In this document: positions 1-64,000 of the stretch, in pieces
How the letters are laid out: each line of letters opens with the position of its first letter
Numbering within the stretch: position 1 is the first letter of the stretch
Source: Pseudoxanthomonas mexicana
Lineage (GTDB): Bacteria; Pseudomonadota; Gammaproteobacteria; Xanthomonadales; Xanthomonadaceae
Length of the DNA stretch: 64,000 bases
Direction of reading: 5' to 3'
NCBI RefSeq assembly: GCF_010093385.1
Contig: NZ_PDWV01000005.1
Span: forward strand, 62,001 to 126,000
Made by a program: the position numbers and the translations under genes
Notes under the pieces: generated by a model
What the model was told of the DNA's origin: nothing
The model's input: only the letters and a program-made list of their open reading frames with translations
Database searches by the model: none

Positions 1-374
1 GCCACCTGCTGGCTGGCAAGGATCTGCAGGTGATCGTCGACGACCTGCAGCCCTGCAGCGTGTCCGCTCCGCTCCACATCGTCCAGGCCGCGATCGGCAA
101 CCTGCTGCGCAACGCGATCGAGAACAGCGACCGCGGCCAGATCCACGTGCGGCTGGATGCCGACGCCACCGTCACCCTGCAGGACCCCGGCCATGGCATG
201 ACGCCGGAGGACATCAGTCGGCTGTACGCACAGATGGCCCGCGGCGGCGGCCGCGAGGGCGGCGGCATCGGCCTGGATCTGCTGGCCCGCCTGTGCGAAC
301 ACCTGGGCTGGACCCTGTCCATCCAGTCCGCGCCGGGGCGCGGCACGATCAGCCGGTTGCGCCTGTCGCGTTGA
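1..374 (+). CDS. Sensor histidine kinase, C-terminal part (cut by window start)
   Basis: Only the 3' end lies in the window; the frame is open from base 3 and gives about 123 residues. These form a HATPase_c ATP-binding domain: an N-box (NLLRNAIENS), a G1 box (DPGHGM), a glycine-rich G2 segment (GGREGGGIGLDLL) and a final beta strand. This is the catalytic module that phosphorylates the histidine of a two-component sensor kinase. Its sensor and dimerisation domains are upstream and not visible, so the signal and the partner regulator cannot be named. A GTG at 30 is an internal codon and not the true start. The family assignment is firm; the role is unknown. Confidence 0.85.
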   Translation, partial: HLLAGKDLQVIVDDLQPCSVSAPLHIVQAAIGNLLRNAIENSDRGQIHVRLDADATVTLQDPGHGMTPEDISRLYAQMARGGGREGGGIGLDLLARLCEHLGWTLSIQSAPGRGTISRLRLSR

Positions 375-435
375 CGCGGACTTTCGTCCGGATGGCGCTA
401 GCATGGCCCGTCGCCACCGAGTCGAGCGCATCGCC

Positions 436-1080
436 ATGAAGCTGCCGCTGTCGTGTCCTGCCTTCATCCTGCTGGCGGCCTGCACGCCGGCGCCGCCTCC
501 ACCGCCCGCCGTGCCGGCTGCGCCGCCGCCGGCAACGTCACCGAAGGTGCCATCGGCCGCTTCGCCCACTGCGCCCGCGCTGGCACCGCCCTCCTTCGAT
601 TGCGCCAGGGCGGGCAGCGCCGCCGAGAAGCTGGTCTGCGGCGATGCCGAACTGGCGGCGCTGGATCGTCAGCTGGCCGCGCGTTACGCCCAATTCACGG
701 ACGCAGACCCGGCCTTGCAGCGCGGGTGGGTGAAGGAACGCGATGCGTGCTGGAAGGCGGACGACCTGCGCCTGTGCGTGCTGGAGGCGTACCGGACCCG
801 GCTGGTGGAACTGGCGATCGGCGCGCCCGGGCGGGTGGTTCCCACGACCGTGGAGTACCGCTGCAGCGACAACCGCAAGCCTTTCACCATGGTGTACTAC
901 AACGACATCGATCCGCAGGCGGCGGTGATGACCTGGGGCAACGACCAGGCGATCGTGTTTCCGCAGCCGGCGGCCAGTGGCGCGAAGTACGGCCGCGTCG
1001 GCATCGAATACTGGGAGCACCAGGGGGAAGCGACCGTCGACTTCTTCGGCAACAAGCTCAGCTGCAAGCCCGTCCCGTAA
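436..1080 (+). CDS. Lipoprotein with LprI-like and MliC-like lysozyme-inhibitor domains
   Basis: A 214-residue protein starting at MKLPLSCPAF; an in-frame upstream ATG at 403 would bury the signal peptide. The lipobox (LLAAC) predicts a lipid-anchored protein. A proline/alanine-rich linker (residues ~18-50) leads to an LprI/DUF1311-like domain with paired cysteines (FDCARAG, KLVCGD, ERDACW, LRLCVLEAYRTRL). A C-terminal MliC-like domain follows (YRCSDN, then ASGAKYGRVGIEYW and a last LSCKP). Both families are known to inhibit c-type lysozymes at the envelope. Two different inhibitor domains in one lipoprotein is unusual. It is preceded by the kinase gene with a 61-base gap and faces the DUF3011 gene convergently. 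Confidence 0.75.
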   Translation: MKLPLSCPAFILLAACTPAPPPPPAVPAAPPPATSPKVPSAASPTAPALAPPSFDCARAGSAAEKLVCGDAELAALDRQLAARYAQFTDADPALQRGWVKERDACWKADDLRLCVLEAYRTRLVELAIGAPGRVVPTTVEYRCSDNRKPFTMVYYNDIDPQAAVMTWGNDQAIVFPQPAASGAKYGRVGIEYWEHQGEATVDFFGNKLSCKPVP

Positions 1081-1092
1081 CGCCACGCCGTT

Positions 1093-1752
1093 TCAGCGCA
1101 CGCGGCGATAACGTACCTCGTTGTGGCGATCGCCCACCTGGGTGGTCACCAGGCCGTCGCGCGTCTGGTCGACGTCGAACACGGTGTTGCCCACGTTGAG
1201 GCGACCCTCGTTGATCCAGCCGTCGACGGTCTGGTCGCGCGTCCGCGCAGTGGCGCGGCCATCGGCATCGATGGTCAGGGTGACGTCGCGGTCATAGACC
1301 GCGTTGTAGCCCTCGAACCTGCCGACCATCCAGGACGGCACGTACGAGGAATGTCGCGCCCCCTGGTAGCGGTCGTCATCGTAGCGGTCGTCATGCTTGT
1401 TCGCGTTGTGCGCAATGGCGCCCAGGATGGCGGCGCCGATCAATACGCCTGCGGCGACCTTGGCGTCGTGGTCGTCGTGGTGTCCCGACGAACCGGTATG
1501 CACGCGGAACGTCGCACGGCAGCCGTCGTCCACCCAGATCTCGCGGCGGCTGTAGTCCCAGGTGCGGCCCTGCGTGCAGGACGCGCCGGACAGTGGCCGG
1601 TCGGGCGTGACGTAGCCGGCGGTCGCGATCGGACAACGCTGGGAGCGGTCGTTGCGGCTCTCGCAGGTGACGTAGTCGTCGGCGCGGGCGTCGGCACTCC
1701 ACAGGCCGGTACCGACGAGACAGACGGACAGCAGGATGCGCATGCGTTCCAT
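1093..1752 (-). CDS. DUF3011 secreted protein
   Basis: 219 residues with a signal peptide (residues 1-24, cleavage after ADARA) and an N-terminal DUF3011 domain marked by four cysteines: VTCESRN, QRCPIA, ASCTQGRTW and VDDGCRATF. A His/Asp-rich stretch (HHDDHD, HDDRYDDDRY) flanks a short glycine/alanine hydrophobic segment (AAGVLIGAAILGAIAH), and a beta-rich tail follows. The start at 1752 has AAGGA about seven bases upstream. DUF3011 proteins are common in Xanthomonadaceae and have no established function. The His/Asp-rich part could bind metal, but that is inference. It stands alone between a lipoprotein gene and cca. Confidence 0.7.
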   Translation of the reverse strand: MERMRILLSVCLVGTGLWSADARADDYVTCESRNDRSQRCPIATAGYVTPDRPLSGASCTQGRTWDYSRREIWVDDGCRATFRVHTGSSGHHDDHDAKVAAGVLIGAAILGAIAHNANKHDDRYDDDRYQGARHSSYVPSWMVGRFEGYNAVYDRDVTLTIDADGRATARTRDQTVDGWINEGRLNVGNTVFDVDQTRDGLVTTQVGDRHNEVRYRRVR

Positions 1753-1851
1753 GACGGGTCCTTCGCAGGGTGGCAGGGTGCGGCCTCCCCGGCCGCGTCG
1801 CCACCATACCTTCGGCGCGCGCTGAATGTGAGCCGAAATCGCGACCGTCCG

Positions 1852-3081
1852 TCAGCTGTCCGCTCGCCGTCGCTCCCGGACGGCGGCCACCCGGGCGGCC
1901 TGCAGCGCCTCACCGATCTGCACCCCCGTCATGCCTTCCCGCACCACATCGCGTGCGCTGACCTGCAGCGCGGCGCGGTGCAGGTCGACCAGGGCGCGCC
2001 CCTGGGGATAGTCGGCCGCCTCCTGGCCGCCACGACCGCGCTTGTCGGCCTCGCAGACCGTGGCCAGCCAAGGAATGCGTTCCGGCCGGCGGAACGCATC
2101 GCAGCGTGCGAGCAGTTCGGTCACGGTGGCATCGCGCAGCTCGAACAGGCGGTGCACGTTGAGGTGTTCCCGGCAGGCCATCACCGCCAGTTCGCGATGA
2201 TCGACCGGGACCTTGAGCCGCTCGCACAGCGCGATCACCGGCTTCACCCCGGCATGCTCGTGGCCGATGTGTTTCGGCAGCACGTCGGCCGGCGTCAAGG
2301 CCTTGCCCAGGTCATGCACCAGTGCGGCGAAGCCGATCCGCGCGTCGCCCGGCGCGAGCCGCGCCGCCATGTCGCAGACCATTTCCTGGTGGATGCCGGT
2401 ATCCACCTCCGGGTGGTATTCCGCGCGCTGGGGTATGCCGTACAGGGCATCCACTTCGGGCAGCACCACGGCCAGCGCACCGCAGTCGCGCAGCGTGGAC
2501 AGGAAGGCCGATGGCTGCGTGGACGCCAGTGCGCGCCGCAGTTCCTGCCATACGCGCTCGGGCACCAGCGCATCCAGTTCGCCGCTGTCGACCATCGTAC
2601 GCATCAGCGCCACCGTTTCCGGCGCGAGGGTGAAGCCCAACGGGGCGAACCGCGCCATGAAACGCGCGGCGCGCAACACCCGCAGGGGATCCTCGACGAA
2701 AGCCGGGCCCACATGACGGAGCACGCGAGCCTGGATGTCGCGCGCGCCGCCGTACGGATCGACGAGCGTGCCATCGTCGGCCTGCGCGATCGCATTGATC
2801 GTGAAGTCGCGCCGCTGCAGATCCTCTTCCAGCGTCACCGAAGGATCGGCATCGACGACGAAGCCACGATAGCCACGGCCGCTCTTGCGCTCGGTCCGCG
2901 CCAGTGCGTACTCCTCGCCGGTATCGGGATGCAGGAACACCGGGAAGTCGCGACCCACGGCCTTGAAGCCTCGCGCTTCCATCCCGGCCTGGGTGGCGCC
3001 GACCACCACCCAGTCGCGATCGCCGGGCGGCAGGCCCAGCAACCGGTCGCGTACCGCGCCGCCGACGAGATAGGTCTTCAT
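1852..3081 (-). CDS. cca: Multifunctional CCA tRNA nucleotidyltransferase
   Basis: 409 residues from [13 protein letters not shown]. The class II nucleotidyltransferase core is clear: GGAVRD loop, the catalytic carboxylates in GDRDWVVVG, and the [10 protein letters not shown] motif. A head/neck region with [10 protein letters not shown] follows, then a C-terminal HD domain ([11 protein letters not shown]) typical of the gamma- and betaproteobacterial form, which adds phosphatase and phosphodiesterase activity. It adds and repairs the 3' CCA end of tRNAs in the cytoplasm. An ATG ten codons upstream exists, but MKTYLVGG matches the family start. Length is normal for the bacterial HD-containing enzyme. 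Confidence 0.96.
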
Positions 3082-3127
3082 GCCGCCATGATGCCGGATC
3101 GGCAACATCACTGTCTGCGGTGAGCGG

Positions 3128-3190
3128 TTGTAGGAGCGTGGCCGCGAATCAGCACGACCTGCGCCATCGCGACTTACGCCGCTCCCACGG
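3128..3190. repeat. Imperfect TGTAGGAGCG-type palindrome
   Basis: A unit beginning TGTAGGAGCGTGGCCGCGA is followed by an inverted, diverged copy ending CGCCGCTCCCACGG. It lies between the starts/ends of cca and the transglycosylase gene. It shares its core with the perfect palindromes at 33701, 36459 and 44362, so it looks like a decayed member of the same dispersed family. Confidence 0.6.
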
Positions 3191-3205
3191 CAGGCATCGC
3201 CGGCC

Positions 3206-5164
3206 TCAGCTCTTCGGCATCTGCGCGGTGGGGCAGGTGAACGCTTTGCGCTTGGCCTGCACGCGCCCCATCATCCGGTCGCTCACCGGCAACGCATTGC
3301 CGTTGAGGCGCCAGTCGTAGATCACGCTGAAGGCCAGCACGCGCGCCACGTATTCGCGCGTTTCCTTGTAGCTGATCGTCTCGATCCAGAGGTCGGGATC
3401 GAAACCGGGGCGCTGCGACTGCCAGCGTGCCGTCGGTGCGGGCCCGGCGTTGTAGGCGGCGATGGCGACATAGGGCACGCCATACTTGCCCTCCATCTCG
3501 CGCAGGTAGGCCGTGCCGATGGCGATGTTGGTGTCCGCGTCGTACAGGCTGGACGCACCGGCATAGGGAATGCCCAGCCGCTTGGCCACGCCCGCGCCCG
3601 TGCCGGGCAGCACCTGCATCAGGCCCATCGCGTTCGCGCCCGAGCGGGCCTTCGGATTGAAGATGCTCTCGGCGCGGATCTCGGCGGCGACCCAGGCCGG
3701 GTCGATGGCATGCCGGGCCGCCTCGCGGCGGATGGTGTCGCCGTGGTGCAGCGGGAAGCGCAATTCGTACAGCCGCTGCTCCTCGGGCTGCCTGCCCAGC
3801 GAGAACACGGCGCGGTCGAACCAGCCGTTGTCGCGCGCCACCTCCACCGCGATCCGCCGCTGGGCATCGTTGAAGCGCGACAGCGCTTCGTTCCATTCCG
3901 TCGTGGCCCAGCCCGGGCGCTCCAGCTGCCACAGTTCCATCGCGCGCACGATGGCCGGATCGCGTGCCACCGCCTGCTTGGCGTCGGGCGGATCGCGGGG
4001 GATCCAGGCGCACAGCGCGTAGTCCTGCCCCAGCCGGTCGGCGGCGAGGAAGCCGTGGAAGGTGGGGCTGGTGGCGGCCTCGCGGAACAGGCGCTGCGCG
4101 CCGGTGCGATCACCGGTCTTCTCGCTCATGCGCGCCTCGAAGTAGCGCCAGCGCGAATCCGTACGCTGCGACGGTGGCATCTTCTGCAGCGCCGCGAGCG
4201 CCGCCGGCCAGTCGCCGCGGGACATCGCCTCGCGCACGCGCCATTCGTGCAGGCGCTCGTCGTAGGCCGATTCGGGCACGTTGCCGAGCCGGTGGGCGGA
4301 ATCCGGTCCGTACGAGGCGACGGTCCACAGCGCGATCTGGTACAGCACCTGGCCGCGCTCGGTGTCGCCCATGCCCAATGCATCCGCGTACTGCGGCAGC
4401 AGGCGTTCGGCAGTGTCCGGATCGGATTGCGCCAGCTTCGCCAGTCCATGGGCGGCCATGCGTCGGCTGCGGTCGGTCTTCGGCCAGTTCAGCGCGCGCG
4501 GATGGACGGCATCGATGAAGGCGGCGTAATCGTTGGCGAGCGCCGCTTCATCCGTCGGCAGGCCGCGTGCGGCGCTGCGCATGACTCCGGTCTGGCGCTC
4601 GGCGGCCGCGGCTTCGATGCGCTCCCACCGCAGCGCCGCTGGAAGGCCGCCCTGGGTGGCGAGCACGTTGAACACCGGGTCGCAGCCGTCGGGCAGCGAC
4701 TTGGCACCCTTGCGCCAGATCGCCTGCGCCTGTTCCGTCCATGCGGCATCGAGGCGTCCGGTGGCCTGGCGCGCCTGCAGGTGGGCGCACTGCAGGGCCA
4801 CGCTGTCGGTGGGCTGCCAGGCGGCGAGGAAGGTCGGCCAATCCTGGCGCCGGGCGAGGGCCGCCAGCCACAGGGTGCGGAACTGGGCGGCCACCGCCTG
4901 GCCGTCGTGGCGGCGCAGGAAGTCCCTGGCCTGCGCGCTCGTCACGACATCAGGGTCGTGGCGCAGCGCCGCGAACTCCAGCCAGCCGGACAGGGGATGG
5001 CGCGCCAGTGCGGCCGAGCTGGCGGGTTCAAGGCGACCCGCTTCGGCGTTGGCGAGCGCAGTGCGGAATGCGGGGCGCTGGGCCTCGAGCGATTGCGCGT
5101 GAGCGCGTACGGACAGGCACAGGGCGGTGGCGGCAGCGAGTACGATGAGGGGAATGCGGACCAT
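3206..5164 (-). CDS. slt: Soluble lytic murein transglycosylase
   Basis: 652 residues starting [16 protein letters not shown], with a cleavable signal peptide (after AHAQ). A long alpha-helical superhelical region (residues ~25-460) is followed by a C-terminal SLT/goose-lysozyme domain. The catalytic Glu is in [16 protein letters not shown]; the conserved GLMQVLP and AYNAGP motifs follow. The family cleaves the MurNAc-GlcNAc bond of peptidoglycan to 1,6-anhydro products in the periplasm. The open frame extends upstream to 5323, but the start at 5164 directly precedes the signal peptide. Its start is 62 bases from that of the divergent TauE-type gene. Confidence 0.94.
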
Positions 5165-5226
5165 GCCGGGACTATACCCATGCCGGCTGAACGTCCCTGT
5201 AGATGGACACGACGTCGAGGTGAGGC

Positions 5227-6024
5227 TTGGAAGGTGTGTGGATGTTCCCCGTGCTCGGCGTGGTGGCCGGGATCCTGGCAGGCCTGCTCGGCATCGGCGG
5301 AGGCCTGGTGCTGGTGGCGGCACTGGCGTGGATACTGCCGCTGCACGGCATTCCGAAGGAGGCCGCGATGCATGCGGCGCTGGCCAGTTCGCTGGCCAGC
5401 ATCATCCTGACCGCATCCTCGTCGGCGTACGCGCACCATCGCCGCGGCAGTGTGCTGTGGCCGACGGTGGCGTGGATGGTGCCGGGCCTGCTGCTGGGCG
5501 GCTGGCTGGGCAGCGGTCTGGCGGTCCATCTGGACGACCGGGTGCTGCGCTGGATCCTCGCCGGCTACTGTTTCATCGCGGGGGCGCAGATGGTGTTCGG
5601 TGGCCGCGCGCATCCGGAAGGACGTGGCGTAGCTGCGCCCCGTGGCGTGGGCATCAGCGCGGCTGGTTCGGTCATCGGCGCGGTATCGGCGGTGGTCGGC
5701 ATCGGTGGGGGCAGCATGACCGTGCCGCTGCTGGTGTGGCGCGGCGTGCAGCCGGTGCGTGCCGTGGGCACGTCCAGCGCGTGCGGCGTGGCCATCGGCA
5801 TCGCCAGCGCGGCGGGCTATGCGCTGCATGCGCCCGCCGGCGCATTGCCGGCGCATGCCGTGGGCTACATCTACTTGCCTGCCGCCATCGGGGTGGCCAT
5901 CGCCTCCGTGCTGGCCGCGCCCTACGGCACCAGGCTGGCCCATCGCATCGGCGGCAAGGCGCTGAAACAGGTGTTCGCCGCGTTCATGGTGATGATGGGC
6001 ATCGCCATCCTGGCCAGCGGCTGA
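5227..6024 (+). CDS. TauE/SafE family membrane permease
   Basis: 265 residues with about eight hydrophobic segments in two repeats, each opening with the family's glycine-rich motif (LAGLLGIGGGLVLV and VVGIGGGSMTVPLL). The family exports or takes up small sulfur-containing or organic anions; the substrate here cannot be told. A TTG start at 5227 (MEGVW), behind GAGGTGAG, gives the usual N-terminal length; an in-frame ATG at 5242 preceded by GGAAGG is the alternative. It stands alone, divergent from slt and followed by a 210-base promoter region. Confidence 0.85.
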   Translation: MEGVWMFPVLGVVAGILAGLLGIGGGLVLVAALAWILPLHGIPKEAAMHAALASSLASIILTASSSAYAHHRRGSVLWPTVAWMVPGLLLGGWLGSGLAVHLDDRVLRWILAGYCFIAGAQMVFGGRAHPEGRGVAAPRGVGISAAGSVIGAVSAVVGIGGGSMTVPLLVWRGVQPVRAVGTSSACGVAIGIASAAGYALHAPAGALPAHAVGYIYLPAAIGVAIASVLAAPYGTRLAHRIGGKALKQVFAAFMVMMGIAILASG

Positions 6025-6084
6025 CAGCACATTATCTACATGCGTTTACGTGTTAATGCTTGTGACGTCTGCGTGTAGAAACTC

Positions 6085-6112
6085 TTGGTATATACATTTA
6101 CTCCAAGATAAT
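6085..6112 (+). promoter_or_regulatory. Candidate promoter of the TonB receptor gene
   Basis: The 210 bases between 6025 and 6234 are clearly more AT-rich than the surroundings. TTGGTA (6085-6090) and GATAAT (6107-6112), 16 bases apart, resemble a sigma-70 promoter. They overlap a short inverted repeat CTTGG/CCAAG (6084-6088, 6103-6107). The transcript would have a leader of about 115 bases. This is inference from motif match only. Confidence 0.4.
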
Positions 6113-6234
6113 CTTCGTTACCATTTTCGAAACGGTGACTTGTTTCCGTTGTAGGTGTTTTACGGGTTCTTTACAACGAAGGCGCACGACGCCCGGCATC
6201 GGCCGGGCGGCCCGTCCCTCCGGAGAGAGCATCC

Positions 6235-9126
6235 ATGAAAGCACGCCGCAAAAAACTGGCTTCGGCCATCCAGATTGCCGTATTCCTCGCCATTCCCGCC
6301 GTGGCCGTGGCGCAGGAGGCCACCACCCTCGATACGGTCACCGTGACCGGCAGCCGCATCAAGCAGACCAATGCGGTGACCGCGCAGCCGGTGTTCGTGC
6401 TGGACCGCGAGAAGATCGCCCAGACGGGCGTGCAGAGCGTTGGCGAAATCCTCCAGCAGCTCACCGCCGGCGGCAAGGCGCTGAACGCGAAGTTCAATTC
6501 CTCGGGCAACTTCGGCTATCCCTCCGACGGCGGCGGCATCGGCGCCGGCTCCGCGCAGGTCGACCTGCGCCATCTGGGCTCGCAGCGCGTGCTGGTGCTG
6601 GTGGACGGCATCCGCTGGGTGAATGAGTCGTCCGCGTCGGGCGTCAGTGGCAGCGCCGACCTCAACACCATCCCGCTGTCCATCGTCGATCGCATCGAAG
6701 TGCTGGAGGACGGCGCATCGGCCATCTATGGCTCCGACGCCATCGCCGGCGTGGTGAACATCATCACCCGCAAGAAGTTCGAAGGCGTCGAGGTCCACAC
6801 CTACTACGGCGAATACAGCCGCGGCGGCGAGACCACCGAGGCCTCGCTGACGCTGGGCGGTGGCGGCGAGCGCTTCAATGGCGTGTTCTCGGCCAGCTAC
6901 TACGAGCAGAAGCGCATCAGCGCAGCGGATTGGGAGCAGTCCGCGTGGCCGGAACCCGGCGCGGGTCTGGCCGCCGGCAGCTCGGCGATCCCGCAGGGCC
7001 GCTTCACGTTCTGCGATCCGGCACGGCCGGTGGGCAGCTATGGATCGTGCACGCCCAGCGAAGAATTCTTCTACGACCTGGCCCTGGACGACGGCACCAC
7101 CACGCCGGTCTGGAACCCGGCCGATCCCTCGGCCGGCACGTACCACGACTTCACCGGGGCCGACCGCTTCAACTTCGCGCCGTACAACCTGCTGCTGACG
7201 CCGAGCAAGCGCAAGTCGATGTTCGGTTCGGTCAACGTCGACCTGACCGACAACGTGCGCCTGCACGCGAAGATGCTCTACAACAATCGCCAGTCCGCCA
7301 ACCAGGCCGCACCGGAACCGATCTTCGTGGGTCCGTACGCAGGCACCGGCGGCATCGCCGACACCATCATGATTTCGGCGGCGAATCCTTACAACCCGTT
7401 CGGGATCGACCTGATCCCCGGGCAGAACTTCGGCTGGATCACCAAGCGCCCGGTGGAAGTCGGCCCGCGCATCTTCAACCAGGATGTGGACACCACCTAC
7501 TTCAACCTCGGCCTGGATGGGCTGTTCAACCTCGGCGACCGCAGCTTCAGCTGGGATGCGAATTACGTGCATGCCGAGAACAAGGCCGAACAGGTGTTCC
7601 TCAACGGCTACAACATGGCCAACATCGCGCTGGCGCTCGGCGACCCGACGGTCTGCGCGGCGGTGCCCGGCTGCGTGCCGCTGGACCTGTTCGGCGGCCA
7701 GGGCCGGCCGATGACGCAGGAAATGATCGACTGGATCCGCACGCGCCAGATCGACAGCAGCAAGCAGGTGCTGGACATCGCGTCGGCCAACCTGACCGGC
7801 GACCTGTTCGGCATGGGCGACCGCATGGCGCAGTTCGCGGCCGGTGTGGAGCATCGCCGCTACAAGGGCGAGTTCAACCCGGATCCGCTACGCCAGACGG
7901 GCGAGTCGCAGGACTCCTTCGCTGCGCCGGTGTCGGCCGACTACGACGTCAGCGAGGTCTACACCGAGTTCAACTTCCCCGTGCTCGCCTCGTTGGACCT
8001 GAGTGCCGCGGTGCGCTTCTCCGATTACTCCACCTTCGGCAGCGAGACCACAGGCAAGCTGGGCTTCCGCTTCCAGCCGGTCGAGGATCTGGTCTTCCGT
8101 GGCACCTACTCGCAGGGCTTCCGCGCGCCGAACCTGGGCGAGCTGTACGGCCTGACCCAGTTCGGCGCGACGCTGGTCGACCCGTGCGGTCCGACCGGTT
8201 CGCCGGTGGTGGACACCACAGACGGCGTTTCGGCGGGACTGGAAGCCGCGTGCGTGGCACAGGGCGTGCCGAACAACTTCGAACAGGCCAACACGCAGAT
8301 CACCACCTTCACCGGTGGCAACCCGGACCTTTCACCCGAGAAATCCGACAGCTACACGGTGGGCGTGGTGTACAGCCCGGGCTGGGCCGAGGGGCTGTCG
8401 TGGTCGGACAAGCTGGACTTCGAACTGAGCTACTACCACCACAAGATCGATGATGCGATTGCCCCGCGCGACATCCAGGCGCTGCTCAATGCCTGCCTCG
8501 CGGCCGGCGGCCAGGATCCGGCGCTGTGCTCGCCGTTCACCCGCGGCAGCAGCGGCAACCTCAATCCGCCGGAGAACTTCCTGGACAACCTGGCCACCAT
8601 CGAGACCGATGGCCTGGACGTGAAGGTCAACTGGGCCAGTCCGGACTGGGGTTGGGGCGTGTTGACCGCGGCACTGCAGGCCACGACCGTCTTCAACTAC
8701 GAAGCGGTGGACATCGATGGCAACCGTTCGCAGCGGCAGGTGGGCTGGGAAGTCTCCGACAGCGCCATCCCGCGCTGGCAGGGCAACCTGCAGCTGGGCT
8801 GGAAGCGCGGCAATTTCGACGCCACCTGGAACGTGCGCTACATCAGTACGGTGAAGGAAGACTGCGGCAACGCCGTCATCTCCGCCGTACCCGGCTGCCT
8901 CAACGACGAGGGCGTCAACACCCTGGGCTCCACCACCTACAACGACGTGCAGTTCGGCTGGAAGGACGCCTTCGCGCTGAACGGCCTGAAGCTGTCGCTG
9001 GGCGCCAACAACGTGTTCGGCAAGGAGCCGCCGGTGTGCGTGACCTGTTCGCTCAACGGTTACGACGCCGGTACGTACGACCTGCCGGGTGCGTTCTGGT
9101 ACGTGAGCGCGGACTACCGGTTCTGA
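6235..9126 (+). CDS. TonB-dependent outer-membrane receptor
   Basis: 963 residues: signal peptide (1-27, ending AVAQ), a plug domain beginning [12 protein letters not shown] and carrying [10 protein letters not shown] and [23 protein letters not shown], then a long beta-barrel with [16 protein letters not shown], and a C-terminal beta strand ending in phenylalanine (YVSADYRF), as outer-membrane proteins do. The plug has the Xanthomonadaceae VTGSRI form. Such receptors import scarce ligands using TonB-ExbBD energy; nothing here fixes the ligand. Several cysteine pairs in the barrel (FCDPARP, SYGSCT; CAAVPGC; CVTC) suggest extracellular disulfides. It is monocistronic and followed by a strong terminator. 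Confidence 0.93.
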
Positions 9127-9150
9127 AGATCGTCCGTGGTTGCTATAGAG

Positions 9151-9181
9151 GAGAGCCGCCTACGGGCGGCTCTCTGCTTTT
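9151..9181 (+). terminator. Rho-independent terminator after TonB receptor
   Basis: A perfect 10-bp stem, GAGAGCCGCC / GGCGGCTCTC, closes on TACG. In RNA this is a C(UACG)G loop, a member of the exceptionally stable UNCG tetraloop class. A short T-rich tail (TGCTTTT) follows on the plus strand, so it serves the receptor gene ending at 9126. Confidence 0.8.
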
Positions 9182-9224
9182 GGCTGGAGCCCGGTCGCAT
9201 GGCGTGCTCCGGGGCGCGACGGCT

Positions 9225-10001
9225 TCAGCGCAGCGCGCTGCCCGGTACGTCGATGTCCATCGCCAGTGCCAGGTGGTCGGAATTGGCGGCGGGCATGGCG
9301 CGTGCGTTGTCGGCGCGCAGGCCCTCGCTGACCAGGATGTGGTCAATCGCCCGCTGCGGACGCCAGCTCGGAAACGTGGGCACGCAGAACGCCGGCGGGC
9401 GCAGGCGGGTGCGCTTGTAGAGCAGGTCCATCTCCGGCGTATCCGGTACGCAGTTGAAGTCGCCCATCAGCACGGCGTGGGGATAGTCCGACAGCAGTTC
9501 GCCGATGAAGGCCAACTGCGAACGCCGCGAATTCGCGCCCAGCGAGAGATGCGCCACGGCCACTGTCAGACCTTCCGCGCCCTCGCCGAAGCGGGCCATC
9601 AGCACGCCGCGGCCGCTGATGCGGCCGGGCAGGCTGTGGTCGGTGACCTCGACCGGCTCCAGCCGGCTGAGCAGGCCGTTGGCACTGCCGGCCACCCGCG
9701 CGACATTGCGGTTGGGCTGGTGTGTCCAGTAATCGAAGCCGGCGCGCTCGGCCAGATAGTGGGTCTGGTTGGTGAAGCCCGAGCGCAGGCTGCCGGGATC
9801 CGCCTCCTGCAGGCCGACAATGTCGTGCTGGCCGGCCAGTTGCGCGATGGCGTCCAGGCTGCCGCGCTTGTTGCCTGCCGGCAGCGCATGCGACCAGCTG
9901 CGGGTCACGTAGTCGCTGTAGCGGCGGGTACTGGAGCCGGCCTGGATGTTGGCGCTGAGCACGCGCAGGCGGCGCGCGGCGGCAGGAGCGGATTCGGTCA
10001 T
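9225..10001 (-). CDS. Endonuclease/exonuclease/phosphatase (EEP) family protein
   Basis: 258 residues with the EEP fold signatures in order: LRVLSANIQAG (metal-binding Asn), IVGLQEADPGS (metal-binding Glu), VAVAHLSLGANSRR, LMGDFNCVPDTPE (catalytic Asp/Asn), and the C-terminal ANSDHLALAMD (His). There is no signal peptide, so it is probably cytoplasmic. The family contains nucleases, phosphatases and sphingomyelinases; substrate is undetermined. It is the last gene of the minus-strand cluster cytochrome c4 - dsbA - dsbA-like lipoprotein - EEP, 23 bases after the lipoprotein gene, so probably cotranscribed. Confidence 0.85.
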   Translation of the reverse strand: MTESAPAAARRLRVLSANIQAGSSTRRYSDYVTRSWSHALPAGNKRGSLDAIAQLAGQHDIVGLQEADPGSLRSGFTNQTHYLAERAGFDYWTHQPNRNVARVAGSANGLLSRLEPVEVTDHSLPGRISGRGVLMARFGEGAEGLTVAVAHLSLGANSRRSQLAFIGELLSDYPHAVLMGDFNCVPDTPEMDLLYKRTRLRPPAFCVPTFPSWRPQRAIDHILVSEGLRADNARAMPAANSDHLALAMDIDVPGSALR

Positions 10002-10024
10002 GGAAGTGGGGGCTTCCGCGCGCC

Positions 10025-10846
10025 TCAGCGCTTGGCGCGCTCCATCGCGATCAGGTGGTCGGTGATGCGCAGCACGTCGTCCCAGGTCCGGCCACCGGTC
10101 ACGCGGTACTTGCCGTTCACCACAAGGGTCGGGGTGCTGGCAACGCCCGAGCGCTGCGCGAACTGCATGCCGCGGCCCATCTTGGCGTTGGTCGCGAAGC
10201 TGTTCATCAGGGCGACGAACTCCTGCGGGTCGACGCCGTAGCCGGCGTAGAACTTGGCGAGCTGCGCGGGATCCGCCGGCGGCTTGCCTTCGCCGGGCAG
10301 CGTGCGCTGCAGGTGGATGGCGTTGAACACGGCGTCGTGGGTCTTGTCGACCAGGCCCTTGGCCTCGGCGGCATAGAAGGCCTTGGCGTAGGGTTCCCAG
10401 GCCTTGCCGAAGGCCACCGGCACATAGCTCACGCGCACGTCGGCCGGCAGCCGGGCCTTCCATGCGCTCATGCGCGGCGCGAACGCACCACAGGCCGGGC
10501 AGACGTAGCCGAACACTTCGACCACTTCCACCTGGCCGTTGAGCGGGGCGTAGGGCTGGCCACCGGCGATTTCCTCGTAATCGCGGCCGGCGACCGGCGC
10601 CGGACCTTCCGGCGGCAGGACCGGATTGGTGTTGGCGGCCGTTGCCGCATCCGGCACCGCGTCGGTGGACGGCGTGGCGGCATTGGCGGGCGCGGCGGAG
10701 GTATCGGCCGGCGGCGCAGCGGTGTCGGCCGGGGCCGTGGCGGCCGGCGCATCACCCGTCGGCGTGGTGTCGGTGGATGGCTTCGGTCCGCAGGCGGCCA
10801 GCACCGGCAGCAGCAGGGACAGCATCAAGGCGTGGCGGAATTTCAT
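10025..10846 (-). CDS. DsbA-family thiol:disulfide interchange lipoprotein
   Basis: 273 residues. The lipobox is LPVLAAC (Cys19), predicting a lipid anchor. An unusually long, low-complexity Pro/Ala/Thr linker (residues ~20-85) joins it to a DsbA-like thioredoxin domain with active site FGYVCPACGAF (Cys116/Cys119) and a cis-proline loop near ASTPTLVVNGKYRV. Known DsbA proteins oxidise cysteines in the periplasm; the CPAC dipeptide differs from CPHC and will alter redox potential. It is the second of two adjacent dsbA-like genes and follows the CIHC paralogue. The open frame reaches 10933, but 10846 begins the signal peptide. Confidence 0.88.
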   Translation of the reverse strand: MKFRHALMLSLLLPVLAACGPKPSTDTTPTGDAPAATAPADTAAPPADTSAAPANAATPSTDAVPDAATAANTNPVLPPEGPAPVAGRDYEEIAGGQPYAPLNGQVEVVEVFGYVCPACGAFAPRMSAWKARLPADVRVSYVPVAFGKAWEPYAKAFYAAEAKGLVDKTHDAVFNAIHLQRTLPGEGKPPADPAQLAKFYAGYGVDPQEFVALMNSFATNAKMGRGMQFAQRSGVASTPTLVVNGKYRVTGGRTWDDVLRITDHLIAMERAKR

Positions 10847-10943
10847 CGCGCGTGCTCCAACGGGTCGAGAGAAGAGGGGCGCCGGCCGGGCCGGGAATGG
10901 GACATTCTGCATGGCGTCCGCGAAGGCCGCCATGACGGGATCG

Positions 10944-11594
10944 TCACTTGCGGGCGCGCTCGCGGGCCACCAGCCGCTCGGCGATCTTCAGCATGTCGTC
11001 GTAGGTGCGCCCGCCGATGACGCGGTACTTGCCGTTGACGATGATCGTCGGCGTACCTTCCACGCCGGCGGCGGCCACCCAGTCGCGGGCCCGGGCCAGC
11101 TGCGCATCGACCTGCGGTCCGCGCAGGGCCGCCATGAACCGGGCGCGGTCCACGCCCTGGCTGGCGTAGAAGCCGGCGATCTCCTCGGGCGAGGCGTTCT
11201 GGATGGGCAGGGCGCCGGTCTTGTGCAGGGCGTCGAACACGGCCTGGTGCGTACGCGGCTGCACGCCCAGCTGCTGCGCGGCGAAGAAGGCGCGGGCATA
11301 GGGAATCCAGTAGCCCCCGAAGGCGGCGGGCACCGGCGTCAGCTGGACGTCGCGGGGCAGGGTCTTCTTCCACGCGGCGAGGGTGGGCTCGAAGTGCGCG
11401 CAGTGGATGCAGGTGTAGCCGAACACCTCGGCGACTTCGATCTTGCCCTTGGCCGGTGCGAACGGCCTGCCTTCCGCAATCACTTCGTAATCCCGCCCTT
11501 CGACCAGCGGCGCGGGCGCCGGCGCCGCGGCCAGCGCAGTGGCCGGCAGCAGGGCCAGCAGGGTGATCAGCACGGGCAGCAGGCGGGACGCCAT
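10944..11594 (-). CDS. dsbA: Periplasmic thiol:disulfide interchange protein DsbA
   Basis: 216 residues with a cleavable signal peptide (after ALAAA) and a DsbA domain: active site FGYTCIHCAHFEP (Cys62/Cys65), helical insertion, and cis-proline loop GVEGTPTIIVNGKYRV. It introduces disulfide bonds in exported proteins. ATG at 11594 has GGAG about eight bases upstream; an ATG at 11600 is too close to that site. The gene lies between cytochrome c4 and the lipoprotein paralogue, an arrangement found in other Xanthomonadaceae. A hairpin with a T-run separates it from cytochrome c4, so it may be only partly cotranscribed with it. Confidence 0.92.
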   Translation of the reverse strand: MASRLLPVLITLLALLPATALAAAPAPAPLVEGRDYEVIAEGRPFAPAKGKIEVAEVFGYTCIHCAHFEPTLAAWKKTLPRDVQLTPVPAAFGGYWIPYARAFFAAQQLGVQPRTHQAVFDALHKTGALPIQNASPEEIAGFYASQGVDRARFMAALRGPQVDAQLARARDWVAAAGVEGTPTIIVNGKYRVIGGRTYDDMLKIAERLVARERARK

Positions 11595-11611
11595 CGGCAT
11601 TCTCCATCGCA

Positions 11612-11645
11612 GGAAAAAGAAACGCCGGCCATGGTGGGGCCGGCG
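11612..11645 (-). terminator. Intercistronic terminator or attenuator between cytochrome c4 and dsbA
   Basis: Read on the minus strand, CGCCGGCC, a seven-base loop and GGCCGGCG are followed by TTTCTTTTTCC. This is a good intrinsic terminator shape, placed after the cytochrome gene (ending 11700) and before dsbA (start 11594). It could end most transcripts and leave dsbA with a lower level. Confidence 0.65.
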
Positions 11646-11699
11646 CAATGAACAGGAGCTTGCACTTCCGACCGCGCGGGGCGGCGGAAGTTCGCGGGG

Positions 11700-12482
11700 T
11701 TACTTGCCGCCGGCCTTCGCCGCTGCCAGGTCGTCGGCGCGCGCGTGCAGGCCCTGCAGGTAGCTGGCGAGGGCCTGAATTTCCTGCTCGGTCAGCGGGC
11801 CGGCCACCTGGGCCATGATGTTGAAGTGGGCCGGGTCCTTCAGCGTGGTGGTGCCGGCCTTGTATTCGGTCAGGCGACGGGCCGTGTAGTCCTGCATCTG
11901 GCCGCCGATGTGCGGGTAGGCCGGGCCCGGGTTGCCGGCGCCGGTCGGGCCGTGGCAGGCCATGCAGGCCGGCACGCCGCGCTTGGCGTCGCCGTTGCGG
12001 TACAGCTGCTGGCCGACTTCATAGAACTTCATGCCCTGGTACGGGCCGTCCGCCACGAGGCTGTCGTCGGCCAGGCCGGCACCGGATTTCTGGGTGGCGA
12101 AGTATGCGCCCACGTCGCGCATGTCCTGCGCGTTGAGGGTCTGGGCGAACGGCGCCATCACCGCGGCCATGCCGGTATTGCGCTCGCCGGAGGCGAACAG
12201 CGCCAGCTGCTGGGCGATGTAGCGCTCGCTCTGGCCCGCCAGGCGCGGGTACTGCGGATCGCTGGGGTTGCCGTCGGCGCCGTGGCAGGCCGCGCAGGCG
12301 GCCGCCTTGGTCTGTCCGGCCTTGGCATCGCCCCAGGTGGTCTTGGCCAGGTTGATGTCGAGCGGCGCGGTCTCGACCGGCGCATTGTCCGGCACCGGGA
12401 CCACGGTGGTCTGTGCAAAAGCGACTGCGCCCACGGCCAACACGGCCAGTCCGGCAAGTCCCATAACGCGAGCGTGGCGCAT
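11700..12482 (-). CDS. Periplasmic dihaem cytochrome c4
   Basis: 260 residues with a signal peptide (cleaved after AFAQ) and two class I cytochrome c domains. Haem is attached at CAACH (Cys63-Cys66-His67) and CMACH (Cys173-Cys176-His177); distal methionines are likely in TGMAAVM and NIMAQV. Cytochrome c4 carries electrons from the bc1 complex to terminal oxidases in the periplasm. The start has GGAG seven bases upstream. It opens a minus-strand cluster with two DsbA-like proteins; c-type cytochrome maturation and disulfide chemistry share the same cysteines. Divergent from engB. Confidence 0.93.
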   Translation of the reverse strand: MRHARVMGLAGLAVLAVGAVAFAQTTVVPVPDNAPVETAPLDINLAKTTWGDAKAGQTKAAACAACHGADGNPSDPQYPRLAGQSERYIAQQLALFASGERNTGMAAVMAPFAQTLNAQDMRDVGAYFATQKSGAGLADDSLVADGPYQGMKFYEVGQQLYRNGDAKRGVPACMACHGPTGAGNPGPAYPHIGGQMQDYTARRLTEYKAGTTTLKDPAHFNIMAQVAGPLTEQEIQALASYLQGLHARADDLAAAKAGGK

Positions 12483-12610
12483 GCTAAAGCTCCGAAACCC
12501 TTGACTGATGCGGCGCCCAAGGCCACCGCGAAACCCGCGAATTATCGTCGCGGCCGGCCGTTGCGGTCAATTCAGCCGCGGATCCGGCCCGCCCGTGCGA
12601 TCCTAGCGGC

Positions 12611-13210
12611 ATGTCGAACCCGCTCAATCCCGCCCAGTACCTGCTTTCGGCGCACACCACCCGGCAGCTGCCGGCCGATGGCGGCACCGAGGTGGCCTTC
12701 GCCGGCCGGTCCAATGCCGGCAAGTCCAGCGCCCTCAATGCGCTGACCCACCGCAACGGCCTGGCCCGGGTCTCCAAGACGCCCGGCCGCACCCAGCAGC
12801 TGGTGTTCTTCCAGGTCCAGCCCGACCGCTATCTGGTGGACCTGCCCGGCTACGGCTACGCCAAGGTGCCTCAGGAGCTGCAGGCGCACTGGCAGGCCTT
12901 CATCGACCAGTATTTCCGCACCCGCGAGGCGCTTCGGGGCCTGGTGGTGGTGATGGACATCCGTCATCCGCTGAAGGACTACGACCGCCAGATGCTCGGC
13001 TACGCCGTGCAGCGCGGCCTGCCGGCCCATGCCCTGCTGACCAAGGCCGACAAATTGGGGCGCGGCCAGCAGGCGCAGGCGTTGCAGGCGGTGAAGAAGG
13101 AGCTGTTCTCCTCCTTCGGCGACACCGTCGGCGTGCAGACCTTTTCGGCCGAGTCCAAGCAGGGTGTGGAAGAGGCCCGGGCCGTGGTGGCCGGCTGGCT
13201 GGGCCTGTAG
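12611..13210 (+). CDS. engB: Ribosome biogenesis GTP-binding protein EngB (YsxC/YihA)
   Basis: 199 residues with a TrmE-Era-EngA-EngB-Septin GTPase fold. G1 is GRSNAGKSS, G2 region TPGRTQ, G3 DLPGYGYAK, G4 TKAD, and G5 near TFSAESKQG. EngB is an essential GTPase assisting large-subunit assembly; length is normal. There is a short leader with no clear Shine-Dalgarno sequence. Divergent from cytochrome c4, a neighbourhood seen in many gammaproteobacteria. Confidence 0.95.
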   Translation: MSNPLNPAQYLLSAHTTRQLPADGGTEVAFAGRSNAGKSSALNALTHRNGLARVSKTPGRTQQLVFFQVQPDRYLVDLPGYGYAKVPQELQAHWQAFIDQYFRTREALRGLVVVMDIRHPLKDYDRQMLGYAVQRGLPAHALLTKADKLGRGQQAQALQAVKKELFSSFGDTVGVQTFSAESKQGVEEARAVVAGWLGL

Positions 13211-13213
13211 CCG

Positions 13214-13930
13214 CTAGATCGAGACGTGGAACAGGCGGCCCACCAGCGCGGCCGCGCCCATCGCCATCGCACCCCAGAACCCGACCCGCCACGCGCCGCG
13301 CAGGACCGGCGCGCCGCCCACGCGCGCCGCCAGGCCACCGGACAACAGCAGACCGACGAGGGTGGCGGCGGTGGTGACCATGGCCACCTTCCCGGCCGGT
13401 GCGAGCACGGTGGTGGCGATCGGCAGCAGGGCGCCGACGGTAAAAGCGGCGGCGGACGCCAGTGCCGCCTGCACCGGACGCGCGCGCAGTTCCTCGGTGA
13501 TGCCCAGCTCGTCCCGCATGTGTGCGGTCAGGGCATCGCGTGCGGTGAGTTGTTCGGCCACCTGGCGCGCCAGTGCGGGCCCCAGTCCGCGGCCGACATA
13601 GATCTGGGTCAGCTCGGCCAGCTCGCTATCCGGCATGTCGCGCAGTTCGCTCTTTTCCAGGGCGAGGGCGGCGGCTTCGGCGTCGGCCTGCGACTGCACC
13701 GAGACGTATTCGCCGGCCGCCATCGACATGGCCCCGGCACCCAGGCCGGCGACGCCGGTCAGCAGGATGGTGGACGGCGTCGCCCCGCTGGTGGCCACGC
13801 CCACCACCAGGCCGGCCACCGAGACGATGCCGTCGTTGGCGCCCAGCACGGCGGCACGCAACCATCCGACACGATCGGTGCGGTGCAGTTCGCGGTGACG
13901 TGTGACCGGAGTGCGGGGATGGCGTGGCAT
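13214..13930 (-). CDS. VIT1/CCC1 family iron/manganese transporter-like protein
   Basis: 238 residues. The family signature is at the N-terminus: LRAAVLGANDGIVSVAGLVVGV, then GAGAMSMAAGEYVSVQSQADAE, followed by a soluble cytosolic Glu-rich segment (residues ~90-150) and three C-terminal membrane helices. VIT/CCC1 proteins move Fe2+ or Mn2+ out of the cytoplasm (vacuolar in plants and yeast; inner membrane in bacteria). In the plant protein, Glu/Met residues of the soluble domain bind metal, and this segment has many Glu (EKSELRDMPDSELAE). The gene ends three bases after engB, convergently; no obvious terminator lies between. Confidence 0.88.
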   Translation of the reverse strand: MPRHPRTPVTRHRELHRTDRVGWLRAAVLGANDGIVSVAGLVVGVATSGATPSTILLTGVAGLGAGAMSMAAGEYVSVQSQADAEAAALALEKSELRDMPDSELAELTQIYVGRGLGPALARQVAEQLTARDALTAHMRDELGITEELRARPVQAALASAAAFTVGALLPIATTVLAPAGKVAMVTTAATLVGLLLSGGLAARVGGAPVLRGAWRVGFWGAMAMGAAALVGRLFHVSI

Positions 13931-14106
13931 GCCGACAGCGTACGCCGGTCCGCCCCCGTGCGTCGACCGGGCGTCATCGTCTCCATGGATGGGATACTGC
14001 GGCGTTTCCGCGGCAACGATCGCGTGCGGGAGGTCACGTTATAGTGCCGGCCTTGCGATGGGGCACGCACGCCCGGCGTCGCGTCTTCTGCTTGCGAGTC
14101 CTGCCC

Positions 14107-15471
14107 TTGTCCAGTCCCAGCCACGTCGCCGACACCCCCATCACCGACCGCGCCCAGCTGGTGGACTACATCGCGTCCGGCGAGAAGCCACGTGCCGACT
14201 GGCGCATCGGCACCGAGCACGAGAAGTTCGGTTTCCGCCTGGACGACCTGCGCCCGCCGAGCTTCGACGGCGACCGCGGCATCGAGGCGCTGCTGAAGGG
14301 GCTGACCCGCTTCGGCTGGGAGGCGATCGAAGAGAAGGGGCGCGTGATCGCCCTGTCGAAGGACGGTGCCTCGGTCACGCTGGAGCCCGCCGGCCAGTTG
14401 GAACTGTCCGGCGCCGCAGTGGAAACGATCCACCAGACCTGCGTGGAAGTCGGTACGCATCTGAAGGAAGTGAAGCAGGTCGCCGACGAACTGCAGCTCG
14501 GTTTCCTCGGCATGGGCTTCCAGCCCAAATGGCGTCGCGACGAGATGCCGTGGATGCCCAAGGGTCGCTACCAGATCATGAAGGCGTACATGCCCAAGGT
14601 CGGCCAGCTCGGCCTGGACATGATGACGCGCACCTGCACGGTGCAGGTCAACCTGGACTACGCCAGCGAAGCGGACATGGTGAAGAAGTTCCGCGTGTCG
14701 CTGGCACTGCAGCCGGTGGCCACGGCGCTGTTCGCCGACTCGCCGTTCACTGAGGGCAGGCCGAACGGCTACCAGAGCTACCGTTCGCACATCTGGACCG
14801 ACACCGACGGCGACCGCACCGGCATGCTCGATTTCGTGTTCGAGGACGGTTTCGGCTACGAGCGCTACGTCGACTACCTGCTCGACGTGCCGATGTATTT
14901 CTCCTATCGCGACGGCATCTACCACGATGCCAGCGGCAAGTCGTTCCGCAAGTTCCTGCGGGGCGAGCTGGACGTGCTGCCGGGCGCCCTGCCCACGCTG
15001 CGCGACTGGTCCGACCACATGACCACCGCCTTCCCCGAAGTGCGGATGAAGAAATTCCTGGAAATGCGCGGCGCCGACAGCGGCCCCTGGAACCGCATCT
15101 GCGCCCTGCCCGCGTTCTGGGTGGGCCTGCTGTACGACGATGCCGCGCTCGATGCGGCCTGGGACCTGGTCAAGGATTTCTCGCTGGCCGAACGCCACGC
15201 CCTGCGCGACGGCGTGCCGAAGCATGCGCTGAAGCTGCCGTTCCGCGGTGGTACCGTGCGCGACCTCGCCCGCGAGGCGGTGAAGATCGCCATCGGCGGC
15301 CTGCAGCGCCGCGCGCGACTCAACAGCAAGGGCGTGGACGAAGCCGGCTTCCTCGATGCGTTGGTGGAGATCGTCGAGGCGAACGAGACCCCGGCCGAGC
15401 GCAAGCTCGCCCTGTTCAATGGCCCCTGGCAGGGCGATATCGACCGCGTCTTCCGCGAGTTCGCGTACTAG
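14107..15471 (+). CDS. gshA: Glutamate-cysteine ligase (plant/alphaproteobacterial type)
   Basis: 454 residues of the GCS2 family: RIGTEHEKFGF near the N-terminus, AGQLELSGAA, FLGMGFQPKW and MMTRTCTVQVNLDY are the family's conserved blocks. It joins glutamate and cysteine, the first and rate-limiting step of glutathione synthesis, in the cytoplasm. This class is unrelated in sequence to E. coli GshA and is usual in Xanthomonadaceae. The start is uncertain: TTG at 14107 (MSSPSHVADTPIT) fits homologue length as I recall it; upstream in-frame TTG codons exist and no strong ribosome site is seen. Glutathione made here feeds FrmA/FghA and glutaredoxin encoded nearby. Confidence 0.9.
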   Translation: MSSPSHVADTPITDRAQLVDYIASGEKPRADWRIGTEHEKFGFRLDDLRPPSFDGDRGIEALLKGLTRFGWEAIEEKGRVIALSKDGASVTLEPAGQLELSGAAVETIHQTCVEVGTHLKEVKQVADELQLGFLGMGFQPKWRRDEMPWMPKGRYQIMKAYMPKVGQLGLDMMTRTCTVQVNLDYASEADMVKKFRVSLALQPVATALFADSPFTEGRPNGYQSYRSHIWTDTDGDRTGMLDFVFEDGFGYERYVDYLLDVPMYFSYRDGIYHDASGKSFRKFLRGELDVLPGALPTLRDWSDHMTTAFPEVRMKKFLEMRGADSGPWNRICALPAFWVGLLYDDAALDAAWDLVKDFSLAERHALRDGVPKHALKLPFRGGTVRDLAREAVKIAIGGLQRRARLNSKGVDEAGFLDALVEIVEANETPAERKLALFNGPWQGDIDRVFREFAY

Positions 15472-15509
15472 CTCATCCCGCCTCAAGGCACCAGGCCGCT
15501 CCGCGCTGA

Positions 15510-15941
15510 CTACAGCGGCTTGAGCATGCAGAGGGCGCTGGCGGGGCACAGAGACCGGAACTCCGCGCTGTCGCGCACGGCATCGGGCACGGTGTCGCGC
15601 GCGACCACGTCGTAGCCCAGCCGTGCGAAGAAGGCGTCCGCTGTCTGCGTTAGCAGCACGATCCCGGTGATGCCGCGCATGCGCGCCTCGGCTTCCAGGG
15701 ACTGCACGAGACGTTGGCCATGGCCTTTGCCCTGGTGCAGGGGCGACACCGCCAGCGAGCGCAGCAGGCCTGTGTCGCCATGTTGTTCCAGGCCGATCAC
15801 GGCCACGATGCGACCATCCTCTTCCTCAACCCATAAGGCCACCTGCGAGGCGGCAAGGTCGGCCGTCGGCAAGGCATGCGTTTCCAGCAGTGCGGTGATG
15901 GCGTCGATGTCGTCGGCGCGGGAAGGGCGTATCGAAGTCAT
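15510..15941 (-). CDS. arsN2: Arsenic-resistance N-acetyltransferase ArsN2-like
   Basis: 143 residues of the GNAT fold: RPSRADDIDAITALLE at the N-terminus, acetyl-CoA-binding RSLAVSPLHQGKGHGQRLVQSLE (Q/RxxGxG/A motif), then TQTADAFFARLGYDV. ArsN proteins acetylate toxic arsenicals; the ArsN1 branch modifies methylarsenite or phosphinothricin-like arsenicals, while ArsN2 is defined mainly by its place in ars operons. Here it is the last gene of the minus-strand ars cluster, 77 bases after arsJ. GNAT assignment is firm; the ArsN2 name rests on context and overall similarity. Confidence 0.75.
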   Translation of the reverse strand: MTSIRPSRADDIDAITALLETHALPTADLAASQVALWVEEEDGRIVAVIGLEQHGDTGLLRSLAVSPLHQGKGHGQRLVQSLEAEARMRGITGIVLLTQTADAFFARLGYDVVARDTVPDAVRDSAEFRSLCPASALCMLKPL

Positions 15942-16018
15942 GGTGTTTCCCGGGGTGTCGTACGGTGTGCAAGGGCGATGATGCCTCGAAGCCGATGCGG
16001 CAGCCGGAAGCCTGCTGC

Positions 16019-17239
16019 TCAGCCTCTCACGTGCATGGTAGATCGCGGAAGCGCCACCGACACCGCCGCCGCCACGGCGATCAGCGCGGCGGAGATCGCC
16101 AGGCAGGCGGCCAGGCCCCATCGCTGGAAAACCCAGCCCGACAGCACCGTGCCCAGCAGGCGTCCCATGGCGTTGGCCATGTAGTAGAAGCCGACGTCCA
16201 GCGATACACCGTCTTCGCTGGCATAGCTGACGATCAGATAGCTGTGCAGCGCAGAATTCAGCGCAAACAGTACGCCGAAGACCGTCAGCCCGACGATCAG
16301 CACCCATGCCGCCGGCACGCCGTAGACCAGCAGCGCCGCCATCGTTGCCGGCACCATGGCGAGCAGAACGGCCCACGCGCTGGCCGAGCGCCCATCAGGC
16401 AAGCGACCCGTAGCGCGCCCGGTGATGTGCGGTGCGAACGATTGCACCAGCCCGTAGCCGATGACCCACGCCGCGAGGAATCCGCCCACCTGCCAGAAAT
16501 CCCAGCCCAGCGTGGAAGCCAGGAACACCGGCAGCGCCACCACGAACCAGACATCCCGCGCACCGAAGAGGAACATCCGCGCGGCCGACAGCAGGTTGAT
16601 GGCACGGCTCTTCGAAAAGATCTCGCGGAACTTCGGCTTGGCCCTGGCCTTGCCCAGGTCGCGCTTGAGCAACAGCAGGCTCAACAGCCACACCAGCAGC
16701 AGTGCGCCGGCCATGATCGCCACCGCGGCCGCGAACCCCACGGTGGCCAGCAGCGCGCCGCCAAGGAAGAACCCGATGCCCTTCAGCGCATTCTTCGAGC
16801 CGGTCAATGCGGCGACCCAGCGGTAGAGCGTGCCCTGCCTGTCGCCCGGCACCAGCAGCTTGATGCTGCTCTTGGCGCTCATCTTGTTGAGGTCCTTGGC
16901 GATGCCGGACAGGGCCTGCGCGCCCATGACCCACGGGACCGTCAGCCAGGCCGCGGGCACCAGCAGCATCGACAGGGCCACGACCTGCATCGCCAGCCCG
17001 ATGTTCATGGTCCGGTTGAGGCCGATCCTGGCGCCCAGCCATCCACCCACCAGATTGGTGATCACACCGAAGACTTCATAGAACAGGAACAGCATCGCGA
17101 TCTGCAACGGGCTGTAACCCAGCTGGTGGAAGTGCAGCACCACCAGCATGCGCAGCGCGCCGTCGGTCAGGGTGAAGGCCCAGTAGTTGCCGGTGATCAG
17201 CAGGTACTGGCGGACATCGGCCGACAGGCGCGCGAGCAT
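16019..17239 (-). CDS. arsJ: Organoarsenical efflux MFS transporter ArsJ
   Basis: 406 residues, about 11-12 hydrophobic segments of the major facilitator type. The N-terminus LLITGNYWAFTLTDGALRML is characteristic of ArsJ. Known ArsJ proteins export 1-arseno-3-phosphoglycerate, made from arsenate by an adjacent glyceraldehyde-3-phosphate dehydrogenase; outside the cell it breaks down to arsenate. The gene starts four bases after the gapdh stop, so the pair is translationally linked, as in characterised arsJ operons. The start at 17239 (MLARLSADVRQY) is preferred over an upstream one at 17272 that would overlap gapdh. Confidence 0.92.
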   Translation of the reverse strand: MLARLSADVRQYLLITGNYWAFTLTDGALRMLVVLHFHQLGYSPLQIAMLFLFYEVFGVITNLVGGWLGARIGLNRTMNIGLAMQVVALSMLLVPAAWLTVPWVMGAQALSGIAKDLNKMSAKSSIKLLVPGDRQGTLYRWVAALTGSKNALKGIGFFLGGALLATVGFAAAVAIMAGALLLVWLLSLLLLKRDLGKARAKPKFREIFSKSRAINLLSAARMFLFGARDVWFVVALPVFLASTLGWDFWQVGGFLAAWVIGYGLVQSFAPHITGRATGRLPDGRSASAWAVLLAMVPATMAALLVYGVPAAWVLIVGLTVFGVLFALNSALHSYLIVSYASEDGVSLDVGFYYMANAMGRLLGTVLSGWVFQRWGLAACLAISAALIAVAAAVSVALPRSTMHVRG

Positions 17240-17243
17240 GCCG

Positions 17244-18248
17244 TCAGCCCGCCTTGCCGACCAGGTGCACAAGCTCCGCGGTGCGGTTCACGTAGCCCCA
17301 CTCGTTGTCGTACCAGGCGTACAGCTTCACCTGCGTGCCATTGATCACCAGGGTGGACAGCGCGTCGACGATGCTGGAGCGCGGATCGGTCCGGTAATCG
17401 ATCGACACCAGTGGTCGCGTTTCGTAGCCCAGGATGCCGGCCAGCATGCCGTCGGCGGCGGTCTTCAGCAGCGCGTTCACTTCCTCCACCGTGGTTGCAC
17501 GCTCCACTTCGAACACGCAGTCGGTCAGCGAGGCGTTGGTCAGCGGTACACGCACGGCATGGCCGTTCAGTCGCCCCTTCAACTCGGGGAAGATTTCGGC
17601 GATGGCGGTCGCCGAGCCCGTCGAGGTCGGGATCAGGCTGCTTCCGCACGCACGCGCACGGCGCAGGTCCTTGTGCGGCGCATCCACGATCACCTGCGTG
17701 TTGGTCAGGCTGTGGATCGTGGTCAGGCTGCCGTGGCGGATGCCGATGCCTTCGTGGATCACCTTCACCACCGGCGCGAAGCAGTTGGTCGTGCACGAGG
17801 CGGCGGACACGATGCGATGCTGGGCCGGATCGAAGCGGTGATGGTTCACGCCTACAACCACGTCCAGGACGCCCGGCGACTTCACCGGCGCCGTCACCAC
17901 GACGCGCTTCACGCCCTGGTCCAGGTACGGCTGCAGCACGTCGGGTTTGCGGAATTTGCCCGAGGATTCGATCACCACGTCGCAGCCCGACCAGTCGGTC
18001 GCCGCGATGTCCTTGTTGCGCGTCACTGGAATGCGTGTGCCTTCGATCACCAGTGCCTCGCCTTCGGCAGTGATCCCGCGGTCCCAGCGGCCGTGGACCG
18101 AATCGAAAGCGAGCAGGTGCGCCAGCGTGGCGGCGTCGCCGGCGGGGTCGTTGATCTGCACGAACTGCAGGTCGGGATTGTCCCAGGCCGCACGCAGGGT
18201 GAGGCGGCCCATGCGGCCGAAGCCGTTGATGCCAACGCGAATGCTCAT
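17244..18248 (-). CDS. gapdh (ars-associated): ArsJ-associated glyceraldehyde-3-phosphate dehydrogenase
   Basis: 334 residues with NAD-binding [10 protein letters not shown], catalytic Cys152 in SAASCTTNC, and the C-terminal [12 protein letters not shown]. In ars operons this dehydrogenase uses arsenate in place of phosphate to make 1-arseno-3-phosphoglycerate, which ArsJ exports. Its place between arsC and arsJ points to that role rather than to glycolysis; the glycolytic enzyme should lie elsewhere. An upstream extension to 18506 in the same frame overlaps arsC and is not supported. Preceded by 44 non-coding bases after arsC. Confidence 0.9.
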
Positions 18249-18292
18249 GGAAGGTTCTTGGGTGGAAAAGGAATGGAAGCGGGGTGTGGCGT

Positions 18293-18787
18293 TCAGGACG
18301 ATCTGCCGATCTCGCGCACCCGCGTCTCCAGCGCCAGGCGATCCAGCGCCTCGGGCTTGAGCGCCAACAGCAACGTGATGCGGTGCTGCAGCAGGTGCAG
18401 CGCATGGGCGAAGGCCTGGCGTACCTGCTCCGATGAGCCGGCGACGGCGGCGGGATCTTCGACCCCCCAATGCGCCGTGACCGGATGGCCGGGCCAAACC
18501 GGGCACGCTTCGCCAGCCGCCTTGTCGCAGACGGTGATGATCAGGTCCATCGGTGGCGCGTCGGCGGTCGCGAACTCATCCCACGGTTTGCTGCGTAGTG
18601 TCGCGGTCGGCAGGCCGGCGTCCTGCAGGATCTGCAGCGCGATCGGATGCACGCGTCCGCGCGGATGGCTGCCTGCGCTATAGGCATGGAAGCGGCCCTT
18701 GCCCAGGTGGTTGGCCATGGCCTCGGCCAGGATGCTGCGGGCGGAATTGCCGGTGCACAGGAACAGCAGGTTGTAGGGGCGGTCCAT
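18293..18787 (-). CDS. arsC: Arsenate reductase, thioredoxin-linked low-molecular-weight phosphatase type
   Basis: 164 residues. The P-loop CTGNSAR (Cys11 to Arg17) starts the protein, and Cys87 (TVCDKA) and Cys95 (EACPVWPG) match the three-cysteine relay of the S. aureus-type enzyme (Cys10/82/89). It reduces arsenate to arsenite, which Acr3 exports. The C-terminus is longer than in the S. aureus protein (about 30 residues). Located between acr3 and gapdh in the ars operon. Confidence 0.92.
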
Positions 18788-18829
18788 GGGCGAGTCCTGA
18801 AGGAAGGGGAGTGGGTGCGGAGGAAGGAA

Positions 18830-19891
18830 TCAGGCGCGGCGTTCGTACCAGGGCTTCGACGCATTGACGATGCGGACCACGGACAACATGACCGGCACCT
18901 CCACCAGCACGCCGACCACCGTGGCCAGCGCCGCGCCGGAATGCACGCCGAACACGCCCACGGCCGTGGCCACGGCGAGTTCGAAGAAATTGCTGGCGCC
19001 GATCAGCGCCGACGGGCCCGCCACGCAATGGGCCACGCCCAGCCTGCGGTTCAGCCAGTAGGACACGCCGGCGTTGAAATACACCTGGATCACGATGGGC
19101 ACCGCGAGGATCGCGATGATCAGCGGCTGGTCGACGATCTGGCGGCCCTGGAAACCGAACAGCAGCACTAGCGTGAGCAGTAGCGCGCCCAGCGATACCG
19201 GGCCCAACCGTTTGAGCAGCGCCTGCAGCGCGACCTCGCCGCCGCGGCGCAGTATCCAGCCGCGCAGCATCGCCGCGACGATGACCGGCACCACGATGTA
19301 CAGCGTGACCGACAGCATCAGCGTCGCCCACGGCACGGTGATCGACGAGATGCCCAGCAGCAGGCCGACGATGGGTGCGAAGGCCACCACCATGATCGCG
19401 TCGTTCAGCGCGACCTGGCTGAGCGTGAAGCGCGGCTCGCCATCACAGAGGTGGCTCCATACGAACACCATCGCGGTGCACGGCGCTGCCGCCAGCAGGA
19501 TCAGCCCGGCCACGTACGAATCGATCTGCGCTGCAGGCAGATGACCGGCGAATACATGGCGCACGAATAGCCACGCCAGCAATGCCATCGAGAACGGCTT
19601 GATCGCCCAGTTCACGAACACGGTGACGCCGATGCCCTTCCAGTGCCGCTTCACGTCGCTCATCGCGCGGAAGTCGATCTTCAGCAGCATCGGGATGATC
19701 ATCAGCCAGATCAGCACCGCCACCGGCAGGTTCACCTTGGCGATTTCCGCTGCCCCCAAGGTGGCGAACGCGCCCGGCAGCAGATAGCCCAGCGCCGTGC
19801 CCACGCCGATGCAGCCCAGCACCCACCAGGTCAGGTGGCGCTCGAAACTGCCCATGCGGCGCGACAGCGGCGGCGTATCGGCTGCCGTCAT
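18830..19891 (-). CDS. acr3: Arsenite efflux permease Acr3
   Basis: 353 residues and about ten membrane helices, BASS superfamily. The helix-4 motif LAAAPCTAMVFVW holds the conserved cysteine (Cys138) needed for arsenite transport, and SNFFELAVA carries the conserved glutamate region in helix 9. It expels arsenite across the inner membrane using the proton gradient. The ATG at 19891 overlaps the arsR stop in an ATGA arrangement, so the two are translationally coupled; a TTG two codons upstream is less likely. Confidence 0.94.
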   Translation of the reverse strand: MTAADTPPLSRRMGSFERHLTWWVLGCIGVGTALGYLLPGAFATLGAAEIAKVNLPVAVLIWLMIIPMLLKIDFRAMSDVKRHWKGIGVTVFVNWAIKPFSMALLAWLFVRHVFAGHLPAAQIDSYVAGLILLAAAPCTAMVFVWSHLCDGEPRFTLSQVALNDAIMVVAFAPIVGLLLGISSITVPWATLMLSVTLYIVVPVIVAAMLRGWILRRGGEVALQALLKRLGPVSLGALLLTLVLLFGFQGRQIVDQPLIIAILAVPIVIQVYFNAGVSYWLNRRLGVAHCVAGPSALIGASNFFELAVATAVGVFGVHSGAALATVVGVLVEVPVMLSVVRIVNASKPWYERRA

Positions 19892-20223
19892 GCGCAACCT
19901 TCAGGGCCGCACGGTGCGGCAGGCGCGCATTGCGCCGTGTCGCCACCGCAGCAGTTGCGGGTCAGGAATTCGATCAACCCGTTCATCGCCGCGAAGTCGG
20001 CCCGGTAGCAGACGTGCCGCCCGCGTGCCTCGCTCTGCACCAGCCCGGCGGCCACCAGTTCCTTCAGGTGGAACGACAGCGTCGCCCCCGGAAGTCCCAG
20101 CGTCTCGGCGATCTCGCCCGCCATGCGACCGGAGGGGCCGGCCTCGACCAGCAGGCGGAAGACCGCCAGGCGAGTGGTCTGGCCGAGGGCGGCCAGGGCA
20201 ACGGTTGCGTTTGTTATTTCCAT
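19888..20223 (-). CDS. arsR: Arsenic-responsive ArsR family repressor
   Basis: 111 residues: winged helix-turn-helix with LGQTTRLAVFRLLVEAG, GEIAETLGLPGATLSFHLKEL (recognition helix), and SEARGRHVCYRAD in the wing. There is no CVC motif in the recognition helix; instead there is a C-terminal cysteine cluster, Cys91-Cys92, Cys99, Cys105 and Cys110. This resembles the Acidithiobacillus-type ArsR, where C-terminal Cys95/96/102 bind As(III). The start at 20223 follows the intergenic palindrome, which is its probable operator. Confidence 0.92.
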   Translation of the reverse strand: MEITNATVALAALGQTTRLAVFRLLVEAGPSGRMAGEIAETLGLPGATLSFHLKELVAAGLVQSEARGRHVCYRADFAAMNGLIEFLTRNCCGGDTAQCAPAAPCGPEGCA

Positions 20224-20224
20224 A

Positions 20225-20234
20225 ATTCTAGAAT
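20225..20234. promoter_or_regulatory. Candidate ArsR operator between arsR and arsH
   Basis: ATTCTAGAAT, a perfect 10-bp palindrome, sits one base upstream of the arsR start and 30 bases before the arsH start. The 41-base intergenic region is strikingly AT-rich. Its position lets one repressor dimer control both divergent transcripts. Assigned by position and symmetry only. Confidence 0.55.
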
Positions 20235-20264
20235 AATCGAACAATTACAGCCTAACAAGCCGAC

Positions 20265-21083
20265 ATGACAGTTACATTGCTGCCGCAGCTCGCGCCCGAG
20301 GCCTTCGACATGCCGGACGCCGACAAGCTCGCGATCGCCGGTTCGGAGCACCCGCCGCGCATCCTCATTCTGTACGGCTCGCTGCGCCCGCAATCCTTCA
20401 GCCGAAAACTGGCCCTGGAGGCCGAGCGTCTGCTGCAGCAGTTCGGTGCGGAGACGCGCGTGTTCCATCCGCACGACCTGCCCATCCTGGACAGCGTGGG
20501 TGCGGACCATCCGGAGGTGCAGCGGCTGCGCGCGTGGTCGCAGTGGTCCGAGGGCCAGGTCTGGGTCAGTCCGGAACGCCACGGCACCCTGTCGGCGGTG
20601 TTCAAGAACCAGATCGACTGGCTGCCGCTGTCCGAGGGCAGCGTGCGCCCCACCCAGGGCCGCACACTGGCGGTCATGCAGGTGTGCGGCGGCTCGCAGT
20701 CGTTCAACGTGGTCAATGCGTTGCGCGTGCTGGGTCGATGGATGCGCATGGTCACCATCCCCAACCAGTCGTCGGTGCCGAAGGCCTGGCAGGAATTCGA
20801 TGAAGCAGGCCGCATGAAACCCTCGCCCTACTACGACCGCGTGGTGGACGTGATGGAGGAACTGGTGAAGTTCACCCTGCTGGTGCGCGACCGCAGCGAC
20901 TACCTGACCAGCCGCTACAGCGAACGCAAGGGCGACCTGGCGGCCCGCGCCGTGACAGCCGCGTCCGGCGTGGCTGAAGAGACCGCACCTGTAGCGACCC
21001 CGCTTGCCGAAGCGCGTCAGGAAGAGGTCGCCGCCGTACCGGCCAGTCCCTGCTGCGGTCCCGCCTGCTGCGCCACCACGTAG
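20265..21083 (+). CDS. arsH: Arsenical resistance flavoprotein ArsH with cysteine-rich tail
   Basis: 272 residues. The NADPH-dependent FMN reductase fold shows [15 protein letters not shown] (FMN phosphate binding), [19 protein letters not shown] and [11 protein letters not shown]. ArsH oxidises trivalent organoarsenicals such as methylarsenite to less toxic pentavalent forms. The core ends near residue 235; an Ala/Glu-rich tail follows, ending [12 protein letters not shown] with vicinal cysteine pairs Cys263-264 and Cys268-269. That tail is longer and more cysteine-rich than the typical ArsH and could bind As(III). Divergent from arsR and probably controlled by the same operator. Confidence 0.92.
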
Positions 21084-21125
21084 CGATAGCCGGACGGGCG
21101 GGGCTTCATGTGCGGGGGTGAGTGA

Positions 21126-22562
<1,437 letters not shown>

Positions 22563-22563
22563 G

Positions 22564-22914
22564 ATGACCATGTCCTTTGAAAAGTCCCCCTTTGACGCGA
22601 CGCCTGACGCAGCGATGGAGGGCGGCGCCCTCGACCAGGAAGCCCGCGATGCGATTGCGCGACTGGGTGAACACGACCTGCTGAAGATCGATCAGGCGAT
22701 CCTGTCTTCGCTGGGTCGTGAGTGGAAGAAGGCGGGTTTCATCACCGCAGGCGTCATGATTGCCGCCCCGGACGAATACGAGGATCTGCCGGAGATGTTC
22801 TACGCATCCCGGATCCGGCTGCTTGCCGAGGCATCGCGCATCGAGACGAAAGGCGATGCGCGTGCATTGAAGACCTTCGAGATCCGTCTACCGCCCGCAA
22901 CGGGAGTTGCCTGA
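22564..22914 (+). CDS. Small unknown protein inside the formaldehyde operon
   Basis: 116 residues with no recognised family. It is acidic, begins [15 protein letters not shown], and has a helical middle ([22 protein letters not shown]) followed by [37 protein letters not shown] and a short beta-like end. No signal peptide, cysteine or membrane segment. It starts one base after the frmA stop and ends one base before fghA, so it is tightly cotranscribed and coupled with both. The position argues for a role in formaldehyde detoxification, perhaps regulatory or as a small accessory subunit, but no function can be read from the sequence. Confidence 0.8.
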
Positions 22915-22915
22915 C

Positions 22916-23752
22916 ATGACGAGCGAGCGCATCGAACACCGTGCCTGCTTCGGCGGCTGGCAGGACGTCTACCGCCATCGCTCCGAGGTGCTCGGCTGCG
23001 ACATGACGGTGGGCGTCTACCTGCCGCCGCAGGTCGAACAGGGACCGTGCCCGGTGCTTTACTGGCTCAGCGGCCTGACCTGCACCGAACAGAACTTCAT
23101 CACCAAGGCCGGGGCGCAACGCTACGCGGCCGAACACGGGATCATCCTCGTCGCACCGGATACCAGTCCGCGCGGCGAGGACGTGGCCGACGCCGAGGGG
23201 TACGACCTCGGCAAGGGTGCGGGCTTCTACGTCAACGCGACGCAGGTGCCGTGGGCATCGCACTACCGCATGTACGACTACATCGTCGACGAGTTGCCGG
23301 CCTGGGTCGAGGCCGATCCGATGGCAAGCGACCGGCGCGCGATCAGCGGGCATTCGATGGGCGGCCACGGCGCACTGACCATCGCGCTGAAGAACCCCGG
23401 GCGCTACCGCAGCGTGTCCGCGTTCTCGCCGATCGTCGCGCCGACGCAGGTGCCGTGGGGGCAGAAGGCGGTCGCGGCCTATCTGGGCGACGATCGCGAG
23501 GCATGGAAGGCCTGGGACACGGTCGAGCTGATCAGGCAGGCACGCGAGCAGCTGCCGCTGCTCGTCGATCAAGGCGATGCGGACGAGTTCCTGCAGGGCC
23601 AGCTGAAGCCGGAACTGCTGCAGGCTGCCGCTGCCGAGGCGGGCCACCCGCTGACCCTGCGCCTGCAGCCGGGCTACGACCACAGCTACTACTTCATCGC
23701 CAGCTTCATCGGCGACCACATCGCGCACCACGCCGCGGCATTGAAGGCCTAG
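22916..23752 (+). CDS. fghA: S-formylglutathione hydrolase
   Basis: 278 residues, esterase D family alpha/beta hydrolase. The nucleophile Ser147 is in [11 protein letters not shown]; the rest of the triad is likely the Asp in VDQGDADEF and the His in [24 protein letters not shown] is the conserved family block with the oxyanion region. It hydrolyses S-formylglutathione to formate and glutathione, completing the pathway begun by FrmA. Last gene of the frm operon; a UUCG-loop hairpin begins right after its stop. Confidence 0.96.
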
Positions 23753-23811
23753 GGCGGGCTTCGGCCCGCCGATGATCCGCCCGCATGTGCGACGGTGGGC
23801 CGAGGCCCACC
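23753..23811. terminator. Paired GC-rich hairpins between convergent genes
   Basis: Two stems fill the 59 bases between fghA and the Dph6-like gene: GGCGGGC-TTCG-GCCCGCC (23753-23770) and GGTGGGCC-GA-GGCCCACC (23794-23811). Neither has a T-run. The second, with the following CTACG, resembles the dispersed GGGCC-type repeat also found near 53000 and 54000. They probably act as a bidirectional, non-canonical terminator. Confidence 0.5.
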
Positions 23812-24498
23812 CTACGTCGCAGCCGCGAGTCCGTAGTCGGTGAAGGCGAAGCGACCCTCGCGCAGCTCGGTGTCGCCTTGCGCGAGGACTAGGGGCGCAT
23901 CGAACATCGGCCCTGCCGATACGCAGGTATGGAACTCGCCGTTCTCACCGCAGGCATCGACGTGGGCAGGCAGCTCGCCGAGCAAGGCCCGGTCGAAGTC
24001 GCGACCTGCGAATCCGGCATCCAGCTGCTGCGTATCGACACAACACAGCTGCGCGCGCAGTCCCCCGTCGATCATCTCGTGTGCCAGAGAGGCGGTATCG
24101 CGGCCGAACAGCGGCGTGACGGCATCCCAGCCCACGCGGGCCAGGTTCGCCACGCGCCAGGCGCGGATGTCTTCGAGGAAGAGATCGCCGAACGCCATCG
24201 TGCGCAGCCCCGGCCAACGGTCCCTGGCTCGGGCGATGGCATCGGCCATGGCGTGTTCGTAGTCGGTGTTCGAGCACTGCGCGGGAATCATCGCTTCCAG
24301 CAGCGGCAGGCCGGTCGCGCGTGCCTGCGCATGCAGCACGCTGCGGCGGATGCCCTGCATCGATACGCGGTCGAGCTCGCGCGTGACGGTGGTCAGCAGG
24401 CCGACGACATCGACATCACCGCATTGCCGCAGGAAGTGCAGCGTCCAGGCGGCGTCCTTGCCACCGCTCCACGCCAGCAGGACGGGCGTGCGGCTCAA
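23812..24498 (-). CDS. Dph6-like adenine nucleotide alpha hydrolase (PP-loop ATPase)
   Basis: 228 residues. The N-terminal PP-loop is LLAWSGGKDAAWTLHFL, followed by family blocks AMIPAQCSNTDYEHAM, GDLFLEDIRAWR and a C-terminal GENGEFHTCVSAGPMF. Archaeal/eukaryotic relatives amidate diphthine on elongation factor 2 using ATP and ammonium. Bacteria lack diphthamide, so here the adenylation target is unknown. Its ATG overlaps the stop of the upstream small gene by four bases, so the two are translationally coupled. Confidence 0.82.
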   Translation of the reverse strand: MSRTPVLLAWSGGKDAAWTLHFLRQCGDVDVVGLLTTVTRELDRVSMQGIRRSVLHAQARATGLPLLEAMIPAQCSNTDYEHAMADAIARARDRWPGLRTMAFGDLFLEDIRAWRVANLARVGWDAVTPLFGRDTASLAHEMIDGGLRAQLCCVDTQQLDAGFAGRDFDRALLGELPAHVDACGENGEFHTCVSAGPMFDAPLVLAQGDTELREGRFAFTDYGLAAAT

Positions 24499-24839
24499 GC
24501 CGCCGCGACGTCGCGCAATTCCCAGGCGCCGCCGGCGAGCAGGCGCAGGCGATGCTTCAGGACATGACCGGGAATGGAAGAGCGGGCGACCAGCAGGATG
24601 CTGAGGTCGTCCTGCTGGCCGGCGACCGCGGCATCCGGGTCCACGGCACCGAGGCCGGGATCGACGTCGTCAGGATCGTCCTGGCGTGCCCGCCAGCGTT
24701 CGAACGGGCTGCTGGTACGCAGCGCGTGCTGCAGCTGCGCGGCGAATTCGTCCGCGCCGTGGGCATCGAAACTGAAAGCCGGATCGCCGCCGCGTGCGCG
24801 GGCGGGATCGGGAAGACTGATGTAGTAGCGGACCGCCAT
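24495..24839 (-). CDS. Small conserved-looking protein of unknown function
   Basis: 114 residues, no recognised domain. It opens MAVRYYISLPDPARARGG, has a charged middle (RWRARQDDPDDVDPGLGAVDPD) and a C-terminal strand-rich part (DDLSILLVARSSIPGHVLKHRLRLLAGGAWELRD). No signal peptide or membrane segment, so probably cytoplasmic. ATGA overlap with the Dph6-like gene indicates a shared transcript and coupled translation. Coding bias and the overlap support it as a real gene; function unknown. Confidence 0.7.
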   Translation of the reverse strand: MAVRYYISLPDPARARGGDPAFSFDAHGADEFAAQLQHALRTSSPFERWRARQDDPDDVDPGLGAVDPDAAVAGQQDDLSILLVARSSIPGHVLKHRLRLLAGGAWELRDVAAA

Positions 24840-24894
24840 GGCGCCCCCGGTTCAAGCCAGGGGCATAGCGTAGTCCTGTCGCGTTAGGCGGTCG

Positions 24895-25842
24895 TTATGT
24901 CGCCTTGAACGGTGCGGGCGGCGCGGCGAAGGCGGCCACGACGGCGCCCTTTCCCACGTTGACCATGCCGGTGAGGCTCATGACGCTTTCGAACACCTCC
25001 ACCTTGTTGTTCTCGCAGATGTCGCGCAGGCGCTGGTAGCCGGGCAGGGCGCGCATTTCCGACAGTTCGCCGCCGTAGCTCAGGCAGACGGTGGGCGTCA
25101 TCAGGCCGGCCATCACCCGGTTGCCGGTGAACTTGAACATCTGTTCCACCGCATTCTCGAAACCCTTGATCTTGGCCACCGGCTCGGTGTTGCCGGCATG
25201 GCCGTACAGCACCGGCTTGATGTCCAGCGCGCTGCCCAGCGCCGCGCTCAGCAGGCCCACGCTGCGGTCGCCCTTGGTGCGGGCGCGGTTGCGCAGGTAG
25301 TACAGGTCGCGCGGGATCATGTAGCCGTGCGTGTTCTGCGCCAGTTCTTCCAGCCGCACGCGGATCTGCTGCACGCTGGCACCGGCGTCGCGCATGCGCA
25401 CGGCTTCCACCGCCGTGATGCCCTGCGCGGCGAACAGGTTCTGGGTGTCGATCACGCGCAGCGCGAACGGCGAGTTGTGGCCTGCGGCCTGCCGCACCGG
25501 CTTGTAATCGTTGAGGATCGCGAAGCTGGCCTGCATCGCGTTGTCGTGGATCGGCGAACGCGTCTTGGTGATCGTCATGCAGAACACGTGGTCGTAATCG
25601 ATCACCAGCCGGCCCAGGAACAGGTCGCGGATCTGGTTGACCGTGAACGGCGTGGTCTCGGCCTCGTGGCCGCGCTCGGCCACGTGCGCATGCAGGAAGC
25701 TAAGCGTGGCCTGCTCGTCGCGATGGTCGGCCAGCACGGCTTCGCCGATGCGCACCGTGATGGGCAGGATGACGATGTTGTTCCGTTCCAGGTACTCCAG
25801 CGGCAGATCGCACGCAGAGTCGACGACTATCCCAATGCGCAT
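24895..25842 (-). CDS. DegV family fatty-acid-binding protein
   Basis: 315 residues starting MRIGIVVDSACDLPLEYLE, the typical DegV N-terminal strand with the Ser/Asp pair. The first domain continues with TTPFTVNQIRDLF and FCMTITKTRSPIHDNAM, and a second domain includes KPVLYGHAGNTEPVAKIKGFENAVEQM. In Firmicutes, DegV proteins (FakB) bind a fatty acid for phosphorylation by FakA; in this lineage the partner is not known. The gene shares a 267-base divergent region, with two CRP-type sites, with the diguanylate cyclase. Confidence 0.85.
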   Translation of the reverse strand: MRIGIVVDSACDLPLEYLERNNIVILPITVRIGEAVLADHRDEQATLSFLHAHVAERGHEAETTPFTVNQIRDLFLGRLVIDYDHVFCMTITKTRSPIHDNAMQASFAILNDYKPVRQAAGHNSPFALRVIDTQNLFAAQGITAVEAVRMRDAGASVQQIRVRLEELAQNTHGYMIPRDLYYLRNRARTKGDRSVGLLSAALGSALDIKPVLYGHAGNTEPVAKIKGFENAVEQMFKFTGNRVMAGLMTPTVCLSYGGELSEMRALPGYQRLRDICENNKVEVFESVMSLTGMVNVGKGAVVAAFAAPPAPFKAT

Positions 25843-25932
25843 CTCAGCCCCTCCCGGCATCCGTCGCATTTGTGCTTATCTCCGCAAAACTAGCGGACAA
25901 CGGTGGGCAAGTCGTCGCGTAAACGCATGAAG

Positions 25933-25948
25933 TGTGATTTGCGTCACT
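25933..25948. promoter_or_regulatory. CRP/Clp-type binding site 1
   Basis: TGTGATTTGCGTCACT matches TGTGA-N6-TCACA at nine of ten positions, and the dyad extends outward (AAG left, CTT right). It lies 91 bases upstream of the degV start and 170 bases upstream of the cyclase start. In Xanthomonas the CRP homologue Clp recognises this same motif. Confidence 0.65.
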
Positions 25949-26024
25949 TTTTCCGGGGTGGGCGCGCGAAGCCGGAAACCCAGCCTCCATCCCGTTCCGG
26001 AGCAGGCTTGCGCCCCACTATTCA

Positions 26025-26040
26025 TGTGACGAATGTCACA
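26025..26040. promoter_or_regulatory. CRP/Clp-type binding site 2 (perfect consensus)
   Basis: TGTGACGAATGTCACA is an exact TGTGA-N6-TCACA. Its centre lies 92 bases from that of site 1, close to nine helical turns, and about 77 bases before the diguanylate cyclase start. In Xanthomonas, Clp binds DNA only when free of c-di-GMP, so a link to cyclic-di-GMP level is plausible. Confidence 0.7.
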
Positions 26041-26109
26041 AATACGATGCGCGCCGGCTTGTCCAGGGCCCGGCCGCGCCGGACACTCGCAACGAACGCA
26101 TGGGACAAC

Positions 26110-27792
26110 ATGAAACAGGGGCGGTGGATACTGCTGCTGCTTCTGGCCCTGCTGATGGCGGAGGGTGTGCGGGGGGAAAACATCGCGCGCATCGACCGCA
26201 TCCAGCCGCAAGCGCTGGAACAGCAGGCGGGACAGCGCGCCGGATTGTTCTCGGAACGCCGCTTCGAAAGCGGTGGCGCGTCCATGCGCGTGATCGGCAA
26301 CGGGGCGTGGCGCATCACGCCACGCCCGGGCGTACGCGAACCGCTGCTGGTGTTCTACCACCCGTATACGGCGCGGATCAGCGTGCAGGCGCCGCCGGGC
26401 GCCGCCGTGCGACGCCAGGACATCTTCAGCCCCGATCTTGACCCGCGCTACAGCCGGCGGGCGCTGGTGTTCCCGCTGAGTGGCGACGGGCCGGTCCATG
26501 TGAAGGTGGAGGGCGCGCGCTATCCCCTGCGGGTGGCCGTGGAGCCGGGGCGTGCCTATGCGGCGGCCGACCTGTGGCATGTGCGTCTGGTGCTGCCGGC
26601 GGTCGGCGTGGTGCTGGGCGTATCGCTGGCGGTGCTGCTGTTCTGGGCCATGCTGCGCGACCGCGTCTACCTGCTGTACGCGGGCGCGATGCTGTTCCAG
26701 CTGCTGTATGCCCTGTGCTCGTACGGCGAGGCCTACGCATGGCCGGGCCTCTCGAGGCTGGCGCGGTTCGGTGCCCAGGGCATCTGGGCCGTCGGGACGC
26801 GGGCCCCCATCCTGCTGGTGTACCTGTGGCTGGACTACGCCGGCCTGCGCAAGGTGACGCCGCGGCTGGCGGCCGCCGTACGTGTCGTCGGCGCCTATGG
26901 CTGCGGCCTGACGCTGGTGTTGCTGGGCTCCCCCTGGCCGGCCGACAAGGCGTGGTTTCCCGACATCGCCAACGCCCTGTTCCTGCTCACCAACGCGATC
27001 GCGCTGGTGACGCTGGTGGTGGCCTGGCGCCGCGGCCAGCGGCACGCCGCCTACGTCCTGATCGCATGGGTGCCGCTGCTGGCCTTCACCATGGCGCGCG
27101 CGCTGCGCTTCAGTGTGGGCGAACGCGCCGAGCCGTGGCTGGAGTACGGCCTGCCGTGGGTGCAGGCGTTCACCGCGGTGGGGCTGGCGCTGGGCCTGGC
27201 CGACCGCATGCTGACCTTCCGGCGCGAACGCGACCGTGCCAAGGCCCATGCCGAGCGCGACGGCCTGACCGGCGTACTGAACCGCGGCGGCATCGAGCAC
27301 CGGCTCGACTGGGCGCTGATCGAGCGCGAGCGCGAACGCATGCCGGTGTCGCTGCTGTTCATCGACCTGGACAACTTCAAGCAGATCAACGACCGCCACG
27401 GCCATGCGCTCGGCGACGCCTGCCTGCGCGCGGTGACGCGCGCGGTGAGCGAGCAGTTCCAGTACGGCGACCAGCTGGGTCGGCTGGGTGGCGAGGAGTT
27501 CGTCCTGGTGCTTTCCGGCGTCGAACTGCCGGCCGCACTGCGCATCGCCGAGCAGGTGGGCGCGCGTATCCGGCGGGATTGCGCCAACGTGGAAGGCGTG
27601 GCGGTCGCCGTCACCGCCAGCATCGGCGCCGCACAGGCGCGCGACGGGGATTCGGTAGCGTCCCTGATCGCGCGCGCGGACCAGGCCATGTATGCGGCCA
27701 AGCGCGCCGGCGGCGACCGCGTGATGGCGGAAGACGCTCCGGAGCGCGTCCCGGAAAGCACGGAGGCGCCCGAAGGCGCCTCCGTGGACTGA
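26110..27792 (+). CDS. Membrane diguanylate cyclase with 7TM sensor (7TMR-DISM/GGDEF)
   Basis: 560 residues: signal peptide (1-22, ending VRGE), periplasmic beta-rich sensor region (~25-155), seven hydrophobic helices (~160-365), a short linker (RRERDRAKAHAERDGLTGVLNR), and a GGDEF domain with active site GGEEF at 460-464. It should make c-di-GMP from GTP, controlled by an extracytoplasmic ligand. The inhibitory RxxD motif upstream of the active site reads QYGD (Gln451 replaces Arg), so classical product inhibition is probably lost. Two CRP-type sites lie upstream. An open reading extension to 25903 runs through these sites and is unlikely. Confidence 0.88.
   Translation: MKQGRWILLLLLALLMAEGVRGENIARIDRIQPQALEQQAGQRAGLFSERRFESGGASMRVIGNGAWRITPRPGVREPLLVFYHPYTARISVQAPPGAAVRRQDIFSPDLDPRYSRRALVFPLSGDGPVHVKVEGARYPLRVAVEPGRAYAAADLWHVRLVLPAVGVVLGVSLAVLLFWAMLRDRVYLLYAGAMLFQLLYALCSYGEAYAWPGLSRLARFGAQGIWAVGTRAPILLVYLWLDYAGLRKVTPRLAAAVRVVGAYGCGLTLVLLGSPWPADKAWFPDIANALFLLTNAIALVTLVVAWRRGQRHAAYVLIAWVPLLAFTMARALRFSVGERAEPWLEYGLPWVQAFTAVGLALGLADRMLTFRRERDRAKAHAERDGLTGVLNRGGIEHRLDWALIERERERMPVSLLFIDLDNFKQINDRHGHALGDACLRAVTRAVSEQFQYGDQLGRLGGEEFVLVLSGVELPAALRIAEQVGARIRRDCANVEGVAVAVTASIGAAQARDGDSVASLIARADQAMYAAKRAGGDRVMAEDAPERVPESTEAPEGASVD
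27761..27784. terminator. Hairpin overlapping the 3' end of the cyclase gene
   Basis: CGGAGGCGCC and GGCGCCTCCG form a perfect 10-bp stem with a CGAA loop (UUCG-type on the other strand). It lies in the last codons of the cyclase, before the convergent amidohydrolase gene ending at 27804. There is no T-run, so terminator function is only likely. Confidence 0.4.
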
Positions 27793-27803
27793 ACCCGGGC
27801 GGG

Positions 27804-29185
27804 TTACTTCGAATAAGCGCGCGGCAGCGGGCCCGCCTGCTGCAGGTAGCGGTCGCGCAGCTCAGTCTGGCGCGAGCGCATCGGCATCGCGCGGCCGCCC
27901 AGCCACACCTGCTGCGCCGTGTGGGCCACGTCCAGCGGATCGCCGCTCCACAGCACCAGGTCGGCCAGCTTGCCCGGCGCGATGGTGCCCACGCGGTCGC
28001 CCACGCCGAAGGTCTCCGCCGGCACGCGGGTCAGTCCGGCCAGGCCGTCTTCCCAGGGCAGGCCGTTGGCCACCGCATTGCCCGCCAGCTGGCGGATCTT
28101 GCGTGCGTTGTGCGAGGCATCGCCAGCCTGCGAGAAGCCGACGCCCACGCCGGCCGCATCCAGCCGCGCCGCGTTTTCCAGCGTGGCGCCGATCTGGTCG
28201 AAGTCCGCCGGCAGGTCCGCCAGCGCGTCGACGAACACCGGCACCTTCGCCTGCGCCAGCTGCGCTGCCAGCTTCCAGGCCTCCGCGCCGCCGGCGATGG
28301 CGACGCGCACGTTCTCGCGCTGCGCCCAGCGCAGCAGCTGGCGGATGTCGGCGGCACGGTTCACCGCCACCACGATGCGGCCATTGCCGGCCAGGTAGCG
28401 CGCCAGCGTGGCACGCCCGGCCGGCGTCAGCAGCGCGTGCGGTGAATCCACCGGCACCCGGCCGCGCGCCTCGGCCACCATCTGGTCCAGCAGCATCCAC
28501 TGCGCCGCGCGCGACTTGCCGCTCAGCTCGGACGCGCCGCCGCCCAGCCGTACGAACAGCGCGCGCGGGCCGACCGGGTCGGCGCTGCCGTCCAGCCGCA
28601 TCACGCCGCCCTGGCCGGCGATGAAGGAGCCGCCGGTCGCTGCGGCCAGCAGGGTGAAGCCGATGCCTTCCACGCGCGCCACCGGGATCACCACCGACGC
28701 CGGGTTGTAGGCCAGCGTCACGTCGAACTCCGGACGCATGGGCTGGTCTTCCAGCGTCACCGCCGCATCCACCGTCGACGATTCACCGGAGACCTCCTCG
28801 ATGCCGATCTCGGTGATGCCGCCGAAGAAGGCCGGGGTCAGCGGACGGCCGTCGGCTTCGACCACCGTCGCGGCGGCGGGTGCGGCCAGTGCGGTACCGA
28901 CCGCCTGCACCACGCCATTGCGCACCAGCACGTCCGCGTTCTTCAACGTGCCCTGCGTCCCGGCGGTGTGCACGGTGGCGTTGCGGATCAGGACGTCCTG
29001 GGCGAGTGCGCTGATCGAAGTCGACGCCAGTGCGACAGCTACCGCCAACGCCCTCACCGTCGTCCCAGCGAACGCTGGGACCCATTTGGCTTTTGTCTTG
29101 TCCGCTGCGTTCGTCATCGAAAGCGAAAGCAAGGTGGATCCCAGCATTCGCTGGGATGACGGCAAGGACACATCCTGCGCGCGGC

Positions 29186-29189
<4 letters not shown>
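27804..29189 (-). CDS. Amidohydrolase-like secreted protein lacking the HxH motif
   Basis: 461 residues. It is homologous to the gene just upstream and keeps the family's N-terminal beta sandwich (VLIRNATVHTAGTQGTLKNA) and C-terminal GTIAPGKLADLVLWSGDPL. Where the first metal-binding HxH should follow TPG, it reads LTPAFFGGITEIG, so two metal ligands are absent and catalysis is doubtful. The N-terminus is odd: MSRAQDV is followed by about 37 residues encoded by a dispersed inverted repeat (including WVPAFAGTT), and only then the signal peptide (RALAVAVALASTSISALAQ). The ATG overlaps the upstream stop (ATGA). Confidence 0.8.
29057..29162. repeat. Inverted repeat element inside the amidohydrolase gene
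   Basis: Two inverted arms (29057-29083 and 29135-29162), each itself a small palindrome around CCCAGCGAA.GCTGGGA, flank an AT-richer centre. Arms end in GTCATCCC/GGGATGAC-like sequence, the same outer signature as the element at 39142-39266. It is translated in frame near the N-terminus of the minus-strand amidohydrolase. The encoded peptide contains AKWVPAFAGTT, a peptide often produced by this repeat type. Confidence 0.75.
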
Positions 29190-30607
<1,418 letters not shown>

Positions 30608-30721
30608 CGTGTGTTCCCCTGGAAGAGACCCGAAACCTAACCGGCGGCGCCGCGGCTTGCCAAGTGCAGGCGTCGCAGTCGTGCCAGAATCGCCCCACAA
30701 CAACAAGAAGAAGAGGCTTCC

Positions 30722-31498
30722 ATGAAGGACAAGAGCGAGATCGTCGACAACTGGCTGCCGCGCTACACCGGCGTGCCGCTGGACCAGTTCGGCGAGCATA
30801 TCCTGCTGACCAATTTCGGCGGCTACCTCAACGTGTTTTCGCAGCTGACCGGCGCGCCCATCGTCGGCCTGGACCGGCCGATGGCCAGCGCCACCGCCGA
30901 CGGCATCACCATGATCAACTTCGGCATGGGCAGCCCCAATGCCGCCACGATGATGGACCTGCTCAGTGCGATCTGTCCCAAGGCGGTGCTGTTCCTGGGC
31001 AAGTGCGGTGGATTGAAGCGGAAGAACCAATTGGGCGATCTGATCCTGCCGATCGCCGCGATCCGTGGCGAAGGCACCAGCGAGGACTATCTCCCGCCCC
31101 AGGTGCCGGCGCTGCCCGCGTTCGCGCTGCAGCGCGCAGTCTCCACGATGATCCGCGACCTGGGCCACGACTACTGGACCGGCACGGTGTACACCACCAA
31201 CCGCCGCGTGTGGGAGCACGACACCGCCTTCAAGGAACGCCTGCGCGCGATGCGCTGCATGGCCATCGACATGGAAACGGCCACCATCTTCGCCGCGGGC
31301 TTCGCCAACCGCATCCCCTGCGGCGCGCTGCTGCTGGTCAGCGACCAGCCGATGATCCCGGAAGGCGTGAAGACCGAAGCCAGCGACGCCAAGGTCAGCT
31401 CCTCGTTCGTGGAGAACCACATCACCGTGGGGATCGAGGCATTGAAGCTGATCCGCCGCAACGGGAAGTCGGTGCGGCACTTGCGGTTTGATGAGTGA
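30722..31498 (+). CDS. amn: AMP nucleosidase (short form)
   Basis: 258 residues of the nucleoside phosphorylase superfamily, with INFGMGSPNAATMMDLLSAI, VLFLGKCGGLKRKNQLGD and the nucleoside-binding MRCMAIDMETATIFAAG. AMP nucleosidase splits AMP to adenine and ribose 5-phosphate. The protein lacks the N-terminal regulatory domain of the ~480-residue E. coli enzyme, as usual in Xanthomonadaceae. A strong Shine-Dalgarno sequence (AAGAGG) precedes the start. The TcmP gene begins 34 bases downstream, with a sharp drop in GC content. Confidence 0.88.
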   Translation: MKDKSEIVDNWLPRYTGVPLDQFGEHILLTNFGGYLNVFSQLTGAPIVGLDRPMASATADGITMINFGMGSPNAATMMDLLSAICPKAVLFLGKCGGLKRKNQLGDLILPIAAIRGEGTSEDYLPPQVPALPAFALQRAVSTMIRDLGHDYWTGTVYTTNRRVWEHDTAFKERLRAMRCMAIDMETATIFAAGFANRIPCGALLLVSDQPMIPEGVKTEASDAKVSSSFVENHITVGIEALKLIRRNGKSVRHLRFDE

Positions 31499-31532
31499 CC
31501 TAAACCACCACAACGGAAGCCAGAGGAAGGCA

Positions 31533-32360
31533 ATGACAAAGTCCAGCAACGAGCGTTACCAGCTAGATTCAGATGGGACCAGGATCGAGAGTGTTGGTGC
31601 TTGGTCTCAGGAAAAGCATGACCGACTAAGAAAGTACGTCGATATTACGAGAAGGACCAGAGCAAAGTTCGTCAAGGCGGGCTCTACGTACATCGACCTC
31701 TACTGCGGTCCGGGGAAAGTGCAGATTAAGGGTGAAGCCGTAATAAAAGATGGCGGAGCTGTTCTGGCAGTACGGGAGTCTGCGAAAGACGTGCCGTTCA
31801 CGGAAGTGCATGTCGGCGACCTTGATCGCAAGAATGTAGACGACTGTCTGAAGGGAGTCGCTCAGGTCGGAGCTGTGACCAAAGTTTTTGGCTATCAGGG
31901 GAAAGCTGAAGAAACAGCCGTCCAAATCACCTCAAAGCTGCATCGGTACGGGCTCCATCTCGCGTTCTTGGATCCATATAATCTTAATGCACTCCCGTTT
32001 AGCATCATTAGAACGCTCGCGACGCTTGAGCGAATGGACATGATCATCCATGTCAGCGAAATGGATCTGAATAGGAACATCCGCCTGTACAAAGAGACTG
32101 GTGTCTTGGAGGCTTTTGCGCCTGGTGTTGTGGAGAGGATTGACTGGCGGCAGAAGGATGAAATTGTTCGTCAGGGCGTGTTCGCTCATTGGCGATCTCT
32201 TCTGGAGTCGCTCGATTACAAAGTAGGTGGCGCAGAGCGAGTGACTGGCGATAAAAATCAACCTTTCTACTGGCTTGTGAGTGTTTCGCGAAACGACCTA
32301 GGCAAGAAGTTTTGGGACGAAATTCGACAGGTCGAGCCGCAGCGTGGATTCAGTTTTTGA
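31533..32360 (+). CDS. tcmP: Three-Cys-motif partner protein TcmP
   Basis: 275 residues, preceded by AGAGGAAGG. A Rossmann-like motif YIDLYCGPGKVQI (Asp55-Gly61) resembles motif I of SAM-dependent methyltransferases, and LAFLDPYNLNALPF resembles a motif IV strand. RTLATLERMDMIIHVSEMDLNRNIR and FYWLVSVSRNDLGKKFWDEI are typical of TcmP. The family is named for its constant partnership with three-Cys (Gp37/Gp68-like, DUF5131) proteins; biochemical activity is not established. Base composition and codon use are far more AT-rich than both flanking genes, indicating recent transfer. The partner follows 11 bases downstream. Confidence 0.88.
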   Translation: MTKSSNERYQLDSDGTRIESVGAWSQEKHDRLRKYVDITRRTRAKFVKAGSTYIDLYCGPGKVQIKGEAVIKDGGAVLAVRESAKDVPFTEVHVGDLDRKNVDDCLKGVAQVGAVTKVFGYQGKAEETAVQITSKLHRYGLHLAFLDPYNLNALPFSIIRTLATLERMDMIIHVSEMDLNRNIRLYKETGVLEAFAPGVVERIDWRQKDEIVRQGVFAHWRSLLESLDYKVGGAERVTGDKNQPFYWLVSVSRNDLGKKFWDEIRQVEPQRGFSF

Positions 32361-32371
32361 GGGCTGCCGAA

Positions 32372-33118
32372 GTGACCACAAAATCTAGGATCGAGTGGAC
32401 AGAAAGCACGTGGAACCCCGTCGTCGGCTGCACCAAGCTAAGCGCTGGGTGCAAGCACTGCTACGCGGAGACCATGGCGCGGCGCCTGCAGGCGATGGGC
32501 GTTGCCGGCTATGAGCAGGGGTTCAAGAAGGTACGGACACTTCCTTTCCGTCTTGATGAGCCGCTCAAGAAGAAGCAACCGACCGTCTACTTCGTCAACT
32601 CCATGAGCGACCTGTTCCACACGGCCGTGCCGGAGAGCTTCATCGATCGCGTGTTCGACGTCATGGCTCGTTGTCCGCAGCATACGTTCCAAGTGCTCAC
32701 CAAGCGCGCGGAGCGCATCGCCGAATACAGTCAGGAGCGCGCGATTCCGACCAATGTCTGGATCGGAGTCTCCGTCGAGAACAAGCGTCATGGCGTGCCG
32801 CGTATCGCATACCTCCAATCTGCCAAGGCCAGCGTCAAGTTCCTCAGCGTCGAGCCGCTGCTTGAGGATGTCGGCAAGCTCGATCTGGCGGGCATCGATT
32901 GGGTGATCGTGGGTGGCGAATCGGGTCACGGAGCGCGGCCCATGAAAGAGGCATGGGCGCTGAGCGTGAAGCGCCAGTGCGACGAGCAGGGCGTGCGCTT
33001 CTTCTTCAAGCAGTGGGGCGCGTTTGGTGCGGACGGCATCAAGCGCGACAAGAAGTCCAACGGACGTGAGTTGTTGGGCCGCACATGGGACGCCATGCCG
33101 GAGTACGCATACGTATGA
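32372..33118 (+). CDS. DUF5131 (phage Gp37/Gp68-like) three-Cys protein
   Basis: 248 residues from a GTG start (MTTKSRIEWTESTWNP). The three-Cys motif is VVGCTKLSAGCKHCYAE: Cys20-x6-Cys27-x2-Cys30, resembling but not equal to the radical-SAM CxxxCxxC cluster site. Downstream blocks are VYFVNSMSDLFH, FQVLTKRAERI, NVWIGVSVEN, KFLSVEPLLEDVG, DWVIVGGESGHGARPM and FFFKQWG, all family hallmarks. A barrel-type Fe-S enzyme acting on nucleic acid is a common guess, unproven. It follows tcmP and its stop overlaps the start of the DUF924 gene (ATGA), giving a three-gene unit. Confidence 0.88.
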   Translation: MTTKSRIEWTESTWNPVVGCTKLSAGCKHCYAETMARRLQAMGVAGYEQGFKKVRTLPFRLDEPLKKKQPTVYFVNSMSDLFHTAVPESFIDRVFDVMARCPQHTFQVLTKRAERIAEYSQERAIPTNVWIGVSVENKRHGVPRIAYLQSAKASVKFLSVEPLLEDVGKLDLAGIDWVIVGGESGHGARPMKEAWALSVKRQCDEQGVRFFFKQWGAFGADGIKRDKKSNGRELLGRTWDAMPEYAYV

Positions 33119-33654
33119 ACGAATCCAACGACGTCATCAGCTTCTGGAAGAGCGCGGGCTACGAGAAGTGGTTCTCGCGCGATGACGCCTTCGACGCAGA
33201 GTTCGACCAGCGCTTCCGCGGGCTGCACTTCCGCGCGGCGCGGCGGGAACTGGAAGGCTGGATGGGCGACGCCGAAGGCGCGCTGGCGCTGATCCTGTTG
33301 CTGGACCAGTTTCCGCGCAACTGCTTCCGGCAGAGCGCGCATTCGTACGCCACCGACGGGCTGGCGCGGCACTATGCCGCGCGGGCCATCGAGGCGGGGT
33401 TCGACGCGCAGGTCGATCCGGCGCTGAAGATCTTCTTCTACATGCCGTTCGAGCATTCCGAAGCGCTGGACGACCAGCAGCGTTCGCTGGACCTGTTCCG
33501 CGCCACTGGTGATGAGAACTACATCAAGTACGCGCAGTTGCACTACGACCTGATCGCCCGCTTCGGCCGGTTCCCCCATCGCAATGAGGCGATGGGCCGC
33601 ATCTCCACGCAGGAAGAGCGCGATTACCTGGCCAGCGGCGGGTTCTCGGGATAG
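33115..33654 (+). CDS. DUF924 family protein
   Basis: 179 residues, all-helical TPR-like. Conserved features are VISFWKSAGYEKWFSRDDAFDAEF, LILLLDQFPRNCFR, FFYMPFEHSE and RFGRFPHRNEAMGR. The family is widespread and uncharacterised. GC content is back to the chromosomal norm, unlike tcmP just upstream. The ATG overlaps the DUF5131 stop by four bases, so a normal chromosomal gene now appears to be translationally coupled to the acquired pair, or the three genes travel together. Confidence 0.85.
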   Translation: MNESNDVISFWKSAGYEKWFSRDDAFDAEFDQRFRGLHFRAARRELEGWMGDAEGALALILLLDQFPRNCFRQSAHSYATDGLARHYAARAIEAGFDAQVDPALKIFFYMPFEHSEALDDQQRSLDLFRATGDENYIKYAQLHYDLIARFGRFPHRNEAMGRISTQEERDYLASGGFSG

Positions 33655-33700
33655 GCGGGTGGCGGTGGCTTGCGGATGCGTCGCAGGTGGTGAAGGAAAG

Positions 33701-33767
33701 GCATCGCGCCCATGGGGCGCTCCTACAAAGCGGGTTTCTCTGTAGGAGCGCCCCATGGGCGCGATGC
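33701..33767. repeat. Perfect 27-bp palindromic repeat (REP-like)
   Basis: Arms 33701-33727 and 33741-33767 are exact reverse complements with a 13-base loop. The right arm starts TGTAGGAGCGCCCC. It lies between the DUF924 gene and the grxD fusion. Same family as the elements at 3128, 36459 and 44362. Confidence 0.85.
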
Positions 33768-33780
33768 TTTTACGCCGAGG

Positions 33781-33810
33781 AAAAAAGAAAGCGGGCCGAA
33801 GCCCGCTTTC
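33781..33810 (-). terminator. Rho-independent terminator of the grxD fusion gene
   Basis: On the minus strand, GAAAGCGGGC-TTCG-GCCCGCTTTC (33787-33810) forms a 10-bp stem with a UUCG tetraloop, followed by TTTTTT. It lies 27 bases after the grxD stop. Confidence 0.85.
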
Positions 33811-33836
33811 CCGTGCACAACCTGAATCGTACCGGC

Positions 33837-34766
33837 TCAGTACTTGCTGATCGTGCCGTCCACGTCGTCGGCCCAGGCATTGATGCCGCCGGTGACGTTG
33901 TGGACGTTGGTGAAGCCGAGTGCGCGGAACTCTTCCGCCGCCTGCTGGCTGCGGCCGCCGCTGCGGCACAGGAAGGCCAGCGCCGTGTCCTTCGGCAGCG
34001 CTTCCAGTTCGGCACGGCCGTTGCCGTCGAAGGTCTTGAACGGCAGCTTCACCGAGGCGATGGCGCGTTCGTCGGCCGGACGCACGTCGACCAGCAGCAC
34101 TTCGCTGGCACGGCCCTTTGCGTCGGCATCCATCGGCGACAGCGCCTGCACCGGCTTGGGCGCGTTGGGGTTGTCGATCGCCAGGCCCTTGCCGCGGATG
34201 TCGTCCACCCAGTCGATGGTGATGCCGTCGGCGCGACGCGCGCTAGCCAGGTCGAACTGCACGCGCACGCCGTTGGATTCGCTGGCGATGGCGTTGGCGT
34301 CGAACTGCGCCAGCTGGAAGTTCGGCTGGAACTGCGCATTGATCGACAGCGCCAGCGCGGTACCCGGGCCGGCGTCGGCCACGGCGTTCTGCAGCATCTC
34401 GGCGGCGGCCGGGGTGATGGTGATCGCCGGCGGCGTGCGGTCCGGCGCCTCCAGGCCCAGCAGCGTGGCCAGTTCACCGGAGTTGGTCATCTGCTCGATG
34501 ATGTCGCTGCCGCCGACCAGTTCGCCGTCGATGTACAGCTGCGGGATGGTCGGCCAGTCGCCATAGACCTTGATGCCCTCGCGGATCTCCTGGTCGGCCA
34601 GCACGTTGACGTGCGCGTAGTCCACGCCCAGCGCCGACAGCGCGCCCACCGCCTTGGCCGAGAAGCCGCACTGCGGCATGGTCGGCTGGCCCTTCATGAA
34701 CAGCACCACGCGGTTGGACTGCAGGAGGGATTCGATGCGCGAGCGCAGGGCGGGGTCGAGGGACAT
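33837..34766 (-). CDS. grxD: Grx4-type monothiol glutaredoxin fused to IscA-like and rhodanese domains
   Basis: 309 residues, three parts. Residues 1-105: monothiol glutaredoxin with the CGFS active site (MPQCGFSAKAV), WPTIPQLYIDGELVGG. Residues ~110-205: HesB/IscA-like fold (PAITITPAAAEMLQNAV) but with no cysteine, so it cannot carry a cluster as true IscA proteins do. Residues ~210-309: rhodanese with active loop FLCRSGGRSQQAAE. Monothiol glutaredoxins pass [2Fe-2S] clusters to target proteins; the rhodanese part may handle sulfane sulfur. The three-domain form is known in Xanthomonadaceae. It stands alone, with its own terminator. Confidence 0.9.
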   Translation of the reverse strand: MSLDPALRSRIESLLQSNRVVLFMKGQPTMPQCGFSAKAVGALSALGVDYAHVNVLADQEIREGIKVYGDWPTIPQLYIDGELVGGSDIIEQMTNSGELATLLGLEAPDRTPPAITITPAAAEMLQNAVADAGPGTALALSINAQFQPNFQLAQFDANAIASESNGVRVQFDLASARRADGITIDWVDDIRGKGLAIDNPNAPKPVQALSPMDADAKGRASEVLLVDVRPADERAIASVKLPFKTFDGNGRAELEALPKDTALAFLCRSGGRSQQAAEEFRALGFTNVHNVTGGINAWADDVDGTISKY

Positions 34767-34820
34767 GGACGGGTACCGGTCAGCGGGAGGGGAATTCTAC
34801 GCCCCATGGCATCATGGGGC

Positions 34821-35633
34821 ATGAGCACGACAGGAACACTGCATCGTCCGCCGCGCCGTCCCGGCCTGATATTGGGCCTGTTGGTGCTGTCGCAAGTGGG
34901 CGTGGCCTGCCTGTGGTGGCGGTTCGGCTGGCAGGTCGGCCTGCCGGTGATGGTGGCCACCCATCTGATGGTGGTGGCGGCCACGCTGCATCCGCGCGCC
35001 ACCCTGTTCTGCCCGGCCCTGGCGCGGTTGCCGACGACCGAGCGGGTAGTCTGGCTGACCATCGACGACGGGCCCTCCGACGACACCGATGCGATGCTGG
35101 AACTGCTGGATCGCCACCGGGCGCGGGCCACGTTCTTCCTGGTGGGCGAGCGGGCGCGGGCGCATCCGGCGCGGGTCCAGGCCATTCGCGACCGCGGCCA
35201 TGGCATCGGCAACCACAGCGCCGATCACCCCGATACGCGCTTCTGGCGGTTGGGGCCGGCCGCCATGGAAGACCAGATCGGCCGCACCCAGTCCATCCTC
35301 ACCGCGATCACCGGGCAGACACCGCGCTGGTACCGCAGCGTGGTGGGCATGACCAACCCGTTCGTGGGACTGTCGCTGAAACGGCACGGCCTGGCGCGCG
35401 TGGCCTGGAGTGCGCGCGGCTTCGACGGCGTGAACTGCCGGCCCGACCAGGTGCTGGCGCGCATCACCCGCGACATCGCGCCAGGCGCCATCGTGCTGCT
35501 GCATGAAGGGGCGGCGCACGGGCACAACGTGGCCATCCTGGCGCAGCTGCTGGCGTGGCTGGACGCGGAGGGCTATCGCACGGTGCTGCCGGATGAAGAT
35601 GTGCAACGCGATACGTCGATCGTGACGGCTTGA
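34821..35633 (+). CDS. Membrane-anchored polysaccharide deacetylase family protein
   Basis: 270 residues with one or two N-terminal membrane helices (LILGLLVLSQVGVACLWW, GLPVMVATHLMVVAATL) and a NodB homology domain. Motif 1 is WLTIDDGPSDDT (catalytic and metal Asp), motif 2 GIGNHSADHPDTRF (HxxxH metal ligands), motif 3 WYRSVVGMTNP (where many members have RxPxG), and a late LLHEG motif. The family removes acetyl groups from carbohydrates in the envelope; substrate unknown. An ATG at 34806 is an alternative start. It is alone, between grxD and a convergent GDSL gene. Confidence 0.83.
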   Translation: MSTTGTLHRPPRRPGLILGLLVLSQVGVACLWWRFGWQVGLPVMVATHLMVVAATLHPRATLFCPALARLPTTERVVWLTIDDGPSDDTDAMLELLDRHRARATFFLVGERARAHPARVQAIRDRGHGIGNHSADHPDTRFWRLGPAAMEDQIGRTQSILTAITGQTPRWYRSVVGMTNPFVGLSLKRHGLARVAWSARGFDGVNCRPDQVLARITRDIAPGAIVLLHEGAAHGHNVAILAQLLAWLDAEGYRTVLPDEDVQRDTSIVTA

Positions 35634-35635
35634 AT

Positions 35636-35783
35636 CCTTCTCCCGCCGGGAGAAGGTGGCGCGAAGCGCCGCATGAGGGTGTGCCACCGTCGCCTATCGG
35701 GCATCTGCGCTGCGGCTCGTTCGTCCCCATCGGATCGGAGGCGCTGTGGGGCGCCCCCGCCCCTCTCCCGGGGGCAGAGAGGC
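35636..35783. repeat. Hairpin-rich intergenic repeat
   Basis: CCTTCTCCC-GCC-GGGAGAAGG (35636-35656) is followed by GGCGC-GAA-GCGCC and, near 35757, by a second stem built from CCTCTCCCGGGGG...AGAGG. It fills the gap between two convergent genes and resembles a CTTCTCCC-type intergenic repeat of this family. No T-run is seen; it probably doubles as terminator. Confidence 0.5.
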
Positions 35784-36431
35784 TTAGGCGAGCAACCGGT
35801 GCGCCACCGGGAACGCCAGCCGCGTCCATTCGGTGTACATCGCGGCGGACGGATGCAGGCCGTCGTCCGCCACCATCGCCGGCTCGGCGCCACGTGCACG
35901 ACTGACCGGGGTGATGTCGACGAAGGCCACGCCGCGTTGCGTGCAGGCCTCGCGCGCCGCGAGGTTGTAGGCATCCAGCTCGCGCGCGATCTGTGCGGCA
36001 TCGCGGCCGGACTTCGCGCCGAACGGGGTCACACCCCAGTCAGGAATCGACAGCACCAGCACGCGGTCGGGCCGGTTGCCGGCAAAGCCGATGGCCCGCC
36101 ACAGCAGCGCGGCGAACTGCGTGCGGTATTCCTCCACATCGCGGCCGCGGTACTGGTTGTTCACGCCGATCAACAGGCTGACGAAGTCGTGCTGGCCCAG
36201 TGGCTCGGCGGCGGTGATGGCGGCATCCAGCTCGTCGGTGGTCCAGCCGGTGGTGGCGATGATGCGCGGGTCGCCGAGCAGCACGCCCTCCTGCCGCAAC
36301 AGGCGCGCCAGCTGCATGGGCCAGCGGCCCGCCTCGTCCACGGCTTCACCGATGGTGTAGGAATCGCCCAGCGCGAGGTAGCGCAGTTCGGTGGTCAGGG
36401 CGGTGGTGTGGGGGGCGGAGATCGTGGTCAT
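35784..36431 (-). CDS. SGNH/GDSL-type hydrolase
   Basis: 215 residues, no signal peptide. The SGNH blocks are visible: block I YLALGDSYTIGEAV (nucleophile Ser), block II near IIATTGWTTDEL (Gly), block III LLIGVNNQYRG (Asn), and block V VADDGLHPSAAMY (catalytic Asp and His). The family hydrolyses ester or thioester bonds; substrate is not evident. The start at 36431 is an ATG; a TTG two codons upstream is possible. Convergent with the deacetylase gene and followed upstream by the REP-like palindrome. Confidence 0.85.
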   Translation of the reverse strand: MTTISAPHTTALTTELRYLALGDSYTIGEAVDEAGRWPMQLARLLRQEGVLLGDPRIIATTGWTTDELDAAITAAEPLGQHDFVSLLIGVNNQYRGRDVEEYRTQFAALLWRAIGFAGNRPDRVLVLSIPDWGVTPFGAKSGRDAAQIARELDAYNLAAREACTQRGVAFVDITPVSRARGAEPAMVADDGLHPSAAMYTEWTRLAFPVAHRLLA

Positions 36432-36458
36432 GGGCAAATGATGCGCTCTTCGGACCTA

Positions 36459-36611
36459 CTGTAGGAGCGACGTGAGTCGCGACCGTGAATCCGGTCGGCC
36501 TGGAAGATGTCGAGCACCCGATACTTCGCCAGCGGCGGTGCCCTGCTCGCGCTCGAACAGAGCAAAACGTCTGGTCGCGGCGTGCGGTCGCGACTCACGT
36601 CGCTCCTACAG
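36459..36611. repeat. Long-spaced perfect inverted repeat (REP-like)
   Basis: Arms 36459-36485 and 36585-36611 are exact 27-bp reverse complements, starting CTGTAGGAGCGACGTGAGTC, with a 99-base spacer. The spacing is much longer than in the sister elements (13 and 26 bases), so it may be two units in opposite orientation or an element with insertion. It fills the gap between the GDSL gene and the aminotransferase. Confidence 0.8.
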
Positions 36612-36622
36612 GGGCAGCGCGC

Positions 36623-37903
36623 TTACGCCGCCGCCGGCCGCGCCGTGCCCTTGATCGGCACCACCTTGGTGGCGGCCTCGGCGCGGCGCGACAGGGCGCG
36701 GTCGATGCGGGCGAAGACTTCGCGCATCGTGGCCGCTTCCGGCAACAGGGTGACGCGGAAGTGGTGGCGGTAGGGCACGTTGAAGCTGGAGCCCGGCACG
36801 ACCAGCACGCCCTCGGTTTCCATCAGTTCCAGCGCGAACGTATGGTCGTCGAAGCCCCTGGCGGCGTCGCCGACGACGGCGGGGAACGCGTACAGCGCGC
36901 CGGCCGGGTTCACCAGCGCCAGGTGCGGGCTGGCGTCGCAGGCCTCGATCACCGCGCGGCGGGTTTCGTACAGGCGGCCACCCGGCGCGCACAGCGCGCT
37001 GATGGGGTCCGGGCCGTTGACCGCCGCTTCGATGGCGTACTGGCCGGGTACGTTGGCGCACAGGCGCAGCGCGCTGAGCAGGTCCATCGCATGCAGGAAA
37101 TCGCGCACCACGTCGCCGTGGCCGGACACCACGCCCCAGCCCACGCGCCAGCCGCAGGCGCGGTGCACCTTGCTCAGGCCGCTGAAGGTGATGCTCGGCA
37201 CGTCGCCTGCGAGCGGGGCGACCGGCACGAAGCTCGCGCCGTCGTACAGCACCTGGTCGTAGATCTCGTCGACCATCAGCAGCAGACGGTGCTTGGCCGC
37301 GATGGCGACGATGCGTTCCAGCAGCTCGCGCGGGTACGTCGCGCCGGTGGGATTGTTGGGGTTGATCAGCACGATGGCGCGGGTGCGCGAGCTGACCAGC
37401 TGCTCGATCTCGACCGGATCGGGCAGGAAATCGTTGTCCGGATCGCAGCGGTAGTACACCGGGCGGCCGTCGTTGAGGATGGTGGCCGCCGACCACAGCG
37501 GGTAGTCGGGCGAGGGCACCAGCACTTCGTCGCCCGGATTCAGTAGCGCGCGCAGCGACAGGTCGATCAGTTCCGACACGCCGTTGCCGACGAATACGCG
37601 GTCCGGGTGCGCATCCGGCGTGCCGCGCTGGGCGTACGCCGCGGCGATCGCATCGCGCGCCGAGGGCAGGCCCTGCTGGTGCGTGTACGGATCGGTGCGG
37701 CCCATGTCGTCGGCGATCGCGCGCTGCAGGTGTTCCGGCGCACGGAAACCGAACGCGCCCGGGTTGCCGATGTTGAGCTTGATCAGCTTCTGCCCCTGGG
37801 CCTCCAGTTCCCGGGCTCGCCGCGCCAGTTCGCCCCGGATTTCATAGCGGACTTCGGACAGGCGTTCGCGCGTGGCGAGCGGTTTGACGGGCGGGGTGGG
37901 CAT
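36623..37903 (-). CDS. alaA: Pyridoxal phosphate-dependent aminotransferase, AlaA-like
   Basis: 426 residues, fold-type I class I aminotransferase. IKLNIGNPGAFGFRAPEH, GNGVSELIDLSLRALL, PSPDYPLW, INPNNPTGATYP and the PLP-lysine motif TFSGLSKVHRACGWR identify it; FRVTLLPE contains the substrate-carboxylate Arg. Similarity of the N-terminal half is closest to E. coli AlaA (glutamate-pyruvate transaminase), so alanine synthesis is likely, though related enzymes use other keto acids. It has a short unstructured C-terminal tail (TKVVPIKGTARPAAA). Confidence 0.88.
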   Translation of the reverse strand: MPTPPVKPLATRERLSEVRYEIRGELARRARELEAQGQKLIKLNIGNPGAFGFRAPEHLQRAIADDMGRTDPYTHQQGLPSARDAIAAAYAQRGTPDAHPDRVFVGNGVSELIDLSLRALLNPGDEVLVPSPDYPLWSAATILNDGRPVYYRCDPDNDFLPDPVEIEQLVSSRTRAIVLINPNNPTGATYPRELLERIVAIAAKHRLLLMVDEIYDQVLYDGASFVPVAPLAGDVPSITFSGLSKVHRACGWRVGWGVVSGHGDVVRDFLHAMDLLSALRLCANVPGQYAIEAAVNGPDPISALCAPGGRLYETRRAVIEACDASPHLALVNPAGALYAFPAVVGDAARGFDDHTFALELMETEGVLVVPGSSFNVPYRHHFRVTLLPEAATMREVFARIDRALSRRAEAATKVVPIKGTARPAAA

Positions 37904-37991
37904 GGCGGGACCGCAGAAGGGCGAATGAGCTGGGGAGGGCCAGCTTAGCGGATATTCGGCCCGTCCGGCCCCGCCGGCTTCAGGGGCCGTC

Positions 37992-37997
37992 TAGAAT
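37992..37997 (+). promoter_or_regulatory. Candidate -10 element directly before rsgA
   Basis: TAGAAT lies with its end seven bases before an ATG at 38005, so transcription would begin at or next to the start codon (leaderless mRNA). TAGAAT also lies upstream of maeB (41959) and of the DUF3817 gene (52592). No clear -35 box is seen here. Confidence 0.4.
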
Positions 37998-38004
37998 GCG
38001 CGCC

Positions 38005-39129
38005 ATGCCCGAAACCCCCGTCCCCAGTGTGCCCGACGTCACCCCGCTGAGATCGATCGGCTGGCCTTATGCGGGGAAACCGGAGGACAGCGCGTGGCGG
38101 GCCGCCATGGAGGCACATCCTGGCGCCACCCCGGCACGCGTGATCGAGCAGCACCGCTCGGGCTACGTGGTGGCCGACGCGCCGGGCGTGGGCGTGAAGG
38201 CCGAATCGCTTCCCGAATGGCAGCGCCCCCGGTTTCCTGCACACGAACGCCCCGCCGTCGGCGACTGGGTGCTGCTGGAGGATGCCACCTCCAAGCGCCC
38301 GCGCATCGTGGCGCTGCTGCCGCGCCATACCGGCATCAAGCGCGGCGCGGCCGGCGAGCATTACCACCAGCAGGTGATCGCCGCGAACATCGATACGGTG
38401 TTCATCGTCTGCGGCCTGGATGCCGACTTCAATCCGCGCCGCATCGAGCGCTACCTGCTGCTGGTCGGTGGTGGCGGTGCGCAGCCGGTCGTCGTGCTGA
38501 CCAAGGCCGACCGCACCGAGTACGCCGACGACGCGGTCGAGGTACTGGCCGACCTCACCGCGCAGGGCGTGCCGGTGTTCACCGTCAACGCCAAGGATCC
38601 GGAGAGCGTCGCGCAGCTGGCACCGTGGCTGGAGCCGGGCCACACCGTGGTGCTGGTGGGGTCGTCGGGCGCGGGCAAGTCCACGCTGACCAACACGCTG
38701 CTCGGCGACGAGCGCATGAAGACCGGCGAAGTGCGCGAAAGCGACTCGCGCGGTCGCCACACCACCACGTTCCGCGCCCTCATCCCGTTGCCGGCCGGCG
38801 CCTGCCTGATCGACACGCCCGGCATGCGCGAACTCAAGCCCACCGGCGAGGAAGACCTGGCCGATGGCGGCTTCGCCGACATCGAGGCGCTGGCCGAGCA
38901 GTGCAAGTTCCGCGACTGTTCGCATGACCGCGAGCCGGGCTGCGCGGTGCGCGCGGCCATCGAGCGCGAAGAGTTGGACGAGGGCCGTTTTCTCAACTAC
39001 CTCAAGCTGCGTGATGAAGTGGCCGCGGCGGCCGACAAGCTCGCTTCGCGGCTGGCCGACAAGGCGAATGCCAAGGTGCAGAACAAGGCGCTGAACAAGC
39101 GGCTGACCGATAAGTACGGCAAGCGCTGA
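38005..39129 (+). CDS. rsgA: Small ribosomal subunit biogenesis GTPase RsgA
   Basis: 374 residues. The circularly permuted GTPase order is clear: G4 (LTKADRTEY) comes before G1 (GSSGAGKSTL) and G3 (DTPGMREL). An N-terminal OB fold precedes it and a zinc-binding C-terminal region follows (QCKFRDCSHDREPGCAV). RsgA checks the decoding centre of the 30S subunit late in assembly. The start is either 38005 or an in-frame ATG at 37996; the -10-like TAGAAT overlapping 37996 favours 38005. Divergent from the aminotransferase gene. Confidence 0.94.
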   Translation: MPETPVPSVPDVTPLRSIGWPYAGKPEDSAWRAAMEAHPGATPARVIEQHRSGYVVADAPGVGVKAESLPEWQRPRFPAHERPAVGDWVLLEDATSKRPRIVALLPRHTGIKRGAAGEHYHQQVIAANIDTVFIVCGLDADFNPRRIERYLLLVGGGGAQPVVVLTKADRTEYADDAVEVLADLTAQGVPVFTVNAKDPESVAQLAPWLEPGHTVVLVGSSGAGKSTLTNTLLGDERMKTGEVRESDSRGRHTTTFRALIPLPAGACLIDTPGMRELKPTGEEDLADGGFADIEALAEQCKFRDCSHDREPGCAVRAAIEREELDEGRFLNYLKLRDEVAAAADKLASRLADKANAKVQNKALNKRLTDKYGKR

Positions 39130-39141
39130 GGGTCTTTCGGG

Positions 39142-39266
39142 GCCGTCATCCCGGCGGCATTCAACAGCCGAATGGCTGGTCAAGCCGGGACCCAGCGCCT
39201 TGCTGCGAATCTACCGTCATCCAAACACCAGAGTCACTGGGTCCCGGCCTGCGCCGGGATGACGGC
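39142..39266. repeat. Inverted repeat element with GTCATCCCGGC termini
   Basis: The ends GCCGTCATCCCGGC (39142-39155) and GCCGGGATGACGGC (39253-39266) are exact reverse complements, with nested CCGGGACCCAGCG / CACTGGGTCCCGG units inside. It lies between rsgA and the convergent gltS. Related in its termini to the element translated in the amidohydrolase gene at 29057-29162. Confidence 0.8.
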
Positions 39267-39318
39267 GAATAGATCTCGACGGTCGATCACCTTTAGATCG
39301 ATCAGCTTCAGGAATCGA

Positions 39319-40521
39319 TCAATCCCAGAGGTTTATGAAGCCGGTGATGATCAGCGCATTGGTGAAGTCGATGAAGAACGCACCCACCAGCGGCGCCACC
39401 AGGAACGCGCGCGGCGCCATGCCGTAGCGTTCCACCAGGGTGCGCATCACCGCCATCGCGTTGGCCGTGGTGCCCAGCATGAAGCCGATGAAGCCGCCGC
39501 CCATCACCGCCGCGTCGTAGTCGCGCCCCATCACCCGGAACACCACGCCGCAGAACAGCGCCACCAGCGCCACCTGCAGCGTCAGGTTCACCAGCAGCGG
39601 TGCGGCCAGGCCGGCCAGTTCCCACAGTTTGAGGTTCATCAGCGCCACCGCCAGGAACAGCGACAGGCAGACGTTGCCGATCAGGTCGGTGGTCGCCACC
39701 GGCAGGCGGATCCAGCCCGTGCGATCGTCGATCCAGCGGATCAGCGCGCCCACCATCATCGCGCCGACGTAGGCGGGCAGGGTCAGGCCCGCCGCGCTCA
39801 GCCCGGCGCTGACCCCTGCGCCCAGCCACATCGCCACCAGGATCACCACGATGCTCTTCAGCGCATTGGATTCGCGGGTGGCGAAGTCCGGCGTATCGCG
39901 TGCGCCCAGCGGTTCGGCCGCGGATTCGTCCGGCGCGCCCAGTCGCACGCCGCCATACAGCTTGTGACGCCGGATCAGCACGGTCGCCACGGGACCGCCG
40001 AGCAGGCCGCCGCACAGGATGCCGGCCATCGCCGAGGCGACGGCGATCGATTCCGCCCCCGTTACCCCGGCCTGCTCGAACAGCGGCGCGAACGCCAGGC
40101 CGGTCGCCGGCCCGCCGGTCAGCGTGGTCGAGCCGGCCAGCACGCCGAACAGCGGATGCAGACCGAACCCCAATGCCACCGCCATGCCCAGCAGGTTCTG
40201 CACGATCGCAAACGCAGACGCCAGCAGCAGGAACACCAGCACCTGGCGCCCGCTGAGCTTCAACAGCGCCACGCTGGCGTTGACGCCGATGGTGGTGAAG
40301 AAGGCGATCATCAGCGGCGCCTGCAGGCTGGTGTCCAGGGTGAACAGGGTGACCTCGCGGCTGCGCGCCACCAGCACGGCCAGCGCCACCACCAGGCCGC
40401 CGATCACCGGCGCCGGCAGGTTGTAGCGGTTGAACAGCGGGACCACGCGGCACAGCGCATAACCGAGGAAGAGGGCCAGGCCGGCGAAGGCCAGCGTCTG
40501 CACCGCATCGAGTTCCAGCAT
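39319..40521 (-). CDS. gltS: Sodium/glutamate symporter GltS
   Basis: 400 residues with about ten to twelve hydrophobic helices in two inverted halves. The conserved pore regions LAGSTTLTGGPATGLAFAPLF and MGGGFIGFMLGTTANAMAVM (one per half) mark the ESS family. It imports glutamate (or aspartate) with Na+. The TTG/ATG choice is clear: MLELDAVQTLAFAGLALFLGY at 40521. A longer open frame upstream to 41625 is antisense to the QEGLA gene and not coding. Convergent with rsgA across the repeat element. Confidence 0.93.
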   Translation of the reverse strand: MLELDAVQTLAFAGLALFLGYALCRVVPLFNRYNLPAPVIGGLVVALAVLVARSREVTLFTLDTSLQAPLMIAFFTTIGVNASVALLKLSGRQVLVFLLLASAFAIVQNLLGMAVALGFGLHPLFGVLAGSTTLTGGPATGLAFAPLFEQAGVTGAESIAVASAMAGILCGGLLGGPVATVLIRRHKLYGGVRLGAPDESAAEPLGARDTPDFATRESNALKSIVVILVAMWLGAGVSAGLSAAGLTLPAYVGAMMVGALIRWIDDRTGWIRLPVATTDLIGNVCLSLFLAVALMNLKLWELAGLAAPLLVNLTLQVALVALFCGVVFRVMGRDYDAAVMGGGFIGFMLGTTANAMAVMRTLVERYGMAPRAFLVAPLVGAFFIDFTNALIITGFINLWD

Positions 40522-40623
40522 GCCGCCCCCGCACCGATGGAAGAGCGTCGAGCATAGTCCAGGCGTGGACGCTTGTGCCGTCCACCGCATGCGCTGGGCT
40601 ACAGTGTGCGCCAGGGAGGATCC

Positions 40624-41862
40624 ATGCAGCCCGACATCGCCCATCACGCCGCGCTCGACGAGCGCCTGGTCAAGGCCGTGCGCGGCATCAGGCTGCTCAG
40701 CCTGGCCAGTTGGCCGGCCGACGCCCAGACCCGCTTCCTGGCGGGCGTGGCGCGCGGCCAGCCGGCATTGCCGGCGATCGAATACCCGCGCCTGGACTTC
40801 GGCGATGCGCGCCGGGAACTGGCCGCCATCGCGGCCGCTGCGGACCCCGCCCATCCGCTGGGATGCTACCTGCGCGACTCGGTGCACAGCTGGGACATCG
40901 CCGCGCGGTTGCTGGAGTCGCTGGGGACGCCGACCGTGACCACGCATTCGGTGGCGCTGTTCGGCACGCCGGAGGAATGCCTGCCCGGCGACGGTCCGAC
41001 CACGCGCGAAGCGGCCGGGCACTTCATCGCCATCGCCAACGACCTGGACCACGAACTGCTGGCGCCGGAGGAGCACGTCCCGGTATCGGCCCCCGCCCTG
41101 CAGTTGCAGCTGCAGGCCGACCTGGACGAGTTCTTCGACGGCCGCGTCATCACCGTCGAGCTGGACCCTACGCTGATCGCGAAAGCGGCGGCCGGCGCCC
41201 CCCGCATCCGCCTGCGCCACGGCGCCGCCTTCAGCGACTACGACCGCCGGCAGCTGTTGCAGCACGAGGCTCTGGTGCATTCGCTGACCGCGTTGAACGG
41301 GCGCGAGCAGACGGTGCTGCCCAGCCTGGCGCTGGCCTCGCCCCGGGTGACCGCCACCCAGGAAGGACTGGCGACCTTCGCCGAACAGATCACCGGCAGC
41401 ATCGACATCGAGCGTATGAAGCGCATCAGCCTGCGCATCGAAGCGGTGGCCATGGCCCTGGCCGGCGCCGACTTCATCCAGGTCTTCGACTATTTCCGCG
41501 ATGCCGGGCAGAGCCAGGCGGAAAGCTTCTCTTCGGCGCAGCGGGTGTTCCGCGGCGTGCCCACCACCGGCGGATCGGCGTTCACCAAGGACACGGTGTA
41601 CCTGCGCGGCCTGATCGGCGTGCATACCTTCTTCCGCCGCTCGCTGCAGCAGGACCGGCTGCGCCTGTGCCGGCGGCTGTTCGCCGGCAAGATGACACTG
41701 GACGACGTCGCCGCCTTCGAGCCCCTGTTCGAGGACGGCGTGTTGGCCCCGCCGCGCTGGCTGCCGCGCTGGGTCAGCCGCGCCAATGGGCTGGCCGGCG
41801 TGCTGGCGTTCTCGCTGTTCGCCAACCGCATCCGGCTGGACAGGCTGTCGGCCGACGGCTGA
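40624..41862 (+). CDS. QEGLA-motif (DUF1704) protein, probable zinc metalloprotease
   Basis: 412 residues. The family signature TQEGLATFAEQ is at 245-255, and an HExxxH site, LLQHEALVHSLTAL, is at His214-Glu215-His219. These are shared with the eukaryotic MATCAP/KIAA0895 family, where HExxxH plus the Glu of the downstream motif bind zinc in a tubulin detyrosinase. The older bacterial name, flavohaemoglobin expression-modulating protein, rests on thin evidence. No signal peptide. GGAGGATCC precedes the start at 40624. The bacterial substrate is unknown. Divergent from gltS. Confidence 0.85.
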   Translation: MQPDIAHHAALDERLVKAVRGIRLLSLASWPADAQTRFLAGVARGQPALPAIEYPRLDFGDARRELAAIAAAADPAHPLGCYLRDSVHSWDIAARLLESLGTPTVTTHSVALFGTPEECLPGDGPTTREAAGHFIAIANDLDHELLAPEEHVPVSAPALQLQLQADLDEFFDGRVITVELDPTLIAKAAAGAPRIRLRHGAAFSDYDRRQLLQHEALVHSLTALNGREQTVLPSLALASPRVTATQEGLATFAEQITGSIDIERMKRISLRIEAVAMALAGADFIQVFDYFRDAGQSQAESFSSAQRVFRGVPTTGGSAFTKDTVYLRGLIGVHTFFRRSLQQDRLRLCRRLFAGKMTLDDVAAFEPLFEDGVLAPPRWLPRWVSRANGLAGVLAFSLFANRIRLDRLSADG

Positions 41863-42003
41863 TCACCCGCCGCCGCTCGACCCTCGCAGGCGATGCACGT
41901 TGGCGCACTGCGTGATGCAGCGCCGCATCTGCGAAAACCGGCCCCGGCGGGGACCGGTTAGAATTGCCGCTCCCCCGCCTTCACCACAGGCACCGTTTCC
42001 GCA

Positions 42004-44301
42004 ATGACGAACGACGATTTCAAGCAGGCCGCGCTGGAATACCACCGGCTGTCCCCGCCCGGCAAGATCAAGGTCGCGCCGACCAAGCCGATGCTGACCC
42101 AGCGCGATCTGGCGCTGGCCTATTCGCCGGGCGTGGCCTATGCCTGCGAGGCGATCGTCGAGAATCCCACCAGCGCCAGCGAGCTCACTGCGCGCGGCAA
42201 CCTGGTGGCCGTGGTCACCAACGGCACCGCGGTGCTGGGCCTGGGCAACATCGGCCCGCTGGCCGGCAAGCCGGTGATGGAAGGCAAGGGCGTGCTGTTC
42301 CAGAAGTTCGCCGGCCTCGACGTGTTCGACATCGAGATCGACGAGACCGACCCGGACAAGCTGGTCGACATCATCGCTTCGCTCGAACCCACCTTCGGCG
42401 GCATCAACCTGGAAGACATCAAGGCGCCGGAGTGCTTCATCGTCGAGCGCAAGCTGCGCGAGCGGATGAACATCCCGGTCTTCCACGACGACCAGCACGG
42501 CACCGCGATCATCGTCGGCGCGGCGGTGGTCAATGCGCTGGAGGTGGTGGGCAAGAAGATCGGCGACGTGAAGCTGGCCACCAGCGGCGCCGGCGCGGCC
42601 GGCATTGCCTGTCTGGACATGCTGGTGGCGCTGGGCCTGAAGCCGGAGAACATCCTGGCCTTCGACCGCGACGGCGTGATCTACACCGGCCGCCCGAACC
42701 TGGATCCGGACAAGGCGCGCTACGCGCGCGACACCGACAAGCGCTCGCTGGCGGAGATCGTCGCCGGCGCGGACATCTTCCTGGGCCTGTCGGCCGGCGG
42801 CATCCTGAAGCCGGAGATGGTCGCCACCATGGCGGACAAGCCCATCATCCTGGCGCTGGCCAATCCGAATCCCGAGATCTCGCCGGCCGATGCCAAGGCC
42901 GTGCGTCCGGACGCCATCATCGGCACGGGCCGCAGCGACTACCCGAACCAGGTCAACAACGCGCTCTGCTTCCCGTACATCTTCCGCGGCGCGCTGGACG
43001 TGGGTGCCACCGTCATCAACGAGGCGATGAAGGTCGCCTGCGTGCATGCCATCGCCAACCTGGCGCGCCGCGAAGCGTCCGACCTGGGCAGCGCATACGG
43101 CGACGACGTACCCTGCTTCGGCCCCGAATACCTCATCCCGCGCCCGTTCGATCCGCGCCTGCTGGTGGAAGTGGCCGCCGCGGTCGCGCAGGCCGCCATG
43201 GATTCTGGCGTGGCGCTGCGTCCGATCGCCGACATGTGGGCCTACCGCGAGAAGCTGGGCCAGTTCGTCTACCGCACCAGCCTGATGATGAAGCCGGTGT
43301 ACGACCGTGCGCGCGCCGACAAGAAGCGCGTGGTGTACGCCGAAGGCGAAGAAGAGACCGTGCTGCGCGCCGTGCAGACGGTGATCGACGAAGGCCTGGC
43401 CTTCCCGATCCTGATCGGCCGCCCCGAGGTGATCGACGCGCGCATCCAGCGCCTGGGCCTGCGCATGCGCGCGGGCGTGGATTTCGAGCTGACCAACCAG
43501 AACGACGATCCGCGCTTCAACGACTACTGGCAGCACTACCATGCGCTGACCGCACGCCGTGGCGTGACCCCGGCGGCGGCGAAGAACCTGATGCGTTCGC
43601 GCCCCACGCTGATCGCTTCGGTGATGGTGGCGCGCGGCGAGGCGGATGCGCTGATCACCGGCATCGTCGGGCGCTTCCACAAGAAGCTGGGCTACGTGCG
43701 CAGCATGATCCCGCTGGATCCGGGCGTGCAGTCCACCTCGGCCATGACCGGCGTGATCAACAACCAGGGCGCGTACTTCTTCCTGGACACGCACGTGCAG
43801 GACGATCCCACTGCTGAACAGATCGCCGAGGCCCCGCTGCAGGCGGCCTACCGGCTGAAGCTGTTCGGCATCGAACCGCGCATCGCGCTGCTGTCGCACT
43901 CCAACTTCGGCAGCCACGAAACCCCGGGCTCGCTGAAGATGCGCAAGGTGCGCGAGCTGCTGCTCAAGCGCAAGCCGGACCTCAACGTGGACGGCGAGAT
44001 GCAGGGCGACACCGCCTGGGACGAAGTGCTGCGCAACCGGATCATGCCGGGCAGCACCCTGAGCGGGCGCGCCAACCTGTTCGTGCTGCCCAACCTGGAC
44101 GCGGCCAACATCGCCTACAACATGGTGCGCGTGGTCACCGATGGCGTGGCCATCGGCCCCATCCTGATGGGCATCTCCAAGCCGGTGCACATCCTGACCA
44201 CCAGCGCCACGCCGCGCCGGGTGATCAACATGACCGCCATCGCCGCCGTCGACGCGCAGATCCGCCAGCAGCGCGAGGCCGAGCGCAGCGGGCCGGGTTG
44301 A
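42004..44301 (+). CDS. maeB: NADP-dependent malic enzyme with phosphotransacetylase-like domain
   Basis: 765 residues. The N-terminal malic enzyme (residues ~1-430) includes [49 protein letters not shown] and a dinucleotide site near [14 protein letters not shown]. The C-terminal ~330 residues resemble phosphotransacetylase ([31 protein letters not shown]), a domain that in MaeB binds acetyl-CoA allosterically rather than catalysing. It decarboxylates malate to pyruvate and makes NADPH. TAGAAT at 41959 may be its -10 element. Monocistronic; a strong terminator follows. Confidence 0.95.
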
Positions 44302-44321
44302 TCGGGCCGAGTCCTGGAGAG

Positions 44322-44348
44322 AAAAAGCCCCGCATGCGGGGCTTTTTT
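44322..44348. terminator. Bidirectional rho-independent terminator after maeB
   Basis: AAAAAGCCCCGC-AT-GCGGGGCTTTTT is a perfect palindrome with a T-run on each strand, 20 bases after the maeB stop. Confidence 0.93.
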
Positions 44349-44361
44349 CCGTTGGGGATCC

Positions 44362-44449
44362 CTGTAGGAGCGACGTCAGTCGCGACCGCATGCCATCAGA
44401 CACCTTGGACACGTGATTCATGCGGTCGCGACTGACGTCGCTCCTACAG
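44362..44449. repeat. Perfect 31-bp palindromic repeat (REP-like)
   Basis: Arms 44362-44392 and 44419-44449 are exact reverse complements, beginning CTGTAGGAGCGACGTCAGTC, with a 26-base loop. It lies between the maeB terminator and the STAS gene ending at 44457. Confidence 0.88.
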
Positions 44450-44456
44450 AATACGA

Positions 44457-44840
44457 TCAGGGCTCTTCCTCGCCATCGAGAATGCGCCTCTGCAGCGCAT
44501 CCAGGTAGGCGTCGGCATCGGCGGTGGACTCGAAGATCTCGTCCATCGGCACGGCCTGCACGATCTCGATCACCTTGCGGATCTGTTCCTGCGGGTGCAC
44601 CACCAGCAGGCGGCCTTCGTGCGGGGCCAGCGCCTTGCGCGCCTTCAGGATGCTGCGCACGCCGGCGCTGCTGATGTAGTCCAGGTGCGCCAGGTCCAGC
44701 ACCAGCGCCTGCGGGCGCGCCGCCAGCATCGGGGCCAGCGCCTCGTCCAGCTGCGCGTGGCTCAACGTGTCCAGGCGGCCCCCCAGCATCACGTACTGGT
44801 TGCCGTTCACCGGTGGGTAGACCTCAATCTCCAATGTCAT
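44457..44840 (-). CDS. STAS-domain anti-sigma factor antagonist, copy 2
   Basis: 127 residues, SpoIIAA/RsbV type: VNGNQYVMLGGRLDTLSHAQLDEAL, VLDLAHLDYISSAGVRSILKARKAL with the phosphorylatable serine in YISSAGVR, and an acidic tail (DGEEEP). In partner switching the dephosphorylated STAS protein binds an anti-sigma kinase and frees its target. It is very similar to the next gene upstream (45329-44943), with 102 bases between; this is a tandem duplication. It ends the minus-strand module. Confidence 0.88.
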   Translation of the reverse strand: MTLEIEVYPPVNGNQYVMLGGRLDTLSHAQLDEALAPMLAARPQALVLDLAHLDYISSAGVRSILKARKALAPHEGRLLVVHPQEQIRKVIEIVQAVPMDEIFESTADADAYLDALQRRILDGEEEP

Positions 44841-44942
44841 CAGGCATCTCGGTGCAGCGGATGTACCGGGTGGGGGTGGCCCGGGGAGGAGGGGTGGAGG
44901 TCGGATCGTAATGGAAAAGTGAGACGAGGCGGTCGGCGTGCG

Positions 44943-45329
44943 TCAGTCCTCGTCCTCGCCGGCCTCCAGCACCCGGCGCTGCATCAGGTCCAGGTAGTCG
45001 TCGGCTTCGGCGGTGGACGAGAAGATCTCGTTCAACGGCACCGCCTTGACCATGTCCAGCACCTTCTGGATCTGCGGCTGCGGGTTGACCAGCAGCACCT
45101 TGCCGCCGTGCGGGGCCAGCGTCTTGCGCGCCTTGAAGATGGAGCGGATGCCCGCGCTGCTGATGTAGTCCAGCCCCGACAGGTCCAGCACCAGCGAATG
45201 CAGCTGGCGCGTGAGCAGGGGCGCCAGTGCCTCGTCCAGGTCCTCGTAGGTGTGGGTATCCAGTCGTCCCTCCACCGCGACGCGCTGGCTGCCCTTGCCG
45301 GGCGGCAGGATCTCGATGCGCAGGCTCAT
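44943..45329 (-). CDS. STAS-domain anti-sigma factor antagonist, copy 1
   Basis: 128 residues. GKGSQRVAVEGRLDTHTYEDLDEALAPLL and LDLSGLDYISSAGIRSIFKARKTL place the conserved serine in the same motif as its neighbour copy. Its start overlaps the stop of the RsbW-like kinase gene by four bases (ATGA), so the kinase and this antagonist are made together. Acidic tail (EAGEDED). Two STAS partners for a single kinase suggest either dose or two different inputs. Confidence 0.9.
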   Translation of the reverse strand: MSLRIEILPPGKGSQRVAVEGRLDTHTYEDLDEALAPLLTRQLHSLVLDLSGLDYISSAGIRSIFKARKTLAPHGGKVLLVNPQPQIQKVLDMVKAVPLNEIFSSTAEADDYLDLMQRRVLEAGEDED

Positions 45330-45763
45330 GCTCCGGTCTCCTCGGTGGGGATGCGCAGGGTCAGGCGCACCACGTTGTAGTTGCCGACGCGCTGGTAGCT
45401 CGCCTGTTCCGACCCCTGCCGTACCAGGTGAAGGCCCAGTCCTCCGGTGGGACGGGCCAGGATGTCGGCATCCAGATCCGGGGGCGGCTGTTCAAGCAGA
45501 TTGAAAGGCGCGCCGCTTTCGCGGAACTCCAGCGTCAGCAGGTGCTCGCGGATGGCGATGTCCACGCACAGCTCGTGCTCCTCCGCTTCCACGCGCGCCA
45601 GGTCGCCGTGTTCGATGGCATTGCTCGCCAGCTCTTCGACGATCAGGCGCACGTCGCCCTGGATGGCCGGGCTGACGCCATTGTTGGCCAGGACGGCCTC
45701 CAGCGACGCATTGAGGTCGTCCACGCGGGCATGCTCACGGGGGATGAACAGTCGCATCTGCAT
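45326..45763 (-). CDS. RsbW-like anti-sigma/anti-regulator serine kinase
   Basis: 145 residues of the GHKL ATPase fold. The N-box is VEELASNAIEHG and the G2 region TGGLGLHLVRQ; the G1 box is less clear (LEFRESGAPFN). Such kinases phosphorylate a STAS antagonist and sequester a sigma factor or another regulator. No sigma factor gene lies in the module, so the final target is elsewhere. AGGAG lies seven bases upstream of ATG 45763, and the start overlaps the phosphatase gene by 29 bases. Confidence 0.88.
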   Translation of the reverse strand: MQMRLFIPREHARVDDLNASLEAVLANNGVSPAIQGDVRLIVEELASNAIEHGDLARVEAEEHELCVDIAIREHLLTLEFRESGAPFNLLEQPPPDLDADILARPTGGLGLHLVRQGSEQASYQRVGNYNVVRLTLRIPTEETGA

Positions 45764-47765
45764 GTGCGGTCTCCTGTGATGACGGAGCTTCGGGGGAAGC
45801 GGGGGCGCTGTCCAGCCGGCGACGGAGGGCGAGCGCGGTGATGTCGTCGGACTGCGGTGCGGTACCGGTAAATGCGTGAACCTGTGCGATCAGCCCTTCG
45901 CATTGTTCCCGCGCCGTCGCGCCGGGCTGCAGCGCATCGGGAATGCGCTCGGCGCCGAAGGCCTGGTCGTCGGCGTCGAAGGCCTCGGTGATGCCATCGG
46001 TCCAGGCCAGCAGGGTGGCGCCCGAGGGCACGATGCCGGACCACAGCGGGAACACGTCGCCCACCTCGAATCCCAGCGGCGGCCCGGGCTGGACGAGCAG
46101 CGTCTCCACACGTCCGTCCGCATGCAGCAGCAAGGGCGCGTCGTGGCCCGCGCTGGCCAGCACGCAGGCGCCCGTGCGCACGTCCACGCGCCCGCACAGC
46201 ACGGGGGCGAACATGCAGGCGTCGTTGCCCTGCACCAGCCGGCGCGAGGCTTCGGCCAGCACGCGCTCGGGCGACTCGTGCGTGCTGGCCGCCACTTCCA
46301 GCACCGTGACCGTGCGCGCCATGAACAGCGCTGCCGGCACGCCCTTGTCGGACACATCGCCGATGGCGAACCACAGGCAGTCCGGATCGGTCTGGATGAA
46401 GCAGTAGAAATCGCCGCCCACCGCCTTGGCCGGCTCCAGCCGCGCATAGGCTTCCAGGTGCGCGTGCTCGCGGTCGATCGCCAGGCCCGGCGGCAGCATG
46501 GCCTGCTGGATCTCGCGCGCGATCGAGAGTTCGCTCTCCAGCTTCTGGCGCGCGGCGGTCATGTCCGCGATCTCGCGCAGCTGGCGCTGGATCGAACCGC
46601 GCGCATGTTCCAGCGTGCGCGCCCTCTGTCCCACCTCGTCGCGCCGCGCCACATAGGGCACCGGCATGTCGTACTCGCCGCGTCCCAGCCGCGCGGCGGC
46701 CGAGGACAGGCCCTCCACCGGCTGGCTGACATGCCGCGCCAGCTTGCGCACCACCAGCATGCAGACCAGCGCCAGCAGCGCGCCAACGGCGGCCAGCTGC
46801 CACAGTGCGTCGGTCAGGCGCGCCATGACCAGCTCGTAGGACTGCGCCACTAGCAGCGTCCAGCCACTGTCGCCGACCGGTTCCACCACGGTGAAGCGGC
46901 GTTCCAGGCTAACCGCGTCGGTATGCGCGTACTGCAGCGGCTGGCGCAGGCGCACCGCGCGGGCGGCTTCGCCCAGGTCGTGGCGGCCCGCGCGGACGAT
47001 GTAGTCGTCCAGCGTCCCCAGCCGCTCCACGCCCACCTCGGGATTGAGCGCCAGCGTGCCGGCCGGCGCCACCAGCGAGACCCGCCAGCCCGGCAGGTGC
47101 GCCAGCGCGTCGACCATCCCGGTCAGGTTGGCCAGCGGCAGGTCCAGGCTGACCATGCCGCGCGTGCGTGCGCCCCGGCCGGGGTCGCGCAGCGGCATGT
47201 TGTAGGTGACCATCCACACGCCGCCGGCGGGCTGGTTGAGATAGGGCTCGGACCACCAGCCGCCGGGCGAGGCGACGGGGCGCTGGTACCAGCCCTGCGC
47301 GCGGAACGGATAGCCGTCGGCGATGAAATCGCGGTCGCGGCCATTGGCGGCCACGTAGCGGGCGAACGGCAGGTCGCCGCGCGTGCGCGGCTCCAGGATC
47401 AGCAGGCCACCAGCGCAGCCGGGGGTGGCCTTCACCATGGCGCGCAGGGTGGCCATCAGTTCGTCGGACGACAGCTGCGCGCCACCCACCAGGTCGGACA
47501 TGCCGTGGGTGGTGATGGTCACCACATGCAGCGCGCCGTCCAGCCGCTGCGCCGCCTCCTGCGTGGTGGCATGGGTGTCGCGGCGCGCGTCGTCCAGGAT
47601 CAGCCGGCGCGCGAACCACGCCGTCCCCAGCACCAGCAACAGCAGCAGCGCCACGTTCACCAGGCCGGCCCACAGCGCAATGCGCGTGCGCAGGCTGCTG
47701 CGCCAGTGCGCGGCACCGGCGGCTTCCTTCTGTGGCACGACATCGTTGGGCACTGCGTTGCGCAT
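45735..47765 (-). CDS. Membrane SpoIIE/RsbU-type serine phosphatase with periplasmic sensor
   Basis: 676 residues from MRNAVPNDV. One helix (WAGLVNVALLLLLVLGTAWF), a large periplasmic sensor (~55-325; contains FRAQGWYQRPVASPGGWW, a dCache-like signature), a second helix (ALLALVCMLVVRKL), HAMP, a coiled linker (KLESELSIAREIQQAMLP), and the PP2C-type SpoIIE domain with GGDFYCFI, AIGDVSDKGVPAALFMA, LLAWTDGITEAF and DDITALALR. It should dephosphorylate the STAS proteins in response to an extracytoplasmic signal. In-frame ATGs at 47804 and 47819 are possible starts; AGGG before 47765 favours it. Confidence 0.88.
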   Translation of the reverse strand: MRNAVPNDVVPQKEAAGAAHWRSSLRTRIALWAGLVNVALLLLLVLGTAWFARRLILDDARRDTHATTQEAAQRLDGALHVVTITTHGMSDLVGGAQLSSDELMATLRAMVKATPGCAGGLLILEPRTRGDLPFARYVAANGRDRDFIADGYPFRAQGWYQRPVASPGGWWSEPYLNQPAGGVWMVTYNMPLRDPGRGARTRGMVSLDLPLANLTGMVDALAHLPGWRVSLVAPAGTLALNPEVGVERLGTLDDYIVRAGRHDLGEAARAVRLRQPLQYAHTDAVSLERRFTVVEPVGDSGWTLLVAQSYELVMARLTDALWQLAAVGALLALVCMLVVRKLARHVSQPVEGLSSAAARLGRGEYDMPVPYVARRDEVGQRARTLEHARGSIQRQLREIADMTAARQKLESELSIAREIQQAMLPPGLAIDREHAHLEAYARLEPAKAVGGDFYCFIQTDPDCLWFAIGDVSDKGVPAALFMARTVTVLEVAASTHESPERVLAEASRRLVQGNDACMFAPVLCGRVDVRTGACVLASAGHDAPLLLHADGRVETLLVQPGPPLGFEVGDVFPLWSGIVPSGATLLAWTDGITEAFDADDQAFGAERIPDALQPGATAREQCEGLIAQVHAFTGTAPQSDDITALALRRRLDSAPASPEAPSSQETAHADATVHPP

Positions 47766-47861
47766 GCCGACCCTGATCGCTGCCTTCCCCTGGACGGCGA
47801 TCATACGCCGGCGCGGCATGCTGCATCGCAATAGCGGAAAGGTCTGATTTTGGTGTGGTCT

Positions 47862-47875
47862 CTGTCCCGGGACAG
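47862..47875. promoter_or_regulatory. Perfect 14-bp palindrome upstream of aceE
   Basis: CTGTCCCGGGACAG stands in the 232-base gap between the divergent phosphatase and aceE genes, about 120 bases before the aceE start. It does not resemble the PdhR operator. Candidate operator for an unknown regulator. Confidence 0.4.
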
Positions 47876-47997
47876 GCACGCCATGTCCTTCCATACGCCT
47901 GCGTAGCCGGGTTGGGCGCAGGGTGCGTGCGTTACACTTCAAGGCTCTACAAGAACGGCAACGCCACGCCCCCACGCGCGGCGCAACAGGAGTGGGA

Positions 47998-50691
47998 ATG
48001 AACTGGTTGAACGACATGTTGCAGAGCGATCCGGATCCGCAGGAGACCCGCGAATGGATCGATTCCATGCAGGCGGTGATCGAGAAGAACGGCGCCCTGC
48101 GTGCTCACCAGTTGCTCGAAGGCATGGTGGAAGTCACCCGCCGCGCCGGCGCCTACCTGCCGTTCTCGCCGACCACCGAATACGTCAACACCATCGCGCC
48201 GCAGAACGAGGCCAAGAGCCCGGGCGACGCCGCGCTGGAATGGCGCATCCGTTCGATCATCCGCTGGAACGCGATGGCCACCGTGGTGCGCGCCAACCGC
48301 AAGCCCGGCGACCTCGGCGGTCACATCGCCAGCTTCGCCTCCGGCGCCACGCTCTATGACGTGGGCTTCAACCACTTCTGGCGCGCGCCCAGCGACAGCC
48401 ATCCGGGCGACCTGCTGTTCATCCAGGGCCACAGCGCGCCGGGCATCTACGCGCGCTCGTTCCTGGAAGGCCGCATCAGCGAGCAGCAGCTCGACAACTT
48501 CCGCATGGAAGTCGACGGCCAGGGCATCTCGTCGTACCCGCATCCGTGGCTGATGCCGGATTACTGGCAGACGCCGACCGTGTCGATGGGCCTGGGCCCG
48601 CTGGCGGCGATCTACCAGGCGCAGTTCATGAAGTACCTGGAGCACCGCGGCCTGATCGAGAAGTCCGACCGCAAGGTGTGGTGCTTCATCGGCGACGGCG
48701 AGAGCGACGAACCGGAAACCCTGGGCGCCATCGCGCTGGCCGGCCGCGAAGGCCTGGACAACCTGATCTTCGTGGTCAACTGCAACCTGCAGCGCCTGGA
48801 CGGCCCGGTGCGCGGCAACGGCAAGATCATCCAGGAGCTTGAGGGCGTGTTCCGCGGCGGCGGCTGGAACGTCATCAAGCTGCTGTGGGGCAGTTACTGG
48901 GATCCGCTCCTCGCGCGCGACACCAGCGGCGTGCTGAAGAAGCTGATGATGGAAACCGTCGACGGCGAGTACCAGAACTGCAAGGCGTTCGGCGGCAAGT
49001 ACACGCGCGACAACTTCTTCGGCAAGTATCCGGAGACGGCGGCCATGGTCGCCAACCTGTCCGACGACGACATCTGGCGCCTCAACCGCGGCGGCCACGA
49101 TCCGCACAAGGTCTATGCGGCCTACCACGAGGCGGTGAACACGAAGGGCATGCCCACCGTGATCCTGGCCAAGACGGTGAAGGGCTACGGCATGGGTTCG
49201 GCGGGCGAATCGCTCAACCCGACCCACCAGACCAAGAAGCTGGACGACGAGGCCATCCGCACGTTCCGCGACCGCTTCAACATCCCGGTCACCGACAAGC
49301 AGCTGGAAGAAGCGGCGCAGGTGCCGTTCTACCACCCGGGCGAGAACTCGCCGGAAGTGCAGTACCTGAAGGAACGCCGCGCCGCGCTGGGCGGCTACCT
49401 GCCGCAGCGCCGCCGCAAGGCCAGCCAGTCGTTCGAGACGCCCAAGCTGGAAGCCTTCGACCGTTTGCTCAAGAGCACCGGCGACCGCGAGATCTCCACT
49501 ACCATGGCGTTCGTGCAGGGCCTGAACATCGCGCTGCGTGACAAGCAGGTGGGTCCGCGCCTGGTGCCGATCGTCGCCGACGAGGCGCGCACCTTCGGCA
49601 TGGAAGGCATGTTCCGCCAGATCGGCATCTATGCGCCGTTCGGCCAGAAGTACAAGCCGGTCGATGCCGACCAGCTGATGTACTACCGCGAGGACCAGTC
49701 CGGCCAGGTGCTGCAGCAGGGCATCAGCGAGCCGGGCGCGATGTCTTCGTGGATGGCGGCGGGCACCAGCTATTCGGTCAGCAACGTGCCCATGCTGCCG
49801 TTCTACATCTACTACTCGATGTTCGGCTTCCAGCGCATCGGCGACATCGCCTGGCAGGCGGCGGACATGCGCACGCGCGGCTTCCTGCTGGGCGGCACCG
49901 CGGGCCGCACCACGCTCAATGGCGAGGGCCTGCAGCACGAGGACGGCTTCAGCCACGTGGTGGCCGGCGGCATCCCCAACGTGCGCAGCTACGACCCGAC
50001 CTTCGGTTTCGAAGTCGCGGTGGTCCTGCAGCACGGCATGCAGAAGATGCTGCAGGAGCAGGTGGACGAGTACTACTACGTCACCCTGATGAACGAGAAC
50101 TACACCCACCCGGACATGCCGGAAGGTGCGGCCGAGGGCATCATCAAGGGCATGTACCTGCTCACCGACGCCGGCAAGCCGAAGAAGGGCGAGCTGCGCG
50201 TGCAGCTGCTGGGCAGCGGCACCATCCTGCGCGAGGCGATCGCGGCGGCCGAGCTGCTGGACAAGGACTTCGGCGTGACCGCCGACATCTGGTCCTGCCC
50301 CAGCTTCAACGAGCTGCGCCGCGACGGTTTCGACGCCGAGCGCTGGAACCGCCTGAACCCGGAAGCGAAGTCGCCGCGCAAGGCCTACGTGACCGAGCTG
50401 CTGGAAGGTCGCCAGGGCCCGGCCATCGCCGCCACCGACTACGTGCGGGCGTACGCGGACCAGATCCGTGCGTTCGTGCCGATGGCGTACACGGTGCTGG
50501 GCACGGACGGCTTCGGCCGCAGCGATACCCGCGCCAACCTGCGCCGCCACTTCGAAGTGGACCGCTACTACATCGCCCACGCCGCCATCGCCGCCCTGGC
50601 GAAGGAAGGCAAGATGACCGCCAAGGACGTATCCCGCGCGATCAAGCAGTACAAGATCGATGTGGAGAAGGCGAACCCGGTCACGGTTTGA
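47998..50691 (+). CDS. aceE: Pyruvate dehydrogenase E1 component, homodimeric type
   Basis: 897 residues, thiamine diphosphate enzyme. DVGFNHFWRAPSDSHPGDLLFIQGHSAPG and the ThDP/Mg motif region FIGDGESDEPETLGAIALAGREGLDNLIFVVNCNLQRLDG are family blocks; ADEARTFGMEGMFRQIGIYAP is in the middle domain. It decarboxylates pyruvate and loads the lipoyl domain of E2 (AceF), which is not encoded in this window. AGGAG lies eight bases before the ATG at 47998. Followed by a strong terminator, so aceE is transcribed alone rather than with aceF-lpd. Confidence 0.97.
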   Translation: MNWLNDMLQSDPDPQETREWIDSMQAVIEKNGALRAHQLLEGMVEVTRRAGAYLPFSPTTEYVNTIAPQNEAKSPGDAALEWRIRSIIRWNAMATVVRANRKPGDLGGHIASFASGATLYDVGFNHFWRAPSDSHPGDLLFIQGHSAPGIYARSFLEGRISEQQLDNFRMEVDGQGISSYPHPWLMPDYWQTPTVSMGLGPLAAIYQAQFMKYLEHRGLIEKSDRKVWCFIGDGESDEPETLGAIALAGREGLDNLIFVVNCNLQRLDGPVRGNGKIIQELEGVFRGGGWNVIKLLWGSYWDPLLARDTSGVLKKLMMETVDGEYQNCKAFGGKYTRDNFFGKYPETAAMVANLSDDDIWRLNRGGHDPHKVYAAYHEAVNTKGMPTVILAKTVKGYGMGSAGESLNPTHQTKKLDDEAIRTFRDRFNIPVTDKQLEEAAQVPFYHPGENSPEVQYLKERRAALGGYLPQRRRKASQSFETPKLEAFDRLLKSTGDREISTTMAFVQGLNIALRDKQVGPRLVPIVADEARTFGMEGMFRQIGIYAPFGQKYKPVDADQLMYYREDQSGQVLQQGISEPGAMSSWMAAGTSYSVSNVPMLPFYIYYSMFGFQRIGDIAWQAADMRTRGFLLGGTAGRTTLNGEGLQHEDGFSHVVAGGIPNVRSYDPTFGFEVAVVLQHGMQKMLQEQVDEYYYVTLMNENYTHPDMPEGAAEGIIKGMYLLTDAGKPKKGELRVQLLGSGTILREAIAAAELLDKDFGVTADIWSCPSFNELRRDGFDAERWNRLNPEAKSPRKAYVTELLEGRQGPAIAATDYVRAYADQIRAFVPMAYTVLGTDGFGRSDTRANLRRHFEVDRYYIAHAAIAALAKEGKMTAKDVSRAIKQYKIDVEKANPVTV

Positions 50692-50741
50692 TGTCTAGCT
50701 TTGTCGGCTAGCCGAAGCCATAAAAGTGGGACGGTTCTAGG

Positions 50742-50769
50742 AAGAGCAGCCGAAAGGCTGCTCTTTTTT
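50742..50769 (+). terminator. Rho-independent terminator after aceE
   Basis: AAGAGCAGCC-GAAA-GGCTGCTCTT (10-bp stem, GNRA-type loop) followed by TTTT, 50 bases after the aceE stop. Confidence 0.92.
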
Positions 50770-50906
50770 GCGCTTCTCGCGCCTCTTCTCGTTTGCGGGG
50801 CTGCGAACTGTCGTGATTAGATCTGCGTGCCGACGATGTCGGTACTGGAAACAGCTTCTTACAGCGCTACGTAGTCCCCATTCATTGAAGATAAGGATGA
50901 ATAGCA

Positions 50907-52418
50907 ATGACGAACGAACTGAAGCGAGTATCGCGATGGAAGCTTTTAATCGCGGTGACCTTTGCGAGCATCTGCTTATCTGGCGCCGCGGTTGCTCGCG
51001 AAAAAATGCAGCTGGAAAGGCTGTCAAATCAGCACGACTATGACCAGTTCATAGTCCGATTCAATGATGATTCGACGGCAAGGGTAGACGAATCAAAAAT
51101 TCGCATTTCAATCGATGGTGCGGCTTCACGTTTGTCCATGGCGACCGGAAAGTCAGTCAGCATCGTCAAGGTAAGGAGAATGCTAGGCTCATCTGAGCTT
51201 ATTAGAACCAGCAGACCTTTAGATCGAGTGGAGGCAGGGCTTTTGATGCGTCAACTCGCAGATGATCCCAGCGTCGAGCACGTTGAGCCTGACCTCACTA
51301 TCATGGCCTTTGCGGATGTAAACGACCCCTACCTGTCAGCGCAATGGCATTTGCAAAGCAGTCTGAGTTACGGCACGAGTGCAAAGTTTGCGTGGAGTAA
51401 CGCCATTGGAACGGGCGTCGTGATTGGGATAATTGACTCGGGGTTGACGCCGCATCCGGACATCGATCCCGCGCGAATCGTGCCCGGATATGACTTCATA
51501 ACAAACGTGGTCATCGCGAAGGATGGAAACGGACGCGATTCCGATCCATCGGATCCAGGCTCCTATTCGCCAGGCATAATTCTTGGCTGTGATAGCGATG
51601 CTTTCTGCAGCACTTTGGGAGACTCTACTTGGCATGGAACGAGAGTCGCGGGCATAGCAGCAGCTACCGCTAACAATAACTATGGGGGCGCTGGCGTTGC
51701 TCCGGGGGCTAAAGTCATGCCTATCCGAGTGTTGGGCAAAGGCGGCAGGGGAAAACTGTCCGACTTGATCGACGCTATCAGATGGGCGGGAGGAGTTGGT
51801 GGAGCAGGATTGCCGTCCCTGCCGAGTTTTGCCGACCGTCCCAGAGTCATCAATATGAGTTTGGGCTTCCCAACTACGGCCGCTTGCTCTTCGGAGTTGC
51901 AAAGTGCAATCAATCAGGCGTATGCCCAAGGCGTCACTCTTGTGGCTGCGGCCGGAAACAGCAGCAGCTTAGCCAATGCCGAACCAGCTAAATGCGACAA
52001 CGTCATCTCCGTCGCGGCGACGAACAATCTCGGGAATCGATCGGATTTCTCGAGTTACGCAGATTGGATCACTATTGCGGCTCCTGGAGGAGAGGGGGTT
52101 GATGGCGATGCGGGCGACATTCTTACGACGTCCAATAGCGGCTGGGATGGACCTATCTCTCCCAACTTCGTACAGGTTGCAGGCACATCTATGTCTGCGC
52201 CTCAGGTCTCGGGGGCGGCGGCGGTCTTGTTGTCGTATGCGGCGTCGCGGAGCTACTGTTCGCTGTCGCCAGGGCAGATCAAGAACATCATCATTAACGG
52301 CTCCACGCCATTTCCTGCTGCTCAACCGGCAGGAATGAAGATTGGCGCAGGGATTCTCGACGTCAGTAGTTCACTCCTTGAGATCGGAAAGATTTGCGAC
52401 GTCATGACCCATAACTGA
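50907..52418 (+). CDS. Secreted S8 family serine protease (subtilase)
   Basis: 503 residues: signal peptide (1-30, AAVA), inhibitor-like propeptide (~40-135; QFIVRFNDDS and VEHVEPDLTIMA), then the subtilisin domain. Catalytic Asp177 is in GIIDSGLTPHPDI, His243 in STWHGTRVAGI, Ser428 in AGTSMSAPQVSG; oxyanion Asn351 in AAAGNSS. Several cysteine pairs suggest disulfides. Similar to extracellular proteases of Xanthomonas and Stenotrophomonas but short, with no C-terminal P-domain. Base composition is visibly more AT-rich than aceE and the flanking chromosomal genes, which points to transfer. Confidence 0.94.
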   Translation: MTNELKRVSRWKLLIAVTFASICLSGAAVAREKMQLERLSNQHDYDQFIVRFNDDSTARVDESKIRISIDGAASRLSMATGKSVSIVKVRRMLGSSELIRTSRPLDRVEAGLLMRQLADDPSVEHVEPDLTIMAFADVNDPYLSAQWHLQSSLSYGTSAKFAWSNAIGTGVVIGIIDSGLTPHPDIDPARIVPGYDFITNVVIAKDGNGRDSDPSDPGSYSPGIILGCDSDAFCSTLGDSTWHGTRVAGIAAATANNNYGGAGVAPGAKVMPIRVLGKGGRGKLSDLIDAIRWAGGVGGAGLPSLPSFADRPRVINMSLGFPTTAACSSELQSAINQAYAQGVTLVAAAGNSSSLANAEPAKCDNVISVAATNNLGNRSDFSSYADWITIAAPGGEGVDGDAGDILTTSNSGWDGPISPNFVQVAGTSMSAPQVSGAAAVLLSYAASRSYCSLSPGQIKNIIINGSTPFPAAQPAGMKIGAGILDVSSSLLEIGKICDVMTHN

Positions 52419-52591
52419 TCACAGTTACCCTTGCGGGGCGCGAGCAGGTTTCCTGCCGCGCCTTGTGATTGCTCGCAAATGGTGCGCCTGGTGCCGAAAT
52501 TGATGCGACAACTCTGGGAAGCTGGGCGCACTTTGTGCTGGATCATCCCGACTGATTTGAGTTCAGTCTTCGACTCCGGTACCGCAAATGC

Positions 52592-52597
52592 TAGAAT
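52592..52597 (+). promoter_or_regulatory. Candidate -10 element of the DUF3817 gene
   Basis: TAGAAT lies 65 bases before the DUF3817 start; TTCGAC 17 bases upstream is only a weak -35 match. The rest of the 243 bases between 52419 and 52661 shows no gene and no clear hairpin. Confidence 0.3.
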
Positions 52598-52661
52598 TTT
52601 CCCCGCCAGCGGGGGCCGCCGCCGCCATCGCGTCGCGGCATTCCCTCACTGGAGTTCCTGC

Positions 52662-52979
52662 ATGTTACGACCCCTCGCGCCCGCCGGGCGCCTGTTCGCT
52701 GTCGCCGCCTTTCTTGAAGGCTTCACCTGGGCCGGGCTGCTGATCGGCATGTGGCTCAAGTACGGACCGATGGGCAACGAGCTGGGCGTGAAGATCTTCG
52801 GCCCGCTGCATGGCGGCGCCTTCCTGTTCTACGTGGTGGTCACTGCGCTGTCCGCCCTGCGCCTGCGCTGGCCGTGGTGGGCCACGCTGCTTGCCGTCCT
52901 CGCCGCCGTGCCGCCGCTGGTGACCGTGCCGCTGGAGATGGGGTTCCGCCGGATGGGATTGCTCAGCGCCCGCGTCTGA
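52662..52979 (+). CDS. DUF3817 small membrane protein
   Basis: 105 residues, three hydrophobic helices. FAVAAFLEGFTWAGLLIGMWLKYG and GPLHGGAFLFYVVVTALSA are the DUF3817 signature (LEG...GxxHG); a third helix (WWATLLAVLAAVPPLVTVPLEMGF) ends the protein. The family is widespread in integral membrane proteins of unknown function. The start at 52662 is supported by a GGAGTTCCTGC leader. It is a single gene, followed by a GC-rich repeat. Confidence 0.82.
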   Translation: MLRPLAPAGRLFAVAAFLEGFTWAGLLIGMWLKYGPMGNELGVKIFGPLHGGAFLFYVVVTALSALRLRWPWWATLLAVLAAVPPLVTVPLEMGFRRMGLLSARV

Positions 52980-52991
52980 CATCCGCATGAC

Positions 52992-53014
52992 GGCGGGCCG
53001 GGGCCCGCCCTACG
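52992..53014. repeat. 23-bp direct repeat, left copy (flanks the DUF3883 gene)
   Basis: A hairpin-forming unit (GGCGGGCC / GGGCCCGCC) ending CTACG, identical over 23 bases to the copy at 53995-54017. It lies 13 bases before the 3' end of the DUF3883 gene. Related sequence occurs at 23794-23816. Confidence 0.75.
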
Positions 53015-53026
53015 GTGCTTCTGTAT

Positions 53027-53896
53027 TCAGCTGCCCAGCAAAGTCGCTCGGTAGCTCACGGGGTCGAGCAGACAACTTGCCGAAATGGGGCCGTTGAGCG
53101 CGAACATGCGTGGATTTTTGCGGAAGTCGAACAAGCGATAGAGGTGGAACTGATCAACCGCTTCTTCCGAGAACCCGACTTCATTGGAGCTGACGAAGAA
53201 CGGCGTCTCTGCGTCGTAGGACGTGGTCTTTACCTCGATGAATCGCTCGCGACCATCGGCATCGTAGGAGAGTACGTCGTAGCCGAGCCCATCGCCTTTT
53301 AGCTTGGAGGTGTGCTCAATGCGATCGATCAGTCGCTTGGCGCCCTCAGTGAATAGCCTTCGCGCTTCAAACTCCATGACGACCAGTTCGCCCGCGTGTC
53401 CAAGCGAACGATTCCGCGCCTCCCGCTCCAAGTAGTCTCGCTTGACGGCAACGCGCTGGATAGCGGCGGTTGCTGCATCGTTGACCCGATACTTGGGCGA
53501 AGGAACTCCCACCACAAAATCTTCGAAATCTGTGATTGAAGGCGGTTCCGCCGCGGTCTCGACGCTTCGGATGGCTGCTTGGTCGAGCGCCAGATCTCTC
53601 TGCAGGAGATCGCCGACAACATCGATTAGCAGCTTCTGGACGTTAGCAAGCGGCTTGTAGCCCGACACCGATTGCACACCGAGCGCATGGAGCACGGCGC
53701 TGATGTTGCGGAATTTGTACTCGATCGCGCCCGTGTTTCGCGCGGGAAGCTGATTGGCAAGTTGCCGGATGACCTGTGCCTTGACGAACGTTTGCCCGAG
53801 TTCCTGCATTCGCAGCATGCGCAGGTAGGCCAGCACTGTGGCCTCAACCTCGGCCGCCGACCACGACTCCCCCGCTATACCATCCTCGATCGCCAT
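53027..53896 (-). CDS. DUF3883 protein, probable restriction-type nuclease
   Basis: 289 residues. The C-terminal DUF3883 domain runs LGHAGELVVMEFEARRL, RIEHTSKLKGDGLGYDVLSYDADGRERFIEVKTT, TPFFVSSNEVGFS. Asp207, Glu221 and Lys223 match a PD-(D/E)xK nuclease core. The N-terminal half (SAAEVEATVLAYLRMLRM, GAIEYKFRNISAVLHALG, SGYKPLANVQ) looks like the helical head domain found on some modification-dependent endonucleases. No methyltransferase neighbours it, so a type IV-like or solitary role is possible. GC is lower than in flanking genes. Identical 23-bp repeats bracket the gene. Confidence 0.82.
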   Translation of the reverse strand: MAIEDGIAGESWSAAEVEATVLAYLRMLRMQELGQTFVKAQVIRQLANQLPARNTGAIEYKFRNISAVLHALGVQSVSGYKPLANVQKLLIDVVGDLLQRDLALDQAAIRSVETAAEPPSITDFEDFVVGVPSPKYRVNDAATAAIQRVAVKRDYLEREARNRSLGHAGELVVMEFEARRLFTEGAKRLIDRIEHTSKLKGDGLGYDVLSYDADGRERFIEVKTTSYDAETPFFVSSNEVGFSEEAVDQFHLYRLFDFRKNPRMFALNGPISASCLLDPVSYRATLLGS

Positions 53897-53994
53897 GCTT
53901 CCCCTCCGTCGACGCTTTCCAGGATAGTGGATGTGTTTTGACCCGTCATTGGCCGGATCGGCCTGCTCGGGCCACGCCGTTGACGGGTTGGGGT

Positions 53995-54017
53995 GGCGGG
54001 CCGGGGCCCGCCCTACG
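53995..54017. repeat. 23-bp direct repeat, right copy
   Basis: Exact copy, same orientation, of 52992-53014, lying 98 bases upstream of the DUF3883 start. The pair may mark the edges of an acquired segment, or be two independent members of a dispersed family. Confidence 0.75.
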
Positions 54018-54079
54018 CGTTACGGACGAAACCGCATCCTTCGCATAGACTTCGGCGCCCACCCCTGCCGCCGTCGTCC

Positions 54080-55036
54080 ATGACCCCCCACTCCCGCCTG
54101 ACCGAGTTGCGCCTGCTGCTGGGAATCGAGCGCAACACCACCCGCCATGGCGAGAAGTGGATATCGGGCATCGGTGCGTTGCTGGGCATCCTGGCGGTGT
54201 ACGGGTTGACCCGCTGGACCTTCCCGAGCGACGTCGCGTCCGCCGTCGGCGGCGCGCTGATGGTCACCTCCATGGGCGCCTCCGCCGTGCTGCTGTTCGC
54301 CGTGCCGCAGGGCGCGTTGTCGCAACCGTGGGCCGTGGTGGGCGGGCACCTGCTATCCGCCTTCATCGGTGTGAGCTGCCAGAAACTTTTCCCCGGCCAT
54401 ACCTGGACCGCCGCCGTCGCCGTGGGCCTGGCCGTACTGGGCATGTATTACCTGCGCTGCATCCATCCGCCCGGCGGCGCCACCGCCTTGGCCGCGGTGA
54501 TCGGCGGCCCCGACGTGCACGCGCTGGGCTACGGCTACCTGCTGATGCCCGTGCTGATCAACGTCGCGGCCATCCTGGCCATGGCCATCGCCTTCAACGC
54601 CCTGTTCCCGTGGCGCCGCTACCCGGCCCACCTGCACCGCCGCCGCCAGGCCTCACGCATCACCCAGCCCGCGCAGCGCCAGTTCGAACTGACCCAGGAA
54701 GATTTCTCCGCCGCGATGGAGCAGCTCAACTCCTACGTCGACATCACCACCGAGAACCTCACCGAACTCCTGGAACTCGCCAAGCAGCACGCCGAACGCA
54801 ACATCACCCACCCCGACGCGATCCTCCGCGGCCGCTACTACAGCAACGGCAAGCTCGGCCGCCTGTGGAGCGTGCGGCATGTGCTGGATGGCGAGGGCGA
54901 GGCGCTGGACTATCGCGTGGTCGCCGGTGAGCACACGGGCAGCACCGGCACGGCCACGCCCGACGAGCTCCGGCAGTGGGCGCGCTTCGAGGTGGTGCTG
55001 CAGGACAATGGGCGGTGGGTGATCGCGGACTTGTGA
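54080..55036 (+). CDS. HPP family membrane protein with C-terminal extension
   Basis: 318 residues. The first ~180 residues form five hydrophobic segments with the HPP motif (LRCIHPPGGATALAAVIGG) and WTFPSDVASAVGGALMVTSMGASAVLLFAVP. Residues ~195-318 are a soluble domain (TQEDFSAAMEQLNSYVDITTENLTELLELAKQHAE). HPP proteins are membrane proteins, some linked to nitrite transport; the present substrate is unknown. The start at 54080 is the first ATG before the membrane region. A lipoprotein gene follows 89 bases on. Confidence 0.82.
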   Translation: MTPHSRLTELRLLLGIERNTTRHGEKWISGIGALLGILAVYGLTRWTFPSDVASAVGGALMVTSMGASAVLLFAVPQGALSQPWAVVGGHLLSAFIGVSCQKLFPGHTWTAAVAVGLAVLGMYYLRCIHPPGGATALAAVIGGPDVHALGYGYLLMPVLINVAAILAMAIAFNALFPWRRYPAHLHRRRQASRITQPAQRQFELTQEDFSAAMEQLNSYVDITTENLTELLELAKQHAERNITHPDAILRGRYYSNGKLGRLWSVRHVLDGEGEALDYRVVAGEHTGSTGTATPDELRQWARFEVVLQDNGRWVIADL

Positions 55037-55125
55037 TCGACTCTCGGACTGCGTCAGGGGCGTTAGCGCCTGCAGCTCCTACCATGTACTGTCGACGCTG
55101 CCGTGTGCGAGGAATGGGGGAAGCC

Positions 55126-55917
55126 GTGAAGCGCAGGATCGCCTGGGTCGTGCTGCTCGGGGGACTGGCCGGGTGTTGTACCGGTGAAGAACAGAAGCGT
55201 GTGATCGATCTGGCCAGCCTTGAGGAAATCCGCATCGACTACTCGCATGTGGGCTGGGGCTCGTCGGAAGAGCACTTCACGATCACGCCCTCCGCCAACG
55301 CGGGGAAATTCGTGTTGCGGGGACGCTATGAAACCGGGCGAGGCAGGGTGGTCGAGGTCGACCAGCAGGTAGCGTCTGACAAGATCGACTCTTTCGTCGG
55401 CCATCTGGAATCGGAGGCGTGGACGAGAGCAAAAGGGGTCCATGTACTAGCGCAACGCCTGGATCGCCGCGCATTGTGGGGTTCGGTGCCTGAGATCCAC
55501 TTCTCAAGATCGCGCTGCTCGCCGGAAGAGCTGCGCCTGCTCGCACGTCGACACTTGGGGCGCAGCGCGATCGTCTCGCTTGTCGACACGCACTATGCAC
55601 ATCGCATCAGCTGGATGGATGACTACCCCATGGCGGTAGTGCAGGTCCGTTGGCGCGGCAAGCCGAAGTTCGTAATGTCATCCCGATCGCAGAAGGCCCT
55701 TATGCTGCCGTGGGATGCTGGCGAGCCTTCCGATACGCCACTCGAAGATGAGGAAAATTGGTCCGTGCCCGTCAGCTTGTCGCTGCAAGCCATGCTGCCT
55801 CCTGCGTCGCAGGCCTTCCAGCGGCTGGATGGCATCTCGCAAATGGAGTACACCATGCTGAGCATCGATGTCATGCAGATGGCCAACAAGCAGTGCGACG
55901 CGCTGCGAAAGCCCTGA
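55126..55917 (+). CDS. Lipoprotein of unknown function
   Basis: 263 residues. GTG at 55126, with GGGGGAAG five bases upstream, gives MKRRIAWVVLLGGLAGCC, a typical lipobox; ATGs at 55114 and 55084 are alternatives. The rest is beta-rich with no recognised domain (IRIDYSHVGWGSSEEHFTI, SDKIDSFVGHLESEAW, VQVRWRGKPKFVMSS). A recurrent small cysteine pair (SRCSPEE, KQCDAL) is present. Base composition is a little below that of the neighbours. It is convergent with the frameshifted regulator gene. Confidence 0.68.
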   Translation: MKRRIAWVVLLGGLAGCCTGEEQKRVIDLASLEEIRIDYSHVGWGSSEEHFTITPSANAGKFVLRGRYETGRGRVVEVDQQVASDKIDSFVGHLESEAWTRAKGVHVLAQRLDRRALWGSVPEIHFSRSRCSPEELRLLARRHLGRSAIVSLVDTHYAHRISWMDDYPMAVVQVRWRGKPKFVMSSRSQKALMLPWDAGEPSDTPLEDEENWSVPVSLSLQAMLPPASQAFQRLDGISQMEYTMLSIDVMQMANKQCDALRKP

Positions 55918-55951
55918 CTCACTACCGCATCGCGCGCCGGCGGAGGATCCG

Positions 55952-57008
55952 TCATCCGGACGGCGTGGAACCCCGCAACAACGCCATCGCCTGCGTCCGC
56001 GACTGCACGCCGAGTTTCCCGTAGATGCGGGTAAGGGTGTTGCGCACCGTCTTGTCGCTGATGAAGAGCGACGCCGCGATCTGCGCGTTCGTCTGCCCGG
56101 ACACCAGTGCGGCGACGATGTCGCGCTCACGCTGCGTCAGTGCGGCCAGATGTGCTTCGCCGCGCGCGCTGCCGCCGAGGAAGGCCAGCACCTCTTCGCG
56201 GAACCGCTGCCATGCGGGCTCATGCTCCAGCAGCACGTGGTTGCGCGAGTCCAGCTCGACGAAGCGCGCACCGGGAATGCCTGCCGCCAGCAGGCGACCT
56301 TCCTCCAGCGGCACCACGCTGTCCTGCCGTGCATGCAACACCAGGGTGGGTGCCGCGACCTGGCCTAGCAGGGCGGTGACGTTGATGTGCGCGCGGGCTT
56401 CCAGCAGGGTGCCTGCCGCCTCCGCGGTGGTCGTCATGCGCGCGAGTTCGTTGAACCAGTGGACCTGGGCCTCGGTGGCCTCGGGAATGAAGCGCGAGGT
56501 GAACACCTGGCGGAACACCGGGTTCTGGTCGGTCCAGCCGACCCGCGCGATGTCGATGATGGCGCGGTACAGGCGCGCCGCTTCCTCGTTGCCGCGCTCG
56601 TACGGGCCGCGCGCATAGGCGCCGTGGGAGCAGCAGCTTCGAGACGCGCTGCGGGTGTTTCACCGCGTAGGCGATGCAGGCGGCCGCGCCCTGCGAGACG
56701 CCCATCAGTGCGAAGGGTTCGCGCAGGTCGGCCGCGTCGATGACGGCTTCCAGGTCGCCCAGCCAATGGTCCAGGGTGAGCCCACGCGCGTCGCCGCCGG
56801 TCATGCCGCAGCCGCGTTCGTCGTGGCGGAGCAGGCGGTAGTGCTGGCCGAAGAACCGGTACCAGTGGCGCCAGATCGGGCTTTCCAGGTCGTATTCCAG
56901 GTGGCTCAGCCAGTTGGCCGCCTTGACCAGCACCGGCCCGCTGCCGAGCGAGGCCCACGCCAGGCGCGCGCCGTCGCCGGTGGTCAGGTAGCGGATCGCC
57001 TGTTGCAT
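55952..57008 (-). pseudogene. Frameshifted alpha/beta-hydrolase - LuxR-type regulator
   Basis: Two reading frames join to one protein of about 351 residues. The 5' part (from 57008, MQQAIRYLTTGDGARLAW) encodes an alpha/beta-hydrolase with the nucleophile elbow LMGVSQGAAAC and reaches KHPQRVSKLLL; then the frame is lost. Skipping one base in the GGG at 56626-56628 restores the family sequence (HGAYARGPYERG...) that continues to the C-terminal LuxR helix-turn-helix (LTQRERDIVAALVSGQTNAQIAASLFISDKTVRNTL). The length 1057 is one base over a multiple of three. Either a recent one-base insertion or a sequencing error in a homopolymer. Confidence 0.85.
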
Positions 57009-57045
57009 GCGGCCGTCCCGGAGGGGAACCGGTCCGCAGTGTAGC

Positions 57046-57106
57046 CGGGACATTGCTCCCCTGCGGTGCGTGCGCGGGGCCACACGTCGGGACATTGTTC
57101 CCCTGC
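57046..57106. repeat. Tandem 19-bp near-identical repeats in a divergent promoter region
   Basis: CGGGACATTGCTCCCCTGC (57046-57064) and the same with T for C at one position (57088-57106) lie 42 bases apart, start to start, or four helical turns. Each holds a partial dyad GGGA-N6-TCCC. They stand between the divergent pseudogene and mddA starts. Confidence 0.7.
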
Positions 57107-57198
57107 CGTGGCCGGCGCGGACGGGCGACGCTGGCGGCTCCCCATCCCGCGCAGGCAGCGCTCCCCCGGTCCTGCCGCGCATGCATCGCGAGGTTCCG

Positions 57199-57954
57199 AT
57201 GAAACGCACCCTGATCCTGCTCTACGGCGTGGCCTGTTACGCCGTGTTCTTCGCCACGTTCCTGTACGCCATCGGTTTCATCGGCAACCTGTGGGTGCCG
57301 AAGGGCATGGACTCGGCGCCGACCGCGCCGTTCGCCACCGCACTGCTGATCGACCTGGGCCTGCTGGCCCTGTTCGCCGTGCAGCACAGCGTGATGGCGC
57401 GTCCCGCCTTCAAGCGCGCGTGGACGCGGCTGATTCCCGAATCCGCGGAACGCAGCACCTACACGTTGCTGTCCAGTCTCGCGCTGATCCTGCTGTTCTG
57501 GCTGTGGAGTCCACTGGGCGGTACGGTGTGGGAGGTGCGGGACCCGACGGCACGCGCCATCCTGTACGCCATCTACGCGTTCGGCTGGGCGCTGCTGCTG
57601 TACACGACGTTCCTGCTCAACCACTTCGACCTGTTCGGCCTGCGCCAGGTCTGGCTGCAGTTCATCGGTCGGCCCTACACGCACCTGCCATTCCGCACGC
57701 CGACCGTCTACCGCTGGGTGCGCCATCCGTTGTATGTCGCCTGGCTGCTGACGTTCTGGGCCACGCCGACCATGACCCTGACGCACCTGCTGTTCGCGGT
57801 GATGACGACGGTCTACATCCTGCTCGCGATCCGCTGGGAAGAGCGCGACCTGGTCGCCGCGCTGCCGGAATACGAAGCCTATCGCCGGCGCGTGCCGAGG
57901 ACGCGCCGCGCTGCCGGATCCCCGTCGTTCACCAGGTCGCGACCAGTTCCTTGA
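57199..57954 (+). CDS. mddA: Methanethiol S-methyltransferase MddA-like
   Basis: 251 residues, five or so membrane helices, NnrU/ICMT-related. QHSVMARPAFKRAWTRLIPESAERSTYTLLSSLALILLFW is the MddA N-terminal block (positions ~60-100), and VYRWVRHPLYVAWLLTFWA plus IRWEERDLVAALPEYEAYRRRVP are the C-terminal SAM-binding motifs. Known MddA methylates methanethiol with SAM to form dimethyl sulfide. The start at 57199 follows GAGGTTCCG. Its last 26 bases overlap the end of the convergent discoidin gene. Confidence 0.85.
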   Translation: MKRTLILLYGVACYAVFFATFLYAIGFIGNLWVPKGMDSAPTAPFATALLIDLGLLALFAVQHSVMARPAFKRAWTRLIPESAERSTYTLLSSLALILLFWLWSPLGGTVWEVRDPTARAILYAIYAFGWALLLYTTFLLNHFDLFGLRQVWLQFIGRPYTHLPFRTPTVYRWVRHPLYVAWLLTFWATPTMTLTHLLFAVMTTVYILLAIRWEERDLVAALPEYEAYRRRVPRTRRAAGSPSFTRSRPVP

Positions 57955-60900
57955 ACGGCGTGGTCGTGCGCAGGCCCTGATTGTCGAAGTCGGTCATGAC
58001 CTTGCTATCGACAGTGACGCGCGACGGCTTCGTCCGGGTCGGCCAGCTGACCTTCAACGCCGCGTCCTTGCGCAGGCCGGGCGCCAGCGTGATGCGCAGG
58101 GTCTGGCCCTGCTGCCGCGCAGCCATCGCCAGCGTGCCGTAGGCGGTCGGCAGGCCGTCCACGCGCAGGCCGTCGCCCGCGACCCAGGCGGGCGGCGTGC
58201 CGGGCAGCAGCGACAGCGCGTCATCGCCTTCGTGCATCAGCATGCCGAAGATCGCCCGTGCGTATTCCGAACCGATCCACGTGTGCGGCATGTCGCCCAG
58301 GTAGATCGCGTGGCGCGGATCGGAATACACCACTTCCGCCAGCACCTGCCACGGTGCGGGGCGGCGGTGGCCGAGGAAACGCATCAGCAGCTCGTGCGCT
58401 TCCTGCGGCCGGTTGAGATGCACGTAGGTCAGCACATTGCGGATCTCGTACGGTGTGTACGCGTACAACGCGCCGGGCACGTCGCGCTTGCGCACGTCGT
58501 CCAGGTAACGGTCGAACGTGGTCTTCAGCGCATCGGCCGGCATCACGTCCTGCTGCCCGGCCGGATCCAGCCCGATCGACAGGCTGGTGGGATCACTGCC
58601 GCCCATGTCGGCGTCGGCGGGCACGGTATCGATGCCCTTCCACTTCATCGTCGCGCGAATCGAGGCGGCCATCGATGCGCGCAGCGCCGCGTACTGCTCG
58701 CGCGCCCAGGCGGCCGTCTTCGCGTCGCCCCACTGCTCGGCCAGCCAAGCGCCGTCGCGCCAGCCCTTCAGCGCCCAATAGTCGTCCCAGTAGCTGTGTG
58801 TTGGTACCGGATAGCCTTCGTGGCTGATCGATGGTGCTAGGATGCCGTGGAAGCGCTCCGGCGACGGCTGGTCGGCGAGGTAGCCCGGCACCCTCGTGCG
58901 TTCGCGCAGTTCCTGCATGAATTTCATCGCGCGCGTCACCTTGTCCTGGTAGTCGCGCACGCTGCGCGCACCGCCGTCCAGGCGCGCGAGTTCGGCCACC
59001 AGCCAGATGAACTGGCCTTGGCTGTCGTACTCGATGTCGGAGCCGAACCCCGTGTTGACCGAGCCGTCGTCGTTGAGAATCGGCGACACCAGGCCGTTCT
59101 CGTGCACCGCATGGCCGGCGTACCACTGCAGGTAATCGCGCGCGGTCTTCGGCATGCCCATGCGCACCAGCGTGGCGGCGGTGGCGGCGCCATCGCGGAT
59201 GAACGAGCGGTTGTAGTTGCGCGGGCCGGGCTGCATGGCGTGGCCGCTCTGGTTGATCAGCATGTACGCGGCCTGCGCACGCAGCATGTCGACCAGCGAG
59301 GCATCCGGCAGCGACAGACCGATGCGGCCCAGGCGTGCCTGCCACTGCGCGGCGATCTGGTCGCTGAGCGTGGCGAAGGCGCCATCGCCAACGAGTCCTT
59401 CCATGTCGATCACCGGCGCGGCCGGCAGCGGCTTGGCGGGATCGATGCGCGCTTCACCGAGGGCGAAGGCGATCACGATGTCCTGCGTCGCGCCCGGCAC
59501 CAGCGCCACGTCGTAGCCCAGCTGGCCGGCCGCCAGGCCGCTGTCGTCGTGCGCCTGCTGCGCATCGGGCAACGCATCGGCCATCAGCAGGCCGGTGATC
59601 TCGTCCTCGCCATGCGCACCGAACGCCGAGGCGGACGCGCGCGCCACCGGCGTCAGCGACTGGAACAGCGTGCGTCCGTTGACTGCCACCTGCGCCGCGT
59701 CGCCGCTGCCGACGGCGATGTCGCGGATCGGCGACGGTCCGCCGTTCTGCCACGGCGGGCTGACCTGCATGGGTCGCGTCAGCAGGTTGAAGCTGCCGGC
59801 GACCGGCGTGGTGCCGGTGTTGCGCAGGCGATAGCGCACCAGCGTGACCGGCGCGCCGCGTTGTTCGATGGCGATCGCGGCCGTGGTCAGTTCCAGACCG
59901 GGTTGCGGCGACCATTGCACGGTGGGCATCGGCATCCAGCCGTCGCGCAAGGCATGGGTGATGGGAGTATCCGCATTCGCCGCGCTCGCGCGGCCGGTGG
60001 CATCGCGCCAAACGGGCTGCACCAGCGGCGCGCCCTTGAAGGCTTCGACGTGGCCGAATTCGTCGAGCACCGACTTCTGCCGGCCGGCGGGAATGCCCAC
60101 GGCCGTCCAGTACACCTGCTGCTGGTGCAGCGACGAGGGGAACAGCGCCCGGTGCTCGCGCGACGCCGCGAGTTCGTAGCGCTTCATCGCCGTCATCACC
60201 CGCTTGGGCCCGATCAGGCGCATGCGCTGCAGACGCGGCGCCTGCGTGCCTTCGCCGCGCACACTCAGGCGCAGCGCGGACAGCGGGCGCGCCTGGCTGT
60301 CGGCGAGGAAGGTGCTGTCGCCGAAGGCGCGCGGCTCTTCCGCCAGCACGATCCAGCGGTCCGAACTGGCTTCGCGGCCTTCCAGCCGGGCGGCGCGCGG
60401 CGTGTCCTTCCACGCCACTTCCAAGCCGGCCACGGACATCGGTTTGGGCAGGTCGATCTGCAACTGCCGCGTGCCATCGGCCGCGGGCTTGGCGGTCATC
60501 GCATGCGCCTCGCCGGCTTCGGACCACAGCGCGGCGGGATCACCACTCACGCCGGTGATGCGCGGCGTTTCGTCACCGGCATATGGCTGGAACTCGAATA
60601 CCGACACGCCCCAGTCCGCCGAGCGGTCCGGGGCGGCCAGGCGCAGGTAGCGCGCCTGCACGGTGGGGAACACGTCGTACTCGATGCCGCCCACGCCATC
60701 GCGGGTCTCGAAGGCGGTGCGCCACTGCTGGCCGTCGTCGGAGGCCTGGAGGGAGTACGCGCGCGCGCCGCCCCATTCCCAGTGCAGTTCCACTGCGCCG
60801 ACCGACACGCGCCTGCCGAAGTCCACCTGGTACCAGTGCCCTGGCGAGAACGCCCCGCCCCACTTGGTCGCCGGATCGCCATCGATGGCCTTGGTCGGGG

Positions 60901-61060
60901 CCATCTCCACGGTGGTGCTGGCGGAACTGGTCGCCTTCCACGCGGCCCGCGGGGGCAAGGCGTCTGCCGAATGGGCCTGGGGGATGATGGCCGCCCCGAC
61001 CGTCAGACCGAACAACGCGAAGGCCAGGGACGGGCGTGCCGCGAGCGCGAAGCGGTTCAT
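57929..61060 (-). CDS. Secreted discoidin-domain protein with six-hairpin glycosidase-like core
   Basis: 1043 residues: signal peptide (1-31, AHSA), then an F5/8-type C (discoidin) module (~40-160; ATKWGGAFSPGHWYQVDFGRRVSVGAVELHWE). A second related beta region follows (~165-285), then a large part (~300-950) resembling the alpha/alpha six-hairpin fold of glycoside hydrolases (MLINQSGHAMQPGPRNYNRSFIRDGAATAA, ENGLVSPILNDDGS, PGALYAYTPYEIRNVL). It is probably a carbohydrate-active exoenzyme, family not assignable from here. Its promoter carries a LacI-type operator. Confidence 0.8.
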   Translation of the reverse strand: MNRFALAARPSLAFALFGLTVGAAIIPQAHSADALPPRAAWKATSSASTTVEMAPTKAIDGDPATKWGGAFSPGHWYQVDFGRRVSVGAVELHWEWGGARAYSLQASDDGQQWRTAFETRDGVGGIEYDVFPTVQARYLRLAAPDRSADWGVSVFEFQPYAGDETPRITGVSGDPAALWSEAGEAHAMTAKPAADGTRQLQIDLPKPMSVAGLEVAWKDTPRAARLEGREASSDRWIVLAEEPRAFGDSTFLADSQARPLSALRLSVRGEGTQAPRLQRMRLIGPKRVMTAMKRYELAASREHRALFPSSLHQQQVYWTAVGIPAGRQKSVLDEFGHVEAFKGAPLVQPVWRDATGRASAANADTPITHALRDGWMPMPTVQWSPQPGLELTTAAIAIEQRGAPVTLVRYRLRNTGTTPVAGSFNLLTRPMQVSPPWQNGGPSPIRDIAVGSGDAAQVAVNGRTLFQSLTPVARASASAFGAHGEDEITGLLMADALPDAQQAHDDSGLAAGQLGYDVALVPGATQDIVIAFALGEARIDPAKPLPAAPVIDMEGLVGDGAFATLSDQIAAQWQARLGRIGLSLPDASLVDMLRAQAAYMLINQSGHAMQPGPRNYNRSFIRDGAATAATLVRMGMPKTARDYLQWYAGHAVHENGLVSPILNDDGSVNTGFGSDIEYDSQGQFIWLVAELARLDGGARSVRDYQDKVTRAMKFMQELRERTRVPGYLADQPSPERFHGILAPSISHEGYPVPTHSYWDDYWALKGWRDGAWLAEQWGDAKTAAWAREQYAALRASMAASIRATMKWKGIDTVPADADMGGSDPTSLSIGLDPAGQQDVMPADALKTTFDRYLDDVRKRDVPGALYAYTPYEIRNVLTYVHLNRPQEAHELLMRFLGHRRPAPWQVLAEVVYSDPRHAIYLGDMPHTWIGSEYARAIFGMLMHEGDDALSLLPGTPPAWVAGDGLRVDGLPTAYGTLAMAARQQGQTLRITLAPGLRKDAALKVSWPTRTKPSRVTVDSKVMTDFDNQGLRTTTPFKELVATW

Positions 61061-61115
61061 GGCAGGGCTCCATGGGGCGGGCCGGGCAGGCCACGGGAGC
61101 GCCGGATACTAGGGA

Positions 61116-61129
61116 TGAAAACGTTTACA
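61116..61129. promoter_or_regulatory. LacI-family-type operator before the discoidin gene
   Basis: TGAAAACGTTTACA, a near-perfect palindrome (one mismatched pair), is centred on the CG dinucleotide as in LacI/GalR-family operators. It lies about 56 bases upstream of the start at 61060 on the minus strand. This argues for induction by a sugar, via a repressor encoded outside the window. Confidence 0.65.
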
Positions 61130-61194
61130 TGCTAGTTGCAGCGCACGATTAGCCGCTGCTCGCCAGTATGTTGGGTGCAGGCTGCCCGTCCCGC

Positions 61195-62616
61195 CTAGGG
61201 CGCGCGGTGCAGCCCGTGCCCGGCGTGCTCGCAGACCACCAGGGTGTGCGGTTCGGACACCGTGCCGGTTGCCCGCACGCGGTCGCCGGCCTTCAGCGCC
61301 TGCACGTCTTCCGGCGGCGGTGCCTTGCACAGGTTCCAGCGCGCTGGCAGGTGCACGTCGACGTTGCCGCTCGGTGTGGCCAGCGTGATCACGGCACTGC
61401 CGTCGTAGGTCCAGGGCGTGGTGTCGACGGTGGCGACCTGGCCTTCCACCGTGGCCTGCTGGCCCGGGACCCAGGCGGGGCCGGCCGGCATGGTGGTGCA
61501 GGCGGCCAGCGCCAGGCACGCGGCCAGCGTGGCGGTCAGGCGGACGGTCGATGCGGTGCGGTGTGGCTTCATCGGGGGGACCGGGGGGGCCCGGGGGTCG
61601 CGGGCGGGTTCGGTGGCCTGGGGGCCGGCAGCGGGGCATCGCGGCACGCCCGAGCCGACCACGCAGTTCACGCAGCATTCCTGCTTCTCCGGCGACGCCT
61701 CGGGCGCGTCCTGTGCGGGTGGCAGATAGCCCGGGAGTTTCGCAAGTTCTGCCGGCGATTTGAGGCGCAGGATCGCCGCCCAGTCCTGGCGGTTCATGTT
61801 GCAGGCCGCTGCGTTGTCGGGCGCGCACAGCGTGCCGTCGCCGATCCGCAGTGGCAGCCCGCCCCAGAACTCGCCATTGCGGTTCAGCGGCAGCATCCGC
61901 ATCGTCACGCTCTGCTGCACGTTGCCGCCGATGGCGTACGCGGTGCTGTCGTTGCCCGGATTCACCGCCACCACGATGTCGCAGTGCATGTCCAGGCCGG
62001 TGCCGTTGCGCAGCAGCGGCAGCAGGCCTTCATGGCCGAACAGGCGGCCATACTGGCGCACGTAGCAGATCAGGTCGCCGACCACCGGCTTGGCCCGGGC
62101 CACGTCGATGACATCGAAGGCGTTGGTCGACGGGTCCTGGTAGGCCGCCTGCACATAGCGGAAGTGGCGGCTGGAACCCCGGAAGCCCGGCACCCTGGCT
62201 TCGCGCATCACCCAGGAAATGAAGGCGGCCGACCACGGCGTGTCCACCACGAAGCCGCGGCAGGCTTCGGCCTGCGGACCGGTGGCCGAAGCGTACAGGC
62301 AGTCGGTCGCACCGCGGCGATGGCCGATGGCGCCGAGCAGGCCACTGTCGCGCCAGTAACGCGCCACGCGTTGCCAGGCCCGGTCTTCGCCGATCGACAA
62401 CAGCGACGACTCGGCCTCCATCATCGGCGCGTTCGCCAGCCGGCCTTCGCGGTCGATGAAGGGGCGATACCACATCAGGTGCTCACGACAGGCGACGGCG
62501 GCGATGCGGGTGGCGACGTCGGACGGCGTCTGCTGTGCCAGCTGCGGGCAGGGGTCGGCCGCATGCGCGGCCATCGAGATCAGCAGCAGGAGGGGCAGCA
62601 ACAGCCATGCACGCAT
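61195..62616 (-). CDS. DUF2272 secreted protein fused to a second lipoprotein
   Basis: 473 residues in one frame. Residues 1-~320 form a signal peptide (AAHA) and a DUF2272 domain (TPWSAAFISWVMREAR, KPVVGDLICYVRQ, HCDIVVAV). After a Pro/Ala/Arg linker, MKPHRTASTVRLTATLAACLALAACTT begins what looks like an independent lipoprotein signal (lipobox LAAC, ATG at 61572) followed by an OB-like domain (VEGQVATVDTTPWTYDGSAV, KAGDRVRATGTV). The junction (61573-61600) is full of G runs, so two genes may have been joined by an indel or by missequencing. DUF2272 belongs to the NlpC/P60-like circle; function unknown. Confidence 0.7.
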   Translation of the reverse strand: MRAWLLLPLLLLISMAAHAADPCPQLAQQTPSDVATRIAAVACREHLMWYRPFIDREGRLANAPMMEAESSLLSIGEDRAWQRVARYWRDSGLLGAIGHRRGATDCLYASATGPQAEACRGFVVDTPWSAAFISWVMREARVPGFRGSSRHFRYVQAAYQDPSTNAFDVIDVARAKPVVGDLICYVRQYGRLFGHEGLLPLLRNGTGLDMHCDIVVAVNPGNDSTAYAIGGNVQQSVTMRMLPLNRNGEFWGGLPLRIGDGTLCAPDNAAACNMNRQDWAAILRLKSPAELAKLPGYLPPAQDAPEASPEKQECCVNCVVGSGVPRCPAAGPQATEPARDPRAPPVPPMKPHRTASTVRLTATLAACLALAACTTMPAGPAWVPGQQATVEGQVATVDTTPWTYDGSAVITLATPSGNVDVHLPARWNLCKAPPPEDVQALKAGDRVRATGTVSEPHTLVVCEHAGHGLHRAP

Positions 62617-62783
62617 CGGATGATCCTTGGAGTCGGTGGTCCTTACTTACGCATCATGCCGCATGTGCAGGACAGCGTTTCCTCACGCGGTATGAAGGTA
62701 TGGAAAAGGTCTGCTGGCATGCGCGCTTGACCTCAACCGCGCTCGAGGTCGCAGGCTGGCGTCCTGCCCTCCGAGGAGTTCCC

Positions 62784-63623
62784 ATGTCCGCCACCCTCAC
62801 CGATGTCGCGCCGTACCTGCGCAGGCTGGGCCACGACCAGCCGCCGGCCCCCACCCTGGCCACGCTGCGCACCCTGCAGGCGCGCCACACCGCCGCCATC
62901 CCGTTCGAGACCCTGTCCACCCTGCTGCGGCTGCCCGTGCCGCTGGACCTGCCGTCGATCGAGCGCAAGCTGCTGCACGATGGCCGCGGCGGCTATTGCT
63001 ACGAACTCAACCGCCTGTTCCTGGCGTTGCTGCACACGCTGGGTTTCGACGCACGGGCGATCGCCGCCCGCGTGCTGATGGGCGAAGCCGAGGACGCCGT
63101 GCCTGCACGCACCCACCTGCTGGTGCTGGCGACGGTGGACGGCGAACGCCACATCGTCGATGTCGGCTTCGGGGGCATGGTGCCGACCGCGCCGCTGCGC
63201 CTGGACACCGAGGCAGTGCAGTCAACGCCGCCCGAGCCGTACCGCATCACGCGCCACGGCGACCAGTACACCCTGCAGGCGCAGGTGGCCGGGCAATGGC
63301 GCAGACTGTATGCGTTCGATCTGCAGCCGCAGGCCGAGATCGACCAGGTGGTCGGCAACTGGTACGTCAGCACGCATCCGGACTCGCCGTTCATGGGCCA
63401 GCTGCGCGTGGCGCGCACCGGCCCGGGATGGCGCAGGACACTGGGCAGCGGCGGGGTCGCGCTGCACCGCACCGGCCTTGCCAGCGAGCGCTGGCCGCTG
63501 GCGGATGCGGACGCGGTGATCGCGGAACTGCAGCAGGGCTTCGGCATCCGTGTGCCGGCGCATCCCGGCCTGCATGCCGCCGTCGAGGCATGGCTGGGCA
63601 GCGGTGCGTCGTCCAGCACGTGA
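62784..63623 (+). CDS. nat: Arylamine N-acetyltransferase
   Basis: 279 residues of the NAT family: IPFETLSTLLR (domain I), GRGGYCYELNRLF with nucleophile Cys72, RTHLLVLATVDGERHIVDVGFGG with His111 and Asp126 completing the triad. The family moves acetyl from acetyl-CoA to arylamines or hydrazines. Start at 62784 has GAGGAG nine bases upstream. The open frame runs upstream to 62535 but without features. A 167-base region before it shows no gene and no clear regulatory site. Confidence 0.95.
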   Translation: MSATLTDVAPYLRRLGHDQPPAPTLATLRTLQARHTAAIPFETLSTLLRLPVPLDLPSIERKLLHDGRGGYCYELNRLFLALLHTLGFDARAIAARVLMGEAEDAVPARTHLLVLATVDGERHIVDVGFGGMVPTAPLRLDTEAVQSTPPEPYRITRHGDQYTLQAQVAGQWRRLYAFDLQPQAEIDQVVGNWYVSTHPDSPFMGQLRVARTGPGWRRTLGSGGVALHRTGLASERWPLADADAVIAELQQGFGIRVPAHPGLHAAVEAWLGSGASSST

Positions 63624-63697
63624 TCGGCGCGGGTTCCGCCGGTGACCGGATCGGGATGCGCGGGTAAGCTCGACGCCTTCCCTGCCGAGCCCGCCGC

Positions 63698-64000
63698 ATG
63701 CGCTTTCCGATGATCGCCTGGCTGCTGGTGCTGCTCGCCTTCGGCGCGCACGCCGCCGAGCCCGACCGCCGCATCGCCATCACGATCGACGACCTGCCCT
63801 GGCAGCGCATGGACAAGACCCCGGCGGCAGACCTGCCGTTGCGCCATGCGCAGCTGATGGCGCAGCTGAAGCAGGCCGGCGTGCCGGTGGTGGGCTTCGT
63901 CAATGAAGGCAAGCTGGAGATCGACGGGCAGGTGCAGCCGGCGCGCGTGGCGATGCTGCGCGACTGGCGGGATGCGGGCTACGAACTGGGCAACCACACC
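63698..64000 (+). CDS. Secreted polysaccharide deacetylase, N-terminal part (cut by window end)
   Basis: The visible 101 residues have a signal peptide (MRFPMIAWLLVLLAFGAHA) and the start of a NodB domain: RIAITIDDLPWQRMDK (motif 1, with DD), and the last codons GYELGNHT enter motif 2. The variant TIDDLP (L for G) occurs in a recognised group of periplasmic deacetylases. The rest lies outside. Substrate unknown. Confidence 0.8.
   Translation, partial: MRFPMIAWLLVLLAFGAHAAEPDRRIAITIDDLPWQRMDKTPAADLPLRHAQLMAQLKQAGVPVVGFVNEGKLEIDGQVQPARVAMLRDWRDAGYELGNHT

Follow-up and report, generated by a model that had tools for sequence, protein, structure and literature searches.

Two divergent genes are separated by a 267-bp intergenic gap in a 64,000-nt stretch of Pseudoxanthomonas mexicana contig C71, referred to here as the window (the assembly comprises 3,965,100 bases in 115 contigs). 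On the plus strand, the gap is followed by a predicted membrane diguanylate cyclase gene (26110–27792; 7TMR-DISM_7TM, E 1.3e-15; GGDEF, E 1.3e-38), with its ATG at 26110. On the minus strand, with its ATG at 25842, lies a gene for a 315-residue DegV family protein (24895–25842; Pfam DegV, E 2e-58; TIGR00762 above cut-off). The gap contains two putative Clp/CRP-type binding sites. Site 1 (25933–25948, TGTGATTTGCGTCACT) has one mismatch to TGTGA-N6-TCACA and is centered at 25940.5, position −60.5 of the predicted DegV start; site 2 (26025–26040, TGTGACGAATGTCACA) matches exactly and is centered at 26032.5, position −61.5 of the predicted cyclase start. A preliminary description of this DNA had reported motifs at 25933 and 26025, the latter exact, with centers 92 bp apart, and all of these observations are reproduced here.

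The cyclase carries the signature GGEEF, expected of an active enzyme, at residue 460, and the signature is retained in every same-genus ortholog with an alignment that reaches it (the alignment of L045 stopped short). The canonical RxxD inhibitory motif is replaced by QYGD. Thirty-two further GGDEF domains were fetched from the genome; four had an unreadable signature, and among the remaining 28, RxxD occurs in 16. This inhibitory site is not required for cyclase activity. A 612-residue protein encoded elsewhere (L174, contig C27, locus 1369–3207) carries a Dak2 domain at its N-terminus, and what follows looks DegV-like by eye; the protein may be a FakA-like partner that includes a DegV part of its own. 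Within the window, at about 21000–23750, frames for an FrmR-like regulator, a glutathione-dependent formaldehyde dehydrogenase and an S-formylglutathione hydrolase stand in a row and read by eye as a formaldehyde detoxification cluster. Rfam at gathering scores gave no match in the 64-kb window, and a search of a plasmid collection (near mode) gave no match to the region.

Conservation of the two sites

A genome scan with the Clp motif, the check proposed in the preliminary description, identifies a single exact copy of TGTGA-N6-TCACA, which is site 2, compared with none for the reversed control. Allowing one mismatch yields 18 places versus five for the reversed control, and two of the 18 lie in the DegV/cyclase gap. 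This excess of near-exact sites makes a Clp regulon in this genome likely. Two-mismatch matches in the window number 10 against 16 expected; loose matches thus carry no weight.

Comparisons among related genomes provide stronger evidence. A cyclase ortholog (52–100% identity) is present in 24 of 37 same-genus genomes, P. mexicana included, and DegV is its divergent neighbor at all 24 loci. This set excludes the paralogs L047–L052 (33–36% identity), and L085, a 31% match covering residues 276–539 only, was not counted among cyclase neighbors. First, at least one site with no more than one mismatch occurs in 22 of the 24 orthologous gaps (0.54% of shuffles), an exact site in 16 (0.008%), and two sites with no more than one mismatch each in 12 (0.008%); these frequencies derive from 12,000 dinucleotide shuffles of the 24 gaps and concern related genomes, which are not independent trials. 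Second, the cyclase-side site 2 is recognizable with at most one mismatch at 22 of the 24 loci; it is absent from L043 and L045, although both genomes have Clp. Site 1 is more variable, with at most two mismatches at 21 loci, at most one at 12, and no match even at two mismatches at three; the 14 closest loci retain both sites together. Third, a within-site comparison was added because the genomes are related. For site 2, pairwise identity over the 22 loci is 0.95 in the core versus 0.31 in the N6 segment. At the 14 closest loci, identity over the ten core bases is 0.91 for site 1 and 0.96 for site 2, compared with 0.43 and 0.33 over the six central bases and 0.49 for the inter-site DNA. Fifteen different central hexamers occur among the exact sites. 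That the core is conserved while the central hexamer and the inter-site DNA are not indicates that selection acts on a binding site made of two halves. Judged from sequence comparison, the sites are a real and well-conserved regulatory feature rather than chance occurrences.

A second cyclase gene may also be a target. The genome contains 33 GGDEF domains, and two of them have a near-exact site upstream on their own strand at a distance of no more than 3 kb; the view that the cyclase beside DegV is the sole GGDEF gene near such a site is therefore rejected. The second near-exact site (L207 3909–3924; C40:9000–13400) has one mismatch and is found directly behind a TATAAT box, 42 bases before the ATG of a gene coding for FecR and LysM domains. 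The GGDEF gene, 2.8 kb behind this site, codes for a CHASE2-GGDEF protein (Pfam E 2.3e-49 and 1.6e-44), and its frame follows, and as listed overlaps, the FecR/LysM-domain gene. This site is less well conserved than those in the DegV/cyclase gap. Among 21 same-genus loci with readable start regions (P. mexicana included; L227, without the N-terminal part, excluded), no more than one mismatch is seen in two, while 17 read TATAATTGTGA, a TATAAT box plus one half-site, the second half-site being mostly not conserved. A protein bound behind TATAAT would be predicted to block transcription rather than activate it, and we regard the FecR/CHASE2-GGDEF site as a lead to a possible second target. Other one-mismatch Clp-type sites include one in the gap that separates a MalK-type ABC ATPase gene from a divergent glucokinase gene (L013, C51:1332–1347), a pair that is possibly Clp-controlled, and one that overlaps the beginning of the mraZ frame (L012, C49:59336–59351), where the match may be due to chance. 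Gene calls around these other Clp sites are rough and were kept out of the counts.

Promoter geometry and history of the locus

The predicted cyclase core promoter (26059–26087, plus strand) consists of TTGTCC at 26059–26064, a 17-base spacer, and GACACT at 26082–26087, with a start at about 26094. Across 22 loci, pairwise identity is 1.00 for CTTG and 0.96 for GACACT, and TTG-N20-GACACT occurs once in the window when both strands are searched. A sigma-70 consensus scan found neither this promoter nor that of DegV and was uninformative; each of the two −10 boxes matches sigma-70 poorly. With GACACT taken as the −10 element and the start predicted from it, site 2 is centered at −61.5 at 18 of the 24 loci, at −62.5 at three and at −63.5 at one, with no site at the remaining two. 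Position −61.5 is the classical class I activating position of Escherichia coli CRP. The predicted −35, −10 and start are clear of both sites. The predicted geometry gives good support to class I activation of the cyclase promoter by Clp.

On the DegV side, the candidate −10 element is TAGTTT (25887–25892, minus strand), which would place the start at about 25880. A loose TANNNT-type hexamer on the minus strand is matched at this place at 23 of the 24 aligned loci. Relative to this loosely guessed −10, site 1 is centered at −60.5 at 14 of the 24 loci, at −59.5 at three and at −52.5 at four, with none at three. Activation of DegV from site 1 is a reasonable proposal; assignment of site 1 to DegV is the weaker half of the scheme, and its basis is position. 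Of the 13 same-genus genomes outside the ortholog set, 11 gave a DegV match (G009 and G034 did not), and only two of these 11 loci without an adjacent cyclase (L072 and L170) have a two-mismatch sequence left at the place of site 1. Since site 1 tracks the presence of the cyclase, it might serve the cyclase. The 14 closest loci also share the sequence TAAACGC (25920–25926), located between the DegV −10 and site 1. This sequence does not suit a −35 element in the position expected for one, and another regulator may bind there.

The history of this arrangement was followed in the upstream regions of 70 family DegV genes (30 among the matches listed and 40 picked for genus spread). At seven loci in other genera, a cyclase relative of 41–54% identity lies near DegV. 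The two genes are directly divergent at L103 and L114, and coding sequence lies between them at the other five (L105, L109, L118, L135 and L136). At L105, L135 and L136 the frame between reads by eye as a DsbA-fold isomerase; had such an intervening frame been lost, DegV and the cyclase would have been left as divergent neighbors in Pseudoxanthomonas. The promoter TTGNNN-N17-GACACT, or its GAGACT variant, is retained at six of the seven loci. At five of them nothing Clp-like lies up to 130 bp from the −10 (best candidates, 4–5 mismatches), and the sixth, L103, has a one-mismatch site at −65.5. This distribution suggests that the core promoter predates the Clp site, and at the five loci the promoter may operate without Clp. 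Retention of GACACT where no Clp site is present also means that GACACT alone is no sign of Clp dependence.

An older, family-wide Clp site is disfavored: in a set of 61 DegV upstream regions from other genera, drawn from the listed matches and partly picked for genus spread, only three contain a match with at most one mismatch 56–140 bp upstream. Several other-genus loci among L078–L099 share a TGTGAA-NNN-TATC-like sequence about 28–39 bp upstream of DegV. This sequence is 1–2 mismatches from the Clp motif, overlaps the likely DegV −10, and differs in place from site 1. Losing RxxD and acquiring the Clp site do not go strictly together, as L114 has QYGD without a site and L103 has RLGD with one.

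The candidate regulator and its ligand

CRP-type regulators were listed by PF13545 alone, which gives seven matches in the genome, three of them strong. One of the three is a Clp homolog encoded at the end of contig C27 (L018; contig end 205003), with approximately the first 21 codons cut off. It matches the Clp of Xanthomonas campestris pv. campestris (PDB 3iwz; E 7.2e-120, chain residues 23–230) and has a CRP-type recognition helix, GCSREMAGRV. For the remaining two strong matches, FNR or FnrL is the best-scoring model, below cut-off, and the helix is of the form E-x-x-S-R. Nine Clp residues are listed for c-di-GMP or promoter binding in the available text of PMC6637768, and the P. mexicana homolog has all nine (D70, E99, R150, R154, D162, V165, R166, D170 and R195). 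The five c-di-GMP residues (D70, E99, R154, R166 and D170) are complete in this protein and in 18 of 23 genus homologs. All nine residues are found in 12 of the 23, with E at position 70 in five and I at position 165 in six; a Clp match at cut-off was obtained in 23 of the 24 genomes, the exception being G012. The presence of the nine residues is no proof of ligand specificity, and NCBIfam labels the homolog a CRP equivalog.

A cAMP-driven CRP is disfavored as the regulator. Neither class III (PF00211) nor class I (PF01295) adenylate cyclases were found in the genome, with positive controls in named genomes (class III in five of 14, class I in one of 14); cAMP is thus an unlikely ligand. The preliminary description had linked the motifs to Clp by analogy with Xanthomonas. 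That link holds up at the level of sequence: among the three strong regulators, the one with the CRP-type helix is a close Clp homolog carrying the reported c-di-GMP residues, and the assignment of Clp as the regulator of the two sites is a strong one.

A proposed feedback circuit and its relation to known systems

It is likely, on the basis of conservation and geometry, that the gap holds back-to-back promoters, each activated by Clp from a class I site, with negative feedback on the cyclase. In this circuit, ligand-free Clp would bind site 2, contact RNA polymerase from −61.5 and activate TTGTCC-N17-GACACT, and Clp at site 1 would likewise activate DegV from about −60. The available text of three reports describes release of Clp by c-di-GMP from Xanthomonas and Lysobacter promoters (PMC6637768, PMC3528676, PMC7577485). 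As c-di-GMP rises, Clp would leave the DNA and cyclase transcription would fall, such that the enzyme limits its own supply, and DegV would be co-regulated with the cyclase with the same sign. The steps that we infer are binding, activation, release by c-di-GMP, arrival of the cyclase product at Clp, and the loop itself. Functional-looking sites, a Clp homolog with the c-di-GMP residues, and the GGEEF signature make the feedback loop plausible. Its sign, which was absent from the preliminary description, is suggested by the −61.5 geometry: Clp would activate and the product would release Clp, which makes the feedback negative.

The most serious alternative is that Clp activates these promoters but c-di-GMP made by the membrane cyclase never reaches it, in which case there is no feedback and the genes are simply members of the Clp regulon. 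The 33 GGDEF domains in the same cell are compatible with such a separation, and local c-di-GMP signaling with Clp has been proposed in Lysobacter, according to the available text of PMC9758175. However, changes in cellular c-di-GMP accompany changes in Clp targets in X. campestris (PMC3528676, as far as its available text goes), and we consider a complete absence of feedback unlikely.

Alternatively, Clp may bind both sites as a repressor of one or both genes; c-di-GMP would then raise cyclase expression, and the circuit would be a positive-feedback switch. There are precedents in the portions of the literature available: Clp represses xagA in X. campestris (PMC3528676), MrpC represses the cyclase gene dmxB (PMC8844925), and CRP represses gcsA and cdgA (PMC11139211). 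The same genome also has the near-exact site directly behind TATAAT ahead of another cyclase. The predicted −35, −10 and start at the DegV/cyclase gap are nonetheless free of both sites, and site 2 holds the standard activating place at 18 of 24 loci, which renders repression from these sites quite unlikely.

The two sites could also act jointly on one promoter, through looping or cooperative binding. The pair is retained at the 14 closest loci, site 1 is mostly missing where the cyclase is missing, and the Lysobacter HSAF promoter has two Clp sites (available text of PMC7577485). The spacing between the sites, however, is 89–92 bp (92, 91, 90 and 89) in the close group and 83, 119, 134 and 142 bp elsewhere, values that do not follow helical steps, while the distance of each site to its own promoter is nearly fixed at most loci. 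The near-integral helical spacing claimed in the preliminary description is incorrect, since 92/10.5 corresponds to 8.8 turns, and the whole-turn spacing expected of a loop was not found among the loci. The looping suggested there is likewise not supported, as the spacing drifts between 83 and 142 bp and each site holds the distance to its own −10 at most loci. Joint action on a single promoter is accordingly improbable.

Finally, it is barely tenable that the motifs are chance matches or the site of another palindrome-binding regulator: a genome of this size would be expected from base composition to contain about one exact match (a rough estimate) and two-mismatch matches in the window are fewer than expected, but conservation confined to the core, the fixed position and the shuffle test oppose chance, and the matching helix among the strong CRP-type regulators belongs to Clp.

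If activation by Clp with negative feedback is the correct reading, a c-di-GMP-inhibited activator placed on a cyclase promoter would constitute a compact homeostat, and it would show how the messenger itself singles out one or two of approximately 30 GGDEF proteins. Clp feedback could take the place of the lost product inhibition in the QYGD enzyme. A broader evolutionary scenario is put forward tentatively and is possible rather than probable: Pseudoxanthomonas may have gained a Clp site at −61.5 on an old promoter, yielding a Clp-dependent cyclase limited by its product, with gene-level inhibition replacing enzyme-level inhibition and the whole acting as a set-point controller for the Clp regulon. 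Should this be true, and should the site behind the TATAAT of the FecR/CHASE2-GGDEF operon be bound, the cell would possess paired negative and positive loops, one cyclase being activated and another repressed. With its core promoter common to several genera and the Clp site largely restricted to one, the locus would also offer the study of network evolution a clear-cut example of a regulatory site gained (or lost repeatedly).

A literature search returned no report of Clp controlling a cyclase promoter in Pseudoxanthomonas, a weak absence given that subscription journals are mostly outside its coverage. The geometry resembles that of class I CRP promoters of E. coli, of the lac type, in which a single site stands at −61.5, the same place as site 2. 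The AR1-like loop reads AMSHPQGTQ in Clp, against AMTHPDGMQ in Vfr in the same alignment. Unlike in E. coli CRP, no cAMP is expected to be involved here, and class I contact by Clp is predicted.

Cyclase genes under the control of CRP-family regulators, as proposed here, have precedents in gcsA and cdgA of Vibrio cholerae and dmxB of Myxococcus xanthus (PMC11139211, PMC8844925). In the available text of these reports, however, all three genes are repressed, CRP acts with cAMP, and the regulator is not described as product-inhibited, whereas activation is expected at the P. mexicana promoter. The HSAF operon of Lysobacter enzymogenes, with sites PA and PB, is closer to the proposal in that Clp activates and c-di-GMP lowers binding to PA (PMC7577485). 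It differs in that Clp is controlled through the phosphodiesterase LchP and through protein contacts; a transcriptional loop through a cyclase is not among the features described in the available text. Two Clp sites per promoter are also reported for X. campestris engXCA in the available text of PMC6430473. The X. campestris Clp regulon (engXCA, manA, xagA), as far as the available sources describe it, targets extracellular-enzyme and xag genes. In P. mexicana, by contrast, the predicted target is a cyclase that would make Clp’s own ligand, and each site appears to be tied to its own divergent promoter.
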